Shown piece by piece: positions 1 to 64,000 of a stretch of 64,000 bases of DNA. The stretch's first letter is position 1. Each line of letters opens with the position of its first letter. The position numbers and the translations under genes were made by a program. Origin of the DNA: Latrodectus hesperus (taxonomy: Eukaryota; Arthropoda; Arachnida; Araneae; Theridiidae); contig CM075855.1 of the NCBI GenBank assembly GCA_037975125.1, positions 85,607,215 to 85,671,214 on the forward strand, given 5' to 3'. The notes beneath the pieces were generated by a model. The model was not told where the DNA came from, made no database searches, and was given only the letters and a program-made list of their open reading frames with translations.

Positions 1-171
1 ACTAAGCGCCACTTTACATAAAAGCATTGATTTCTCGAGTTAAAGTTTTGATAAATGCTATCAAGTATGGCCTTCATTTTCAATTTATGATTGGCTGATT
101 AATTCCTGGTATGGGATGAGTTATTTTATTGAAATTATAGATATATTCTTATTTATAAACTCACGCGATTT

Positions 172-345
172 GAGCCAAGCTGGTAGCCGAATGGTGAGCG
201 ATCTTGCCTTCGGTGTAACAGTTCATGGGTCTGAATCCCACCTTGGGTCTGGATGTTCGTAATGCTTCGGAATCCACTTAAGGCCGTAGATTCAAGTGTA
301 ATGAGTGCTCGTGCAGAAAAATGATTATTGAGCGATCCATCAACA
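172..345 (+). mobile_element. tRNA-derived SINE, family 1, diverged copy
   Basis: The head resembles a tRNA: an A-box-like TAGCCGAATGG near 184-194 and a B-box region whose core is damaged (GGTCTGAATCC instead of GGTTCGAATCC). The family body follows (CACCTTGGG, GGAATCCACTT, then a decayed copy of the CTCGTGTGCAAAAAATGA tail). It is the only family 1 copy I see on the plus strand. The loss of the B box suggests it is old and inactive. Confidence 0.75.
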
Positions 346-404
346 TCAATATGCAATTCAAGCCAATTTCAGAACGGTTATTAAATTTTCACCTCATGTG
401 TCTT

Positions 405-525
405 TCACTATATCAATGGTTGAATGGGTTCATTTGCTGCACACGAGACTTAGTAAGACCTAGATCTGCAATTTTTAAATGGATTTTTCAAAAAAAGTGG
501 ATTCCGAATCTTTACAAAGAATAAA
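405..525 (-). mobile_element. SINE family 1, badly decayed fragment
   Basis: GCACACGAGACTTAGTAAGACC and, further on, AAAGTGGATTCCGAA match the tRNA-unrelated body of family 1 read on the minus strand. The tRNA head is missing. The rest of 346-742 shows nothing recognisable. Confidence 0.5.
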
Positions 526-741
526 CGTCGAGCCTCCAGTGATATCAAGCTCGTTTAAAGACTGCTTATTTGTGAGATTTAAATACTTATCCACTGCAAC
601 TTTCTTTTATAGAACCAAAACCTATGAGTAGCAAGAAGAGAAGCAGGCAGTTGATAAACAAACATTTGGTAAAATATTCTCCACTTAATGACGGATGTAA
701 TATTTTGCTTCGAGGATGTTTAACATGACTAACGACAGCTA

Positions 742-1482
742 GGGACAAGATGAGGTTTGGTTTGTTTGTAAGTCAACGGTCATTTTTTGCACACGAGGGC
801 TAATTAGACCGGGACTTACGGTTTTAAAGTGGAATCCGAACCACTACAAACATCCATGCCCAAGGTGGGATTCGAACCCAGGAACTGTTGAACCGAAGGC
901 AAGAGCGCTAACCATTCGGCTGCCAGCTCGGCGGCTAATTAGACCGGGACCTACGGTTTAAAGTGGATTCCGAACCACTACAAACATCCATACCCAAGGT
1001 GGGATTGGAACCCACGAACTGTTGAACCGAAGGCAAGAGCGCTAACCATTCGGCTGCCAGCTCGGCGGCTAATTAGACCGGGACCTACGGTTTAAAGTGG
1101 ATTCCGAACCACTACAAACATCCATGCCCAAGGTGGGATTGGAACCCACGAACTGTTGAACCGAAGGCAAGAGCGCTAACCATTCGGCTGCCAGCTCGGC
1201 GGCTAATTAGACCGGGACCTACGGTTTAAAGTGGATTCCGAACCACTACAAACATCCATGCCCAAGGTGGTATTGGAACCCAGAAACTGTTGAACCGAAG
1301 GCAAGAGCGCTAACCATTCGGCTGCCAGCTCGGCGGCTAATTAGACCGGGACCTACGGTTTAAAGTGGATTCCGAACCACTACAAACATCCATACCCAAT
1401 GTGAGATTCGAACCCACGAACTGTTGAACCGAAGGCAAGAGCGCTAACCATTCGGCTGCCAGCTCGGCGGGACAAGATGAGG
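742..1482 (-). mobile_element. SINE family 1 insertion with five tandem head+body units and a single TSD
   Basis: A 14-bp direct repeat (GGGACAAGATGAGG) at 742-755 and 1469-1482 brackets the whole block, so it behaves as one insertion. Read on the minus strand it has one terminal tail (756-797) but five near-identical 134-135-bp units (798-932, 933-1066, 1067-1200, 1201-1334, 1335-1468). Each unit holds a B box (GGTTCGAATCC or GGTTCCAATCC), an A box (CAGCCGAATGG) and most of the body. Junctions are in exact register (GCTCGGC joined to GGCTAATTAG). This is either unequal exchange after insertion or multimerisation during retroposition. Confidence 0.9.
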
Positions 1483-1734
1483 AGAAGATGATGATAGCTT
1501 AATAGTACAACAGAAACATTATATTAGAACACATGATCTCTGAAGGTCATCACGCTCCCGAATCTCATTTCATACTCCTTTGAAATGAGATATTCATTGA
1601 AACGTGACAATACATTACCCCCCCACACACAGATATATATATATTATTAATCTAAATTAATATAATTAAGCTGAATGATTTGTGAATTTAGGTTAGGGAT
1701 CCTTGCCTGAAAGCTTCAGGCGAGATAGACAACG

Positions 1735-1875
1735 CTGTCTCAGTACATGACGTGAATGAAACGCCACCTGATGCCATGGATATATTAAACCACCGAGCGT
1801 CGTGATAAAGTGGAGTATTCAGGATCTCAACGGTAACGAAACAACCATTTGATGGTTAAAAACAAATCTTCACCA
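1735..1875 (+). repeat. repeat A, partial copy
   Basis: The stretch ending in AAGTGGAGTATTCAGGATCTCAAC followed by GGTAACGAAACAACCATT matches the 3' parts of the longer repeat A copies at 9.2-9.8 kb and 38.2-38.7 kb, including the TGACGT...GAATGAAACG...GATATTTTAA stretch. Only the last quarter of the family is present. The rest of 1483-2147 is unrecognised apart from the tRNA-like piece at 1990-2065. Confidence 0.55.
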
Positions 1876-1989
1876 AGAGCGGAGGGAAACTGTGACCATG
1901 ACCTTAATCAGTATTAGTGAACAACAGACGATGGTCCGACTGAATACAATTTTTAGAAAGTAATGGAAGATTTTTTTTTTCAGATACGA

Positions 1990-2065
1990 TCTCACACATT
2001 TAACCGGGGTTTGAACTCAGACATAACGGGTGGTGAAGCGAGGTTATGGACCGGCTAATCATCAC
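1990..2065 (-). other. tRNA-like relic, possible SINE head
   Basis: On the minus strand a possible A-box region (GATTAGCCGGTCC) is followed at a tRNA-like distance by GAGTTCAAACCCCGG, a plausible B box. No foldable acceptor stem is obvious, so a functional tRNA is unlikely. A SINE remnant fits better. Confidence 0.35.
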
Positions 2066-2145
2066 TAGTTAAGATATTACGGCAATCTGAATAACAATTC
2101 AAACAGTATTAAACTGGAAATAATAGAGGCCACATTTGTTTGCAT

Positions 2146-2147
<2 letters not shown>

Positions 2148-2208
<61 letters not shown>
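2148..2208. repeat. (TA)n microsatellite
   Basis: About 60 bp of uninterrupted AT alternation. Confidence 0.95.
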
Positions 2209-2211
<3 letters not shown>

Positions 2212-3169
2212 AAGGCACTGCAATCTTTAGACAGCAGTACTTTCAGATATTTTTAGCGATTATATCGTGCTTTCGTTTTTCGACTCATTAAATCGTCCTC
2301 CCTGCAGCAACAATGATGTTATGATAAAAAGCACAGGGAAAGTGTTCTTTTTATTTTCGTTACCTACTTAGCTCGAGTTGATGATGGAGTATGCGGGAAA
2401 AGCGGCCCTAAAGGCTCAACGGTTGAATAAATACACACGTTGAATCAAGAAAAGAAAAAAGGGGGAAAGTTTTCCCTATGCACATGTTTCACTTTCTGCG
2501 AAGAAGTCACTTTGTCGACAAGGATGTATTCAGCACAACTGGAATGGCCACGAACCTCAACGTAAGGCAGCTTGAAATGAAAAGTAGGTGATATTATCGT
2601 CCCGCACACATACCGAAGGGGATGAGTGGCAGACAAGGTAAATAAATATATAAAATCCTTGAGGAAAAGAAATAGTTAAAGCACTTTTTCATATAAAGGA
2701 ATCGTTTTTCACGTAAAGCTCACTTCCTGTTGGTGATAGCGGTAATTAAAATAGGCGAAACGGCGATATCGTTTTCAAGAAGACGAAAATCTTTTCAGAA
2801 ATTATGGGAGGACAATAAAACTCAGGATTATTTTATAAAAAATGCATAAGTTGAAAAAAAAAATTGAATTGTTTTTTATAAAGCATGTCCATTTCTTCGC
2901 ATATGATTTGAATTTTGATATTAAAGAATCTGCGCAGTTTGATGAATAAAATTCAGGAAAAGTACCTTTCGATTTTTTGACGTCAAGATGTGATTAACAC
3001 GATGGCTGCTATACAAAAGCTAAACTAAGATAAAATTTTATCGCCAAACCAAGGGGTACCCCGTTCTACACTGAACTCTAAAATGCTTACTGTTTGCTTA
3101 AGAACTTTTGTACGAGGTTGAATTAAAAATTGCAAGAAGCAGATTGAAATATACATCAGTATGCTGATT
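2209..3169. other. no gene recognised
   Basis: AT-rich sequence with stops in all frames. The only notable piece is 3035-3080 (TTTATCGCCAAAC...GGGGTACCC...CTACACTGAAC), which recurs in decayed form at 47,997-48,070 and is therefore probably a small dispersed repeat. Confidence 0.5.
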
Positions 3170-4872
3170 TCTTCCTAACTTAAAATAAAAGCTATTGTTA
3201 CTATTGCACCTGTACCTAGCCTAGAGTCGGGCATTGCCAGTTAATGAAAGCACCTAGATATCATTTCACTTGAAGGACATTGCAACCATGAGCTATTGAG
3301 CCTTCCTAACTTAAAATAAAAGCTATTGTTACTATTGCACCTGTACCTAGCCTAGAGTCGGGCATTGCCAGTTAATGAAAGCACCTAGATATCATTTCAC
3401 TTGAAGGACATTGCAACCATGAGCTATTGAGCCTTCCAAACTTAAAATAAAAGCTATTGTTACTATTGCACCTGTACCTAGCCTAGAGTCGGGCATTGCC
3501 AGTTAATGAAAGCACCTAGATATCATTTCACTTGAAGGACATTGCAACCATGAGCTATTGAGCCTTCCTAACTTAAAATAAAAGCTATTGTTACTATTGC
3601 ACCTGTACCTAGCCTAGAGTCGGGCATTGCCAGTTAATGAAAGCACCTAGATATCATTTCACTTGAAGGACATTGCAACCATGAGCTATTGAGCCTTCCT
3701 AACTTAAAATAAAAGCTATTGTTACTATTGCACCTGTACCTAGCCTAGAGTCGTGCATTGCCAGTTAATGAAAGCACCTAGATATCATTTCACTTGAAGG
3801 ACATTGCAACCAGGAGCTATTGAGCCTTCCTAACTTAAAATAAAAGCTATTGTTACTATTGCACCCGTACCTAACCTAGAGTCGGGCAATGCCAGTTAAA
3901 GAAAGCACCTAGATATCATTTCACTTGAAGGACATTGCAACCATGAGCTATTGAGCCTTCCTAACTTAAAATAAAAGCTATTGTTACTATTGCACCCGTA
4001 CCTAGCCTAGAGTCGGGCAATGCCAGTTAATGAAAGCACCTAGATATCATTTCACTTGAAGGACATTGCAACCAGGAGCTATTGAGCCTTCCTAACTTAA
4101 AATAAAAGCTATTGTTACTATTGCACCCGTACCTAACCTAGAGTCGGGCATTGCCAGTTAATGAAAGCACCTAGATATCATTTCACTTGAAGGACATTGC
4201 AACCATGAGCTATTGAGCCTTCCTAACTTAAAATAAAAGCTATTGTTACTATTGCACCCGTACCTAACCTAGAGTCGGGCATTGCCAGTTAATGAAAGCA
4301 CCTAGATATCATTTCACTTGAAGGACATTGCAACCAGGAGCTATTGAGCCTTCCTAACTTAAAATAAAAGCTATTGTTACTATTGCACCCGTACCTAGCC
4401 TAGAGTCGTGCATTGCCAGTTAATGAAAGCACCTAGATATCATTTCACTTGAAGGACATTGCAACCAGGAGCTATTGAGCCTTCCTAACTTAAAATAAAA
4501 GCTATTGTTACTATTGCACCCGTACCTAACCTAGAGTCGGGCAATGCCAGTTAAAGAAAGCACCTAGATATCATTTCACTTGAAGGACATTGCAACCATG
4601 AGCTATTGAGCCTTCCTAACTTAAAATAAAAGCTATTGTTACTATTGCACCCGTACCTAGCCTAGAGTCGGGCAATGCCAGTTAATGAAAGCACCTAGAT
4701 ATCATTTCACTTGAAGGACATTGCAACCATGAGCTATTGAGCCTTCCTAACTTAAAATAAAAGCTATTGTTACTATTGCACCTGTACCTAGCCTAGAGTC
4801 GGGCATTGCCAGTTAATGAAAGCACCTAGATATCATTTCACTTGAAGGACATTGCAACCATGAGCTATTGAG
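3170..4872. repeat. 131-bp satellite, 13 tandem units
   Basis: Unit starts (CCTTCCTAACTTAAAATAAA) lie at 3170, 3301, 3432, 3563, 3694, 3825, 3956, 4087, 4218, 4349, 4480, 4611 and 4742, exactly 131 bp apart. Units differ by only a few substitutions. Recurrent variants are CCTGTACC/CCCGTACC, CTAGCC/CTAACC, GGGCATT/GGGCAAT/GTGCATT, TTAATG/TTAAAG and CATGAGC/CAGGAGC. No long open frame crosses it. The variant pattern repeats every five units in the second half (see findings). Confidence 0.97.
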
Positions 4873-4876
4873 CATG

Positions 4877-4987
4877 TCCCAGCCGCCTTGAGTGAACCCG
4901 ACGAATCTTCAGTTAAGTCGGGATTCGAACTCACCCCCTTCCGGTCATGAGAATGATGCCCTCATCAACCAGGACACCACGGCCTTC
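4877..4987 (-). mobile_element. SINE family 2, tRNA head fragment
   Basis: On the minus strand: GGCCGTGGTGTCCTGGTTGA (A-box area), then GAGTTCGAATCCCGAC (B box), then TGAAGATTCGTCGGGTTCAC. This parallels the head of the fuller family 2 copy at 14.6 kb. The 3' body is absent. It abuts the last satellite unit directly. Confidence 0.7.
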
Positions 4988-5245
4988 AAATAAAAAGCTC
5001 GAAATTTTGATTATTGCTTTTCTCATCCATTTCAAAGTTAATTAATTCTAATTTGAAGTTTAAGTTCTTGGGTTAGAATTTATATGATTAATAAAAGAAA
5101 TTATCCACGGTTGAAATTTTTTCAAACACTTAAAAGCATTGAAATAATAAGTTCAAAATTACATAACATGCATTATAATTATCACATAGTTGGTATTATA
5201 TTAATAAGTTAAAAATTGCATGCTATGCATCATTATTGAATAATG

Positions 5246-5309
5246 TTAGTTAACACGCATCATTGTATAATGTGTTTAAATATTCAATATAATAATGCGT
5301 GTTAACTAA
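5246..5309. repeat. short inverted repeat in AT-rich DNA
   Basis: TTAGTTAACACGCAT at 5246-5260 is exactly complementary to ATGCGTGTTAACTAA at 5295-5309, with a 34-bp spacer. It could be a cruciform or the ends of a tiny foldback element. Nothing else is recognised in 4988-5778. Confidence 0.6.
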
Positions 5310-5776
5310 TTATCAAAAAATGTAATGCATTGTATGTTCAATATGTAGGAAAATGTAATTACATTCTAAGACTAACATCCAAAAATAGAATATGGTGTTA
5401 CTAAAATAATAAAATTAGTTTCTATCTATAAAAGAAACATAAATATAATCTTCAGTATAAAAATTATTATCTCTTTTACATCTACAAAATCTTATCTTGA
5501 TCTCTGCAACTAAATACGTTTATTTGTGGTTTTTATAATCTATTTTTCTTGCTATTTATATATCTAATGTAATTCTATAATATTCTTTCACTACAATAAA
5601 TAACACAATCAGCTTCTGTTTAAAGAAAAATATTATCTTGCACAACAAATGAAAAAAAAAATGTTTCGTATTTACCTTTATTATCTCCTGACATTCCTAT
5701 TTTTAGTCAATTGCTTTCTTTTAATAGATTTTGTACATACAGCACACTTCAGTCAAAAGTGAATACGCCAAACGAA

Positions 5777-5990
<214 letters not shown>

Positions 5991-6017
5991 GTATAACACA
6001 CACTGACTAATGAATTA

Positions 6018-6790
6018 GAAGCCCCCAAGACCAATTTCTATTGGGTATCATCATTCTGGAGTTCAGAGAATAACATGCATTGGGAATGCAGCTTTTTAGA
6101 TCTTGTAAATTAGATGGAAGAGGGGAGCACGATCGGTTCATCCACATATTTTCGACGGGATTAAGATCCGGTCACGTTGGTGGCTAAAGCTGTAGCTGGA
6201 AATTAGACTGATGTTCAGCCAAGCAAATTTGAACACGTCCTTTGCACATTATGGTCTGTGAGGTAACCGTCACCATCAAAGCAGAAATGCTACATCATAG
6301 GGTGCACTAGCAGCATTCAGGTACCTTATGGTTGTTTGTTTATTCTCGAGGCTTCACTTTCACGGCGGTAGAACAAACCCCATATCATGATACTCTCACC
6401 AGCATAGAGCGAATAAAGGAAGATAGACTCATGGCTTTGTAGGGATGTATATTCCACCAGTGCAAAATAAGGTGTAATGTGATTCATTAGGCCACATGAC
6501 CAATCCTCACATGTTCAGCGTCTTCTTTCCGACACCATTACAAACGCATTTTTTTAAATTTCGGGCAGAAATGAGTGGGTTTTTCGTATGTAACCCTCTC
6601 TGCAGAAATGTCCACTGCAATTTGTTGGGAAGAACCCCCTTTTGGGGAAAAAGGACGACTTGTCATTTAAAACGCAGTCATGTCCCGCTTCGCAGCACAA
6701 TTCGTTGGAGACGTCGCTCATCAAGCTCTTCGAAAATTTGCTCGAACCAGAGTTGCATCTCTTTTAGGCCAGGACTCGGGTTTTGATTCT
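6018..6790 (-). pseudogene. Tc1/mariner-family transposase pseudogene
   Basis: Two hallmark stretches of a Tc1-type transposase are legible on the minus strand. AGESIMIWG is encoded at 6377-6403 and corresponds to the conserved (G)GSxMxWG block. DLNPVENMW is encoded at 6142-6168 and corresponds to the block around the last catalytic acidic residue. Between them, GDGYLTDHN-like and other pieces are recognisable, but the two motifs are in different frames and stops interrupt both. An upstream piece reads NESHYTLF, where intact members have the ESRF block. Tc1 transposases catalyse cut-and-paste transposition at TA sites; this copy cannot be functional. I did not find its terminal inverted repeats. 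The open frame on the opposite strand at 6496-6786 is an antisense shadow. Confidence 0.85.
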
Positions 6791-7074
6791 AACTTCGGAA
6801 AACTTTTGATAGGATTGATTTCAGAAACCCAGTAATATTTGCTGTCGTTGAATTCCTGCTCAACGAGCACAAACAATAAGTCTTTTTTCACATAGTAAAA
6901 GATCTGCTCATTTTTTTTCATTTTACTTTAGTTATCGTAAAATGCACTTTCACCCCTTATGCTAATATCTCAAATGATGCGTCATCTACGTCATATAAAT
7001 AATTGCATTCTACATTCCTAGAAATTTAAATGTTTCTAATTTATTGCTCAGGGATATGTTGTTGCTGTCTTGTG

Positions 7075-7325
7075 CTGCCAATATGGGGTGCGCTGCTCTC
7101 CTTTTCCAACTGAACCGTAATTTGGTGTGGAGTCCGAATTTCTCAGTACACACATGCCCCAGGTAAAGCGTTTATAGGGAAGGCAACCATTCGCAACCCA
7201 TTCATACAAGGAAAGGACAAAGGAGAGAAAGAAAGTATATAAATGCTCGAACAAAGGATTCGAATCCAGGACCTCCCTATCCGCAGTCAGGCACGCTGAC
7301 CATTAGACAGGGTGGGCGTTGCCAG
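7075..7325 (-). mobile_element. SINE family 5 candidate with tRNA-like head
   Basis: On the minus strand the head reads CCCTGTCTAATGGTCAGCGTG (strong A box) and then GGTCCTGGATTCGAATCCTT (strong B box), with a 5-bp anticodon-stem-like pairing between. The roughly 170 bp beyond it (body) are not tRNA-like. This pattern is typical of a SINE. Only one copy is visible, so the family status is an inference. Confidence 0.55.
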
Positions 7326-9025
7326 GGATATATTTAAGCTCACATATTGTATATAAATTCTCTAGTTTATGCATCATATAAAAACCAAAACTCTGAACAA
7401 CCGCTGTTAATGGCTAAAATACAGCATTTCTACATAAATATGTAAATTTGCTTAAAAATTATGCACTGAAGTAAACACAGCCCCCCAAAAAAAATCAATA
7501 AATCAAAATATATCAATCTTGTGTTTTAAAAGGGCAGACTAATAATTAAAAATTAAATTTTTAATATAAGAATAAATAAAGTCAGGGAAATAAAATTAAA
7601 AATATTATTTAATGATTTTTTAAATTATAAATTATTACTAAGAATAATAATTTTGTTGATGAAACTTTTGCACATATTTACATTTTAAACTTTTTTTTTA
7701 CACAAATAGGAAAAAGAAAGATCAAGATTTAATTGACATTTTTAAATATAATAAACATATAAAAGTGTTTTTTGAAGAAAAAAATATTAATACGGGTACG
7801 CAGAAAAATGAAGGTGACAAACATGAATTAATGGTAAAAATTCATTCTTTTCGCCAAACTTAATGAAACCGAATTGTTCGAAAATTGAGCTTTTTTAGAA
7901 GCACCCGCCCTACCCCTATGTGTCAATGACACAGTTCTTCCTCGACCCGACCTACATATCGGATAGCAGACGATACTGCTCCTTATCAAGTTAAGCGTAA
8001 AAGATAAAAAGTAACCAGTGCTAGCTGGTGAGCCTCATATTTAATAAAATTGAAAGAAATAAAATGAAGTAATACCGAGAGCATTGAAATGCACTGTTTT
8101 ATCTGTTCGAATTATAATGATGCCATTTAAAAGCAAATAATTCTGGTTTTATCATTTTTATCTCCTGACTGGATATTTGTAAAATGTAGTTTACCTTGGA
8201 TTACTTTCAGTTTGAAAAGTTTAAAGATTAGTATCGGGGCAAACAAAAAAACAGGATAGTTGGCGCCATTAGGCATGTTTAGAAAAGAAAAAATTTAATT
8301 GAATGCTGGCTTTTTTCAGAAAGATTCTCATTTCTAAAAAGTTTCTTACATCAAATAAAAAATGGAGTTTTGTAAGTATATTGTAAAAGAATTTAAGAAT
8401 TTATATAAGACATCTCAATTATTGGCAATAAGGCAAATTATCTACGTTGATGTAACTTCTTTTAATAAATATCAAACTACTTTATGAAGAAAATTATTAT
8501 TTTATATAAACATAAAAATAATTTCATGTTATTCAAACATGATTTTTAAAAATTTTTAACATAAAATAACATTTTGTTAATTTTTTTAAAATTTTTAAGC
8601 AGTTTAAAAATAATTTAAGAAATATTTTATTAAATAACAATATATTATTTAGTAAAATTTTTAAAGAAATGAATTTAATTCGCCTTTCTTTTAACAATGC
8701 AAATTTATATATTTTACATATTGAAGTATGTAAACTATTTACGTAATTTTTTTTTTATTTATTCGACAAGGTGTTATTTAAAGATAAAGTTTAGTAATGC
8801 AAATACTATTTAAATTTTACATTTTTAAATGGTAATGCGTATTAGTCTGATAGTAATTTTAGAAAGTACAAAAAAGTATTTAAAGATAATTCTGTGGGTA
8901 AGTATTTTGTCACTTGTTTATATATAATTAACTTTTCAATAATTTTACTATCATTTTGAGTTTTTTATTCTTACCAAATATACTTCAAAGCAAACAAAAT
9001 CAACTATCATTCACCCAACCTGTAT
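7326..9025. other. no gene recognised
   Basis: Very AT-rich, with frequent homopolymer runs and stops in every frame. I see nothing I can name. Confidence 0.5.
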
Positions 9026-9215
9026 GGTGGTCATGACCCTCGGTTCTCACTGAGTGGGTTAGGGTTCGAATCCCGAATACGGCTAGGATATAAAACTGGA
9101 TAAAAGTCGGGCTATAATGTATTCCTGTTTCGGAAAATAAAGCAGCTGTTCCTGTCTGTAGCCATCGAAAATAAATGCTCTCTATTTCTGTTTGTTAGTC
9201 TTTTCTCACACACAC
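9026..9215 (+). mobile_element. tRNA-like SINE relic
   Basis: GGTGGTCATGACCCTCGG resembles a worn A-box area, and GGGTTAGGGTTCGAATCCCG contains a perfect B-box core (GGTTCGAATCC). An unrelated body follows. A single copy in this window, so the family is uncertain. Confidence 0.45.
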
Positions 9216-9247
9216 GGCAAAAATAAATAAATAAAATTTTTAAAAAA

Positions 9248-9825
9248 AGTAAAGTGACATAGTCGTGATCTCTCAACTGGAACGAAAGAAAGAACCATTT
9301 TAAGCTTAAAAATTAATGACGGCGGAAGCAAGGCATTATGCTTAAGATTTAAAAAAGACAGTTTACAAATATTGCAATTAATAATTTAGAATTCGATTAA
9401 TTAATGAAATTAAAAAAAAATTTAAATCGTCCTTGCCGATTAAACTAATTAGAAGGTAGATGTTTCGACTTTTTCATTTTGCTTTTTCTTCTGTTCTATC
9501 GTCAACGCGTTAATGGATCAATGGAATGCTTTAGTGTCTTTATATAAGAAATCGTTTTATTAACAAAATGAGCTTCGACGCTATTCTCAGGCATTCGATG
9601 GTGAACTTCGCCTTGTTTGCTGCCGCTCGAATACGATTTGAAAGTAGGCAGCAAATTCGTCAACAAGTCGGATCTACGATGCCTTCACGAGAAGATACTG
9701 ACATTAACTATATGTGACGTAGATTCTGACGTCATGAATAAACTAATGAGAATTGTAATAAAGTGACGTGGTCAAGAACTCAACTGGAACGAAAGAAACA
9801 ACAAATTTACGGTTAAAAAACACGA
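9248..9825 (+). repeat. repeat A, longest copy
   Basis: This unclassified dispersed repeat recurs at 38.15-38.68 kb (same strand), 13.59-13.94 kb (opposite strand) and, in part, at 1.74 kb. Shared blocks include GGCAGCAAATTC, CTTCGCCTTGTTTGCTGC and AATTAATGAAATT. In this copy a block of about 60 bp containing CTCAACTGGAACGAAAGAAA occurs at both ends in direct orientation (about 9248-9310 and 9758-9825). No coding capacity is seen. It could be a non-autonomous transposon or a SINE lacking a clear Pol III head. Confidence 0.7.
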
Positions 9826-12800
9826 GTTTTGTACATCGCAATATTTACCATTTCATTTCCTTACTATGAAATTTACTACATGCAACAACTAGAGACATTT
9901 TCTTTCATGAAAACAGGTGATTTGATAATATCTAAGGGTAACACCCCTCTACCAACATTCAGTTAGCGCTCCTTATTGCTTTGCAGTGGAACTCTTCAGT
10001 GAGGACCAAGACTTTATGAACTTCGACAGCTAATGCCCAACCTCTCCGAATTTAACTGTCATGCTTATATTAATGCTAATTTGAGTTGTGGGTAGTTTAA
10101 AATTATTTATCCTATGAACCTTTTATTTGTAAGATTTTTGACAAGCTCCCCCCTCCCTCCAATAAGTACCAATGATTATTTCTCGATAAAATTAAAAAAA
10201 AAACAACTTTAAGAGACAATGTTTTGCAACGAAATTTAAAACTAAGTCATTTGTTTCCACTACATTTTTAAACACTGTTTTCAAAAGGCCTGGATTTCGC
10301 GCAAACGGCACTGGAGCAGTGTGGGGGGGAAATAATAAATTTAAACACAAAAGCCGTATTCTTTTGCAACGATGGTTTCCCAACAACGAACCAATAGAGG
10401 TCCACTTATCCAGGAAGCTAATGAAATCGAGACTAATCCTATTTGTTGGGCATAATCTCTAAGGAAATACTGTTATTATCTGTCACACAACAGGGATTGT
10501 TTTGGCCAATTCTACAGAAGGATTTGCATGCAATCTGGGGTGTTTTGCTGTGTCATTGAAACTGGTATCAGAATGTGTCATTTAAATGCTTATACGAGAC
10601 ATAAATTTGTAGCTAATTTTATAAAATAATTATCGTAATATTTTTTACATTTGGTAAAATGATGGAAAATACGAACTCTAAAAAAAATGAAATTTAACGT
10701 ACTTTATTAGTCGATTAAGGGCTACGATTCATATTTTATTTTCTAGTTCAAAATTGATTTTGGTAGAAATTGATTGTTATTAGTTTTCATCAAACCAACA
10801 GTAAATACATATTAAAGCTCTTGTAAAATTAAATCAGCTAGCAAAATTGTGACTTCTCAAAAACAGTTTCCAAAATCATTCTCATTTTTTTTTGGCATGT
10901 CCGAATGTTGGCACATTCTAAGAAATAAAATCTTCTATAACATGTAGTTTCACCAAATGTGAAAGTTAGTTTTCACGACTTCTTGATAGAAATTTAAGAA
11001 TTCTGGAATATTTAACTGCAAATATTAATTTGGGAATAAATTTCCCAAATACACATAGAGCTGAAATTTATAATTTTATATTTTTACGAAACATAGAACC
11101 TTCCAGTAACCACTGGATTGCTCAGAATAACGCAGCTTGCCGCTTTTTCACGATTAATCATTATGTGAATCCTGGAAAATCTTGAAGTACCGATTAGCGC
11201 GAAAAATAAATACAGACCCCTAATTAAAAATTCATACAATTATAGAATTCGTTTTAAAGAAAAATATGAAAGATTTTATCATACATTATTTAAAAATTTT
11301 TTAATGTAAACTAAATGGAAATATTCTCTCTCTCTCTCATTCATTAAAAATCTTCTTCAGTTTTAGAGTTCTTTTAATTCAAATGACTAAATAAAATCAG
11401 TAAAATTATCTCTAAACTACCATTAAATAAAATATTGAAAGCATTAGTCTTTTTTTTATATAATTTTTTTCAACACAGCTGAAAATTAAATGCTTGCTTA
11501 CTTAGAACGTGATGAATAACTAATCTAGTGTGATGCTCAATCGATGCATTTTTCCCTAAACACCAAAACGTATTAGAAAACTGCAATCAATTTTTAACGC
11601 AATGTTATTTAGGAATTACATTTACTCTTTGTAAAAAAATAATTCTCTGCAAACTATAAATCATCCAGTTATACGTCGCAACAGGGTTGAATTAGAAATC
11701 AAAGCAGGAATGACCAAAGACAAATGCATTAAGCCAGTAGGTGACCCAATTCGTAATATGTTTATACATCTGCGAGTGTTGACAAGGGTTTGATTTCGCG
11801 GCGATTACGATTACGATCAAACTGAAAAAAGTATCAGATTAGAATCGATTGGAATGTTAATTTGAAAGCAACAATGTGAAATACGAGCTTTTGAAATGGT
11901 CATTCGTAATTAGTTGTAAGGACACTAACAATGAAATCTAGTGAAAATTACCTTCTAGTTACAGATAAAGTATTCATAACCTTGATTGAATTACTAACAA
12001 TATTAGAACATTTTCATAATATTATTCAATGCAGATTTGATAACAGAACAAAAAATTAGCAAACAAGAGAACAGTTAAAACTTATAATGGATAAAAGAAT
12101 TTTAAGAAAATAATTTGACACTAGTGTTTGATAAAAATTAATTATTTTACTTAGTCTTCAGAAAAATTTATATTCGTGATGCACTTAGAATTTGCCGCAG
12201 AAAATGCCAATTTCTCTGCCAAAAATGGTTTTATCCGATTGGTAATCAAAAATGGTTGAATTTTTTTAGGATTACCAAATATTTCTATTGTAAATATTAC
12301 ATTATACAAATTTATTGAGGGTTAGAAATACCACTAGCTAGATTCCTTTGTCATCAATTACGCGCAATTTTCAATTTTGTAGACAAATTTATCGCCAAAT
12401 GTAAAAAAATTCTTGATGAGTGAGTAGAATCTTTAATTACATACATTTCAATATTTTTTTCACTATTTAATTGCTTTTTTAATAATTTCCTAATTTTTTT
12501 AAATTATTGTAAGTTATTTGTTTCTATTTATTCTAAGCTCTTTGACCACATTACTTTTAAAATATAAATAATAAATTTTTTTGTAGTGATGGAATTGTTT
12601 ATGTGAGTTAAATATGTGCTGTTAAAAATGAGCTTTAAGTGCAAACATATAAGAATTTATTTGAATTTGCTATGATTAAAATTATGGATAAAACGAAAGG
12701 AAGTCCATACATTTTGACAATTTACGAAGTTTGTAAAATTGAGTTTTACTGTGTCAGTTCCTTAATTTGAAATATAACATACAGCTACTTTATTTAATAC

Positions 12801-13159
12801 TTATTTGTTTCAATCTGAAATTAAAAATAAAAATTTTTCCTTGACGTCTAAAAGTAAAACTTATATTCATGGAACATTTCAAAAAACCATTGTTAGTTCA
12901 CACTATAATCCTACACTTCCTATTTCACAATACAAATGAATACTCAAACTTACTTTAATAGAAAACTTTCCCGGAAGACGCACGCGGTAGGACTTAAAAA
13001 AAAATCTAATTGTCTTTCAGCAGTGTTGCCACATCCGCAGTTAAAAAGATAAGTTGAAAGGACAGCAGATCCCGTGGAGTTTGCGGTTTTCTTTTGATTG
13101 CAGAGTTTTTTTCTCATATTCATTTAATTCAGTGACAAGACAAATTTATTCGCCTTCGA

Positions 13160-13161
<2 letters not shown>
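9826..13161. other. no gene recognised
   Basis: AT-rich, with no open frame above 64 codons and no motif I can name. A short CT run lies near 11,324-11,338. Confidence 0.5.

Positions 13162-13230
<69 letters not shown>
13162..13230. repeat. (TA)n microsatellite
   Basis: About 70 bp of pure TA alternation. A short imperfect CATTAC/CATTATTGC run follows at about 13,490-13,530. Nothing else is recognised up to 13,589. Confidence 0.95.
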
Positions 13231-13232
<2 letters not shown>

Positions 13233-13589
13233 ATAAATTTCTATACATCGATTAAAGAAAACCATAAAAGAAAATATTTTCATCGATAAAAGGAAAAAAA
13301 AAACACTTTAAATGATGTAAGCATGATTTGATTTAACATTTTTCAGTATATATTTCATAAATAATTAGTTTTAAAGTGGTTAACAGCACATACTTTTTAT
13401 ATGCAACACTTAAACTTTCAAATACACGGTTTACTACTTTAGAAATCGTCAAGATTACTTTTTTCGTTTTATTTCCATATATTGCCATTCATTATTATTG
13501 CCATTACCATTACCATTATTGCCATTCAAATATAATATTTAGTGGTAAATTATATTTCAAGAAGTAAAAAATATTGACATTTTTTGACT

Positions 13590-13940
13590 ATAAAGTGCTT
13601 GTTTCTTTCGTTCCGGTTGAGATTCTCATTGGTTTAAGATATCCATGACGACAGATGACGTTTTACCTACGTCACATTTAAATATTTACGACATCGTATT
13701 GAGACGGTGTCGTCAATCCGACTTGTCCACGAATTTGCTACCTGCCTTCAAATCTTCAAGCGTCAGCAAACAAGGCGAAGTTCACCATCGAATATTGAGA
13801 ATAATGTCGAAATTCATTGTTATTAAAGCGATTTCATATAAAGCATCGGTATGTGTGAGAAGACGTTTTATATGATTTATGTCATTAAGAAGTTGAAAAT
13901 AGAACAGAAGAAGAAGCAAAATAAAAAACACAAGACAAAA
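13590..13940 (-). repeat. repeat A, inverted copy
   Basis: Read on the minus strand it carries the GAACTTCGCCTTGTTTGCTG block, the GGTAGCAAATTCGTGGACAAGTC block and the terminal CTCAACCGGAACGAAAGAAA block in the same order as the 9.2-kb copy. The 5' third is missing or too diverged to see. From here to 14,605 nothing is recognised. Confidence 0.7.
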
Positions 13941-14620
13941 CATTCACTTCATAGTTAATTAAATTTTTAAATATTTCTTAAATTAATACAATTCTTCTAA
14001 ATTAATAATTGCAATATTAAACAATCTCTTTTTTGCATTCAGCACATTTTATATTTTACAGTTATTTATAACAGGGAAAAAATTAGGATAAATTTTTAAA
14101 TAATATTTCCAGCAGATAATCAGAGGGAATAATTAGTCGGGTAATTTATAATATTAATTTAATCGAAATTATTACGTTAGATCATTAATTAGATTTTTTA
14201 AATAAGCGAATAAAGAGCTTTAGCATAATTGAAATCAACTTCAACCAAGTATAGACAGAGAAATACAAGCAAAAGAGTGAAACTTCGTAATAATTTTAAG
14301 GGGAGGGAGTAAGATTCTTTTTTTTATGTTTTTGGGAAAAATTGCTCAAAATTAAATTTTAAAAGCATCTTTTGCTTCAAGACATTTGTTCCTTATAACA
14401 TAAAAATATTATAAATTCATTAAAACAATATTGAAAAAAAATGGTTTATAGATTTTAAATAATACAACTGAAACACGTTTCTGAAAAATTCGAGGAAATT
14501 ACACAATGAAATTTTGCGCTCCAAACCACTAAAATTCGATTCTAAACCACTACACAAGCCTCCACACGAGGCTTCAATTCACGGCCTATTAGACGCCAGA
14601 TAATACAGATTCGTTAAAAG

Positions 14621-14882
14621 AGGCCTCGGTGGCCTGATTGGTTAGGGCGTTGTTCTCAGAATCGGGAGGTAGTGAGTTCGAATCCCGGATTAACTGAAGG
14701 TCCGTCATGTTCGCTAAAGGCGGCAGGGGCAAATTAAAAGTGTGGATGATTGCAACGTTCTCCAAGTGAAATGATAACTCTTGGGGTCGCAATTGGGGTT
14801 TTCTTCTTGGTCTTTGCTTCAATCTGATTGGTAGAGGCAATTCGGGGTTAGGGACAGGGAAGCATGCTGGTGCAACAACAAC
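14621..14882 (+). mobile_element. SINE family 2 with (CAA)n tail
   Basis: The tRNA head (GGTGGCCTGATTGGTTAGGGCG for the A-box area; GAGTTCGAATCCCGG for the B box) is followed by a body containing AAGTGAAATGATAACTC. It ends in GGGAAGCATGCTGGTG plus CAACAACAAC. Imperfect flanking repeats (AGATTCGTTAAAA before, AGATCGTAAAAA after) look like a decayed target duplication. The element is transcribed by Pol III if active and would need a LINE for mobility. A minus-strand open frame through it is accidental. Confidence 0.85.
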
Positions 14883-14890
14883 AGATCGTA

Positions 14891-17197
14891 AAAATTTCAA
14901 CAGCCAAGTGAATTTGTACGATAAAATTAATCGTTTATTATTTTTTAAATATATAAATTGAACAATACCTCTTAAATATTAAATAATAAACAACTACTAC
15001 AGAAGTGTTATACATTGATTTTGTCAAAATTTAAGATTATTCTCTATATCTGAATACTGATTTAACTTAAGTTGCAGCCGAAGCTCTTAGAAAGAGGTCG
15101 CATAAAACCTTATCATAAAAACAGACGTCAAAATTACTCAAAATACAAATCAGAAGACTCTAAAAAATTAATTACGCAAGAACACAATTAAAATAAAAAA
15201 AACTAAGGTTTCTAATTCTCTAAAATTCGAGTTTAGAACTTTATTTTTTATATTTATACAATTGTCTTGTTGCTAGATGCAAAAACGTAACAATTGGAAA
15301 AGTAAAATTAATCTACCCTGCCAGATACAATAAATTGTTTAAAATAATCCCCTTCTGACAAACCTATTTCGAAAAAATTTACTAAGATAATAAGATATTT
15401 TAAGAAAAAAATGTAATATTTATTTTTCATTTCTGCTAAGAACATTAAAATAAAAAATAATTATTCAAACTCACAGGAATAATTACCAAATGATTCGAAA
15501 ATAGATCTGAGAGCTTTTTCGAAATCGTCCCGATCAAAAATGCAAAAAACGTCATCGTGGTGTCATACTGACGTATTTTCTTTTTTCAACAAGGAAGCGA
15601 AATTATTTTAAAATAGTTTAGCATGTACGTGAATAACATCAAAATGCGTCATAAAAAATAGGGTAGTTCATAATAGAATCTTAAAATTTCAACCTTGCAT
15701 ATTTATGATAAGTGGTTTAAAAATAATGATTTTTTTTAAATCCTACTTTTGTAGACTACAAAATAATGTCTTATATGGACAAATTAAAACAGCAAATGAG
15801 TTTTTGAAAGTGTTCTAAATTTGTTTCTTTTTATCTTCTAATAGAAATTTAGACAATTAAGAATATTCATTTCCTCCTTAATTTTTTAGATAATATGAAA
15901 TAGACTAGATCCATTTCTAATTGATTAAAAGTAAAATCTATCGCATATTGAACTGATTATGTCTTTGAATATGTTTTCAAAAACAAATATTTGAGATTTT
16001 ATATTTATTTAAGTAAAAATTAAGATTCTACTTTAGAGTATAAATTAAACTGTTCAAAATATCATTTTAAAGTTGTGTGTTTCTTTTTTTCAAAATGATC
16101 TCCAAATTTTGAATGGATCATCTATAAATTAGAATTATTTGGTCAGTAAACTGTGTTTTTAAATTTTATATTTGGCAATAACAATAAGAAACAAAAAATA
16201 CCAGGGCCAAAAATAGAGACTGAGTAAGAAATATTTCGCCAAAACCACTCCACAAAACGAGAAAACAATTCTGGCGATAAATCACAGATAACAAAAAAGA
16301 ACACTCCTGGTCTATCGAACCCAATTCCCATTTCAGGGAAAGGTTGGAGACATTTCGGTCAATGTTGTCACAGAAAGAATCCTTCATTTTCGGCATTTTA
16401 TTTTTTTGGCGAGCGTTAGTTGGGTGAGAGACAGAGACACGTCAAAAAACGAAAGGAAACTTCCAGCGAATTGGCGAGGACAATGGACACGTTTTCGTGC
16501 TTCCGAGCAGTTTCCCATCCCATAAGAAGACCAAACACCTCAGTGACATGGAAGTCCTTTTCATTAGGCCTAAGACTGAAGAGAACGAGGTCGTGACAAT
16601 TTTTTTCCTTTCTGTCGCCAAATGCGATTCAAAGCACAAATGGAACATAACGCGATCAATAAAGAGGAGAGTTCACTGGTGAGATGGATGAATGTCCACC
16701 AGAATGTCTTTCTCTCGGATTATTCCCTTGTTTTATTTTCTGGAAAAATCATCCGACGGCTTAAATAAACAATGGCCATCTTGGATGCATCGTGAAAAGT
16801 CAGTCTCGTAATGAAGCTTTTTGAAAGAACCATCTGCGCTGGCCCGAGATCATAAATTGCTGCGAACATTTTTATAACTTTTGGCGCAACAATCACACAA
16901 TGGAGTTATTGCAAGGGGCAAACAGAGTGAACAATAAGTTTATTGCAAGTGAAAGCCACAGAAAAACAGTAAACACGCTGGTTTTTTAATAAGGGTATCT
17001 TAAGGGAAATATCAATATCTAAATCATGGTCACTGGCAAACATTTTTTTAAGTGAATGAAATTCTTGAGCTCATTATGTCACGCTTTAACGGTTAATATT
17101 TTTTAAGTAAATCTTTAAATTATCTAAAAATATAAGAAAATACATTTATATAATAAGAGACGAAAAAAATAACATTTTCAAAATAGTTCTTAAAATA
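14891..17197. other. no gene recognised; GC-richer patch at 16.35-16.80 kb
   Basis: Mostly AT-rich. The patch at about 16,350-16,800 is less AT-biased and carries overlapping open frames of 61-76 codons on both strands. None shows a recognisable domain. It might be conserved non-coding sequence, but that is a guess. Confidence 0.4.
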
Positions 17198-17541
17198 TTA
17201 AGAACAATATGTCCACAGTGGCCCAATAAGTCAGGACGTTTGTTTTCACTATCAGAAAGTAGTGAGCTCAAATTCCGACCGAATTACAGATCCGTCGTGA
17301 TTATTAAGGGGCCGGAGCATGTTAAATATATCGTAGTCGCAATGTCTTCCATGTGAAATGATACCTCTGGGGAGTGAGAGTCCATTTCTGGGGGTCCCTG
17401 CTTCTAAGTTATGAAGACTCACTTTCGGGGCTGCGATGGCACCATTCACAGGGGGGTCCATTACATAAGGTGCCATCCCTTCTGTTCCTTGTGCTGAAAG
17501 GATGTGACCGGGCATCATACAAAAACATTAAGAACAGTATT
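17198..17541 (+). mobile_element. SINE family 2, variant with CCGGGCAT 3' end, TSD visible
   Basis: Flanking repeats ATTAAGAACAATAT (about 17,197-17,210) and ATTAAGAACAGTAT (about 17,526-17,539) bracket a family 2 SINE. The head is worn (B-box area GAGCTCAAATTCCG). The body has ATGTGAAATGATACCTCTGG and then ACTTTCGGGG...GATGGCACC, ending GACCGGGCATC. The 3' half differs from the 14.6-kb copy but matches SINE 3 at 42.2 kb, so heads and tails have been exchanged between families. Confidence 0.85.
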
Positions 17542-18342
17542 TGAATGAGCAGATAGTCTCCCTTAATATAAATTTTAATCATCATGATCAAAGTCATAAT
17601 AATTAATGTAAGTTATAGTAAATTCTCACGGTGAACGTTCAGCATTCAATCTGATTGCAGAATCCTTGTTATGAGAAAGTACAGTGAGTTCCAGATACAG
17701 AACAAATCGGTGATGGTAAATGGAGAAATTATGGAATGTTGATATTGGTTTACCAACACCAAACATTTCATAATTTACAATCGTGCACAGGAATTAAAAT
17801 AACAAGAGATAACCTCCTTCAATCCACATATTTAACATGCATAGATCTCTTAATACGACGGTTTTTTATTTGGTCAGAAATGAGAACCATTCTTTGCTAA
17901 ATAAGAACTTCCGCAATCCTGGAAGCGACAAGTTGATTTGTTCCGTAAAAAAGCAACACTTCCAAGTACACACAGAAACGCTTCTTCAAGTTTCTTGCCA
18001 TAGCAAGAGGCAAGGGCGCGGTCTCAGCCTCTGCCGAACGACTGGAGCACCTCGAAGTGTGAGCTTGGAAGTTTTCCGGGCTCTACAATATGTGTATATG
18101 GCTCATTGCCTACGAAGGCAGTTTACGCAGTGGACAGCAAAATGCCTTGCAACGCCGTTTGGATATTAAGCTGTTAAGTAGTATCGTAATTCTTTTTAGG
18201 CTTAGTGGGAAGCGAAAGGTCCCGGATTCAATCCTTCCATTACTGAGCAAAGTTGCAGGTAGTGTGTGGGTGCTTGGGAATTTTTCAGGATACCTCAACT
18301 AGCAACAGAAAGCACATCCATTAGTAAATAGTATATTCGATA
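17542..18342. other. no gene recognised
   Basis: An open frame of 110 codons (17,837-18,169, plus strand) has no recognisable domain and no splice context. A possible Pol III B-box-like CCGGATTCAATCC lies near 18,222 and may be a SINE relic. Confidence 0.35.
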
Positions 18343-18857
18343 GATTTGGTTTGTTTGCGCTCAAAGATCTTTATTTCACACGAAGGCTAATTAGATCAGA
18401 GACTAACAGTTTAAAGTGGATTTCGAGTTATTACAAACATCCAATCCGATGAGGGATTCGAACCTACAAACTGTTGAACGGAAGGCAGAAACCATTCGTC
18501 TACCAGCTCGGCTTGGTTGGTTTGTTATTCATCGGCCAGTTTTTGCATACTAGGACTAATTAGATAGGGACCTACAGTTTAAAGTGGATTCCAAAACATT
18601 ACTAACATTGAAGCTCGAGTTGGGATTCGAACTCGAGAACTGTTGAAACAATGGCAATAGCAGAAACCATTCGGCTACCAGTTCGGTTTGGTTTGTTTGT
18701 CATTCATCTGCCATTTTTTGCATACTAGGGCTAATTAGACAGTGACCTACAGTTTTAAAAGAATTTCGAAACACTAGAGCATACAAAATCGAGGTAAGAA
18801 TCAAATTCACAGTTGAACCAAAGATCAGAGTGTCAACTATTCGGCTGCCCGCTCGGC
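18343..18857 (-). mobile_element. three head-to-tail SINE family 1 copies
   Basis: Complete units, each with tail, body and tRNA head, lie at about 18,343-18,512, 18,513-18,685 and 18,686-18,857. B-box cores decay along the series: GGTTCGAATCC is intact or nearly so in the first two, and the third is badly mutated. Unlike the block at 0.75-1.47 kb, the tail (GGTTTGTTTG...) is retained in every unit, so this array arose differently, perhaps by repeated insertion or as a preformed trimer. Confidence 0.85.
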
Positions 18858-20785
18858 AACTAACACACCAGAGGTCCCTTGCAAGTGGGATTAAAAACTA
18901 TGAGGTACATATACGAATACTTCTGAAGATGTACATTAAAACTACAACTAAAAAGTATTATATTGCCTCTGTATGATATAGTAAAAGGAAACCAAATGGT
19001 GAGAATAAAAATTTGGAAGATTCACTGGTTCAGAAATATTTGTCCTAATATTTGTGCAATAAGAAAAAATTATAAAATTTCTTTACAGATCTATGTAGTC
19101 GATCTGATTTATCGACAAAGAAGTAAATATGTTCTGAAAACCAAATTTGCCGAAATGGGATACATAGAATTACAAATAGATTACAATTTGCAACCAACTT
19201 TTTAAGTAATATTTTGGAGGAAATTGAGCTTCTAAATTAGGAAAGTGCCTTTCTTAAATAGAATGTCAAATTGTAAGAGAAATACAATGAGGAAAGAAAA
19301 AATTTTTTCAATTTTTACTTACTAAATAAATGCAATGTTCGAAGAATTTAAAAAATAAGTTTTTTACATTTAAATATTGCTACACACTTCATTTAGAATT
19401 ACTTTGCATTATTAACATTTTGAGTGATATTCATGTTGTTGTCATTAGACTCATTGCCAAATATTCTACTAAAGCGGCAAAAGTTTCATATAAAGTCGCC
19501 ATTCTGCTTCGAGAGTAGCTTTTCATCAAAGTTAATTTCACTGGAATCTTTATCATGAATATGAATATCCTAAATATTTTCTCGCGATTATTCTTACGCT
19601 CTGAATTCTTCACCAAATTTCAAATAGGGAGGATTTGGCGACATTTGAATCCGGGCCCTGTTAATAGAAAATTACCGCAATTTGTGCCTTCGAAAAATAA
19701 AATTCTTAATTATTCGCAATTATAGTTGATTTTAGATATTATGTGAACGCACTTCTAATAACTTATTCGCACTCATTCAACTAAAATTGAAAATTAATCT
19801 CACTAAAAATGACGAATGTATAGATAACATTATCCGATAATTCAAAACACATTCCACAAGGAAAAGAAAAATGGCGAGGAATTTGTTTCATTACGCCAAA
19901 CCCAATCGCACGAATTTCTGGCAAGTCAGCAAACCTCTCGCTCTTTAGCCTTCTCGATTCAACAGAACGCCAAACGAGAAATTAAAGATAATCGGATTGT
20001 TTTCCTTTATCTCAAGCTTTTATTCGCATGCCAAAATGGAATAAATACCAGAGGCTTTTACACTTCTGAGCAAACAAACGGCTCGTTTGTCGGGAAACCT
20101 TCACTGCCACTCTCCCGCTTGGACAGATATTTGGTATGGCCAGAGCCATCTCACGCTGGTTCCTGGGGTTACCGGTACAAGACACAGTAAACAACTCGCC
20201 GATACCCTTGAAGCCAATTCGCGTACTCCACAACTCCTTTGTTTATTTTTTTATTCCCACAGCCAATTGTTGGGACGCTTTCTCGGAATTGTTACGGTGA
20301 CTTCTTTTGTTCGATGTATCCTTGTCCACATTCTACTGTCAATACTCATGTCATCGAGAGAGAAGGAAAATGATACCGATGGTCATAAAACTGATGTTAA
20401 TCAATTAAAACGTTCGAAATTCAATAGCAATTTTATTTTTAATAAGGTATTGTTTCATGAGGATAAGAAACATAAAAAAGCTGAATAATACCATCTGCTT
20501 TTATCATTAAAAGTATTATTTTAAACTGAAGTAATTTATAAAATTGCCTATTACAACAATGTAATCAAATTCTCAAAGACAGAATGCAAAACATCGTTAA
20601 AAAATTACTTTGAATGTAAAATTAGAAGTAAATGCTAACTGTAAAATAAATAAAATATTTTTTAAGAAGATTACAGTTTTAATTATGAAGAATTAATATT
20701 ATCAAATATATTTAAAAGCATTTTTGTGGTACAATGGTTAGCGTTTCATTTTCTTAACAGGTGGTAAAAGTTAACTTATGGTACA
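18858..20785. other. no gene recognised; GC-richer patch at 19.86-20.35 kb
   Basis: Contains an open frame of 133 codons at 20,087-20,488 (plus). No domain, no signal peptide I would trust, and an opposing 73-codon frame overlaps it. I do not call it a gene. Confidence 0.4.
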
Positions 20786-20793
20786 GCTCGCAG

Positions 20794-20918
20794 AGTTTGA
20801 TCTGTTTGTCGATCTGTGGTCATTTTTTCCCCACGCGGGTTGATTTAACTGGAATCTACAGTTCTTAGTGGATTCCGGACCACTACAAGCATCCACACTT
20901 CAAGTGGGAAACGAGCAA
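20794..20918 (-). mobile_element. SINE family 1 body fragment
   Basis: GATCTGTTTGTCG, CCCACGCGGGTTGATTTAACT and GTGGATTCCGGACCACTACA match the family body. The tRNA head has been lost. Nothing is recognised from here to 22,778. Confidence 0.6.
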
Positions 20919-22778
20919 CAGTAAATCAAATTCAAGAGAAAAGTATGTATATTTTTATCTGCATTTTACCCTTTCGTGTTTGAAAGAAAGCAAATTCGAT
21001 ACCCTACTCACCCGAAGAATTCCGTGCCTATTTCAAGTGCAAAGTTAACATGAGGAAGGTTCTGGAAAACGAATGACTTCTATTTTGTTAATAAATGATG
21101 CTGTAACTTTAATTTTCATTGTGATAACCAGAATCACAATTTTTTGTGTTTTATAGTGATAATTCATTTTTCAAAATGAATTTCCAATTTTTTAAAACTT
21201 TATTTCAACAATTTTTACGAGTCGATTAAATTCAATTTTTATTTACAGCAATCTCCATTAAGTTTATCTTCCTCAAGGAAAAAAAATTCTGAGTCATTTA
21301 CTCCACTATCCTTTTAATCTCTACCACAATTTTACTGATCAATCGTACAATTGGGGCTTGAAAACGAAATTAACCGAAAATTAAAATTGTTTTTAATCCT
21401 GTATTAATTTTATTAAATAAGTTCATATATGTGGCTCTAAATTATATATAAAATAATAAAATTTTATAAATATTTGAAAAATTTTGCATAAAATAATAAA
21501 AGAATACGTAAATGACAATAAATAACTTTGGAAAACTGGTTTCTATATTATTAAGCAATCCCAAAAATGTTATCGAATATTAAATGCAAGGAATAAATAC
21601 TTAATTGCATAAAATATAATAAAAAAAATCTCTTTGGCTTACACTCTCTCACTCCTACACATACTAAAAAATGATCAATAATAAAGCCGAAAACAATAAG
21701 TTTCACTCATTCAGATTTATTTCTTATTTCGAGTTCATCTATCTGAAGATCTACTTTTTCCTTCATATAACGGGAAATCCGGGACTGGAATGACCTGATT
21801 ACCTCTCATTAGACAGAAATATTTTTAGAGAAATTCCCAATAAGTACATTTCAGATTAGGAAAAAATAAAATTTCAATCTTTTTCAAAAAAAAAAAAAAT
21901 GTATACCAGTTGAGCTTTATTGAGTTCAAACGTAAAGTAAATGATCTCATCATTAACGTTTGAACTGCACTTCATTAATAAATACGAAGGCTTTAGTTTT
22001 CGAATGCTTGTAATTCAATTTCGCATCTCAAGAGGAGGAAGGTAAAAATAAATAGTTTTAGTTACTTCTACCAATAATTATTATTTATTTAATTATCGCC
22101 CCCCTCCCCTAAGTACTAAACGTATTTAACCCCAGAAATGAATAGATATATATTCTAGAAGAAAAACATGAAATCTTAAAGGTATTGCGGTTGAATTTCA
22201 AAAAAAGATCACTAAGAATAAAAAGAAGGGACTTTTTATTATTAAATATTAACTGTCCCCCAAATCCTTTTTAAGGCCTTTTCAATTAATAATATGAGAG
22301 GTAGTTTTTCTCATAGAAAAATCATTTTGAAATAAAATAACTTTTTCGTGATTGAAAAGTGTCAAAAAGGTCGTAAGATAAAGTTTCAGAATTAGATAGA
22401 AATACTGTTGCATCTGCAGTTAAGAACCTATAAATAAGCTATTAATAATGATTTGTTTGCCACTATGCTTACTTTTACAACATGAGGTTTAATTCAATCA
22501 ATCAATATGCTTGAATTCATTCATTCATATATTCAATAGGACAGAATTAATCCTTATGATCAGAAGCAAAAAATATGTCCTCTCTCTCGACAGTGTTGTC
22601 TATACGTATAAATCTTATTTCGCATATGCTCCTGATAGTGCAATCTATAATATATTTTATTAATGTTATAAATATTATAAATAATAAAGAATAAAATATT
22701 ATAAATAATTTTTTATTCAGAAAGAAAAAATAGCTTGGTAAAAAAATTCAGATCTTAATAATCTAAAACATTCATTAC

Positions 22779-22917
22779 GAGCTTATAAAAACGAGAATAT
22801 ACTGTACTATTTTTTTCTGCTATTGAAAAATCATTATTTTTGCTCTTTGTAACGTATGTGTTTACTTTTTCCCTAATACGCCGCAGATAAAAAAGGCATT
22901 GGGACGCGGATATGGTT
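22779..22917. repeat. pogo-like element end plus duplicated flank
   Basis: AAAACGAGAATATACTGTA (ending at 22,806) is a pogo/Tigger-type terminus. The following 110 bp (GCTCTTTGTAACGTATGTG ... AAAAAGGCATTGGGACG) are repeated at 23,337-23,445 after the second such terminus. One duplication therefore covers both the terminus and its flank. Confidence 0.6.
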
Positions 22918-23015
22918 TTAAGTGGATTCCAAATCATTCTATACACCCAGGATAGAAGTGACAATTCATGCAATGTATTATTAAAATGAAGGCCTGAATA
23001 TATATAAATTTTATA

Positions 23016-23336
23016 TACAGTAAATGCTCGTTTTTACGAACCTCTAATTTACGAACACTTACGTTTTTACGAACTAGCGGCTAGTTCCTACCAGACACCT
23101 TACGCTCAATAATAATTTTTAACACCCATTTAAAACTAAAATTTTTTTAAATGAATTCTTTTTTGTGAACATTTCGTTTCTGACAAACAATTTGCTTTTC
23201 CATTTCTTATTATTTTTTTTTATGATCTGATATTTTCTCAGTTTTTTATGTTTGCTTTTCATATAACATCTGAGATTTCGCTTCATTCTCGAACAACAAA
23301 GCCCCTACGAGTGCGTAAAAACAAGAATCTACTGTA
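23016..23336. mobile_element. pogo/Tigger-like MITE
   Basis: It begins TACAGTAAATGCTCGTTTTT and ends with GTAAAAACAAGAATCTACTGTA-like sequence, its reverse complement with a few differences. The TA dinucleotides at both ends match the TA target duplication of this superfamily. At about 320 bp with no coding capacity, it is a non-autonomous derivative. Internal sequence is AT-rich and unremarkable. Confidence 0.75.
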
Positions 23337-23445
23337 CCGTTTTTTCAACTATTAAAAAATCACTGTTTTAGCTCTTTGTAGCGTATGTGTTAACTGTTTT
23401 CCCAATATGCCGCCGATGAAAAAGGCATTGGAACGTGGATGAAAG

Positions 23446-26400
23446 GAGTTCCGATTTCAACATTTAATAATTTCGTTATTACAATCAACTATCAAGTATT
23501 TCCTCTTATAATTTGATTTGTTTTAAACTGATCCTATGAGTGAGAGAACTCGTTTTGTAGTATAAAACAACGTTTTGATCAAAGCGAAGTAAAGTGAAAA
23601 TTATCTTATTTTTCAAAAACCACAATTTTTTTTTTCATACATTTTCCAATGTAGATTTTGGAAGTATAACTAATAAATTAACAGACGAGAGTTGATGATA
23701 CTACATAAGCAAAGCGAGTTTAAACATGTCAACAAAAATTTATTTTATCTGGAAAACATAGAAAAATGGAAATACTTAAAATTTAATGACGCAAGCTCTG
23801 CCTCAGTTGAATATAAAGGCTCGTGTAGGTTTTTGAAGAACTCAAGCACTTATTTAAAGAATTGAAGTGAAGAGAAAGAAAGGAAGGTTCTCTAGTACAC
23901 ACGTCACCTACGCGCCCTCGTAAGGCCACGGGAGGGAGCAGGGCGGCTTCCAGAGAATTCCGCCAGGGAGCAAACATCCTTCAAGACAATGGGATGAGCC
24001 AAATGAATTCATGGGAGCAGCGAGAAACAATGCAAATACGATATAAAAAGAGCATCGGTAAATAATGAATGTCATGTTTTATTCTTGAAGGTGGGTTGAG
24101 TATCTGGCACTCGTGACGTCACAGGCGAGCATGTTCTCATGCTCAGTAGATGTATGCAAATGCAATACACAAAACAGAAAGAATACATCCACGATACATA
24201 ATTCTAACAGTAACAGAATTAAGATATTGGATAGTTTTAGGAACATGCTTCGCGTAAGAATCCATTCTAAGTTAATAAAAAAGTTTTAACTGTAACTCGA
24301 CAGAATATTGGTAACTTATAGATTAAAGTAGTTTAGTAATTTAAATTGCGCTTTTTCTTTCTTTCACACATGGGAAACTGCTGTAATGATTTCTTAATTT
24401 GTGATAAAAAGCCCCTGAGAAAATTGAAAAATATTGAAATAACAAAGTAAATTTCCTCCTTCTATTTCAAAACAATTTGCGTAGGTCTTGGAGGAAATCA
24501 TCACAAACAAAATTACAAACGCTTATTTTAACTTATTTTTCTAAGCATCACGAAACAAAACACATTCAGATTTGGCTTAAGACGACAATCGATACATTTA
24601 TAAAAGGCTAGCGTCCCAAACAATTAATGATTCATTTCGAGACTGATGTCTCCAATACCAAAACACTGACTCATAAGATGATATAACTAATCGATTAATT
24701 ATTCATAGTGAGACTGGTGTCTTCAAAAGCATAATAATCCTGTATAAGTAGGCTTAGGAAGCCAAAACAGAAATTCTAGTTATATAGAGCGATGTTCTTT
24801 CTGTACCCCTCCAACCTAAAAGAGTATATATATGATACTCTTTTATCTTCAATACTGAAGAGTGGTGGTGTGTATTAAGTAACTCCTGGATGTTGTCTCA
24901 GGGTGGTTTCGATTTTAACAGATGATAAAGATTAAAGCAACATTTTAAAGTAAAATAAAGATGAAGATTATCATTATTTTTGATCAAAAATATTTCTAAG
25001 AATTTTTGAAACACAATTAGATTTTCGCAACTCGGTTACCATTGCCTTGATCATTGCAAATTTATAACACAAGCTATTATTATGGACTACTCCTTTATTA
25101 ATACACTGTAGCTAAAAAATTGATGAGAGAAATATCACGTGAGTCGTGACGTCATGTTATTCGTACTGCTAACATCTTAGCACAGGTGTGTTTATTTCAA
25201 ATTAGGCCATCCAACGATTTGCCAGAAAGTAAAGGAGAGAAAATGCAGGATTATATAAACTAATCTCGCAGATAATTGTTTTGGAACTTTGAATAAAGTT
25301 CAGATACACAGTTTCGAGTAAACTATTCTTCCAAAACTAGATTCATGTGCAGATAGTAAGAACAAGAAATCTTTGCGAACATTTTTTAGATCTTTTTGAG
25401 CTCTGGAGAAATTTTATTAATTTTTTAAGTCATTTTATTTTTAAAGTAATTTTTGAATTTTATATTTCGATACATGTGTAAACTCCCTTTGTCTGCTTTC
25501 ACAATACAAAATAATAGACATTTGAGATCTAAACAGAATACGATTTAGTCACCAATATATTTATTCTTTTCAGATTTTCTATTCAAGTAACTTTACTGTC
25601 GTCAAAACATTAATCTTACAATATGAAATGTTTGAAGGAACATGAATCAATTTGGTGCCCATTTGACATAATGTGCGCTAACTTTCCTGGGCGATGGAAC
25701 TCAACACACTATCTGTATTTCTAAAGCAATATGCATATATATTTTAGTACTATTTTAAATTTTATTTTATCAAAAAAATATATTCCAATATCAACACAAT
25801 GAAACTCATTTGATTTTTTCGAATTTACTACTTTTTAAATTAAAATTTGTACCAAATTTTAATTGAAACATATGCCAGTTAAGGAGATTCACTTTTGTTT
25901 AAATCAGGCGATAAAATGATATTAAATAAAAAAACCAGCGCAGATATCACTGACGACCTTAAATAGAAATTTAATATTAAGTTTAAATAGAAATTTAATA
26001 TTAAAATACCGAATTTGTTTTAAAGAAAATCTATTTAAACTACTTCCTGTCCATAATCCATACAATAAAATACTGAGTTTAATGTATTAATCATAAAATT
26101 AAAATTCAAGTTGTTTCATCAAAACGTAAAGCATGGTTTTCCATTTCGTTCTAAAATATAAGAAACATGAAACTGCAGAATTCTTGATGAGAACATATTT
26201 TTAAAAAATAGGTTTTCAATTGAAAATATTTTGTTTTTATTTATAAAAAATATTCACATATAATTTAAATTTATATGATTAAAATATTGCTTCAAGTTAT
26301 GTGATAATTATCTATCATTTTGTAGTACACTATTGAATGAACAGATTCATATGCTCGTTTCTCAAATAAAAGAAAACAAAATACTGCCATAAAGAGATAA

Positions 26401-28391
26401 ATGGAAACATCAGCTGAATACCTTGTTCATTAGACTTCTGATCGCACCAATCAATACAACGGACGACAGGTCATAAATTCCCCAGAAGAAATGAAGCATT
26501 TTCTTTTGATCTCAAAGATGTCTAATATTTTAAGAAGTTTTATTTTTAGCCTTTGCCCTTAACCTAGAAACAATTCTAAGAAAAGTGAGCACGCGTGGGA
26601 AGTACTCCATCAACGTAGTTTAAGACAGCAAATTTAAACTGGAAATCTTTTGACTTGAAAAATAGGAAGAAAAATAGAAACCAAAATAAAAAAAAGACTT
26701 TTAGACCTTTTTTTCGGAACTCTCAATTCTTTTTAATTCTACCCGAAATCATTACTAAGTTTAATTTCTGTGTGTGTGTGTGAATTTATTTTAAAATTAA
26801 ACAATTATCCATATTCTCTACAGCTAATTCTCAAACTATTTCAGTAAAGTAAATCTGAAAATTATAATCTTTCATCTCCTTTCCAAAAATTTTTTCAAAC
26901 TAAATGATGGGTTTTGTAGAACTGACTCGTCATTTTTAAGAACGCATGCATTACGGATAAGTTTCAACCATTTATGTTTGACAGTAACGACACTGATTAA
27001 TTGAATTTAGCAATTTATCCATTCCAAATTGCATGAATTTATTCCAGTGGAATTTGCTATTTGTATGTCATTTTTAAATGCCATTTTAATATTTCTTTTT
27101 CAACAACACTATCCTTGACACCAGCTCTTCAAGGATATCAAATTTAGACATGTCACTCAAACACCTGTACCAACTCAAACTCGTGTCTTTCTACGCTGGC
27201 GATAAAATATCTGCAGATAATGTGACTCAATTTTATATCGCTGAGAGCTGGCGAAGTAGTTACCAACTCCGCGATGTAAATCCAGTTTTACCCAGGCAAA
27301 GGATAATAAATAACAAGATAAATTTCTCATTTCCCTTATGTAATAGCTAACCTACGGTATTTTGCAGCGCTCTTCTTTTGGCGATAACTCATGCAAATGA
27401 GCCAAGTTTAATGGCGACACAGAGTGCCTTTCGGTATATCACACCTATTCCTTCGCGGCTCTGATCCTGACATGTCTTTTGTTTCGCACTGCAGAAAGCG
27501 TTGGAACCATAAATCACGCGCGAAAATCACTGGAGTGGGAGTTTCTCTGGCGCAAGTTTGGCGAACTTTTTTCCATCGAATTCGAAGCTAATTTGCATTC
27601 GCGCTTGCGGATGAAGAACTTTATTGCAATCGGGGCGATCTATTTAGAAAATAGCAGGATTTATATATTTAAAATGGTGAATTTAACTCGTATCTATTTG
27701 TATGTTTCGAGACCTAATTAGGAATATAGAATAAATGTTAAAAAAAATATGGATTGTGGTTACATAATGGACATCGTGTTTTATCTTATCAATAATATTG
27801 TAACAATAATTCTATTATTTACGTAGTTACAAATAAGAATTATAATATTTGACATCCAAAGTTATAAAATGAAAAATAAAAAAAACAATCCCCAATACAT
27901 TTTTTAATTACAAGTTATAAGAAAGCCATAAAAAATGATATTTATGAGATTATATGTACGATATTATATGAATTATTTACAAAATTAAACTTATGTGATA
28001 AAAAAAGACAAAAATAACACATAGAGACTTCACATAAAAATAAGCCTTTTTCTATACGAATATAGGTTAATTATAGAAATTAACCCACATTCGTAATTCT
28101 TAATAGGGATAAATGTCTTAATAGCTCTATTAAAAGAATATACCATTCACTTAATAATATGTATAAATAAAAAATTATCACAATTTTTAAAAGTATCCAA
28201 AACCATTTATTTTTATACCTACAAGCTAAATTGAGATTTTATTCAACATGTTTAATATAATAAAGATCCTAATTCTGGCATTTCTACAAAATATGACATT
28301 TTAAGTTGGGAAATTAAAATAATTATTTTAAACAAGCAAGTAAATTCATCAATTCATCTTAGATGCATCAATTTCTAACTTGAGAATTCCT

Positions 28392-28393
<2 letters not shown>
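23446..28393. other. no gene recognised
   Basis: A long unannotated stretch. Small items: a locally GC-rich patch at about 23,880-23,960; a 22-bp tandem duplication at 25,959-26,004; a (TG)n run at about 26,771-26,783; a GC-richer region at 27,120-27,630 with open frames of 66 and 80 codons, neither recognisable. A distal exon of a large host gene could hide here, but I see no evidence for one. Confidence 0.4.

Positions 28394-28486
<93 letters not shown>
28394..28486. repeat. (TA)n microsatellite
   Basis: About 90 bp of TA alternation. Confidence 0.95.
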
Positions 28487-28487
<1 letters not shown>

Positions 28488-30254
28488 GCCCAAAAATACA
28501 ATAATTTTTTTAATTTAACAATAGTAAACTTTTTAAATTGATATCAAATCATATTTTACAATATCTATCGATGTATTGTTATTCTTAAAAGATGCATATT
28601 AAAATTTCTTTTTAAAAGTTTAAGAGGCAAAGATGTTATTCAAATTGATTAAAAATAGATGTGCTTCAAATAAAGAGAATACTTCGCCAGACAATTAAAG
28701 TTTATAGATTGCACTGATTTTTGATATATACAAGATAAAAATGTAATATATAAATTAATTTTTTCCCCTCTAAAATACACGTGCGTGTATAACACAAAAA
28801 TAGGACTCAAGAAGCGAGGAAAAGCTTTTTGATCTTCAGAGGTCGTTATTTTATTTTCCTAATGTACATGTTGCCATTGCATTTCTATAACTTATGTTGT
28901 ACTTTTACAGCCTACTAAAGTCCTCGTGATATTTAAAATCACAGAGTGTAATGATTTCAATTATAAACTCTTTTCGTTGAGCAAATTAAACTTAGGTCTA
29001 ATTTTTAAAAAAAATTCTAAATTTTTCAAATTTATGTAAATATTTTATGCATGCCTGCAGACAAAAACTTTCAAGATCTTTTATGAATCACTTCATTCAA
29101 TAAATAAATTTACTTTTCCGATAAGTTGGCAATGTTTGATTTAGTGGGAAGACAATGTGTCTAAAGATTTTTTTTTCACGTACTGTATAACATACAGTGT
29201 TGATAAATTGCACATTTTGCAACAAGTTTACTGATAAATTATTATTTACTCAGTGAAAGTATCTTTTGACTATCAAGAAAAGTATTTTTCAATGAATAGC
29301 AAAAAACTGCTATCATCAATCTGCCAAATAATTGAGCATGGAATTTAAAATCCCTTCCGTTACTTCCATGCTTATTATATTATTATAACATTCTTAGGAA
29401 TTTAAAAATTTTAATGACTTTATTATTAGATTTTTCACTCGTTATTACTAGCTACTTCAATGAAGTCTGCTTCAATCCATATTAGGCGCTATTTCATAGA
29501 CCAATAACGAAATTATATAAACATTGTTTGCTAATTTTGTGTAATAAAAGGATTGCTTTATTTTTGAATACTAATCTTAAGTACATAGCTTAACATCATA
29601 ATAATGCATTTATACATTCGCCATTGACTGACTTTAGAAATGATTTTTTAGATTACAGGTCGTAATCACGTCTCGCAAGAAAACTCCCAAGCAATCACCC
29701 CGACAGATAGCTAATCCCCATCGCATAACTAGCCGTTGTTGATTAATAAGAGAGCATCGATCAACAACGGCTAGGAGAGTTTTTCCGAAGTCGTGTTGGC
29801 AAGGTAAACTGTAACCATACTTGGTATATTTTGGCGACGTTTCTTATTTAATACAAACCTAAAGAGGTAGTCTGAAAAGGGGTGTGGTGAATGGCGTTAC
29901 CTAGTAGGGCGGTTGTAATAATGTAAGCAAATGAGGAAAACTCTAACAGAAATTTTATGAATCGAAAAGCAAATGAATGCAATAATGTTTAAATTCGCTT
30001 TCTATAATGATACATGTATTCAATTTTTTTCTCTTTAATAAAAGAAATAATATATTTTTGAATCATAAATTGTTAATCACAGAATAATTGTAAAATTTAT
30101 CTTTCTTTTAAATTGCATAAAATGTGTATGGAATAAATTCTGTAAGCAAAATAGGTCATTTATCTTATTATTTCTAAAATTAAATTTCTAATCTTATTTT
30201 ACAATTCAATTTACTTTATCTAAAACCATGTTAATAATAAATTTTTATTTAAAC
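28487..30254. other. no gene recognised apart from a 15-bp inverted repeat
   Basis: AT-rich and without long open frames. CTAGCCGTTGTTGAT at 29,729-29,743 is perfectly complementary to ATCAACAACGGCTAG at 29,760-29,774, with a 16-bp loop. Confidence 0.5.
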
Positions 30255-30420
30255 GATAGCTCCGCCTACAGCTCATCGTAGCTGGGTTACCATGCTGTGA
30301 CTGTAATCGCTTAGATTTGGCGAAGAAGGCGATGAAATGTGTCATTTAGCGGAGGCAACACGAGTACCCGTATATCCCCACGGCGAGGATCGAACCCAAA
30401 TACTCCCTAACGTATAGCGT
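30255..30420 (-). mobile_element. tRNA-like SINE relic
   Basis: On the minus strand GGACGCTATACGTTAGGGAG is followed by GGGTTCGATCCTCG, a good B box. About 110 bp of non-tRNA body continue to AGCTGTAGGCGGAGC. Only one copy in the window. Confidence 0.5.
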
Positions 30421-30838
30421 CCACGAATAAGACAGTTATTTTAAATACACACACACAGCATAAAGCACGCTTTCTTCAGTAAAAAAGTGTGCATTGAATA
30501 TTTAAAAAAATTAATAATTTATCCACCTTACATTTTTTCAAATTATTAATAACAGAAATTAGCGATTAGAGGAATAAGGCGGCACTTTTCCGAAAAGTTT
30601 CAGGTTCGGACACTACTGAACAATGAGAATGGATTTTATATTTCGTCTTTTATTTACTCATCACTCTTAGGTGTGAATTTCTTATGGATTTCTATGTCAA
30701 ATTCTCGCAAAGGTGTCAGACGTTCAATTAACTTTATAAAGTTTTGATTACCTGAAACGTGTTTTAAATGTTCATGTCAAGATGTGGAGAGAGAGGTTGA
30801 AGTTTAACTTTCACCACCTTTATACGAAGCAATATTTT

Positions 30839-30897
30839 AACCTGTTGATGGACAGGGAAGAATGCTGGTGCAACAACAACAACCTGTTGATGGACAG
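30839..30897 (+). mobile_element. 25-bp retroposed SINE 2 tail with 17-bp TSD
   Basis: AACCTGTTGATGGACAG occurs at 30,839-30,855 and again at 30,881-30,897. Between them is GGAAGAATGCTGGTG followed by CAACAACAAC, which is the extreme 3' end of SINE family 2 as seen at 14,857-14,882. This is a severely 5'-truncated insertion that kept only the tail. Target-primed reverse transcription by a LINE explains it. Confidence 0.85.
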
Positions 30898-32562
30898 CCC
30901 TTAAATTATTATAGTAAAAAGGGCTCTTGAAATGCACATCACTTTCTATTATTTTCGAAAGATTTCATTTTAAGTTATTTCGTTTATTACCAACAACACT
31001 CTTTTTCAGTTCCTCTTTTATTTTTCGAATATCGTTTAACAATGAATTATTGGCAAAGGTTATTGGTTTAGGGTTTCAAACTCAGATTTTAAATGAGGTA
31101 TAAAATATTTATCTTTTTATTGCCGATTTATAAAATAAAAAAATTATTTTCAATAAGTTTATAAATAAATAATTGTTATTCATTAAAAAAAATCATTTTT
31201 GAAAATCTTACATATTTCATAAATAGTTGGCGGAATTCCTTTTAATTTAAAAACTTGCCTGATCAAAATAATGCAATGTGATTTGGTGGAAAGAATTCTC
31301 ACTAAAAATAAGATGTCAGAAAGTGAAATTTTTTTTTGTTAAAAAATGATAAAAATCAGCATAAGTATGTATTAAATATTTTTTAATTAAAAAGTTAAAA
31401 ATATAGAAAAATTAAAAAGTATTGAAAAACTTTTTTGAAAAAAAAATAAAAACTATTAATTTTATTGAATTATTAATAACATTTTTTTAAAAGAAGAATT
31501 AGTCAAGCTAAACGCTTGTTGCGCCATCTATGTTCTATTCTTAAATCTAAAAAAATTTACGTCATCATGATTTTTTTTTTTTTTTTTTTTTTTTTAGTTT
31601 TGCTTTGAAACTTGATTTAGGGTGAACTGAGATATGAGGAACAGATGTCAGAGTATACAAAGTGATAGACAAATCAAAGTATGAAGAAATCAAGATAAGG
31701 AAAGAATTTCAACTTCACAAGAATGTTTCAGGGAAATTTTCATGGAAAAAAAATTTACGAACGACAAGATTTTCTTTTATTTTAAATCATTGTTCTAGAT
31801 TCAAGGTGAAGGTTAAAAAGACTAAAATACTACTACTGCTTTATTAATAGAATTAAGCAGAAAGTGACAAAATTATTTTTATAAATACATCGTTCACCTA
31901 ATATTTTAAAATATATTAAGATATAAAACATATATTTAAGAAAAAATTAGTATTTTGGTATACTTTTTCCGCTTTTTTTTTACTTTAATAACGGTGATTA
32001 ATGACAATACATTTACAAAAAGAAATATATGTAAATACATATTTCAAATTTAAGTGCAAATTCTAAAATTTTTTAATTTTGAATTTAAATATAAATAGAA
32101 AAATATGCAATCATTTATTATTTTTTTTACCTAGAAAAATTTCAAAATTAATGCCAATTTTCATATAGGAAAAGAAAAATACATGTTTATTTGTAGTTCC
32201 TTAAAGGAAAAAATAATTATATGACTAAATGTACATAAAAGTATTCAAAATTAATTTAAGAACCTAGCATATTTTAAACATATAATGCAGCTAAGAATAA
32301 TGCATTCAAGATAGGGAAAAATTAAAAAAGTGGATTGTATTCTTTAAATATATTAAAGAAAAGATATCTGCCTAGAAAGCGAATTTTCAAGTATAACTTT
32401 TATGGAATAAAAATCCTTTTTGAATTAAAATACTCAGTCACAACTTAAAGTCAGGTAAAAATGGATTATGTTGATCAGGTATATAAACACTGACAAATCT
32501 AAATAAATTTTTCTCCTTTATTTCGGTAATATATTGAAGGATTTCTCAGTTGTAAACAATCT

Positions 32563-32563
<1 letters not shown>
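30898..32563. other. no gene recognised
   Basis: AT-rich. A run of about 25 T residues lies at about 31,570-31,595. No open frame above 61 codons. Confidence 0.5.

Positions 32564-32636
<73 letters not shown>
32564..32636. repeat. (TA)n microsatellite
   Basis: About 70 bp of TA alternation. Confidence 0.95.
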
Positions 32637-32640
<4 letters not shown>

Positions 32641-35600
32641 GTTTTTTTCATCACCTAATATCAGTACAAATTTTAGATATTTTATCTAATGACACGAAAA
32701 ATACAGAAATATTTTAATCATATTGTTTTTAATAAGTCTAACAGCAATATTGATATTAATTTAATCATAATTTAAACACAAAAATAGTTAATCAATTAAA
32801 TTTATAAATAAATAATTATAAAGATACTTATTGCTGGCAGATAATTTAAGCGGAAAAATAAGAATTAAGTTTGCTTTCTGAACTTTATTATAAGAAATAG
32901 GAAAAAATAGAATAAAAGTAAAAAGTAGAAAACAATACAGAATAAATTTAACCAATATATTTGAGATAACAAATAAAATGTGAAAATTTAGTTACATAGA
33001 AAAAAATTCAATTTAATATTTACCTTAGAAAACAAGGGCTAAAGTACACACACATTTATGAGCTATAAAAGTGTAAATTTTTGTTTACTAAAACTATTTT
33101 ATTCCAAATGGATATAAAAACAAGCCTTTCCAAATGATGGAAAGAAATTTGAAACCACAAGAATCTAAAGAATTCCAAATAGTCTATATTTTAACTGATA
33201 GATGGCGACACATAACATGTATTACTTTTATGTAGGAAATTTCTTAAAGAAAATCTAAGAGTTCAGTAAAGCATAATGTGGAATAAATATCAAAAACAAA
33301 TGGAATTATAATAAAAAATTTCTTTATGCAAGATAATACATACAAATAAAAGTACGGCAATTAGTCTATGACATTATACAGCATTTTCTTACCTGAAATG
33401 AAAAAAACAAACATGAAATATTTATTTTACATAAAAATTAAGAAATTGAAAAAATTCTCACATTTTATATTTAGAATTAAATTAATATTAACATTGAAAA
33501 GTAAATAGAAAATTTTCATATTGAAGCAAAAAACAAATAATTGCTAGAAATAGTAAGCTTACTTTTTTACTTTAAAAAAAACTTTAATAATTTTCATTGT
33601 AAATCAACAAGAATTTGTTAAAATTATTTAGTTTCAATTTATATCAGAAAAAATATTCAAAGTTAATACACTAATCAATTAAATAAACTTTGCAAATATG
33701 TTTCGCTAGATGGCGCCAGCATTAAATATTATCAGAAAAGTATTTTGAACAAGGCTAGTTTCCTGATAAAAAGAAGGAAAGTCTATAAAAAAATTACCCT
33801 TCGATAATTTGAACTTAAATAAAAAGGAGAAAGTGTTGATTATTTTTTAAATAATTTTTTATTTTAAAATTTATTTAACTTTAAAATAAATTAACTTACA
33901 ATTTAAATTTAACAAAAAAATTTTTTTTGATATAAGAGGAAAAATGTTTCGATATTCTTCTAAGAAGTTCTCTATATTTTCAAAACGTTTTTAAGGTAAT
34001 TTGTAGGCAATGACATTTCCATTAAAATTTATTACATAAAAAATGCTCAAAAATATTTTTCGTATGAATTTTTGAAAGCTTAATAAAATTGTAAAAATGA
34101 AATTCTTATTTTAGATAATGGGATAAGAAAAATTTATGAGGCACAATGTTTGGCTATAGCTAAATGTATAACTGATAGTTATGGGTCATTATACTATAAT
34201 AATATGTTTAAATATTAGAGGTTTGTAAATCAAGTAATAAAGTTAAAAAAGAAGAAATTACAAAAATAATATAATCATATCTTTAAAACTGATAAGATTG
34301 GTGTGGATTTAGCGATTTCCAGTTAAGAACGAGGTACAAGACCTTTAACAATCCAGTGCAATTCTAAGATAATAATAAAGTGTATAGCGTAGGAAAAAGA
34401 ATTACAGCAATTAAATCAAAATTATTAGAGAACAAAATGGAAATAAATACAAAGCGATGCAAGAGCTGAAATACCACTAAAGGAATTTTTGTTATTTTTG
34501 AACAAATGCAAGACAGCTCTTATAACATAAAAGTAACGAAGAACAACTCACAGAATATAATTTGTTCTTCCCATGATTGCAAAACTTTTGACAAAAAAAA
34601 AAAAAAAATGGTCAACACGAAAAATGCCAATCATTCAAACGCACAAACGTGAAATAATCATCATTAAGTTGTTACAGCGCCACTTATTGTCAAGTGTCGA
34701 ATTAAAAATGTCCGTTCAAATCGATTATCACTTTTCAAATAGTTCTTGGCAAGATGATATACTAAATTATCGTATAACTAAAGGCAAAATAGCAACGAAG
34801 GAGAAAGGGTTATAGAAAAAATTCTAACACAAAATGAATTCTAAAAGAATTAGAATTCGATGCTATTTTATCGTCTGTTATTTAAAATGCGAATTTACAT
34901 TATTGCCAATCGGAAAAACACAAATGAAAAAGAATATATTTTAATGGAATTTTGTCGGAAAAGAATGGGGGAGAGAGAAATAATTTGGAAAAAAAAATGA
35001 TGAATGAATTAACCTAGTAACCCAAGAATCTGATGAACAATAGGGTGAGTAAAATGTTCTTAATGGTGTTTCTCTGGGGGAGTAAATGGATCGACGACAA
35101 TAACAGAGACTGCTTTTCCAGAAGATACAAATTTAATAGAATAGACAAGTATAATGTGAAGCAGAAGATTAATTCCTTCCTCGAATTGAGATAATCAAAT
35201 TGAAACAAAGAAACCGAATATCACGAGAAATGAAGGTAAATTAATAAAAGCTTTAAATGAAAAAGAAAAGAAAAAAATTTGTAGGATTGTTGCTTGTATT
35301 TTTTAAAAATTAATTTTAGCTCATTTTGCAATATTTTCTATTTTACTGCAAAATATTTATGATATTAACATATTTCTTCTAAATGTTACATATTTTACAG
35401 CAATTAGTAAATGTAACATATTTCTCTATTGTAATTTACGAGTGAAATTATTTTCAAAATTACATTCAAAATTTTCATTCACCTTTGAAAGTGAATAAAA
35501 TCTTAGAATGTAACATTTTGAATAAGGATAATTTTACAGAATACAAACAATTATATGTGTACGTATTCTGTAAACTTTATTGATATTAATGCATTACATA

Positions 35601-38152
35601 AATGAAATTATTAAAATTTTACGTATGTAATCAGTTTTAAAACAAAACAAAACTTGGAACTGCATTTTTTCCGACTCTTAGATGTGGTAAGATCATCAAA
35701 AGAAACATATAACCGCAAAATAAATGGATTCAAATTCTCTTTCCACACACACTCAATTTTAAGAAATATCTTAGCAATTTTATTTAAATAGTGTTGAATG
35801 TTATGTACGAAATAAAATGCATAAAATGGAATATATTTTTGGTATCAGCATTCCAAATACATTTACATGAAAGATAATTTATTAATAAACTCAGAAAAAA
35901 AAATATCAGACCTAAATTAATCTCATTAAGAAGACGTAATCACATAAGTTAACATTCAACTATTCAAATAAATAGCAAACGTGGTCATTATATATTATTC
36001 TGTCGACCATTTCGTAGAAAATGGTCGCCTAACATTGCGTTCGGAACCAAATATTGTTCAATGACCTTATATTTATTTATTTATTTATTTTTTAATTTTT
36101 TACTCTATTTGAGTTAACGTTATATATATATTTAGTTTCAGTGCTATACAAGTTTTAACTTTATGGTTAAAAAAATTCGAACATGAATATTTTACCAATT
36201 TTTTGTTCGATGAGAATATAATTGAGATTTTTATTCAAATTTTGAAAAAAAAATGATTAAAATTTACCACATTTGGTGACATTTTTTTGGCGAAAATGGT
36301 GGATGGCATAAGAAGAAAATGCTTTAAAATTATAGCACACTTAAAATTACAGCGTTTCTTCAAAAGGTGCAACATTCAATACATCGGGAAACAATTTTAA
36401 GGAAAAAGCTAAGAATTCATACTGCGCGCGCATAATTTTATAATAATCTTATTACCTACAAAGGGATTATTACATAGAAAAAAGAGAGTTTAACGCTTTA
36501 AGTACAGATCAGTAGCCATCCATTTTTTTTAGCCAAAATATTTACCAAGAAAATTACCGTCATTTATCGTCAAAGGTCTACAACCCCAATTTTGTTAAAC
36601 AAAAAACACCAAAAATAGGTGGATGGAAATCAGCGAAGCGTTGCCGATAAATAATCTCTTAGTAATAATAACGTCGGCGCAGAATGATTGTTCTTCTGGC
36701 CAACTACCGTTATCACAGAGACTACACGGGTATTTTAGCTTCTATTTTATTTTTATAAAGGGGGAAGAAACGTTACTTTCTCACACACCCTACCCAAGCG
36801 CTGCACGCCATGGAAGAGTTCAGTTCTTATGTAGGTACTATTGATGGAGCAGCTGCACACCACTGCGTTCATAAATCTGTCATGCCATGTTACGTGATTC
36901 AATACACACCGATAACTTCATTTACTTAATAAATTAGTTGGAAGTAATAGTATAAAAATTATACATTAAAACAGAATCATAACTAAATAAAAACGTTTTG
37001 AAAACTACACAGGAATACCGAATACACAAGTTCAAATATACAGTAAAAATGTGTAACATTCATTGTAATCAATTTTATCAAGCATTTACGCTTTCGATGA
37101 TAAAAATATAGAAATATAAATAAATCACATACATTTCCATTTATTTATAAAAATTTGCTTTAAAGTATTTTCAGATGCCATATATTTGATATAGTATTAT
37201 ATTGCATAATTAGCCTGTGATTTAGTAAGTTGTAGAAACAAGAAATTTCTTTTATGTTTATTTGGAGAGAAACTTCATAAGGTTTATATTTGATAACTCT
37301 TGGTGGCGCGAAAAATTTCGCATGATCATTTCCAACAGCCGAAAAGTTTTACAAAAAAATGTTTCATTTGTCCTTGAGTTCTCCATTTCATTGTCATTGC
37401 TATCTTGTTTTACACATATAATTTCGTCAGATATTTGGAGGATAAACCACAACAACAACGCATATAAATCTTTTGTTAGGAAAAAATAGTAATCAATTTT
37501 GTCTTTTGACACAAATTGCATTATTAATTGTGTATATATACTTTATATAAATTCTAACTTTTATTTACTGCATGATAACATGCATTTCCACTAGGTAAGA
37601 TTTTCACAATGTCATCTATTCTCAGTAAGTATTTTGCTTTTTTAAGTTTATAATTTTAGAATAATAACATGCCACGATACTTATTTTGCCTTTTTTGTAT
37701 CACTTGAATCTTTGATTGCGATACCTTATTAGAACAAGAAATGGTGAACGCATTTCTATGTCAAAAAGTAAGTAGTTCAACTGCTAAAACTGTTTTAATA
37801 AAAATTTTGCATAGATATTAAAAGGTGAGGTTTTCAGACTAGTTTGTTTGAATTAAGGTTTTGAGACTAGTTTCTCTCTCTTTGAATTAAAATGGCCTTG
37901 AATTTTTACTCAGATCTTTTTCAAATATATTTGATATCTCGCATAAAACATTAAAAAGTATTCAGAATAAAAGAGGAAAATAATGCTGCTATTTAGTTTG
38001 AGAGGAATAAAATAAGAAATAATAAAAATCTAAAAAAGAAAAAAAAATAATAATTTAGAAAATTTTAAGAAATTCAACGAATTTTTTTGAGCCCATGTTT
38101 TACAAATCTGCTTTTTATTATTTCAACAATATTAATTAATAGAAAATTTTTA
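32637..38152. other. no gene recognised
   Basis: The longest featureless stretch. It is dominated by A/T runs, with (TTTA)n at about 36,067-36,090 and a less AT-biased patch at about 36,600-36,880. Opposing open frames of 75 and 87 codons at 37.26-37.52 kb have no recognisable domain. Confidence 0.45.
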
Positions 38153-38680
38153 ATGTTGGTGGAAACAAGGCAATAATCTTAAGATTCAAAAGAGATTGTT
38201 TACAAATACTGCAATAATACTGCAATTATTAACTTAAAATTCTATTAATTAATGAAATTTTAAAAAAATTAAATCGTCTTGCCGATTTAAACTAATTATG
38301 AAGTGGATGTTTTGTCTTGCCTTTTATCATTTTGTTTTTTTGCTATTTAATTATCCATGTGTTAATAGCTTGAATCAATGGAAAACGATTTCTTATATAA
38401 CGAGCAGAACATCAAACCGATGTTTTGCTCCTTATAAAAGAAATCGCTTTATCCACAGAATGAACTTCGCCTTGTTTGCTGCAGCTCGAAGAATGCGATT
38501 TGAAGGCAGGCAGCAAATTCATTGACACAAGTCGGATGTACAACGTCGTCTCAATACGATATGATGTGGATGAAACGTTATCTGACGTCACGGATATTTT
38601 AAGCCAATGGGAATCGTAATAAAGTGGCGTATTCAGAATCTCAATTGTAACAAAAGAAAGAACCATTTTATGTTTAAAAC
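38153..38680 (+). repeat. repeat A, second long copy
   Basis: Colinear with 9,315-9,825: CAAGGCAATAATCTTAAGATT, TTTACAAATACTGCAAT, AATTAATGAAATT, GAACTTCGCCTTGTTTGCTGC, GGCAGCAAATTC, then TATTCAGAATCTCAATTGTAAC and AAAGAAAGAACCATTTT. It carries an insertion-like AGCAGAACATCAAACCGATG stretch not seen in the 9-kb copy. No 5' terminal block like the one at 9,248 is visible. Confidence 0.7.
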
Positions 38681-39954
38681 GATTTTTATTTATACAAAAT
38701 AATTGGTGAATTTATTTTTCACATTTTTAATGGTACAAAATAAATTATAGATAAGTTACGCTTTTATTTATCGTGTTAACTTTCAGTTATTGTTACATAT
38801 GAAGCTATCAAGAATGTACTGATTGTTATGCCATAAAATAATCTTTTTGCGTTTATGGCACATTTGAAAATATAGGTAATTGAATGCTGAACCAAAAAGG
38901 GGCATTTGGGGGGGGGGTGAAATGGTTGAAAAGAGCTCTCACCCTGTTTCCCAAAGAGGAAATTTATAGTTGAAACTCTCTCTTCTTCACGTATGGTTCC
39001 AATACAACTTCAAATGTTCGAGTTTAGAATTTTAAACAAGGTAAGCCACAACCGTCTGCTATAGTCGGTTACAACACGCGGTTTAAATCTTTATCTGTTG
39101 GCCATCGAATGCAATTGAGCAGTCATTATGCAAGGAAATATCATTTGGCGCGAAAATCCGTTATTGGCGACATGTGGGGAGATACGGTTCGTTTGGTGAG
39201 CATTAACATTTCCATTTCTACTCAAGGCTGTGGAGTTAAAAGCACAGCAGCATAACACTCGATTAACAAGCTTGATAACGTGTTTCCCAAAGAAGCCACG
39301 ACCCACCCTTTTTGTGTTACAAGATCGGGTTAGTTACTCTCGGAGCAGAAAATAATAGAGGCCAAATAGAAAATGGGGGAATTAAAATATAGTAGATGAA
39401 AAAAGCCTGCCGATGAAAATGAACCTATAGTTTATAAATTGTTGCACGGAATCAGACTAATTTGCTAGACATTAAGAAACGTATACAAAAGGTTAACTTC
39501 AGAGAATCTGTTTTTTTCAATAGAATTTTTTTTAACTATATTGTAATGAATAGTTTAAGTTGTAATAGTGTAGAATTATATATCAGTGATCTCCATTTGT
39601 TAATTTGTGATTGCACATTTGATTGGCCTTCCGTCGTTTTAAGAAGTTGAAAGAATAAGAACAAAAACATTTATCATTATGAAGCAGACACCGAAAGTTC
39701 ATGCTCACGTTTCCACGATGGCTAGTGGGGAACACAAAAAATAACTGCGTTTTATTTTCCTTCTGATTTCATTGACTTAATAATCCATGTGTGGTGACGC
39801 CAGACTTGCCATTGTTACTTGGTAAAAAAGAACAAACTTACGAAAATTTAGTTATCAGATATATTTTAAGTTTTTAATCACCTTAATTATTTAAAATATT
39901 TTACAGGAAATAATTTATGCTGATTTATTCATCATTGATATTATTACGAAAAAT
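38681..39954. other. no gene recognised
   Basis: A G10 run lies at about 38,909-38,918. A less AT-biased patch at 39,000-39,310 carries a 71-codon minus-strand frame without a domain. Confidence 0.4.
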
Positions 39955-40392
39955 AGTAGGCCGTGGTAGTCTAGTAATTAGGCCATAGGCTTTCCGTCCG
40001 GAAGGTTCGATTTCCAATGCCACCAAAGACCTAACTAGTACATGCGTGTGTACTCGTTGGTACATGCGAGTACATGCAACGAGACCCAACGAGAATGCGA
40101 TACACGTGCTTGTTAAATCCGTGGAACCGAAAGTCCTGTGGTCGGTCATTGAGCAGTTATTACGGGTGTAATGGTCAGGAGAAAATTTACTTCCCGTCCA
40201 GATCAAAATTTAAAACTAAAAGTGTGAATCCTCTGGTGGCGCCATCTACCGGAGGAGTTTAGAGCAAAGTCATACTTTCACCTTTGTGGTTCTCTTGTTA
40301 AACGAAAGACGCACCCTACTCACGTGAATTCGCATAGTCAATGGCATAACGAGACTAGCTTGTCCAATTGTCACAAGTAACAACAACAAAGA
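39955..40392 (+). mobile_element. SINE family 4, longer copy
   Basis: The head GGCCGTGGTAGTCTAGTAATTAGGCC is A-box-like and AAGGTTCGATTTCC is a B box. The body contains GTGGTCGGTCATTGAGCAGTTA, GGTGTAATGGTC and CTACCGGAGGAGT, and it ends AACAACAACAAAG. It aligns over its length with the copy at 54,325-54,690 but carries an extra block of about 30 bp near 40,050. The (CAA)n end resembles that of SINE 2. Confidence 0.8.
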
Positions 40393-40692
40393 AAAATCTA
40401 AATAGTATAAATATTTTTATAAATGTTTAACTATTTGCTTTAATGAACTATTATCAATTCATTCGCGAAACTGTTGTCTGAATAGTTTATTCTGAGTAAA
40501 TAGCAAATTTCAGAGGTGAGACTGAAGAAAGTTAGTGGCACTTGTGGCGATGAAAATTTAATATTCTCGTAGTTTCGTGTCGATTGGACCAACAGGAGCT
40601 GAATTATTATAGCAATGTTCGAGAAACTTCCAGAGGCTATATCGAGGAATTATTAAATATCGGCCTCAACCAAGTTGCTTGAAAGCAAAGTA

Positions 40693-40908
40693 AAAACTGA
40701 GTTTTGGTTTGTCGGTTTGTTTATCGCTCAACGGTCATTTTTTGCACACGAGGGCTAATTAGACCGGGACCCTTAGCGGACGGCTTAAAGTGGATTCCGA
40801 ACCACTACAAACATCCATGCCCAAGATGGGATTCGAACCCACGAACTTTTGAACCGAAGGCAAGAGCGCTAACCATTCAGCTACCAGCTCGGCAAAACTG
40901 AGTTTTGG
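40693..40908 (-). mobile_element. SINE family 1, full length, perfect 15-bp TSD
   Basis: AAAACTGAGTTTTGG flanks the element at 40,693-40,707 and 40,894-40,908. Read on the minus strand: tRNA head with A box and GGGTTCGAATCCC B box, body, and a tail ending in CAAA repeats. An 8-10-bp insertion (CTTAGCGGAC) interrupts the body. The perfect TSD makes it one of the younger copies. Confidence 0.92.
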
Positions 40909-41425
40909 AGACCAGCTCTGAAAGCTGTGCTTAATTCTTGTAGGATAGAAACTGCATATATCTTTGGTAAAGCTTCAAGCTTTTGTAACTGTAGTCGTTG
41001 CGATAAAAAGAACTGTGTATAGAATGCTCGATCGAAGAAAACTAATCTTCTTTATTTCTGGAACCTCATTCCTCGTTGCCACGAAGAAAATCGTAATAAT
41101 ATGCAACCTATACGTGGTACAAAAAAGCTATTGCATACTGAAATAAAGTTTTGTTTTAATTTTTATAATTTCACGTTTCATTTGCATCAAGCTGTTAAGA
41201 GTTTTTGTACAGTTGAATTTATATAGAAGATAATTTCAACTAATTTATTTAATATCAATTATATTTTCTTCTCAGGATTATATTGAGAAATTTAAATATA
41301 GTATATAGAAATATACCTAAAATTATATACATTACACAAAAATTTTATTGATAAAAATCAAGGTATCCTTTAAATTATTTTTGTTTTCCAAAAAGACAGC
41401 AATAGTTTATTAATTTTAAGTGTGT

Positions 41426-41653
41426 AAAAAAAACTAAGATTGGTTTGTTTGGTTTGTTTGTCGCTCAACGGTCATTTTTTGCACACGAGGGCTAATTAGA
41501 CCGGGACTTACGGCTTAAAGTGGATTCCGAACCACTACAAACATCCATGCCCATGGTGGGATTCGAACCCACGAACTGTTGAACCGAAGGCAAGAGCGCT
41601 AACCATTCGGCTGCCAGCTCGGCAAAAAAAAAAAAAAAAAAAAAAAACTAAGA
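41426..41653 (-). mobile_element. SINE family 1, full length, TSD and A-run
   Basis: The target duplication is AAAAAAAACTAAGA (41,426-41,439 and about 41,640-41,653). The SINE itself is 41,440-41,623. The A-run of about 24 nt beyond the head is on the tRNA side of the element, so it belongs to the target or TSD and is not the SINE tail. Boxes are intact. Confidence 0.9.
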
Positions 41654-41911
41654 ATTAATATAGATAAGAAAAATTGTTTTTTTAAATCTTTCACAATTTT
41701 ATACAAATCAAATTTAATAAGCAATTTATTGGGCGTGAAATAATTTTTAAGACAATAAATTGATATTTTAACTACACAACAAATTAAGAACAGAATTGCT
41801 TAGCTGTAGTCATACAGTTTACATATTGATTTTGATAATAGAGTTGATATGAATAAAAAAATTTAAAATTTTATGTATTACATATTTATTATAAATAATT
41901 ATTATAAGTAT

Positions 41912-42330
41912 TATTTAAAAGTGTATCGAAATGCGCATTGTATAGCCACTGAAAAAAACGCATTGCATGCATGACGAACAAAATTAAGTTATCGGTAAAA
42001 CTTTGCCGAAAAAAATTATCTATATTTTATATTCACGTCACATTAAAGCTAATGAATAAATTAACTAGCTAAATTAACATCTAGCCGAATAAATTAACGA
42101 TCTAGCTGACCAATGGCGGAGAGGTTAGCGTCCCTAACTTCGAAGCAGTAGGTCCTGGGTTCGAATCCTAGTTGGGGCAAGTATGTTTCTCTTTTTGCGT
42201 TTATCTTTCTTTATCATTTCACTTTCGGGACGAAGATGGCACACCCACTGGGTGTCCCACTATATGAGATGCCACCTCTTCGCCCATTATACAGCTGAAT
42301 AGGGCAAAGGCCTAGGGGCAGCCGGGCATT
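41912..42330 (+). repeat. repeat B, copy 1, containing SINE family 3
   Basis: The first part (41,912-42,104; GTGTATCGAAATGCGCATTG, TTATCGGTAAAACTTTG, TTCACGTCACATTAAAGCTA) recurs at 52,309-52,500. It leads into a tRNA-headed SINE (42,105-42,330) with GGCGGAGAGGTTAGCGTCCC (A-box area) and GGGTTCGAATCC (B box). The 3' part (ACTTTCGGGACGAAGATGGCA ... GCCGGGCATT) resembles SINE 2 at 17.4 kb. Confidence 0.8.
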
Positions 42331-43952
42331 AAAGAAAACTTTGGATGCATTCATTTAAAATCAATAATTAGAACTCTAATTCCTTTCGGATAAAATTAGA
42401 ATAATATTATTTATTAATAGAAGCTTTTATACATATATATTGAAATACATAATGAAACTTAAAAGGAAAAGAATTAAAAACGTAAGCACAACTGAGAAAA
42501 CATCAAATATATTTTTAAAAAAAAATTATATCTAATGTAGTACTGATTGGCAGTCACTTTAAAACGATAAGGACACATTTTCGCCTAGATGCTTCAAGCT
42601 ACTAAAACCAATTCCACCACTGATTACAGGAATTTCTTCAAATTAAGTAATTTAGAAACAAATTTAATCGTTATTAGATCTTTTAAATAGGGGTAAAAGA
42701 CATCATTTGAATAAAGAAGGAATAAAACACGAGATCAAACACAACAGAAGCTTTTGTTCAAACCTGCAGAGCACCATTCCAAATAAAGCCAATTTACGTA
42801 GGAAAAGCATTCGCTCCGTAGGTGGCCGCAACCGAAACCCAACCTTGAACCATTTTATCCACCCTCCTCCACTCATGAATAAAAGATGAGGAACGAGAGG
42901 GTTACGACCCAAAAAAAGAAGCAAAAGCTGGAGAAAAAAAACAAGAAACCCAAGAGGGCGCGACTCAACAAATGCATTTTCTAAAATTATCCCTCCAAAC
43001 TCTTAATACTGTTAGGCGTCGCCACGCTGAGAATTACTCAATTTCGACGATAGCTGCTGCATGGAACTCTTCCGCATTCGATGCGATATGGCAACATCGA
43101 GCGCTTCCTGGTGGAGGAATTTCTGTTCGGAGAAAGTTTCATTTCGTGACAGCAAGCCAGAAACCATGAGCACCACACCTACAAGTCACAATGGAAGACC
43201 AGACTCATTACTTGTCAGTGGAAAGCTCCGATAGCTTTCTGCGAACACAATGCACCTTTTCTAAAGTTGTCACTTTTTCTTCTCCCACCTGGATGTTTTT
43301 AAATAACGTCATGACTGAACAGTAGGGATTGTTACAAAAGTAGATGACTACTAAACTTCAACTTCTTTCACCAATACGGCATCTCTAAGGCATCTCATTT
43401 GCAGAAACGTTCTCAAAACTGTATGTGTTAATTGATATAGCATTTACAGCTTTGTATTAAAATTTTATTGTACGAGCATTCTGGTAGAACGCGTTCGTGT
43501 CACTTCATATAATGCGTTATGTACCAATGATTCACGTTTAACTTTTCTCGTTAAAAAGGTTTAAATCGAATATTAAGGAAAAACTATGTTATGAACGAAA
43601 TGGTTGCGTTTTATTAAAATCAAATGTGAAGAACATTTTAAATAAAAAAAACTTATACACATGTTCCTTTCAAACAAATCAAACAATTCCCAAAACAGTT
43701 TCAAGACAAATTTCTTCTCTGTAGGAGCTATCTGAAACAACGCTCCGTCGCCCGACACCTTTTTTTGAGCAGAATGTTCAAAGGTCAACAATATAATCTA
43801 ATTTTATAAGAATACAATTGACACAGTGTGCAAACGTAAGCGAAATGGATTGTGAACCGAACAAATCATCATCAATTTCGCAGTACAGAATTATATGGGG
43901 GAAAACGTGTGTTATACGAGGAACATGAAATCACGTTATAATAGTACTAACT

Positions 43953-43961
<9 letters not shown>
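42331..43961. other. no gene recognised; GC-richer patch at 42.7-43.3 kb
   Basis: Open frames of 60-73 codons on both strands at 42,703-43,169 overlap each other and show no domain. I do not call a gene. Confidence 0.4.
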
Positions 43962-44003
<42 letters not shown>

Positions 44004-44012
44004 ATATATATA
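43962..44012. repeat. (TA)n microsatellite
   Basis: About 50 bp, interrupted by TGTATG. Confidence 0.95.
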
Positions 44013-44372
44013 AACACATATGTACTGTACTTGTCGACGTATAAGAAACCTTTTTATATTCGAAAGTAGGTTTATACGTCGATATTCAAGTTTTCTGAAA
44101 TTTCCTCGATTAGGGGTCATGGGATTTTTTCTTGTTTCTTTGCGGGAATATTGAAGTAAATGCGCATGCGTACTCATCGGCGATCACAGTTGGGTTCGTT
44201 TAAACTTCCCATTTTTTGTAAGTGACTTTTAAGTGTGAAATTTATACTGCTCAATTTTCTTAAGTTTGTTGGCACTTCATAGCTCAAAAACTATGTCGAC
44301 ATAGCTATAGCAGAGCATATAAAGAACCAGTATAAAACAGAGACACAGTGGTTAAATCATTTAAGTGTGGAT
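44013..44372. other. no gene; imperfect inverted repeat near the start
   Basis: TCGACGTATAA near 44,034 is complementary to TTATACGTCGA near 44,071. The pair resembles sequence inside some pogo-type transposons, but I cannot define an element. Confidence 0.35.
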
Positions 44373-44548
44373 GGTTTGGTTTATTTGTCGCGCAAACATT
44401 TTTCCCACACGAGAGCTAATTAGACCAAAATTAGCTGTTTAAAGTAGATTTCAACCACTACAAACAACCAAACCCAAGATGGGATTCGAACCCACGAACT
44501 GTTGAACCGAAGGAAAGGACGATAACCCTTCGGCTATCAGCTCAGCGC
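44373..44548 (-). mobile_element. SINE family 1, moderately diverged
   Basis: Tail, body and head all present, with an intact B box (GGGTTCGAATCCC on the minus strand). It ends 9 bp before the Tigger-like element begins. Confidence 0.85.
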
Positions 44549-44575
44549 ACTGGATGATACAGTGGGTGATCGGTG

Positions 44576-44787
44576 AATGAACAGTTCGGTTGGTTGGTTG
44601 GTTTGTTTGTCGCTCAACGGTCATTTTTTGCACACGAGGGCTAATTAGACCAGGACTTACGGTTTAAAGTGGATTCCGAACCACTACAAACATCCATGCC
44701 CAAGGTGGGATTCGAACCCACGAAATGTTGAACCGAAGGCAAGAGCGCTAACCATTCGGCTGACCAGCTCGGCAATGAACAGTTCGG
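44576..44787 (-). mobile_element. SINE family 1 nested in the Tigger-like element
   Basis: AATGAACAGTTCGG flanks it perfectly at 44,576-44,589 and 44,774-44,787, so it inserted after the DNA transposon did. The internal Pol III boxes are intact apart from one extra base in the head (GGCTGACCAGC). Confidence 0.92.
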
Positions 44788-45102
44788 ACTGTGAATAACT
44801 CTCACAACGAAAACTACTCTTTCACTAAAGATTTTTGTGTTTGGACACACAACGAACACATATTCAGATAAAGAATTCTAACGAACACTTCTCGGCTCTC
44901 GGAGCATGATGTGAGGGTTGCCAAACCCAACGGACCAAAAATCGTTTTTCATCTCTCTTGCATCACGTTGCTTGCCTATTAAACTTCAAAGTTCTATTAC
45001 GCAATTTTTTTTTTCCAATAGAATATTTATAGCCAAAGGAGACCATCAGTTTCGGTTTTGATTAACAGATTTTAATTTTATCCCCCCGTTCACTCGTTGA
45101 AG

Positions 45103-45252
45103 AAGTGGGAGGATGTCAGAGCAATGGTCTTAGAACGGCACCCAATCCAAGCTCATATCAGTAAGTTAAGGGATCTTTACGACAGTGACATTCATCACCT
45201 TCGGAAATCCTTAGAAAAGAGACAAGCAATCAACCTTGGACGTATTCTTTAA
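45103..45252 (+). pseudogene. C-terminal remnant of a Tigger-like transposase
   Basis: About 49 codons ending in TAA at 45,250-45,252 read WEDVRAMVLERHPI, then KLRDLYDSDIHHLRKSL and EKRQAINLGRIL. Its position just upstream of the right terminal repeat, and its general character (a HP motif, then a charged helix and RK...L..RQ), fit the C-terminal tail of Tigger/jerky-type DDE transposases. That is an inference: the catalytic domain is missing, so the call rests on context and a short stretch. Confidence 0.5.
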
Positions 45253-45487
45253 TGCCCCATAAACTAAAAATTAAAAGGACTCATTAATATGCAAGACTGT
45301 ACCTATGTATTATATTTTCTAATAAACTTACGAATCCTTTCATTCAGTTAATTTTTTGGGTCTCCAAAACAAATTAAAAAGATTTCACACGCACATCTAT
45401 AGTAAATCGATGATCGGTTAACGAGCCATTCGCATAACGAATATAGCCTTGTAACGGATTATGTTCGTTAACCAAGCATCCACTGTA

Positions 45488-48240
45488 CAGAGGTGAGCTG
45501 ATTGTATGAGGATTCAGATGCTAATGGGAAAAGGTTTGAAGTGACTCTTCATTTTTTCTGGAGAACCAAACGTTTGACGAAGAGGATTAAAAAGTATCCA
45601 TTTCGAGATAGATTGGATTATTTCATTACTTTGTATTTACGTTACTTTATACTCAAGATAATGTTCGTAAGATAATTCGTAATAATGAAGCTTTATCCTT
45701 CAAAAATGTGTTTAAAAAAAGAGCGCGTTTTATTGACCGGAAAACACGGTATATTTGTTCAGGTCTTCCATTGAAACGAGTAACTGGATTTAATGCATGT
45801 CAAATGATACAATACCTTACTTTGTGACTGCTTGGAAGTCATTTTGTAAAATTAGCATAATTTTTAAATAAATTGCAATCGATTCAAAAGCCTTTTTATT
45901 CTGTTTGATGAGAGTTGAATTATAGAATGAAACTTGTATTAGGACGTGGGTCGCGCTGGCTAACGTAAAATAAAAGCTAAATTTCATATCCAAGTTTAAA
46001 TTACACCGTTTGTAATTGATTTAAATCGCTCCCTGTAAAGTTGCTTATGACGCGATGCATACTATTTCGGAAATCTGCTGGCTTCAGTAACGGAGGTGCA
46101 TAGTATTTTTGCCCGTAATATTGTATACTGAACAAAATTTGTGCCAGGTTTAAAAAAAAAAAAAAAAAAAAAATTTTTTTTCCAAATTTTATTCTTTTTT
46201 AAGACTTTAACAACGGCTCACATTCATTCCAAATTTAAATGCAGTGTATCTATTAATTTAATTCTAAAAAGACAAGTATAATTTTTTCTCTGCATTGGAA
46301 GAAAATAAGGAATTATATACATTTATTATTTCTTTCCCAAGTATCATCTATCACAGGCAATTCAGCGATATTTGCAACATGCGAGCTTATCCAGCTTGAA
46401 AAGCTTTCAGACAGAGCGGTGCAAAAGGAGAAAAATGATCCGAGTTTTCCATCCTATTTCATCAAAGCAGACTCTTAGGAGCGAAGCTCAGATGTCATTT
46501 TTAGGAAGAATCTACACGGTTCTTGTCCGCTCAGAAATATCGATGCTCGACCATCTCTGTGGGAACCAAAACAACTTTATAATTTATTTCCTATTATTCA
46601 TTATAAAACACATTGCAAAAAATAGAACTTCCATAAATGTTATAAAAACAGAATATTTTATGTGTATTAACGTCATAAAGGCATGTTATTCATTCAATAA
46701 CGTTGGCTAATAGATAATATTGGACATAAGAAATAAAGGGATACAGTAACAGGAAACTAGTTTCTAAATAAGTATATTTTGTCTTTAAATAATATTTTAT
46801 ATATATAGGTTAATATATAATATAGGTTAATCCCCTAATGTATGTTACAATCCATTTCCTTCTTCCAATAAAAAGAAAGTGTACTAAATAAATTGTAAGA
46901 AATCCTTAATTGAAAGGTTCATCAGCATAATACTTATGACAAGCAATGGAGTATGAAACAAAATATACAATATTAGGATAATCAATATAGAATGGCCAAA
47001 TAAAAATAGGAAAACAATAACTTTCAGATAAATAATTTCGATAGAAAGGCAATAAAAGGCACTATAACCCGGATGAGAGAGTGTGATAAACAGAAAATCA
47101 AATTCAGGTGAATACTAATCCTCTGATTTACACAAGGCCGTTTAACTCTTTTCTTAATTAATTGCATTTGGCGCCCCTTGGCGATGACAGGTAGGCGCTC
47201 CAGGGAGCCAAATTGTTAAACAAGAAGTGAATAAACAAGCTCATCAAAAGTTGAAAAATAAGAAAACAATAAGAGCAGAATGTTAAGAGGCGACAAAAAT
47301 AGAGTTTCAAATAAGTGGCCTCTATTTTCTGCTTTCAAATCGCCGATGTGAAAAATGACTTGAGAAACACTGCATCGAATGAAGCGGGCATCACTGATTA
47401 TATAGGGTGCCAGTGCAGCGATGTCAAGGAATTTAATTGCAAAAGAATTCGATGGAATATTCAGAAGCCATTGATATCATTCAAATAAAAACCAAAGCAT
47501 TCCAAGTATAGAAACAATAATAAATAATGCATTTCTCCTTTTCAAAAGAATTATAAAAGAAGCTTTTACAGTGTAATCTCTATTCAAACGTAACGAAAAT
47601 AAATATATATTTAGATTAAAATCACATCACTTGAGCATGCATAATTCATGCAAAATAAGGTTTGTTCACTTTCAGCTTCATAAACAAAAGTTAAAAAGAA
47701 TACCAGGAAAATAATCATAATTTTTCTTTAATCAAATATAAAAAAAGAATAGGAGGAATGTAATAAAAATATTACTACCTCAATTAAATTGGCGACCATT
47801 TATGCGATTATTTCTTAACATCAGGAAGAAATAATCAGTTTTAATAGTCTTATTATATAGTAAAAGTTTACTTACCGGAGTCTCTGATTTTTTGGCGATT
47901 TTTTTTAACGCCAAGATAAGTGCAAAGATAACAAAATGGCAATCCTAAAACTACGTTACTTAAACCATTGAAAATACCAAGGTTACCAGAAATTAAGTTT
48001 TATCGCCTATATTTATCGTCAAATTTTTTCTCAAAATCTTGGGGAACCCGTATCTACACTGAACCTTATTGTACATAAAATAAATCTTATCAATAATTTC
48101 AACAATGTAAACAAAATTTGCATTTTTTACCCCCCTCTCATATGAATGTCTCTTGCGCTTAAAACAAAGCGTAAAATTTTTCGTATATAAGAAATATTTT
48201 CCGAAAATAATGAAACGTGAATTTAAAAATTACTACTGCT
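45488..48240. other. no gene recognised
   Basis: The reverse complement of 45,727-45,752 (ACCGTGTTTTCCGGTCAATA) resembles the termini of another pogo-type family, but no partner end was found. There is an A-run at about 46,150-46,172. An unremarkable 112-codon frame lies at 46,372-46,710. A GC-richer patch occurs at 47,100-47,420. Confidence 0.4.
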
Positions 48241-48332
48241 ATTATTTTCTTGTACATGTTAGCATTATTGTACAAAACTAGTTCAATAAAACTAGATTTG
48301 TACAATAATGCTAACTTGTACAAGAAAATAAT
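48241..48332. repeat. long hairpin, about 40-bp arms
   Basis: ATTATTTTCTTGTACATGTT at 48,241 onward, continuing AGCATTATTGTACAAA, is nearly perfectly complementary to the right arm (about 48,294-48,332, TTTGTACAATAATGCTAACT and onward). A CTAGTTCAATAAAACTAG loop region can itself pair. Only a few mismatches or bulges occur. Candidate microRNA-like precursor or foldback element; no transcription evidence can be had from sequence alone. Confidence 0.8.
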
Positions 48333-48664
48333 TTCTACACAAATACAAATAAATGCTTATTTATAAAAAAAAAACTTATTTCTTTGTTTTTTTATTTAAA
48401 AATATTTTTTTGCTCAAATACAGCTTATATTTTTATTTCTTTCGATTTAATATATTTTGAAGACATCATGGAACGTGTTAAAATATATTTGTTTGAAAAA
48501 TTAACCAAAACAAAATTGGTAAAGCATATCTAATTCGAAAAAGAAATGGTTTAATTTTGAAACATCAGTTTTAGATGAAATAATTGCGGTAAATATCCTA
48601 AATAAAATACAAATCCAAAGGATTTAAAACGATGCAAGTTTCATGTAAAAATTAAAATAACGAT

Positions 48665-49470
48665 AGAACAGAAAAATGTAGATGAAAGAATTCCTACCAA
48701 ATTGTAAAATTTAAGACGGAAGAATTAATTTGCATAAAGAGATAAAAAAAAAATCTGCTTTTGAGCAAATGATTTGAAGATAAGACAAAGATATTCTTTT
48801 TTTGAAATTTCTAAACATGTTAGTTTAACTTTTCATAGATAGGTCACTTTTCACTTATGAAACAAAATTAGCATACGAAAAATGTTCCCAGTGTTGCCAG
48901 AAATCAAGACATTTTTTCTAATTAATAGCATCGAGATCAAATATCGCATGAAAAAATATTCGAAAGTAAAAATTGATAAAAAAAAAGTAAATTCGAAAAA
49001 AGGCTTAGTTCTGACTCGTTAGTTTTAAATGGGATATTCATCATAAATATTTCAGAAAAAATAAAAATCTAATATTTAATTTTCATCTAAAAATTTAAAA
49101 ATTGCAATTTCAGTTCGTGGATGAAAAGTAAAACCGATGGAGCAGATGAAAGAATTCCTACCGAATTCCAAAACACAATACGACGGAAGAATTATTTTGT
49201 AGAAAATAAAAGATAAGCATCAGATTCTACATTTCAACAAAGGACTTGAAATGAAGATAAGACAAGAATACTTTGTTTAATAAAATTTCCAAAGATAAAG
49301 TGCACTATAGCCGAACATGTCGGTTTCACTTTTCATTCGCAGACGGAGTAATTGAAACAAAAGGAGCGAACGAAAAATGTTCTCAGTGTTGCCAGCAATC
49401 AAAAACATTTTTCCATTTCAAAGTATCGAGGTCAAACATGTGAAATAAATTTCAAAAGACAAAAGGAAAT
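48665..49470. repeat. old tandem duplication, two units about 470 bp apart
   Basis: GATGAAAGAATTCCTACC (48,681 and 49,147 areas), GACGGAAGAATTA (48,715 and 49,193) and GAAAAATGTTCCCAGTGTTG or its GAAAAATGTTCTCAGTGTTG form (48,879 and 49,373) occur in the same order in both units, with many differences between. No coding frame is shared. Between 48,333 and 48,665 nothing is recognised. Confidence 0.7.
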
Positions 49471-50831
49471 CCGGTGCCTTTTGAAAAACCATACCCAGAG
49501 ATTAATGATGTCAAAAGAATGATCATTTTAACTCAACACTTTTAGAAAGCAATTTTTGTTAAGACCGTTAGACTCAAAAAGAACACAATACTCCAGAAGA
49601 AAAAACTTTTACTTTGAGAAATGGAAAAGAACAGAGAGAGCAAGAAGCATAAAAGAAATGGCGTTTTTTGGGATTTAAATTTCTTTTTGAAGAAATAGGT
49701 TGAGGAAAACAAAGGGGTTCTTGAAGAGGTGAGACGAAGAATCGTTTTATGATCCTCGTATTTCTAGGAAGTTTCACAAGTAATGGAGCATTGATATGAA
49801 TATCCATTTAAGGCAAACGCACATTTAAATCAACAAACTAATAATCTCAACTTCTCCTTTTTGGAAGAATTTAAATATATTGTATTTAAAATAAATCTTC
49901 TAAACTAAAATATTGATATTCAGATTCATCAAAAATTAGAGTGAGATATTCAGAGCCCTCTAGCGAGTATAACTTATGTTTCTACTGTAGAAATTTCTTT
50001 AACAAAAAATGGGAAACATTGATTCATAATATTGTAAATAAGATTACTTTAATCAGCTAAAAGTGAATTTTAACTTGAAGTATACTTAGTCGTTTACATA
50101 AAATATTTTAAAACAATTCTTAATACAAAAATAATATACAAAAGATAATAAAAAATAATGACAATAAAATAATAAAATCTTAATACATAAAGTAATAAAA
50201 AAATAAAATAATACAAAAAATTATTGATGATTTAGACACAAAAAAGGAAATATTAAATAATAGATTAATTAATGGATAATTAATAAATTTATTTTGTTCA
50301 GAAAAATTAGATACTCATAATCATAAATACAATATCTCAATGTTCATGATGCAATATAGTCACAAGAAAAGTGGGAAACACATCGAATTCGTTTTTCAAT
50401 CCATGAATATGAAATGCAACAAATAATATTTGCAATAGCCTATATTAGTATAATGCAAATAATGCATCGATTACATTGATACCATAAACTTAATAATGCC
50501 AGAAAGTTTTTTTTCTCCTTAACCTTGTCTTCTCCATGGCTTGGCAGATATTTTTCTGCTAGGGAGAAACACGTAAAGTTTCTAAGCATCCAAAGTAATA
50601 AATGCAATGCAAAAAATACGCAGAATTCATCTTTTATTTATTAGGGAAGAGTTTTTGGTTTTCATACCATTTTCACGTTAGAATATCGTCGGCGAGGGTG
50701 ACATTTATTACTTTAATGACAAACATCGTATCAGTGCAGGTTGATCCAGAATTTCCGAACTCGGCTCACCTGCCGAATTAACTATTCCAAAATTCTGACA
50801 GAATATTGTAAGCGGAACATTTTTTTTTCCA
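49471..50831. other. no gene recognised
   Basis: AT-rich. A 77-codon minus-strand frame at 49,574-49,807 has no recognisable domain. Confidence 0.45.
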
Positions 50832-51115
50832 ATGCCGGGCCACTAGGATTTTTCCCTTTCAGCAATATAACAAGCGAAGGCGATGAAACTTCTATATTGT
50901 GAAGTGAGCGTGACCCCGAAAGTGGTTGGGTCTTCATGATTTAGAAGCAGGAACCAACCAGAAAACCCACAAAGGTATCATTTCACATGGAAGATATTGC
51001 AACAAAAATATCTTTTACTTGGCGCAGCCGCTATTAGTGAACACGATGGACCTTAATCGAGATTTGAAATCACTAAATTTTGATAGTAAAAAGCGATGAT
51101 CATGTTAGTAGCCAG
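50832..51115 (-). mobile_element. SINE family 2, variant with CCGGGCAT end
   Basis: On the minus strand the order is a worn B-box area (GATTTCAAATCTCG), GATCCATCGTGTTCAC-like sequence, then TTCCATGTGAAATGATACC, then CACTTTCGGGGTCACG, ending at CCCGGCATT. This is the same layout as 17,211-17,520, with more decay. Nothing is recognised in 51,116-51,530. Confidence 0.75.
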
Positions 51116-51530
51116 TTTACAGCTGCCACAAAATTACAAAAAAACCTACTTGATTTTTTAAATCATTCTGGAAATGTTTTTCTTTATGATTAGCATTTTG
51201 AAAAACACCGACGCTATTTTTTCAATCAATCGTAAATAACAAATTTTCATAAAGCATCGTCTACCATAAAGGATAATGTGGTGTCTTTCTGCGTCTAAAT
51301 CTAGATTCAAGATAGTTATAATTACATGCATCACTTTGCATATATTCTATCTAAACTGCATGTCGTTTTGCATAAAAAGGGAAATCTTAAATTTATGAGT
51401 CTAAATTTTAAAAAAATGTAGAAAATAGATTGCGATTTTGTTTGAGTGTAGCTGTATGTTTTCTGAACATGATGACGGAGAATACCGTTGAAAGTGGATT
51501 AAGCCACTAGTAATATGAACGTCGAAAGTG

Positions 51531-52300
51531 GATTTGGTTTATTTGTCGCTCTGTGATTTATCTTCGCACATTCAATTCTACCAGTCAATTCAACTAGAAC
51601 TTATTGTTGAATATGGATTCCAAACTATTGGGAACATCAAATTTCGGGTGGGTTTAAATTATTTGTCGCTTTGCAATCAATTTTTGTACACAGGGACAAA
51701 GTTAACCAGAACCTACAGTTAACTGTGGATTCCAAAATTTTTGAAATACCAACATTCCAGTTAGGTTTGGTTTATTTGTTGGTTTATAATCAATTTTTTC
51801 ACATGGGGTCAAATTCAACCACCTATTATTAAGAGTGGATTCCAAACTGCTAGGAAAATCATCGTCCAAAGTTGATTTGGTGTATTTGTCGCGCTACGAT
51901 TAATATTTTTACACGAAGTCCAATTCAACTAGGACTTATTGTTGAATATGGATTCCAAACCAATGGAGCACCAAGTTCTAAATTGGATTTGGTTTATTTG
52001 TCGCTCTATGATAAATTTTTGCACACGACGCGCAATTCAAGCAGGACCTACAGGTAAATGCATTTCAAACAATTGGGAACATCAACGTTGAAGGTGGTTG
52101 TATTTCTTTTCCATATGAGAGCTAATTCTATCAGGAGTTACGTTTGAATATGGTTTCCAAGGGACTGCAAATATCCATATTCAAATTTTGCAATCACTTT
52201 TTGACCTTGAGGGATAATTATTCTGGGATTAAACTTTAAAAGAGACACGGAATTACAGCAAACATCCACACCCTAAGCGGTAATCGTATCTTTGTACTGT
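51531..52300 (-). repeat. degenerate tandem array of the tRNA-unrelated SINE 1 body
   Basis: Units of about 110-120 bp start at roughly 51,531, 51,651, 51,764, 51,874, 51,985 and 52,094, with a possible seventh near 52,185. Each has GGTTTATTTGTCGCT-like, TTTTTGCACAC-like, CAATTCAACTAGGACCTA-like and TGGATTCCAAAC-like blocks in the family 1 order. None contains the tRNA head except perhaps the last, which ends CTTTGTACTGTTGAA. Units differ substantially, so the array is old. Confidence 0.75.
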
Positions 52301-52308
52301 TGAAGCAT

Positions 52309-52550
52309 TATTTGAAAGTGTATAGAATTGCGCACTGTATGGCCATTGAAAAGAAACGCATTGCATGACATTAAGTGACGAACAAAATTAAATTATCGGT
52401 AAAACTTTGTCGAAAAAAATTATCATATATATTTTTATATTCACGTCACATTAAAGCTAATTAATAAATTAACTAGCCAAGGCCTAGCATATCTAGCCGA
52501 CCGATGGCGGAGAAGCTGAATAGGATAAATGCACAAGGACAGCCAGGCAT
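52309..52550 (+). repeat. repeat B, copy 2, with internal deletion of SINE 3
   Basis: 52,309-52,500 aligns with 41,912-42,104. At GATGGCGGAGAAG it jumps directly to GCTGAATAGGATAAATGCAC ... AGCCAGGCATTA, which matches the last 45 bp of SINE 3 in copy 1. The intervening 180 bp or so (B box and central body) are missing. Confidence 0.75.
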
Positions 52551-53623
52551 TAGCAAAAATAGCCTAGAATATCTATTTTTAAGGATGCGGAAGGAATTTT
52601 TCAAACAAAACCAGAATTTTGATGACATTACATAGATACCATTTTACAGACTTACCAAACGAAGACTACTCAAAGTAAGACTAAAATTTAAATTGAATAA
52701 TTCACTGGAATATGGGCTTAAAAACATCAAATAAAATTGGGAAAATGGTTAATATTTTCGGTTAATCCTATGTACGATGTCATCCAGTTTATAAGTATAA
52801 AGTCGAATTACTCAATAAAACCATATCGAAAAACAAACTTATTTTCAGAAATAATCAGCAAATCTAGAGATTTTTTAAGAGAATGGTGAAAAAAAAATTT
52901 CTTTGAACTCTTAATGAAAGAAAAAAAAGTCTCTCGCTGGCAAAAATATTTTCTCGGATACAATGCGAAAAATTATTGATTTTTTTCCTTTTGAAGTGTG
53001 GCATCGAAATTACCCGATGAAATATCGGGACACATTTTTTTCAATCTTAATCGTATCATTCGCTAAATCGTACCACATTTTCTTCCAAGAGATTCCTACA
53101 CTAATCAAGTGCACAAACGTAAAAAGAGTGTAAAAAAAATAAAGAATCTTGGCGTGAAAATCAAAATGGCGACCTATTTCGACAATCGAAGAAATAAATA
53201 AATAAAAAGGAAGTAAACACAGCGGTTTCTTTTACGTTCTCTCGAGATTTAACGGGTCCATTGCCTCAAATGCCCATTAGAAAAACACAAAGTATCGTTT
53301 CCTTCTTTTCCTTTTATTCCACGATTGTTGTTATTATTTAGGCGACTTTTAGTTTCATGCTTTTTGTTTGTTTCGTCAATAGCTTCTTTTGTTCGAACTT
53401 GTGAAACTGCGCGGGAATATGGCAGTCCTTGCAGTTTATTCTCTTTGTTTTTAAAATGAAGAATCCAATGCAGATAGAGGGGAGGAGGGGCAGTAAAGCG
53501 AAAGTGAGATAAAAACAGTTGAACAAAAAACATCTGTCACATGAACAACTTTAAATCTATTATGTTAATGCATTAGTATTTTCATTAAGTGCTTACTTTT
53601 AGTTTTTTAATTTCAGTTAAGAT
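52551..53623. other. no gene recognised
   Basis: AT-rich up to about 53,200, then a less AT-biased patch to 53,540 with two overlapping minus-strand frames of 62 and 94 codons. No domain seen. Confidence 0.4.
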
Positions 53624-54037
53624 TTATCTCAAAAATAGTTTTTATTTTGAAAAGGCAATATTTTCAAAAATATCATATGTACATGAAGGATGTTCGAAAA
53701 GAATCACTAACTCACCAAGAGTTTCTACACCCATTACAAATGTACTATTGGTGACACGACGTTATCTCAAAAATAGTTTTCATTTTGAAAAGGCAATATT
53801 TTCAAAAATATCATATGTACATGAAAGATGTTCGAAAAGAATCACTAACTCACCAAGAGTTTCTACACCCATTACAAATGTACTATTGGTGACACGACGT
53901 TATCTCAAAAATAGTTTTCATTTTGAAAAGGCAATATTTTCAAAAATATCATATGTACATGAAGGATGTTCGAAAAGAATCACTAACTCACCAAGAGTTT
54001 CTACACCCATTACAAATGTACTATTGGTGACACGAAA
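53624..54037. repeat. 138-bp tandem triplication over an exon end
   Basis: Near-identical units start at 53,624, 53,762 and 53,900 (TTATCTCAAAAATAGTTTT). Because 138 is a multiple of three, frames stay open across the array on the plus strand. That explains the 190-codon plus-strand frame, which I regard as spurious. Only a few substitutions separate the units, so the duplication is recent. Confidence 0.92.
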
Positions 54038-54157
54038 CTCGTCGAGACTAAAATCAAAGTTATTCCATACATTTTGTTGCCAACTAGTGTGTTTGAATTG
54101 TCGATTCCACAACAAATTGCCTTTTTTATATACGGTGATCATTTTTAATATTTTCTT
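53918..54157 (-). CDS. candidate last exon of an unidentified host gene
   Basis: On the minus strand a good splice acceptor (GCATTTTCAG, AG just before position 54,157) opens into 79 codons that end at TGA (53,918-53,920). The sequence looks protein-like: ITVYKKGNLLWNRQF near the start, WNNFDFSLDEFRVTNSTFVM in the middle, and SCTYDIFENIAFSK at the end. A late MAM-type beta-sandwich segment (V-x-x-K-G...L-W...W, then an acidic DI-x-x-x-I-x-F-S end) is possible, but similarity is weak and I would not assign it firmly. No upstream exon was located; a SINE 4 sits just upstream at 54.3-54.7 kb. The last 38 codons plus 3' flank have been duplicated twice downstream of the stop. A pseudogene fragment is the main alternative. 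Confidence 0.35.
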   Translation of the reverse strand, partial: KKILKMITVYKKGNLLWNRQFKHTSWQQNVWNNFDFSLDEFRVTNSTFVMGVETLGELVILFEHPSCTYDIFENIAFSK

Positions 54158-54324
54158 CTGAAAATGCTTTGCAATACTGTAACATACAAACAGTTAGCAC
54201 ATTCTGATATTAACTTTTTTTATACTCCCTCATCCATTTTCGGCAGGTACTAACCTCTTACTGTTTCAGGAATCAGAAGTATAAACTTGTTCTGTCCAAT
54301 GGAACACACAACACTCACTTTGTG

Positions 54325-54690
54325 GGCCGTGGTAACCTAGGGAATCGGCATACTGAACCGAAGAGCTGGAATCGATTCCCAATGCCGCCAAAGATCCACC
54401 GATTACATGCGATATACGTGCTCGTTTAATCTGTGGAATTGAAGGTACAGTGGTCGGTCGTTGAGCAGTTACCATGGGTGTAATGGTCTGGAGAAAATTT
54501 CCTCCTTCTCGAGGCCAAAGTCAAAACAGAGGATGGGGATCCTCTAGTGCTATCTATCGGAGAAGTCTTAGAGCAAAGAAATACTTTCACCTTCGTGGTG
54601 GTCTTTTTTATTAAAATGAAAGACGAACCCTTATGATTTTATTTCGTAAAGCAGTTGGCTTGTCCAAGTTTTATAAATAACAACAACACA
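54325..54690 (+). mobile_element. SINE family 4, second copy
   Basis: GGCCGTGGTAACCTAGGGAATCGG (A-box area), GGAATCGATTCCC (B box), GTGGTCGGTCGTTGAGCAGTTA, GGTGTAATGGTCTGGAGAAAA, ATCTATCGGAGAAGTCTTAGAG and a terminal AACAACAAC match the copy at 40 kb in order. Confidence 0.8.
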
Positions 54691-55076
54691 CACTTTGTGA
54701 GTCTGTGGTTCTTTCCACATGCGTGTACAAGTAATGCTTTGAAAATGTAACTTTTCAAAAAGTTATGCTATCATTTATGCTAACCTTACATTTTAAATAA
54801 CTTTCTATACTACTATTAATGAAGTATTGGAATACACCATGGTATTATTTCGATATTTAAACTAGATATAAAGAAGCAGATTTCTGTGTTTATTTCATGC
54901 AGTTTCCATACTACACCAATTGAAGAGTATTCAATGCGCTAAATCAACAAAACCCTTTGTGATTAAATAAAGGATCAATGTTGATAAATGTAGATCAGAG
55001 AGTTTCAATAAACAATCTCAAGCAACAAAGGCCAATATTGTTAAATGTAGATTAATAGAAAATTATAAGCTGTCTG

Positions 55077-55518
55077 TTGATATTGACTGCCACTGTTCAA
55101 CACGAACTTTTGTCAAGATCAAGCAGAGATGGTAGTTTAAAAAATCATTGTTGTTGCATACCATCAGTTGTTCTTAGTGGGTTTGATCAGTTGATATTGG
55201 ACATACATGTTGCCTGTGGTTTAGAATCCATGTTAAACATCAAATCTTTGTCAAATTGGCTCTTTTGTGCAAAAGGCAATCATAGAGCAACAAATAAATC
55301 AAATTAATGCACAGCTGTAACCCAGACAGTGAAAATCGTTATTACTCTTACAGTTGGAAACTAGACAAGTTTGCTCTAACAAATTCAACAAATAATGAAC
55401 ATTCATGTTTCAGTAGTATGCGTGCATTAAAGTTTATTATTAAAGAAATGTATGCGAATGCAAAATATTTAAAAATTCACGAGAACATAAAATCGCTTAT
55501 TGATTATTTACAGTATCT
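55077..55518 (+). other. unrecognised open frames split by the retroelement
   Basis: A 76-codon frame (55,077-55,307) overlaps a second frame starting at 55,307 (TAATG junction). The second frame is still open when it reaches the element boundary at 55,518. In the empty site it would continue from 62,158 to a stop at 62,330-62,332, giving 128 codons in all. I recognise no domain. The two frames could be one frameshifted pseudogene exon or chance. Between 54,691 and 55,076 nothing is seen. Confidence 0.3.
55513..55518. repeat. target-site duplication GTATCT, left copy
   Basis: GTATCT directly precedes the left end (TGTAATG...) and recurs at 62,152-62,157 directly after the right end (...CATTACA). 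A 6-bp duplication is within the range made by retroviral-type integrases. If the ends were placed one base further in, an 8-bp duplication (AGTATCTT) would result. I prefer 6 bp because it leaves canonical TG...CA termini. Confidence 0.8.
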
Positions 55519-55748
55519 TGTAATGTCTCACCATCGGCACTTTCGATTTTAAGATCCTATGTTTTTTTTTTTTTGTTTTGTTTTGATTTTCAGAGAGACT
55601 CTCATTGTACGCGAAGCAGGCGAGAGAGATTGTCGCGAACCCATACATGGCTCCTTGTAAATTTTGTTCATTTTTTAATTAAATGTGTATGTTTCAAAAT
55701 TGGAGTCATTTATTTGTTTGTTTGTTTCATAACAAACTTATGTTTTTG
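55519..55748 (+). repeat. left terminal repeat, 230 bp
   Basis: Begins TGTAATGTCTCACCATCGGC and ends TAACAAACTTATGTTTTTG. By eye it is identical, including a T13 run, to the reverse complement of 61,922-62,151. The next-door base pairs (55,518 and 62,152; 55,749 and 61,921) do not match, which fixes the limits. No direct-orientation second copy is present in the window. Confidence 0.95.
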
Positions 55749-55766
55749 GTGGCAGCGGTTTGATGC
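55747..55766 (+). promoter_or_regulatory. putative tRNA primer-binding site
   Basis: TGGTGGCAGCGGTTTGATGC starts with the TGG expected opposite a tRNA CCA end and sits right at the inner edge of the left terminal repeat, overlapping its last two bases. I cannot name the tRNA. If real, it implies minus-strand DNA synthesis is primed as in LTR retrotransposons. Confidence 0.45.
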
Positions 55767-55956
55767 TTTTTTAATGCTTTGCATTAGCATCCATTATGGA
55801 AATTAATTATGTGCACTATATTGGATTACGTGCCGCAATGTTGGAATACAGGTAGGCCATTTTGATCAATCTTTCTCTGGCTACTATTGAAAATAAATAG
55901 TTTGGAATGTTATAGAAATTTATAGAATATTTAGTTCCAATGTTATTTACGTGATT

Positions 55957-56153
55957 TTCATGTTATATCAGTTAATTTTGTTTATAAGTTTGTAAATGGT
56001 GTATTCCATATTACAAAGCTAATTTCTGTATTTCGTGTATTCGAATTTACAGTGTTCATGCTATATCAATTAATTTTGCTTATAAGTTTGTAAATGGTGT
56101 ATTCCATATTACAAAAGCTAATTTCTGTATTTCGTGTATTCGAATTTACAGTG
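55957..56153 (+). repeat. 98-bp tandem duplication in the leader
   Basis: Units at 55,957-56,054 and 56,055-56,153 (TTCATGTTATATCAGTTAAT vs TTCATGCTATATCAATTAAT at their starts; both contain GTATTCCATATTACAAA). The pair lies about 1 kb upstream of the gag start. The leader as a whole (55,749-57,111) is T/G-rich on this strand with few C and no long open frame. A promoter or enhancer role is possible but unproven. Confidence 0.85.
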
Positions 56154-57111
56154 TAATATTTTTTATAAGAAAAGTGTATCTTATTATAAATTTGCATTTC
56201 ATAATTTTTATGTGGTTGATGTATTTCAATTCACGTAGGAATATGTTAAAATAACTATGTTGTTATAGATTAATGTGTAAAATCGAAAGTACACTTAAAT
56301 TCATAATTTTTTGAATGTTTCACTGAAAGTAGATTTTATGAAAGTAATATATACTTTAGAAAGGTTTTGATTTCGTTATGTGAAAACGAAAGTACATGAT
56401 TACAAATAGGTTTGAATTTAAAGTAATGTGAGATTTATTGATGTGTTTTTGATTTTTGTTTGCAAAGTATCAAACTGGTTTATTTCATATTTAGAAACGC
56501 ATATGTTTATTTTCATTGATAAAGATTTGAAAAGATATTTTCTTACTGTTTAAAATATCGTACGTTATTATCATTTTTATGTCGTGTATGATTAACTAAC
56601 TAAGTTTATTGATTTGAAATCGAAAGCTGATTTCTGGTTTAGATTAGTTAAAGCTTTTAATTTATATTGTTGTTAAGAATTGTAGTGTTTTATATTTTGA
56701 ATTAAATAAGGATTCAAAAATATGTATAATTTCATTTTCTGATTTAATATAGTAGTATTTGTATAAGAATCTGATTTTATAAAATTTATACATTTTTGAT
56801 TAATAATTCAATTTATCTGAGTATCAAGTATTAGCTTGGTGATAAAAAAAACTTGAAATCGAGAGTAGAAGATTTAATATTAAACTTGTTCTTCTTTTCA
56901 AAATATATGATTTGCTGTTTATACACTATTTGTTGTATTACAATATAGTTTGTTTTCGTTTAAATTTTTAAATGTTATGGATATGTTTTATATTAGTAGA
57001 GTGTGTTAAATAATTTCAATAGTTATTTACGAAATTTTGTATATAGGTGGGTGTAGTCTGTTTTTCCTCTCATTATTGCATCTCTTCTGAGATAAAGCGT
57101 TAATAAATAAA

Positions 57112-60100
57112 ATGGCTTTTTTAGCACGGGGGAAAAAGGGAGATTTAGTAGAAGTAGCTGAAGAGTTAGGGGAAATGGTTCCAGATTCTTTTAAAATCCC
57201 AGATATTAAAAAATTAATTTTAACTAGTAAAAACTTTAATGAGGAAGAAGTAAAATGTATATTAGATAGGGTAATCGAGGAAAGAGTTAAAAGGGAACAG
57301 GAAGAAAAAGAGGAAAGAATTAGGCGAGAAGAAAAAGAAGAAAGAATTAGACGTGAAGAAAGAGAACATATTTTGGAAATGAAACGTCTGGAAATCTCTT
57401 CAAATGCTGCAATTTCGAACACAGAATCAGTTACAAATAGGACTGAACATGCTCAAAAAATTCAATTAATGCAAATAACGCCAAAATTCGATGAAAGGAA
57501 AGATGAGATGAGTTTATACTTAATAAATTTTGAGCGTAGAGCAGAAATGGCTCATATTCCAAAAAACGAATGGGTAGTTTATCTTGTAAGTGCTTTACCT
57601 TCAGAGATATCTAACATGTTAGCTAGAGAACCTCCAGAAAGGGCTGATGATTACGATTACGTGAAGGAAATTATTCTTAAACGATTCAAGTTAAATAGCG
57701 AAAAATTAAGACAATTGTTTCTTAGACACCAGAAAACGTCAGACAAATCATGGAGAAATTATGCACAAGAATTGAATAGTTACTTTACGGAATGGCTTAC
57801 GGAATTAGAAATAACGACATTTGAACAGCTTAAGGAACTAATGGTAACAGATCAATTGAAACGTCGTGTGCCAATTGAAATTAAGGAACATTTTTTGGCG
57901 GAATGGCTTAAAATAAATTCGCCGTATGATCTGGCAGAGAAAATAGATGAATATGAAAGTTTAAGAGATAGTTTTAAGACGAAAGATTTTACAAAACTCC
58001 CTCGAAATAATTTTGGTTTTCGTCAACAAAATGAAAACCGTGCCTTTAAGTTTAATGAAGTAGTTCGGAATCATAAATCTCATGTTCCTAAAAGAGTCGA
58101 GAATAAAAATTCTAATTATTCACATGAAAAGGAATTCGAAAAAAGAAAACAACTCCGATGTTATGAATGTGGTTCTTATAGTCATTTGCGGCCTCAGTGT
58201 GACAAAATAAAAAAGAACTTAGAATCGGTAGCATCCAACGAAATTGCTAGAAGTACATTTAATGAGTTGATGGCTCCTTACACTAGTATCGGCACTGTTA
58301 ATGGAATTCAAATGCCAATCTTAAGAGACACTGGAGCAACTCTTGATTTGATTTGTGGAAAATACGTGAAACCTGATATGTTCACGAAGGAAAAGGTTTG
58401 GCTAAGAACACCTCTTGATGAAACTTTAGTATGCTTACCTATTGCCGAGGTTGAAATAAATTGTGAATTAGGTCACATTTTGACAAAGGCAGCAGTTCTT
58501 CGAGATTCTTTGGATCAAGGAAGATATTTACTGGGAAACAAAACAGCCGCTTTATTTGAGGAAATTAAAAAGCATGAGGAGGTGAAAATACATATGATAA
58601 ATGCTATAGAAACTCGAGCTCAAAAAAGACGGAAGGAAAATAGCACGAATAAAGAGATTATTGATTCTGAAATAGAATCTTCTAGGTCTTGCTTCCTAAC
58701 TAAACAAAATGAAGAATTAGAGCAAAATACAATTTTGCCACCATTAGAAACCGAAGTTGAAGGGATGGATTTGATAAAAACATCTCCAGAAGAATTTGCT
58801 CGGGAACAAAAGGTGTGCGAAGATTTGAAACCTCTCTTTGAGCAAGCTAAACGACAATCTTCAAAAGACAATAAATATATTATAATAAATCAATTGTTGT
58901 TTTATAATAAAATGGACAATGATGGAACTGTAAGAAGATTATTAGTTGTGCCCAAGAAGTTTCGCAACCAACTAAAAGGGATCTGCCATGAAATAACTGC
59001 AGCTCATTTAGGTATAACTAAAACAAAAGATATGCTGTGCAAAACTTTCTACTGGCCTAACTGCTTTAAAGAAATTGAAAATTTTGTTAAATCTTGTGAC
59101 AAATGTCAACGAGTAGGAAAGCCTCAAGATAAGAAAAGGGCTCCTTTGAAACTGGTTCCAGTAATTCCGAAAATATTTACGAGAATTAACGTTGATGCAT
59201 GTGGTCCTTTACCTATAACTTCCTGTGGTAACCGGTATATTATAACAGCCATTTGCATGTCATCCAAGTATCCAGATGCCATCCCAGTACCAGATATACG
59301 TTCTACTACTGTGATTGATGCTTTTCTTCAGATATTTAGCCGCATGGGTTTTCCTAGGGAGTTGCAAAGTGATCAAGGAACATCTTTCATGAGTGTCCTA
59401 ACATCAGAATTTTTAGAAAAATTTGGTATTAAAGTTGTGCATAGTTCCGTTCAGCATCCCCAAAGCAATCCTGTTGAGAGATTGCATAGAACTTTAAAGA
59501 GAATACTGAAAGTCCTTTGCTTAGAAAAAGGTACAGATTGGGAGAAGATTTTACCTCAGGCACTTTTTGCTCTTAGAACTTGCATTCTTGATAGCACTGA
59601 ATATTCTCCTGCAGAATTAGTCCATGATCGGAACTTAAGAACACCCGTAACACTATTATATGAAAATCTAACTGGTAAAACCATTGAAGAAGATAGTGTG
59701 ATTGCTTACGTTTTTAATCTTTTAAATAGAATGAAAAGATGCCAAGAATTAGCTGTGAAAAATATGACAGAGGCTAAAGAAAAACAGAAACTTTGGTATG
59801 ACCGTAAGGCTACGAAAAGAGAATTTAAAGAAAATGCTCTTGTGTTAGTTGTTGCACCTTCTAGATCAAACAAATTTTCTGTTCATTTGATAGGTCCAGG
59901 AAAAGTAGTAAAACGACTATCGGACACAAATTACGTAATACAATTTCCCGATAAGGAAAAATTACATGTATACCATGTAAATATGTTAAAACCTTATTTT
60001 CAGCGTCCAGAGGATGTTAATTTAATTTTTACCTCTAATTCTGATAATGAAGATATTGATTCTGAGAAAGAAGATATCCCAAGTTTTGAAATTAATTCAT

Positions 60101-60387
60101 CTACCCTTTTAGAGACTTTTCCTGAAAGCTGTTTTAATGAAAAGTTAGAGGACGATCAGAAGAAACAATTGAGTAGACTTTTGATTCAATTTATTGATAT
60201 TTTTTCAAATGAACCAGGTTGTACAGAACTGGCTGAACTTGACATCGAATTAGAATCTAATAAACCTATTATAGCTAAACCATATCGAATGTCCCCACGA
60301 CAGACAGGAATTCTGAAATCGGAAGTAGACAAGATGTTGAAATTGAAGGTGGTGGAACCAGGGAATCCGATTACACATCACCTTTAA
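57112..60387 (+). CDS. Gag-protease-integrase and N-terminal RT polyprotein, frameshifted
   Basis: 1091 codons from an ATG in a good context (AAATAAAATGG). Gag: an acidic N-terminal segment and a charged coiled coil (residues 50-92, RREE/KEER repeats), then a retrotransposon capsid-like region (about 120-290). Zinc knuckle CX2CX4HX4C at C350, C353, H358, C363. Aspartic protease motif DTGA at 406-409. Integrase: zinc-binding HHCC (H626, H632, C662, C665), then the catalytic triad D695, D754, E789, with the last two 35 apart. A C-terminal GPY/F-like module follows (about 920-965, IGPG...VYHVNMLKPYF). The reverse transcriptase begins at about 1040 (KPIIAKPYRMSPRQ) and is cut off when the frame runs into TAA. 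Integrase preceding RT is the unusual point. The break is one base: homology resumes in the next frame at about 60,363. No classical slippery heptamer precedes it, so mutation or a base-call error in the GGG run is likelier than programmed frameshifting. Confidence 0.93.
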   Translation: MAFLARGKKGDLVEVAEELGEMVPDSFKIPDIKKLILTSKNFNEEEVKCILDRVIEERVKREQEEKEERIRREEKEERIRREEREHILEMKRLEISSNAAISNTESVTNRTEHAQKIQLMQITPKFDERKDEMSLYLINFERRAEMAHIPKNEWVVYLVSALPSEISNMLAREPPERADDYDYVKEIILKRFKLNSEKLRQLFLRHQKTSDKSWRNYAQELNSYFTEWLTELEITTFEQLKELMVTDQLKRRVPIEIKEHFLAEWLKINSPYDLAEKIDEYESLRDSFKTKDFTKLPRNNFGFRQQNENRAFKFNEVVRNHKSHVPKRVENKNSNYSHEKEFEKRKQLRCYECGSYSHLRPQCDKIKKNLESVASNEIARSTFNELMAPYTSIGTVNGIQMPILRDTGATLDLICGKYVKPDMFTKEKVWLRTPLDETLVCLPIAEVEINCELGHILTKAAVLRDSLDQGRYLLGNKTAALFEEIKKHEEVKIHMINAIETRAQKRRKENSTNKEIIDSEIESSRSCFLTKQNEELEQNTILPPLETEVEGMDLIKTSPEEFAREQKVCEDLKPLFEQAKRQSSKDNKYIIINQLLFYNKMDNDGTVRRLLVVPKKFRNQLKGICHEITAAHLGITKTKDMLCKTFYWPNCFKEIENFVKSCDKCQRVGKPQDKKRAPLKLVPVIPKIFTRINVDACGPLPITSCGNRYIITAICMSSKYPDAIPVPDIRSTTVIDAFLQIFSRMGFPRELQSDQGTSFMSVLTSEFLEKFGIKVVHSSVQHPQSNPVERLHRTLKRILKVLCLEKGTDWEKILPQALFALRTCILDSTEYSPAELVHDRNLRTPVTLLYENLTGKTIEEDSVIAYVFNLLNRMKRCQELAVKNMTEAKEKQKLWYDRKATKREFKENALVLVVAPSRSNKFSVHLIGPGKVVKRLSDTNYVIQFPDKEKLHVYHVNMLKPYFQRPEDVNLIFTSNSDNEDIDSEKEDIPSFEINSSTLLETFPESCFNEKLEDDQKKQLSRLLIQFIDIFSNEPGCTELAELDIELESNKPIIAKPYRMSPRQTGILKSEVDKMLKLKVVEPGNPITHHL

Positions 60388-61541
60388 TATTAGTTGAAGC
60401 TCCTGGAAAAGAACCTCGTCCGTGCATTGATTATCGCAGGTTAAATGAGGTTACCAGGACGCAATATTATCCATTACCAAATATTGAAGAGCGTGTTGAA
60501 TCCGTTTCGAAAGCGAAGTTCATATCTTTATTAGACTTAACACGAGGTTATTGGCAGATACCTTTGAGTCCTAAGGCTCAAAGATATGCTGCATTTACGA
60601 CGACATTTGGTGTTTATAAACCTTTGAGAATGGCATTCGGTTTGAAGAATGCTCCTTACTATTTCAGTAAGTTAATGGCTGATTTATTAAAAAATTGCGA
60701 ACATTTTGCTGTGCCTTATTTAGATGACATAGCTATATATTCACTTACCTGGTCTGATCACATCCAACATCTTAAATGTGTTCTGGAGAAGATTCGATTT
60801 GCGAAATTGACTGTAAAACCCCTTAAGTGCAAATTCGCTCAACTTCGTGTTAAATATTTGGGACACTTTGTAGGACAAGGTCAAAGAACACCAGGTGATA
60901 TTAAAGTGAAAGCCATTACCGATTTCGAACGTCCTTCAAGCAAAACCGAAGTACGAGCTTTCCTAGGTCTTGTTGGGTACTATCGCAAGTATATACCAGA
61001 ATTTTCGGTAGTTGCTGCGCCTTTATCCGACCTGTTAAAAGGGAAGTCCAAGAAAGGAACTGTAATATGGAATAATAACTGCGAAAAGGCATTCATAGAA
61101 TTAAAGAACACTTTAATAAAGAAGCCTGTACTTTACAGTCCAGACTTTCAAAAACAATTTATCATTCAATGTGATGCCTCCAACTTAGGAATAGGTGTAG
61201 TTTTATCTCAGAGAGATCAAAATGAAAATGAACACCCTATCCTATTTCTGAGTAAAAAATTTTCAAAATCTGAGAAAAATTATAGCACTATAGAAAAGGA
61301 ATGTGCAGCAATAATTTTTGCTGTTACTAAATTAAAATATTATTTAGATGGTCAGTATAAATTTATTATCGAAACTGATCATAACCCTTTAGTTTGGTTA
61401 AAACATCATACAGGATCTAATCCCAGACTTTTAAGGTGGGCTTTGGTACTTCAAAGCCTAAATTTTGATATTGTTCACAGAAAGGGCAAATTACATCAGA
61501 ATGCCGATAGTCTCAGTAGAATGCTGAATAACCAAACTTAA
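60363..61541 (+). CDS. reverse transcriptase and RNase H, continuation after the frameshift
   Basis: This frame is open from the break to TAA at 61,539-61,541; the first ATG in it is at 60,564, inside the RT domain, so it is not an independent gene start. RT fingers and palm: PRPCIDYRRLN near 60,420, first catalytic Asp in SLLDLTRGYW (codon 60,534-60,536), FGLKNAPYYFSKLM, then YLDD at 60,717-60,728 carrying the two other catalytic Asp. The connection has VKYLGH and RAFLGLVGYYRKYIP. RNase H shows its acidic residues in CDAS, the STIEKE segment, ETDHNP and NADSLSR, so it looks catalytically complete. Frame differs from the upstream gag-pol frame by one base. AATAAA at 61,617-61,622 could serve as a polyadenylation signal. 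Confidence 0.92.
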   Translation, partial: ESDYTSPLILVEAPGKEPRPCIDYRRLNEVTRTQYYPLPNIEERVESVSKAKFISLLDLTRGYWQIPLSPKAQRYAAFTTTFGVYKPLRMAFGLKNAPYYFSKLMADLLKNCEHFAVPYLDDIAIYSLTWSDHIQHLKCVLEKIRFAKLTVKPLKCKFAQLRVKYLGHFVGQGQRTPGDIKVKAITDFERPSSKTEVRAFLGLVGYYRKYIPEFSVVAAPLSDLLKGKSKKGTVIWNNNCEKAFIELKNTLIKKPVLYSPDFQKQFIIQCDASNLGIGVVLSQRDQNENEHPILFLSKKFSKSEKNYSTIEKECAAIIFAVTKLKYYLDGQYKFIIETDHNPLVWLKHHTGSNPRLLRWALVLQSLNFDIVHRKGKLHQNADSLSRMLNNQT

Positions 61542-61898
61542 TTTTTTCTTTTTCTCAGATATTCAATTAAAATGTTTTTTTTAATACAAATTTCAATTGT
61601 TGTTACATGTGTACATAATAAAAAAAATGTTTTTTATAGTAAAAATGTGTCTATTTGCAAGTTTAGTTAAGGTTGAAAATTCTGTTGTGTTAGATAATTA
61701 TTTTGTGCTATTTTGATATATTTTTATTTTATATTTAATATTATATAATTCCATATAATTTTGTGTTTCAGCCAGAGTCCGATTGATCAGGGCTATCTGT
61801 AATACTAAATTTTGCTCTTTGTTGTTTGTGTGTGTTTTTTTTCTTTTTTATTTGCAGGTTGATTTCCTTAGAATGAGAAAAAGAGAAAAAAAAACTCC

Positions 61899-61911
61899 GG
61901 GGAAGGAAGGA
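61899..61911 (+). promoter_or_regulatory. putative polypurine tract
   Basis: GGGGAAGGAAGGA, preceded by AAAAAGAGAAAAAAAAACTCC, is the kind of tract that primes plus-strand DNA just upstream of a 3' LTR. Here about ten bases (AATAATTTAGT) separate it from the right terminal repeat, and that repeat is inverted, so its function in this copy is uncertain. Confidence 0.5.
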
Positions 61912-61921
61912 ATAATTTAGT

Positions 61922-62151
61922 CAAAAACATAAGTTTGTTATGAAACAAACAAACAAATAAATGACTCCAATTTTGAAACATACACATTTAATTAAAAAAT
62001 GAACAAAATTTACAAGGAGCCATGTATGGGTTCGCGACAATCTCTCTCGCCTGCTTCGCGTACAATGAGAGTCTCTCTGAAAATCAAAACAAAACAAAAA
62101 AAAAAAAACATAGGATCTTAAAATCGAAAGTGCCGATGGTGAGACATTACA
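61922..62151 (-). repeat. right terminal repeat, 230 bp, inverted
   Basis: Reverse complement of 55,519-55,748 with no difference seen by eye. In a normal LTR element this copy would be in direct orientation; here both outer edges of the element are the same repeat edge (TGTAATG). Confidence 0.95.
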
Positions 62152-62157
62152 GTATCT
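62152..62157. repeat. target-site duplication GTATCT, right copy
   Basis: Matches 55,513-55,518. Confidence 0.8.
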
Positions 62158-63497
62158 TTTACTGAGATTTTTTTTTAAATTTATGGATTCTCTTGTAAAA
62201 TTAAATGCAAATAATCTTAAGCAATTCGAAAAATTTTCAAACTATTCAGTGTCAAAAACAAACCTATATATAAACAAACACACTAGACAGTTAACACATG
62301 CGATTTTCACCAATAAATTTAGTATTTTTTAAAAATGAAGAGTGCTACAATATTTTTGTTTTTGTGATATATATTTTCCAAATAAAAATAAATTCATTCA
62401 TGACTGCCAATCGTTGATTTGACAAATAAATTACAGTCTTTTTCATAAATTATTAGAAATTTTACCGTAAAAAAAAGAAAATGTTTTACAAACAGAATAA
62501 GAAAATTTTCAGTGCATTACTATGGTAATAATTCGATCAACCGTTAAGGTCAAATATTCCACCTTTAAGAAAAAACAAATTCAATCTTGTACATCGCAGA
62601 GGCCAAAATCTTCTGGTTACAAGTCACTAACTGTGACACCTTAGCAAAAGATACATGAGAAAACAAATGAATTCTAAAGTGGAACAAGCTCACAAGAGCC
62701 CCTTGGCTATAACGCTCTCTCTTGCCAAATAAAAAATAAAAAAGCTCCTTTTCCTAGATTAATTCCTTTTTTTTTCTTTCCACCAGCTAGGCGACATCTG
62801 TGACGAAATCTGATTGAGAAAACGGGACACTCTAATAGGGCCATTCTGTTCAGTCGGTTGACCATTAATATTACTTTTTGTCGAAAGATTCGATTTAATG
62901 AAGCCGTATTATTCATTTTGTTACATTTGTGGACCACTGGATGAAAAAATTTTGATGGTAAGTGCTAGGAGTTTGCACCTAATGGCGTGAGAAATATCGC
63001 AAGTTTAAGTAAAACAGTTAAATTTCATGTTCACATTTGGGAGTAAAACAGTTCCCTGATTTATATGTTTGCATTTTCGAATGATGTTAGTTCTTGAAAG
63101 GTTTATGTATCACTTCTTGGTATGATATATATCAAGAGATTTCTCGCAAATCACATAAGTAGGATATATCAACAGATTTATCGCCAAATCTAGCATCCTT
63201 TGTTAAAGTTATAATGTTGCCGGTTTTCTCTTTATTGTTGCTAATTTGAATTTTAGTTGCTTTTTGGATTTTTTTTGTTGCCAGGTTTGGTTTTTTTCTC
63301 CTGTTTTTTAGGTCATTTTTGCGTCATATATATTGTTTTTTTTTAAGTGCCAGCAGCATTTGAGTTGGTTGAAGACGAAAAAAGTCGCAAACTCCGACAA
63401 TGGGGCATTATACTCCACTAATTTCCACTCTTCGTCCAAGCTAAATTGTAGGATTGAAAAGAGGCTGATACTTTCGAAGTGTTAAGGGTTTCCTGTA
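62158..63497. other. no gene recognised
   Basis: 62,158-62,332 is the right half of the open frame split by the element. The rest carries no domain; a 76-codon minus-strand frame at 62,707-62,937 is unremarkable. The phrase CATGTTCACATTTGGGAGT occurs at about 63,028 and again at about 63,758. Confidence 0.4.
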
Positions 63498-64000
63498 TCT
63501 TCCCCAATGAAAAATAATAATTTTTAATTAGAATACTTTCGTTAGATTATTCAATGATTTGCATGTTTACATTCATGAATTAAATTGGGCATTGAACCAT
63601 TTCTAGTCAAAAGTGAATTGGAAGTTGGCTGACATTTTTTAAGTGTTTTTTAAATCTTTCTAGTGGATCTTCCCTATGATAATCTCATTGTAATAAAAAA
63701 TAGTAAAGTTACTCAATTATTTTCATAACAATGATCCCGTTAGTTGTTCGCGGATTTTCATGTTCACATTTGGGAGTTAAATTGAATGTTTGAAAAGTTT
63801 GTGCCTCGCCCAACGTGAACTGTTGATGGATTGAAATTTGGCACCAATAAATTTCCAAGCACCAATAAATTTCTAACGCTCCGATAGTGTCTATCGGAGT
63901 GTTAGAAATTTATTGGTGCTTGGATCTTTTCTATGATGTTACTGTAATAAAAGCAGTAAAGTTACACTACTATATTTATAACAATGTTTTCATTAGCTAT
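63498..64000. repeat. loose tandem repeat running off the window
   Basis: ATCTTCCCCAATGA (63,498), GGATCTTCCCTATGATAATC (63,665) and GGATCTTTTCTATGATGTTA (63,922) start related blocks. The last two share CTGTAATAAAA and AGTAAAGTTACWC. Spacing is irregular (about 167 and 257 bp), and the middle block holds the hairpin at 63,855-63,923. Confidence 0.55.
63855..63923. repeat. near-perfect hairpin, 32-bp arms, 5-nt loop
   Basis: The left arm (63,855-63,886) starts CCAAGCACCAATAAATTTCT. The right arm (63,892-63,923) ends in AGAAATTTATTGGTGCTTGG. 31 of 32 positions pair and the exception (C/T) would be a G-U pair in one RNA strand. The loop is GTGTC. It could be a microRNA-like or siRNA-producing hairpin or a recent palindromic duplication. 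Confidence 0.9.

Follow-up and report, generated by a model that had tools for sequence, protein, structure and literature searches.

A gypsy-type retrotransposon of Latrodectus hesperus with one long terminal repeat reversed, probably before integration

Introduction

A retrotransposon with inverted long terminal repeats (LTRs) cannot make the first of the strand transfers on which standard reverse transcription depends. The window analysed here, a stretch of 64,000 nucleotides from Latrodectus hesperus (assembly GCA_037975125.1, contig CM075855.1), holds a gag-pol element bounded by inverted terminal repeats. How did such an element come to have these ends, and was it inserted with them? An earlier note on this DNA had offered two answers, a single aberrant product or assembly error on the one hand, and a gypsy-derived family whose members move with their ends inverted on the other.

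Results and discussion

The ends of the element (positions 55519–55748 and 61922–62151) are 230-bp inverted repeats, 100% reverse complements of each other, flanking a gag, protease (PR), integrase (INT), reverse transcriptase (RT) and RNase H (RH) cassette. The identity and orientation of the ends described in the earlier note were thus confirmed, as were its TG...CA termini, which read TGTAATG...CATTACA at the outer edges. Neither the element nor the window as a whole yielded a second direct LTR. A search for TGTNR gave a single inner LTR edge within the arm, at 55734, which places the LTR proper at 55519–55734 (216 bp, plus strand, TGTAATG...CATAACA), with predicted edges matching those of the 5′ and 3′ LTRs of direct copies. 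The remainder of the arm consists of a 12-nt spacer (55735–55746, plus strand) and the start of a putative tRNA primer-binding site (PBS), TGGTGGCAGCGGT (55747–55759, plus strand), which we take to be complementary to tRNA-Leu(AAG). The 5′ leader contains a tandem duplication of 98/99 bp (55957–56154, plus strand); the number of these units varies among copies, with two in the window and in most copies, one in three and three in one (L031, L041, L048, L042).

At the right end, a purine run, GGGGAAGGAAGGAA (61899–61912, plus strand), is a putative polypurine tract (PPT), and TAATTTAGTC, which follows it on the plus strand up to 61922, corresponds to the normal internal 3′ end of direct copies. 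The internal region is intact to its last C at 61922, which is also the innermost base of the right arm. Beyond it, comparison with direct copies and with other reversed ends identified 1 nt of the PBS and the 12-nt spacer (61923–61935, minus strand), followed by the reverse complement of the left LTR (61936–62151, 216 bp, minus strand) with its U3 edge (CATTACA) outward, so that the reversed unit measures 229 bp. Immediately outside the element lies a 6-bp direct repeat, GTATCT (55513–55518 and 62152–62157); a 6-mer match of the flanks has a chance probability of 5.4e-4 at the composition of the window.

A first frame (57091–60387, plus strand) contains a SCAN-like Gag with a CCHC knuckle, the DTGA motif of a protease, and an integrase (H2C2, rve and C-terminal domain); reverse transcriptase (YLDD) with RNase H, 3′ of the integrase, lies in a second (60279–61541, plus strand). 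The pol frame is broken once in this copy, at the boundary of the two frames (about 60.28–60.39 kb). In 11/11 relatives compared, the two frames correspond to stretches of a single protein that adjoin or overlap slightly, which indicates that a frameshift at their boundary has broken the window copy. Of the two closest relatives, P0001 is 55% identical over the first frame and 72% over the second, and P0002 59% and 71%. All protein matches with a named organism come from spiders, mostly Trichonephila clavipes, except two from metagenome-assembled 'archaea' (best 120 of 299); the latter (P0009, P0102) are spider-type Gag-Pol proteins filed under archaeal metagenome-assembled genomes (Nitrososphaeraceae and the Asgard group), probably through contamination. 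By themselves these matches would make a spider the probable host. Protein queries found no relatives in the genome-contig and viral-contig collections, and the PBS pattern had no match in the viral-contig collection.

An integrase upstream of the reverse transcriptase is the order given for Gmr1 in the consulted parts of two reports (PMC8220671, PMC2582038), and part of a third derives SCAN from a Gmr1-like Gag (PMC3424704). The window element resembles Gmr1-like Ty3/gypsy elements in this order. The SCAN-like match in its Gag is weak (E 5.4e-5, 23.3 bits against a Pfam cut-off of 27 bits), and the suggested likeness rests on the domain order and this sub-threshold match. It differs from them in the reversed right LTR, found in this copy and in four others. 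With Ginger1 and Ginger2, for which a gypsy-like integrase, TGTNR ends, inverted terminal repeats and a 4-bp target-site duplication (TSD) are described (PMC2836005, in part), the window element has the integrase type, the TGTNR ends and the inverted termini in common, and two of the reversed copies also have a 4-bp TSD. However, Ginger elements, in the portion of that report cited here, have a transposase without gag, RT and RNase H, whereas in the spider family the LTRs are direct and gag-pol is full, with RT and RNase H; the target duplication of Ginger1 is CCGG or CCGT/ACGG, compared with GTATCT in the window and GTCT and ATCC at two other loci. DIRS-1 has inverted LTRs around gag and RT-RH genes, as does the window element, but it is described as using a tyrosine recombinase and circular intermediates (PMC5633606, in part), unlike the DDE integrase and duplicated target seen here. 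Pfam scans of the two pol frames, the long sense coding regions of the element, gave no match to a tyrosine recombinase (at E 0.001), to a protein-primed DNA polymerase B or to capsid genes. Judged by the domains found, the element is therefore not a Ginger, DIRS or Polinton. In the open-licence literature searched, we recognised no report of inverted LTRs in an LTR element of the integrase type.

The host assembly (1.64 Gb, 2912 contigs) was then searched with the 230-bp arm, giving at least 40 matches (40 of 1066 candidates scored). Two of these are the window's own, and no other pair lies less than 10 kb apart. We fetched 20 of the other 38 at 9.5–9.9 kb, and 20/20 had direct LTRs; of eight further 3′ ends read in 551-bp stretches, six showed the direct junction and two missed the end, while ten of the 38 lay outside the fetched set. 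Spacer and PBS come directly after the arm in 29/30 short loci read around its matches; the one that departs from this pattern is the right arm of the window. A second query, made of 142 nt of the internal 3′ end and 119 nt of the flipped arm (40 of 1126 candidates scored), matched across the flipped junction at five loci; the other 35 were direct, with the LTR on the other strand just downstream. After removal of eight loci seen twice, 58 distinct 3′ ends had been read, of which 53 are direct and five flipped, a ratio that does not amount to a frequency because the second query favours flips. The window copy itself lacks direct LTRs. The idea of a family that moves with inverted ends was rejected on these 53/58 direct junctions. 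As for the tabulation of repeat orientation and TSDs across the genome that the earlier note had proposed, most of the 3′ ends read turned out to be direct, five being flipped, and most direct copies read at both ends have a 4-bp TSD.

The direct copies define the norm from which the window copy departs. Spacer and PBS are the same in 20/20 of those fetched, and the spacer adjoins the 5′ LTR, not the integrated 3′ LTR. The internal region ends in ...GGGGAAGGAAGGAATAATTTAGTC before the 3′ LTR in 19/20 (the last base is T in L050), and two copies have odd 3′ LTRs, that of L038 beginning TGAAATG and that of L032 being truncated. An exact 4-bp TSD was present in 24/26 direct copies read at both ends (19/20 fetched copies, with none in L032, and 5/6 further direct ends, with none in L055). 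The two LTRs of a direct copy are 0–3 substitutions apart, which makes the family a young one, and a frame of at least 1483 codons is kept in 8/20 copies.

Some internal variants were seen among the direct copies. L043 and L048, on different contigs, have the same internal deletion, from the end of the ORF1 region to the RT, together with direct LTRs and 4-bp TSDs, and so seem to be a deletion derivative mobilised in trans. In the ORF1 region, 67–74 additional bases mark five copies (L035, L036, L046, L047 and L050) as a subfamily, and L043 and L049 seem longer there as well.

The five flipped junctions matched the query at 100% in the window (C6), 99% at C8:42059319, 97% at C983:49078, 98% at C581:97465 and 91% at C2:61165467. 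An exact pattern search with a gap of 0–12 returned the same five loci; the pattern read backwards gives six matches, so a pattern count alone is no proof, and the proof lies in the long alignments. In 5/5 flips the reversed unit comprises the LTR, the 12-nt spacer and one nucleotide of the PBS, starting at spacer plus 1 nt. The internal side ends exactly at the LTR edge in three (GTC|AAAAAC in the window, C8 and C2, where the junction C can be assigned to either side), one base short of it in C581 (GT|AAAAAC) and after five extra bases in C983 (GTC+TGGTT+AAAAAC). Flanks and LTR variants differ among the five loci. Outside their two U3 ends, the C8 and C2 flips have the 4-bp TSDs GTCT and ATCC, respectively. 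The C983 flip lies in an AT repeat, where a flanking duplication of any even length tested fits, and the C581 TSD is not readable because the contig ends within the arm.

Within a flip, the two arms are alike in the way that paired LTRs are. Part of the left LTR could be read in the C8, C983 and C2 flips: the two C8 arms have one difference in 149 bases compared, those of C983 are the same except for a T tract and a single 2-bp gap, and those of C2 differ more. For C581 the expected left LTR was not found, other sequence standing at the expected place. There (L065, C581:91185–91305) we read by eye what looks like a LINE endonuclease, which suggests that this copy is truncated or rearranged.

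Could these junctions be artefacts of assembly? The flips are known from assembled sequence, two of them lie on small contigs (C983, 70 kb; C581, 98 kb), and the C581 contig ends inside the arm. However, at the window, C8 and C2 a U3 end meets non-repetitive flank at each outer junction and the duplications match, the loci have different junctions and LTR variants, and the spacer in the flipped arm could not have come from a misplaced 3′ LTR of the element itself. We consider an assembly artefact most unlikely. Of the one-off aberrant product or assembly error suggested in the earlier note, the aberrant nature is part of our preferred explanation, while uniqueness was rejected, the flip occurring at five loci with different flanks and three kinds of junction.

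The same loci bear on whether the flips form a self-propagating lineage of gypsy-derived elements moving with inverted ends. Such a lineage would account for five loci, three of them with the same inner junction, and for canonical 4-bp TSDs at two. Against it stand the three kinds of inner junction, the 53 direct ends, the strand-transfer block imposed by inverted LTRs, and the LTR distances: in a comparison confined to the LTRs, four of the five flipped ones are no farther from a direct copy than from another flip. The nearest or joint-nearest neighbour is a direct copy for the window (0 substitutions), C8 (2), C983 (1) and C581 (1), while the C581 and C983 LTRs are 2 substitutions from each other and the C2 LTR is at least 9 from everything compared. 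We regard this lineage as very improbable.

The spacer, present beside the flipped LTR and absent beside an integrated 3′ LTR, indicates that the event most likely preceded integration. It also led us to reject an in-place inversion of the 3′ LTR, the spacer adjoining only the 5′ LTR in 20/20 direct copies. A change after integration could instead have replaced the 3′ LTR of a normal insertion, through replication or repair, by an inverted copy of the 5′ LTR and spacer. The original TSD would then be kept, and the LTR edges are near-inverted repeats of each other (TGTAATG versus TGTTATG) and the window flanks have a longer word, TTACAGTATCTT, in common, as this would favour. Yet copying would need to end at spacer plus 1 nt at 5/5 loci, and the piece would need to land at the outer edge with the C8 and C2 TSDs undisturbed, and the chance of a random inner breakpoint no more than 2 nt from the PBS start is about 0.0036 over the leader; we find this reading very improbable. 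The view that the window element was inserted in its flipped form gains from the C8 and C2 TSDs and from the spacer inside the flipped arm, while its own 6-bp repeat, which the earlier note had taken as a clean TSD, weighs less. That repeat is present, but the rule of the family is 4 bp.

Our preferred explanation is a flip before integration. We think it likely that the window element was inserted recently and in aberrant form, and that it belongs to an otherwise ordinary Ty3/gypsy retrotransposon with direct LTRs and a Gmr1-like order, and equally that the family recurrently forms aberrant cDNAs with U3 at both ends that its integrase still inserts. In the cDNA, the unit at the right-hand end (LTR, 12-nt spacer and one PBS nucleotide) would have been attached in reverse to the internal region, at its LTR edge. 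The flipped cDNA would then have had U3 at either end, with both ends open to integrase, and could so be inserted. The reversed unit is bounded by two landmarks of reverse transcription, at one side the U3 edge and at the other the end that the tRNA primer leaves. In HIV-1 the linear cDNA ends one nucleotide into the PBS, where RNase H leaves the terminal A of the tRNA; the same behaviour here would give spacer plus 1.

The route by which the flip formed, end-joining or a template switch, is one we infer. The favoured one would be a break at the inner U3 edge, followed by wrong-way end-joining of the released LTR unit; the break could combine the plus-strand nick left by PPT priming with an integrase cut 3′ of CA on the other strand. 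Template switching, also named in the earlier note, stays live as a sub-mechanism. The plus strand, having reached the LTR edge, would jump to the 3′ end of the plus-sense LTR strand and copy it to the U3 start. Such a jump would account for the two landmarks with no cut needed, and would explain the slight variation of the junctions, the five extra bases of C983 among it, as slippage or untemplated addition. However, plus-strand strong-stop DNA should carry the PBS up to about 18 nt, and 5/5 flips carry only one PBS nucleotide. We hold this switch to be possible but somewhat doubtful, its probability overlapping with that of the flip before integration, of which it is a sub-route. Self-integration, the other source named in the earlier note, was rejected: integrase would join at the CA edge, and the inner joint lies at spacer plus 1 nt.

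Several observations weigh against the flip before integration. The repeat flanking the window copy is 6 bp, not 4; it would reflect a mis-spaced integration or else, given two additional nucleotides at the right end, a 4-bp TSD (ATCT). Three of the five flips have the same inner junction, as a replicating lineage would also give; the window and C8 flips have an LTR variant near the middle in common; the LTR distances listed above are small for C581 and C983 (2 between them against 1 to direct copies) and leave C2 remote from all; and the C581 copy is incomplete.

If this explanation is true, an LTR retrotransposon repeatedly yields cDNA with two inverted U3 ends that still integrates with TSDs, and concerted integration in this family needs no more than a pair of U3 ends. 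It would also provide a one-step route from LTRs to terminal inverted repeats, a change that Bao et al., in the part of their report cited here, could only propose as the LTRs of two elements incidentally flanking an integrase (PMC2836005). The flip thus hints at how LTR elements could become cut-and-paste DNA transposons. Because a flip places identical U3 integrase sites at the two ends of a gag-pol element, as terminal inverted repeats, some flipped copies might be moved as DNA by their own integrase or that of direct copies, as a living intermediate between gypsy retrotransposons and Ginger-type transposons, which we consider very unlikely. As a retrotransposon, each flipped copy is probably a dead end, being barred from the first strand transfer. 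Opposed LTR promoters around gag-pol could yield double-stranded RNA; DIRS-1 is described as producing sense and antisense transcripts (PMC5633606, in part).

Other repeats in the window

The window contains several further repeats. Five copies of a 134-bp unit with a tRNA-like stretch, recognised by eye, occupy 798–1470, and related units of about 175 bp are dispersed near 18345–18865, 40705–40893, 41440–41625 and 44373–44775; together they are perhaps a SINE turned satellite. Rfam and ARAGORN found nothing in the window. A satellite with a 131-bp unit fills 3171–4873 with 13 copies that are 98% alike. At 53624–54035, a 138-bp unit repeated three times contains a mechanical open reading frame of 190 codons, the frame staying open through the repeat because 138 is divisible by three.
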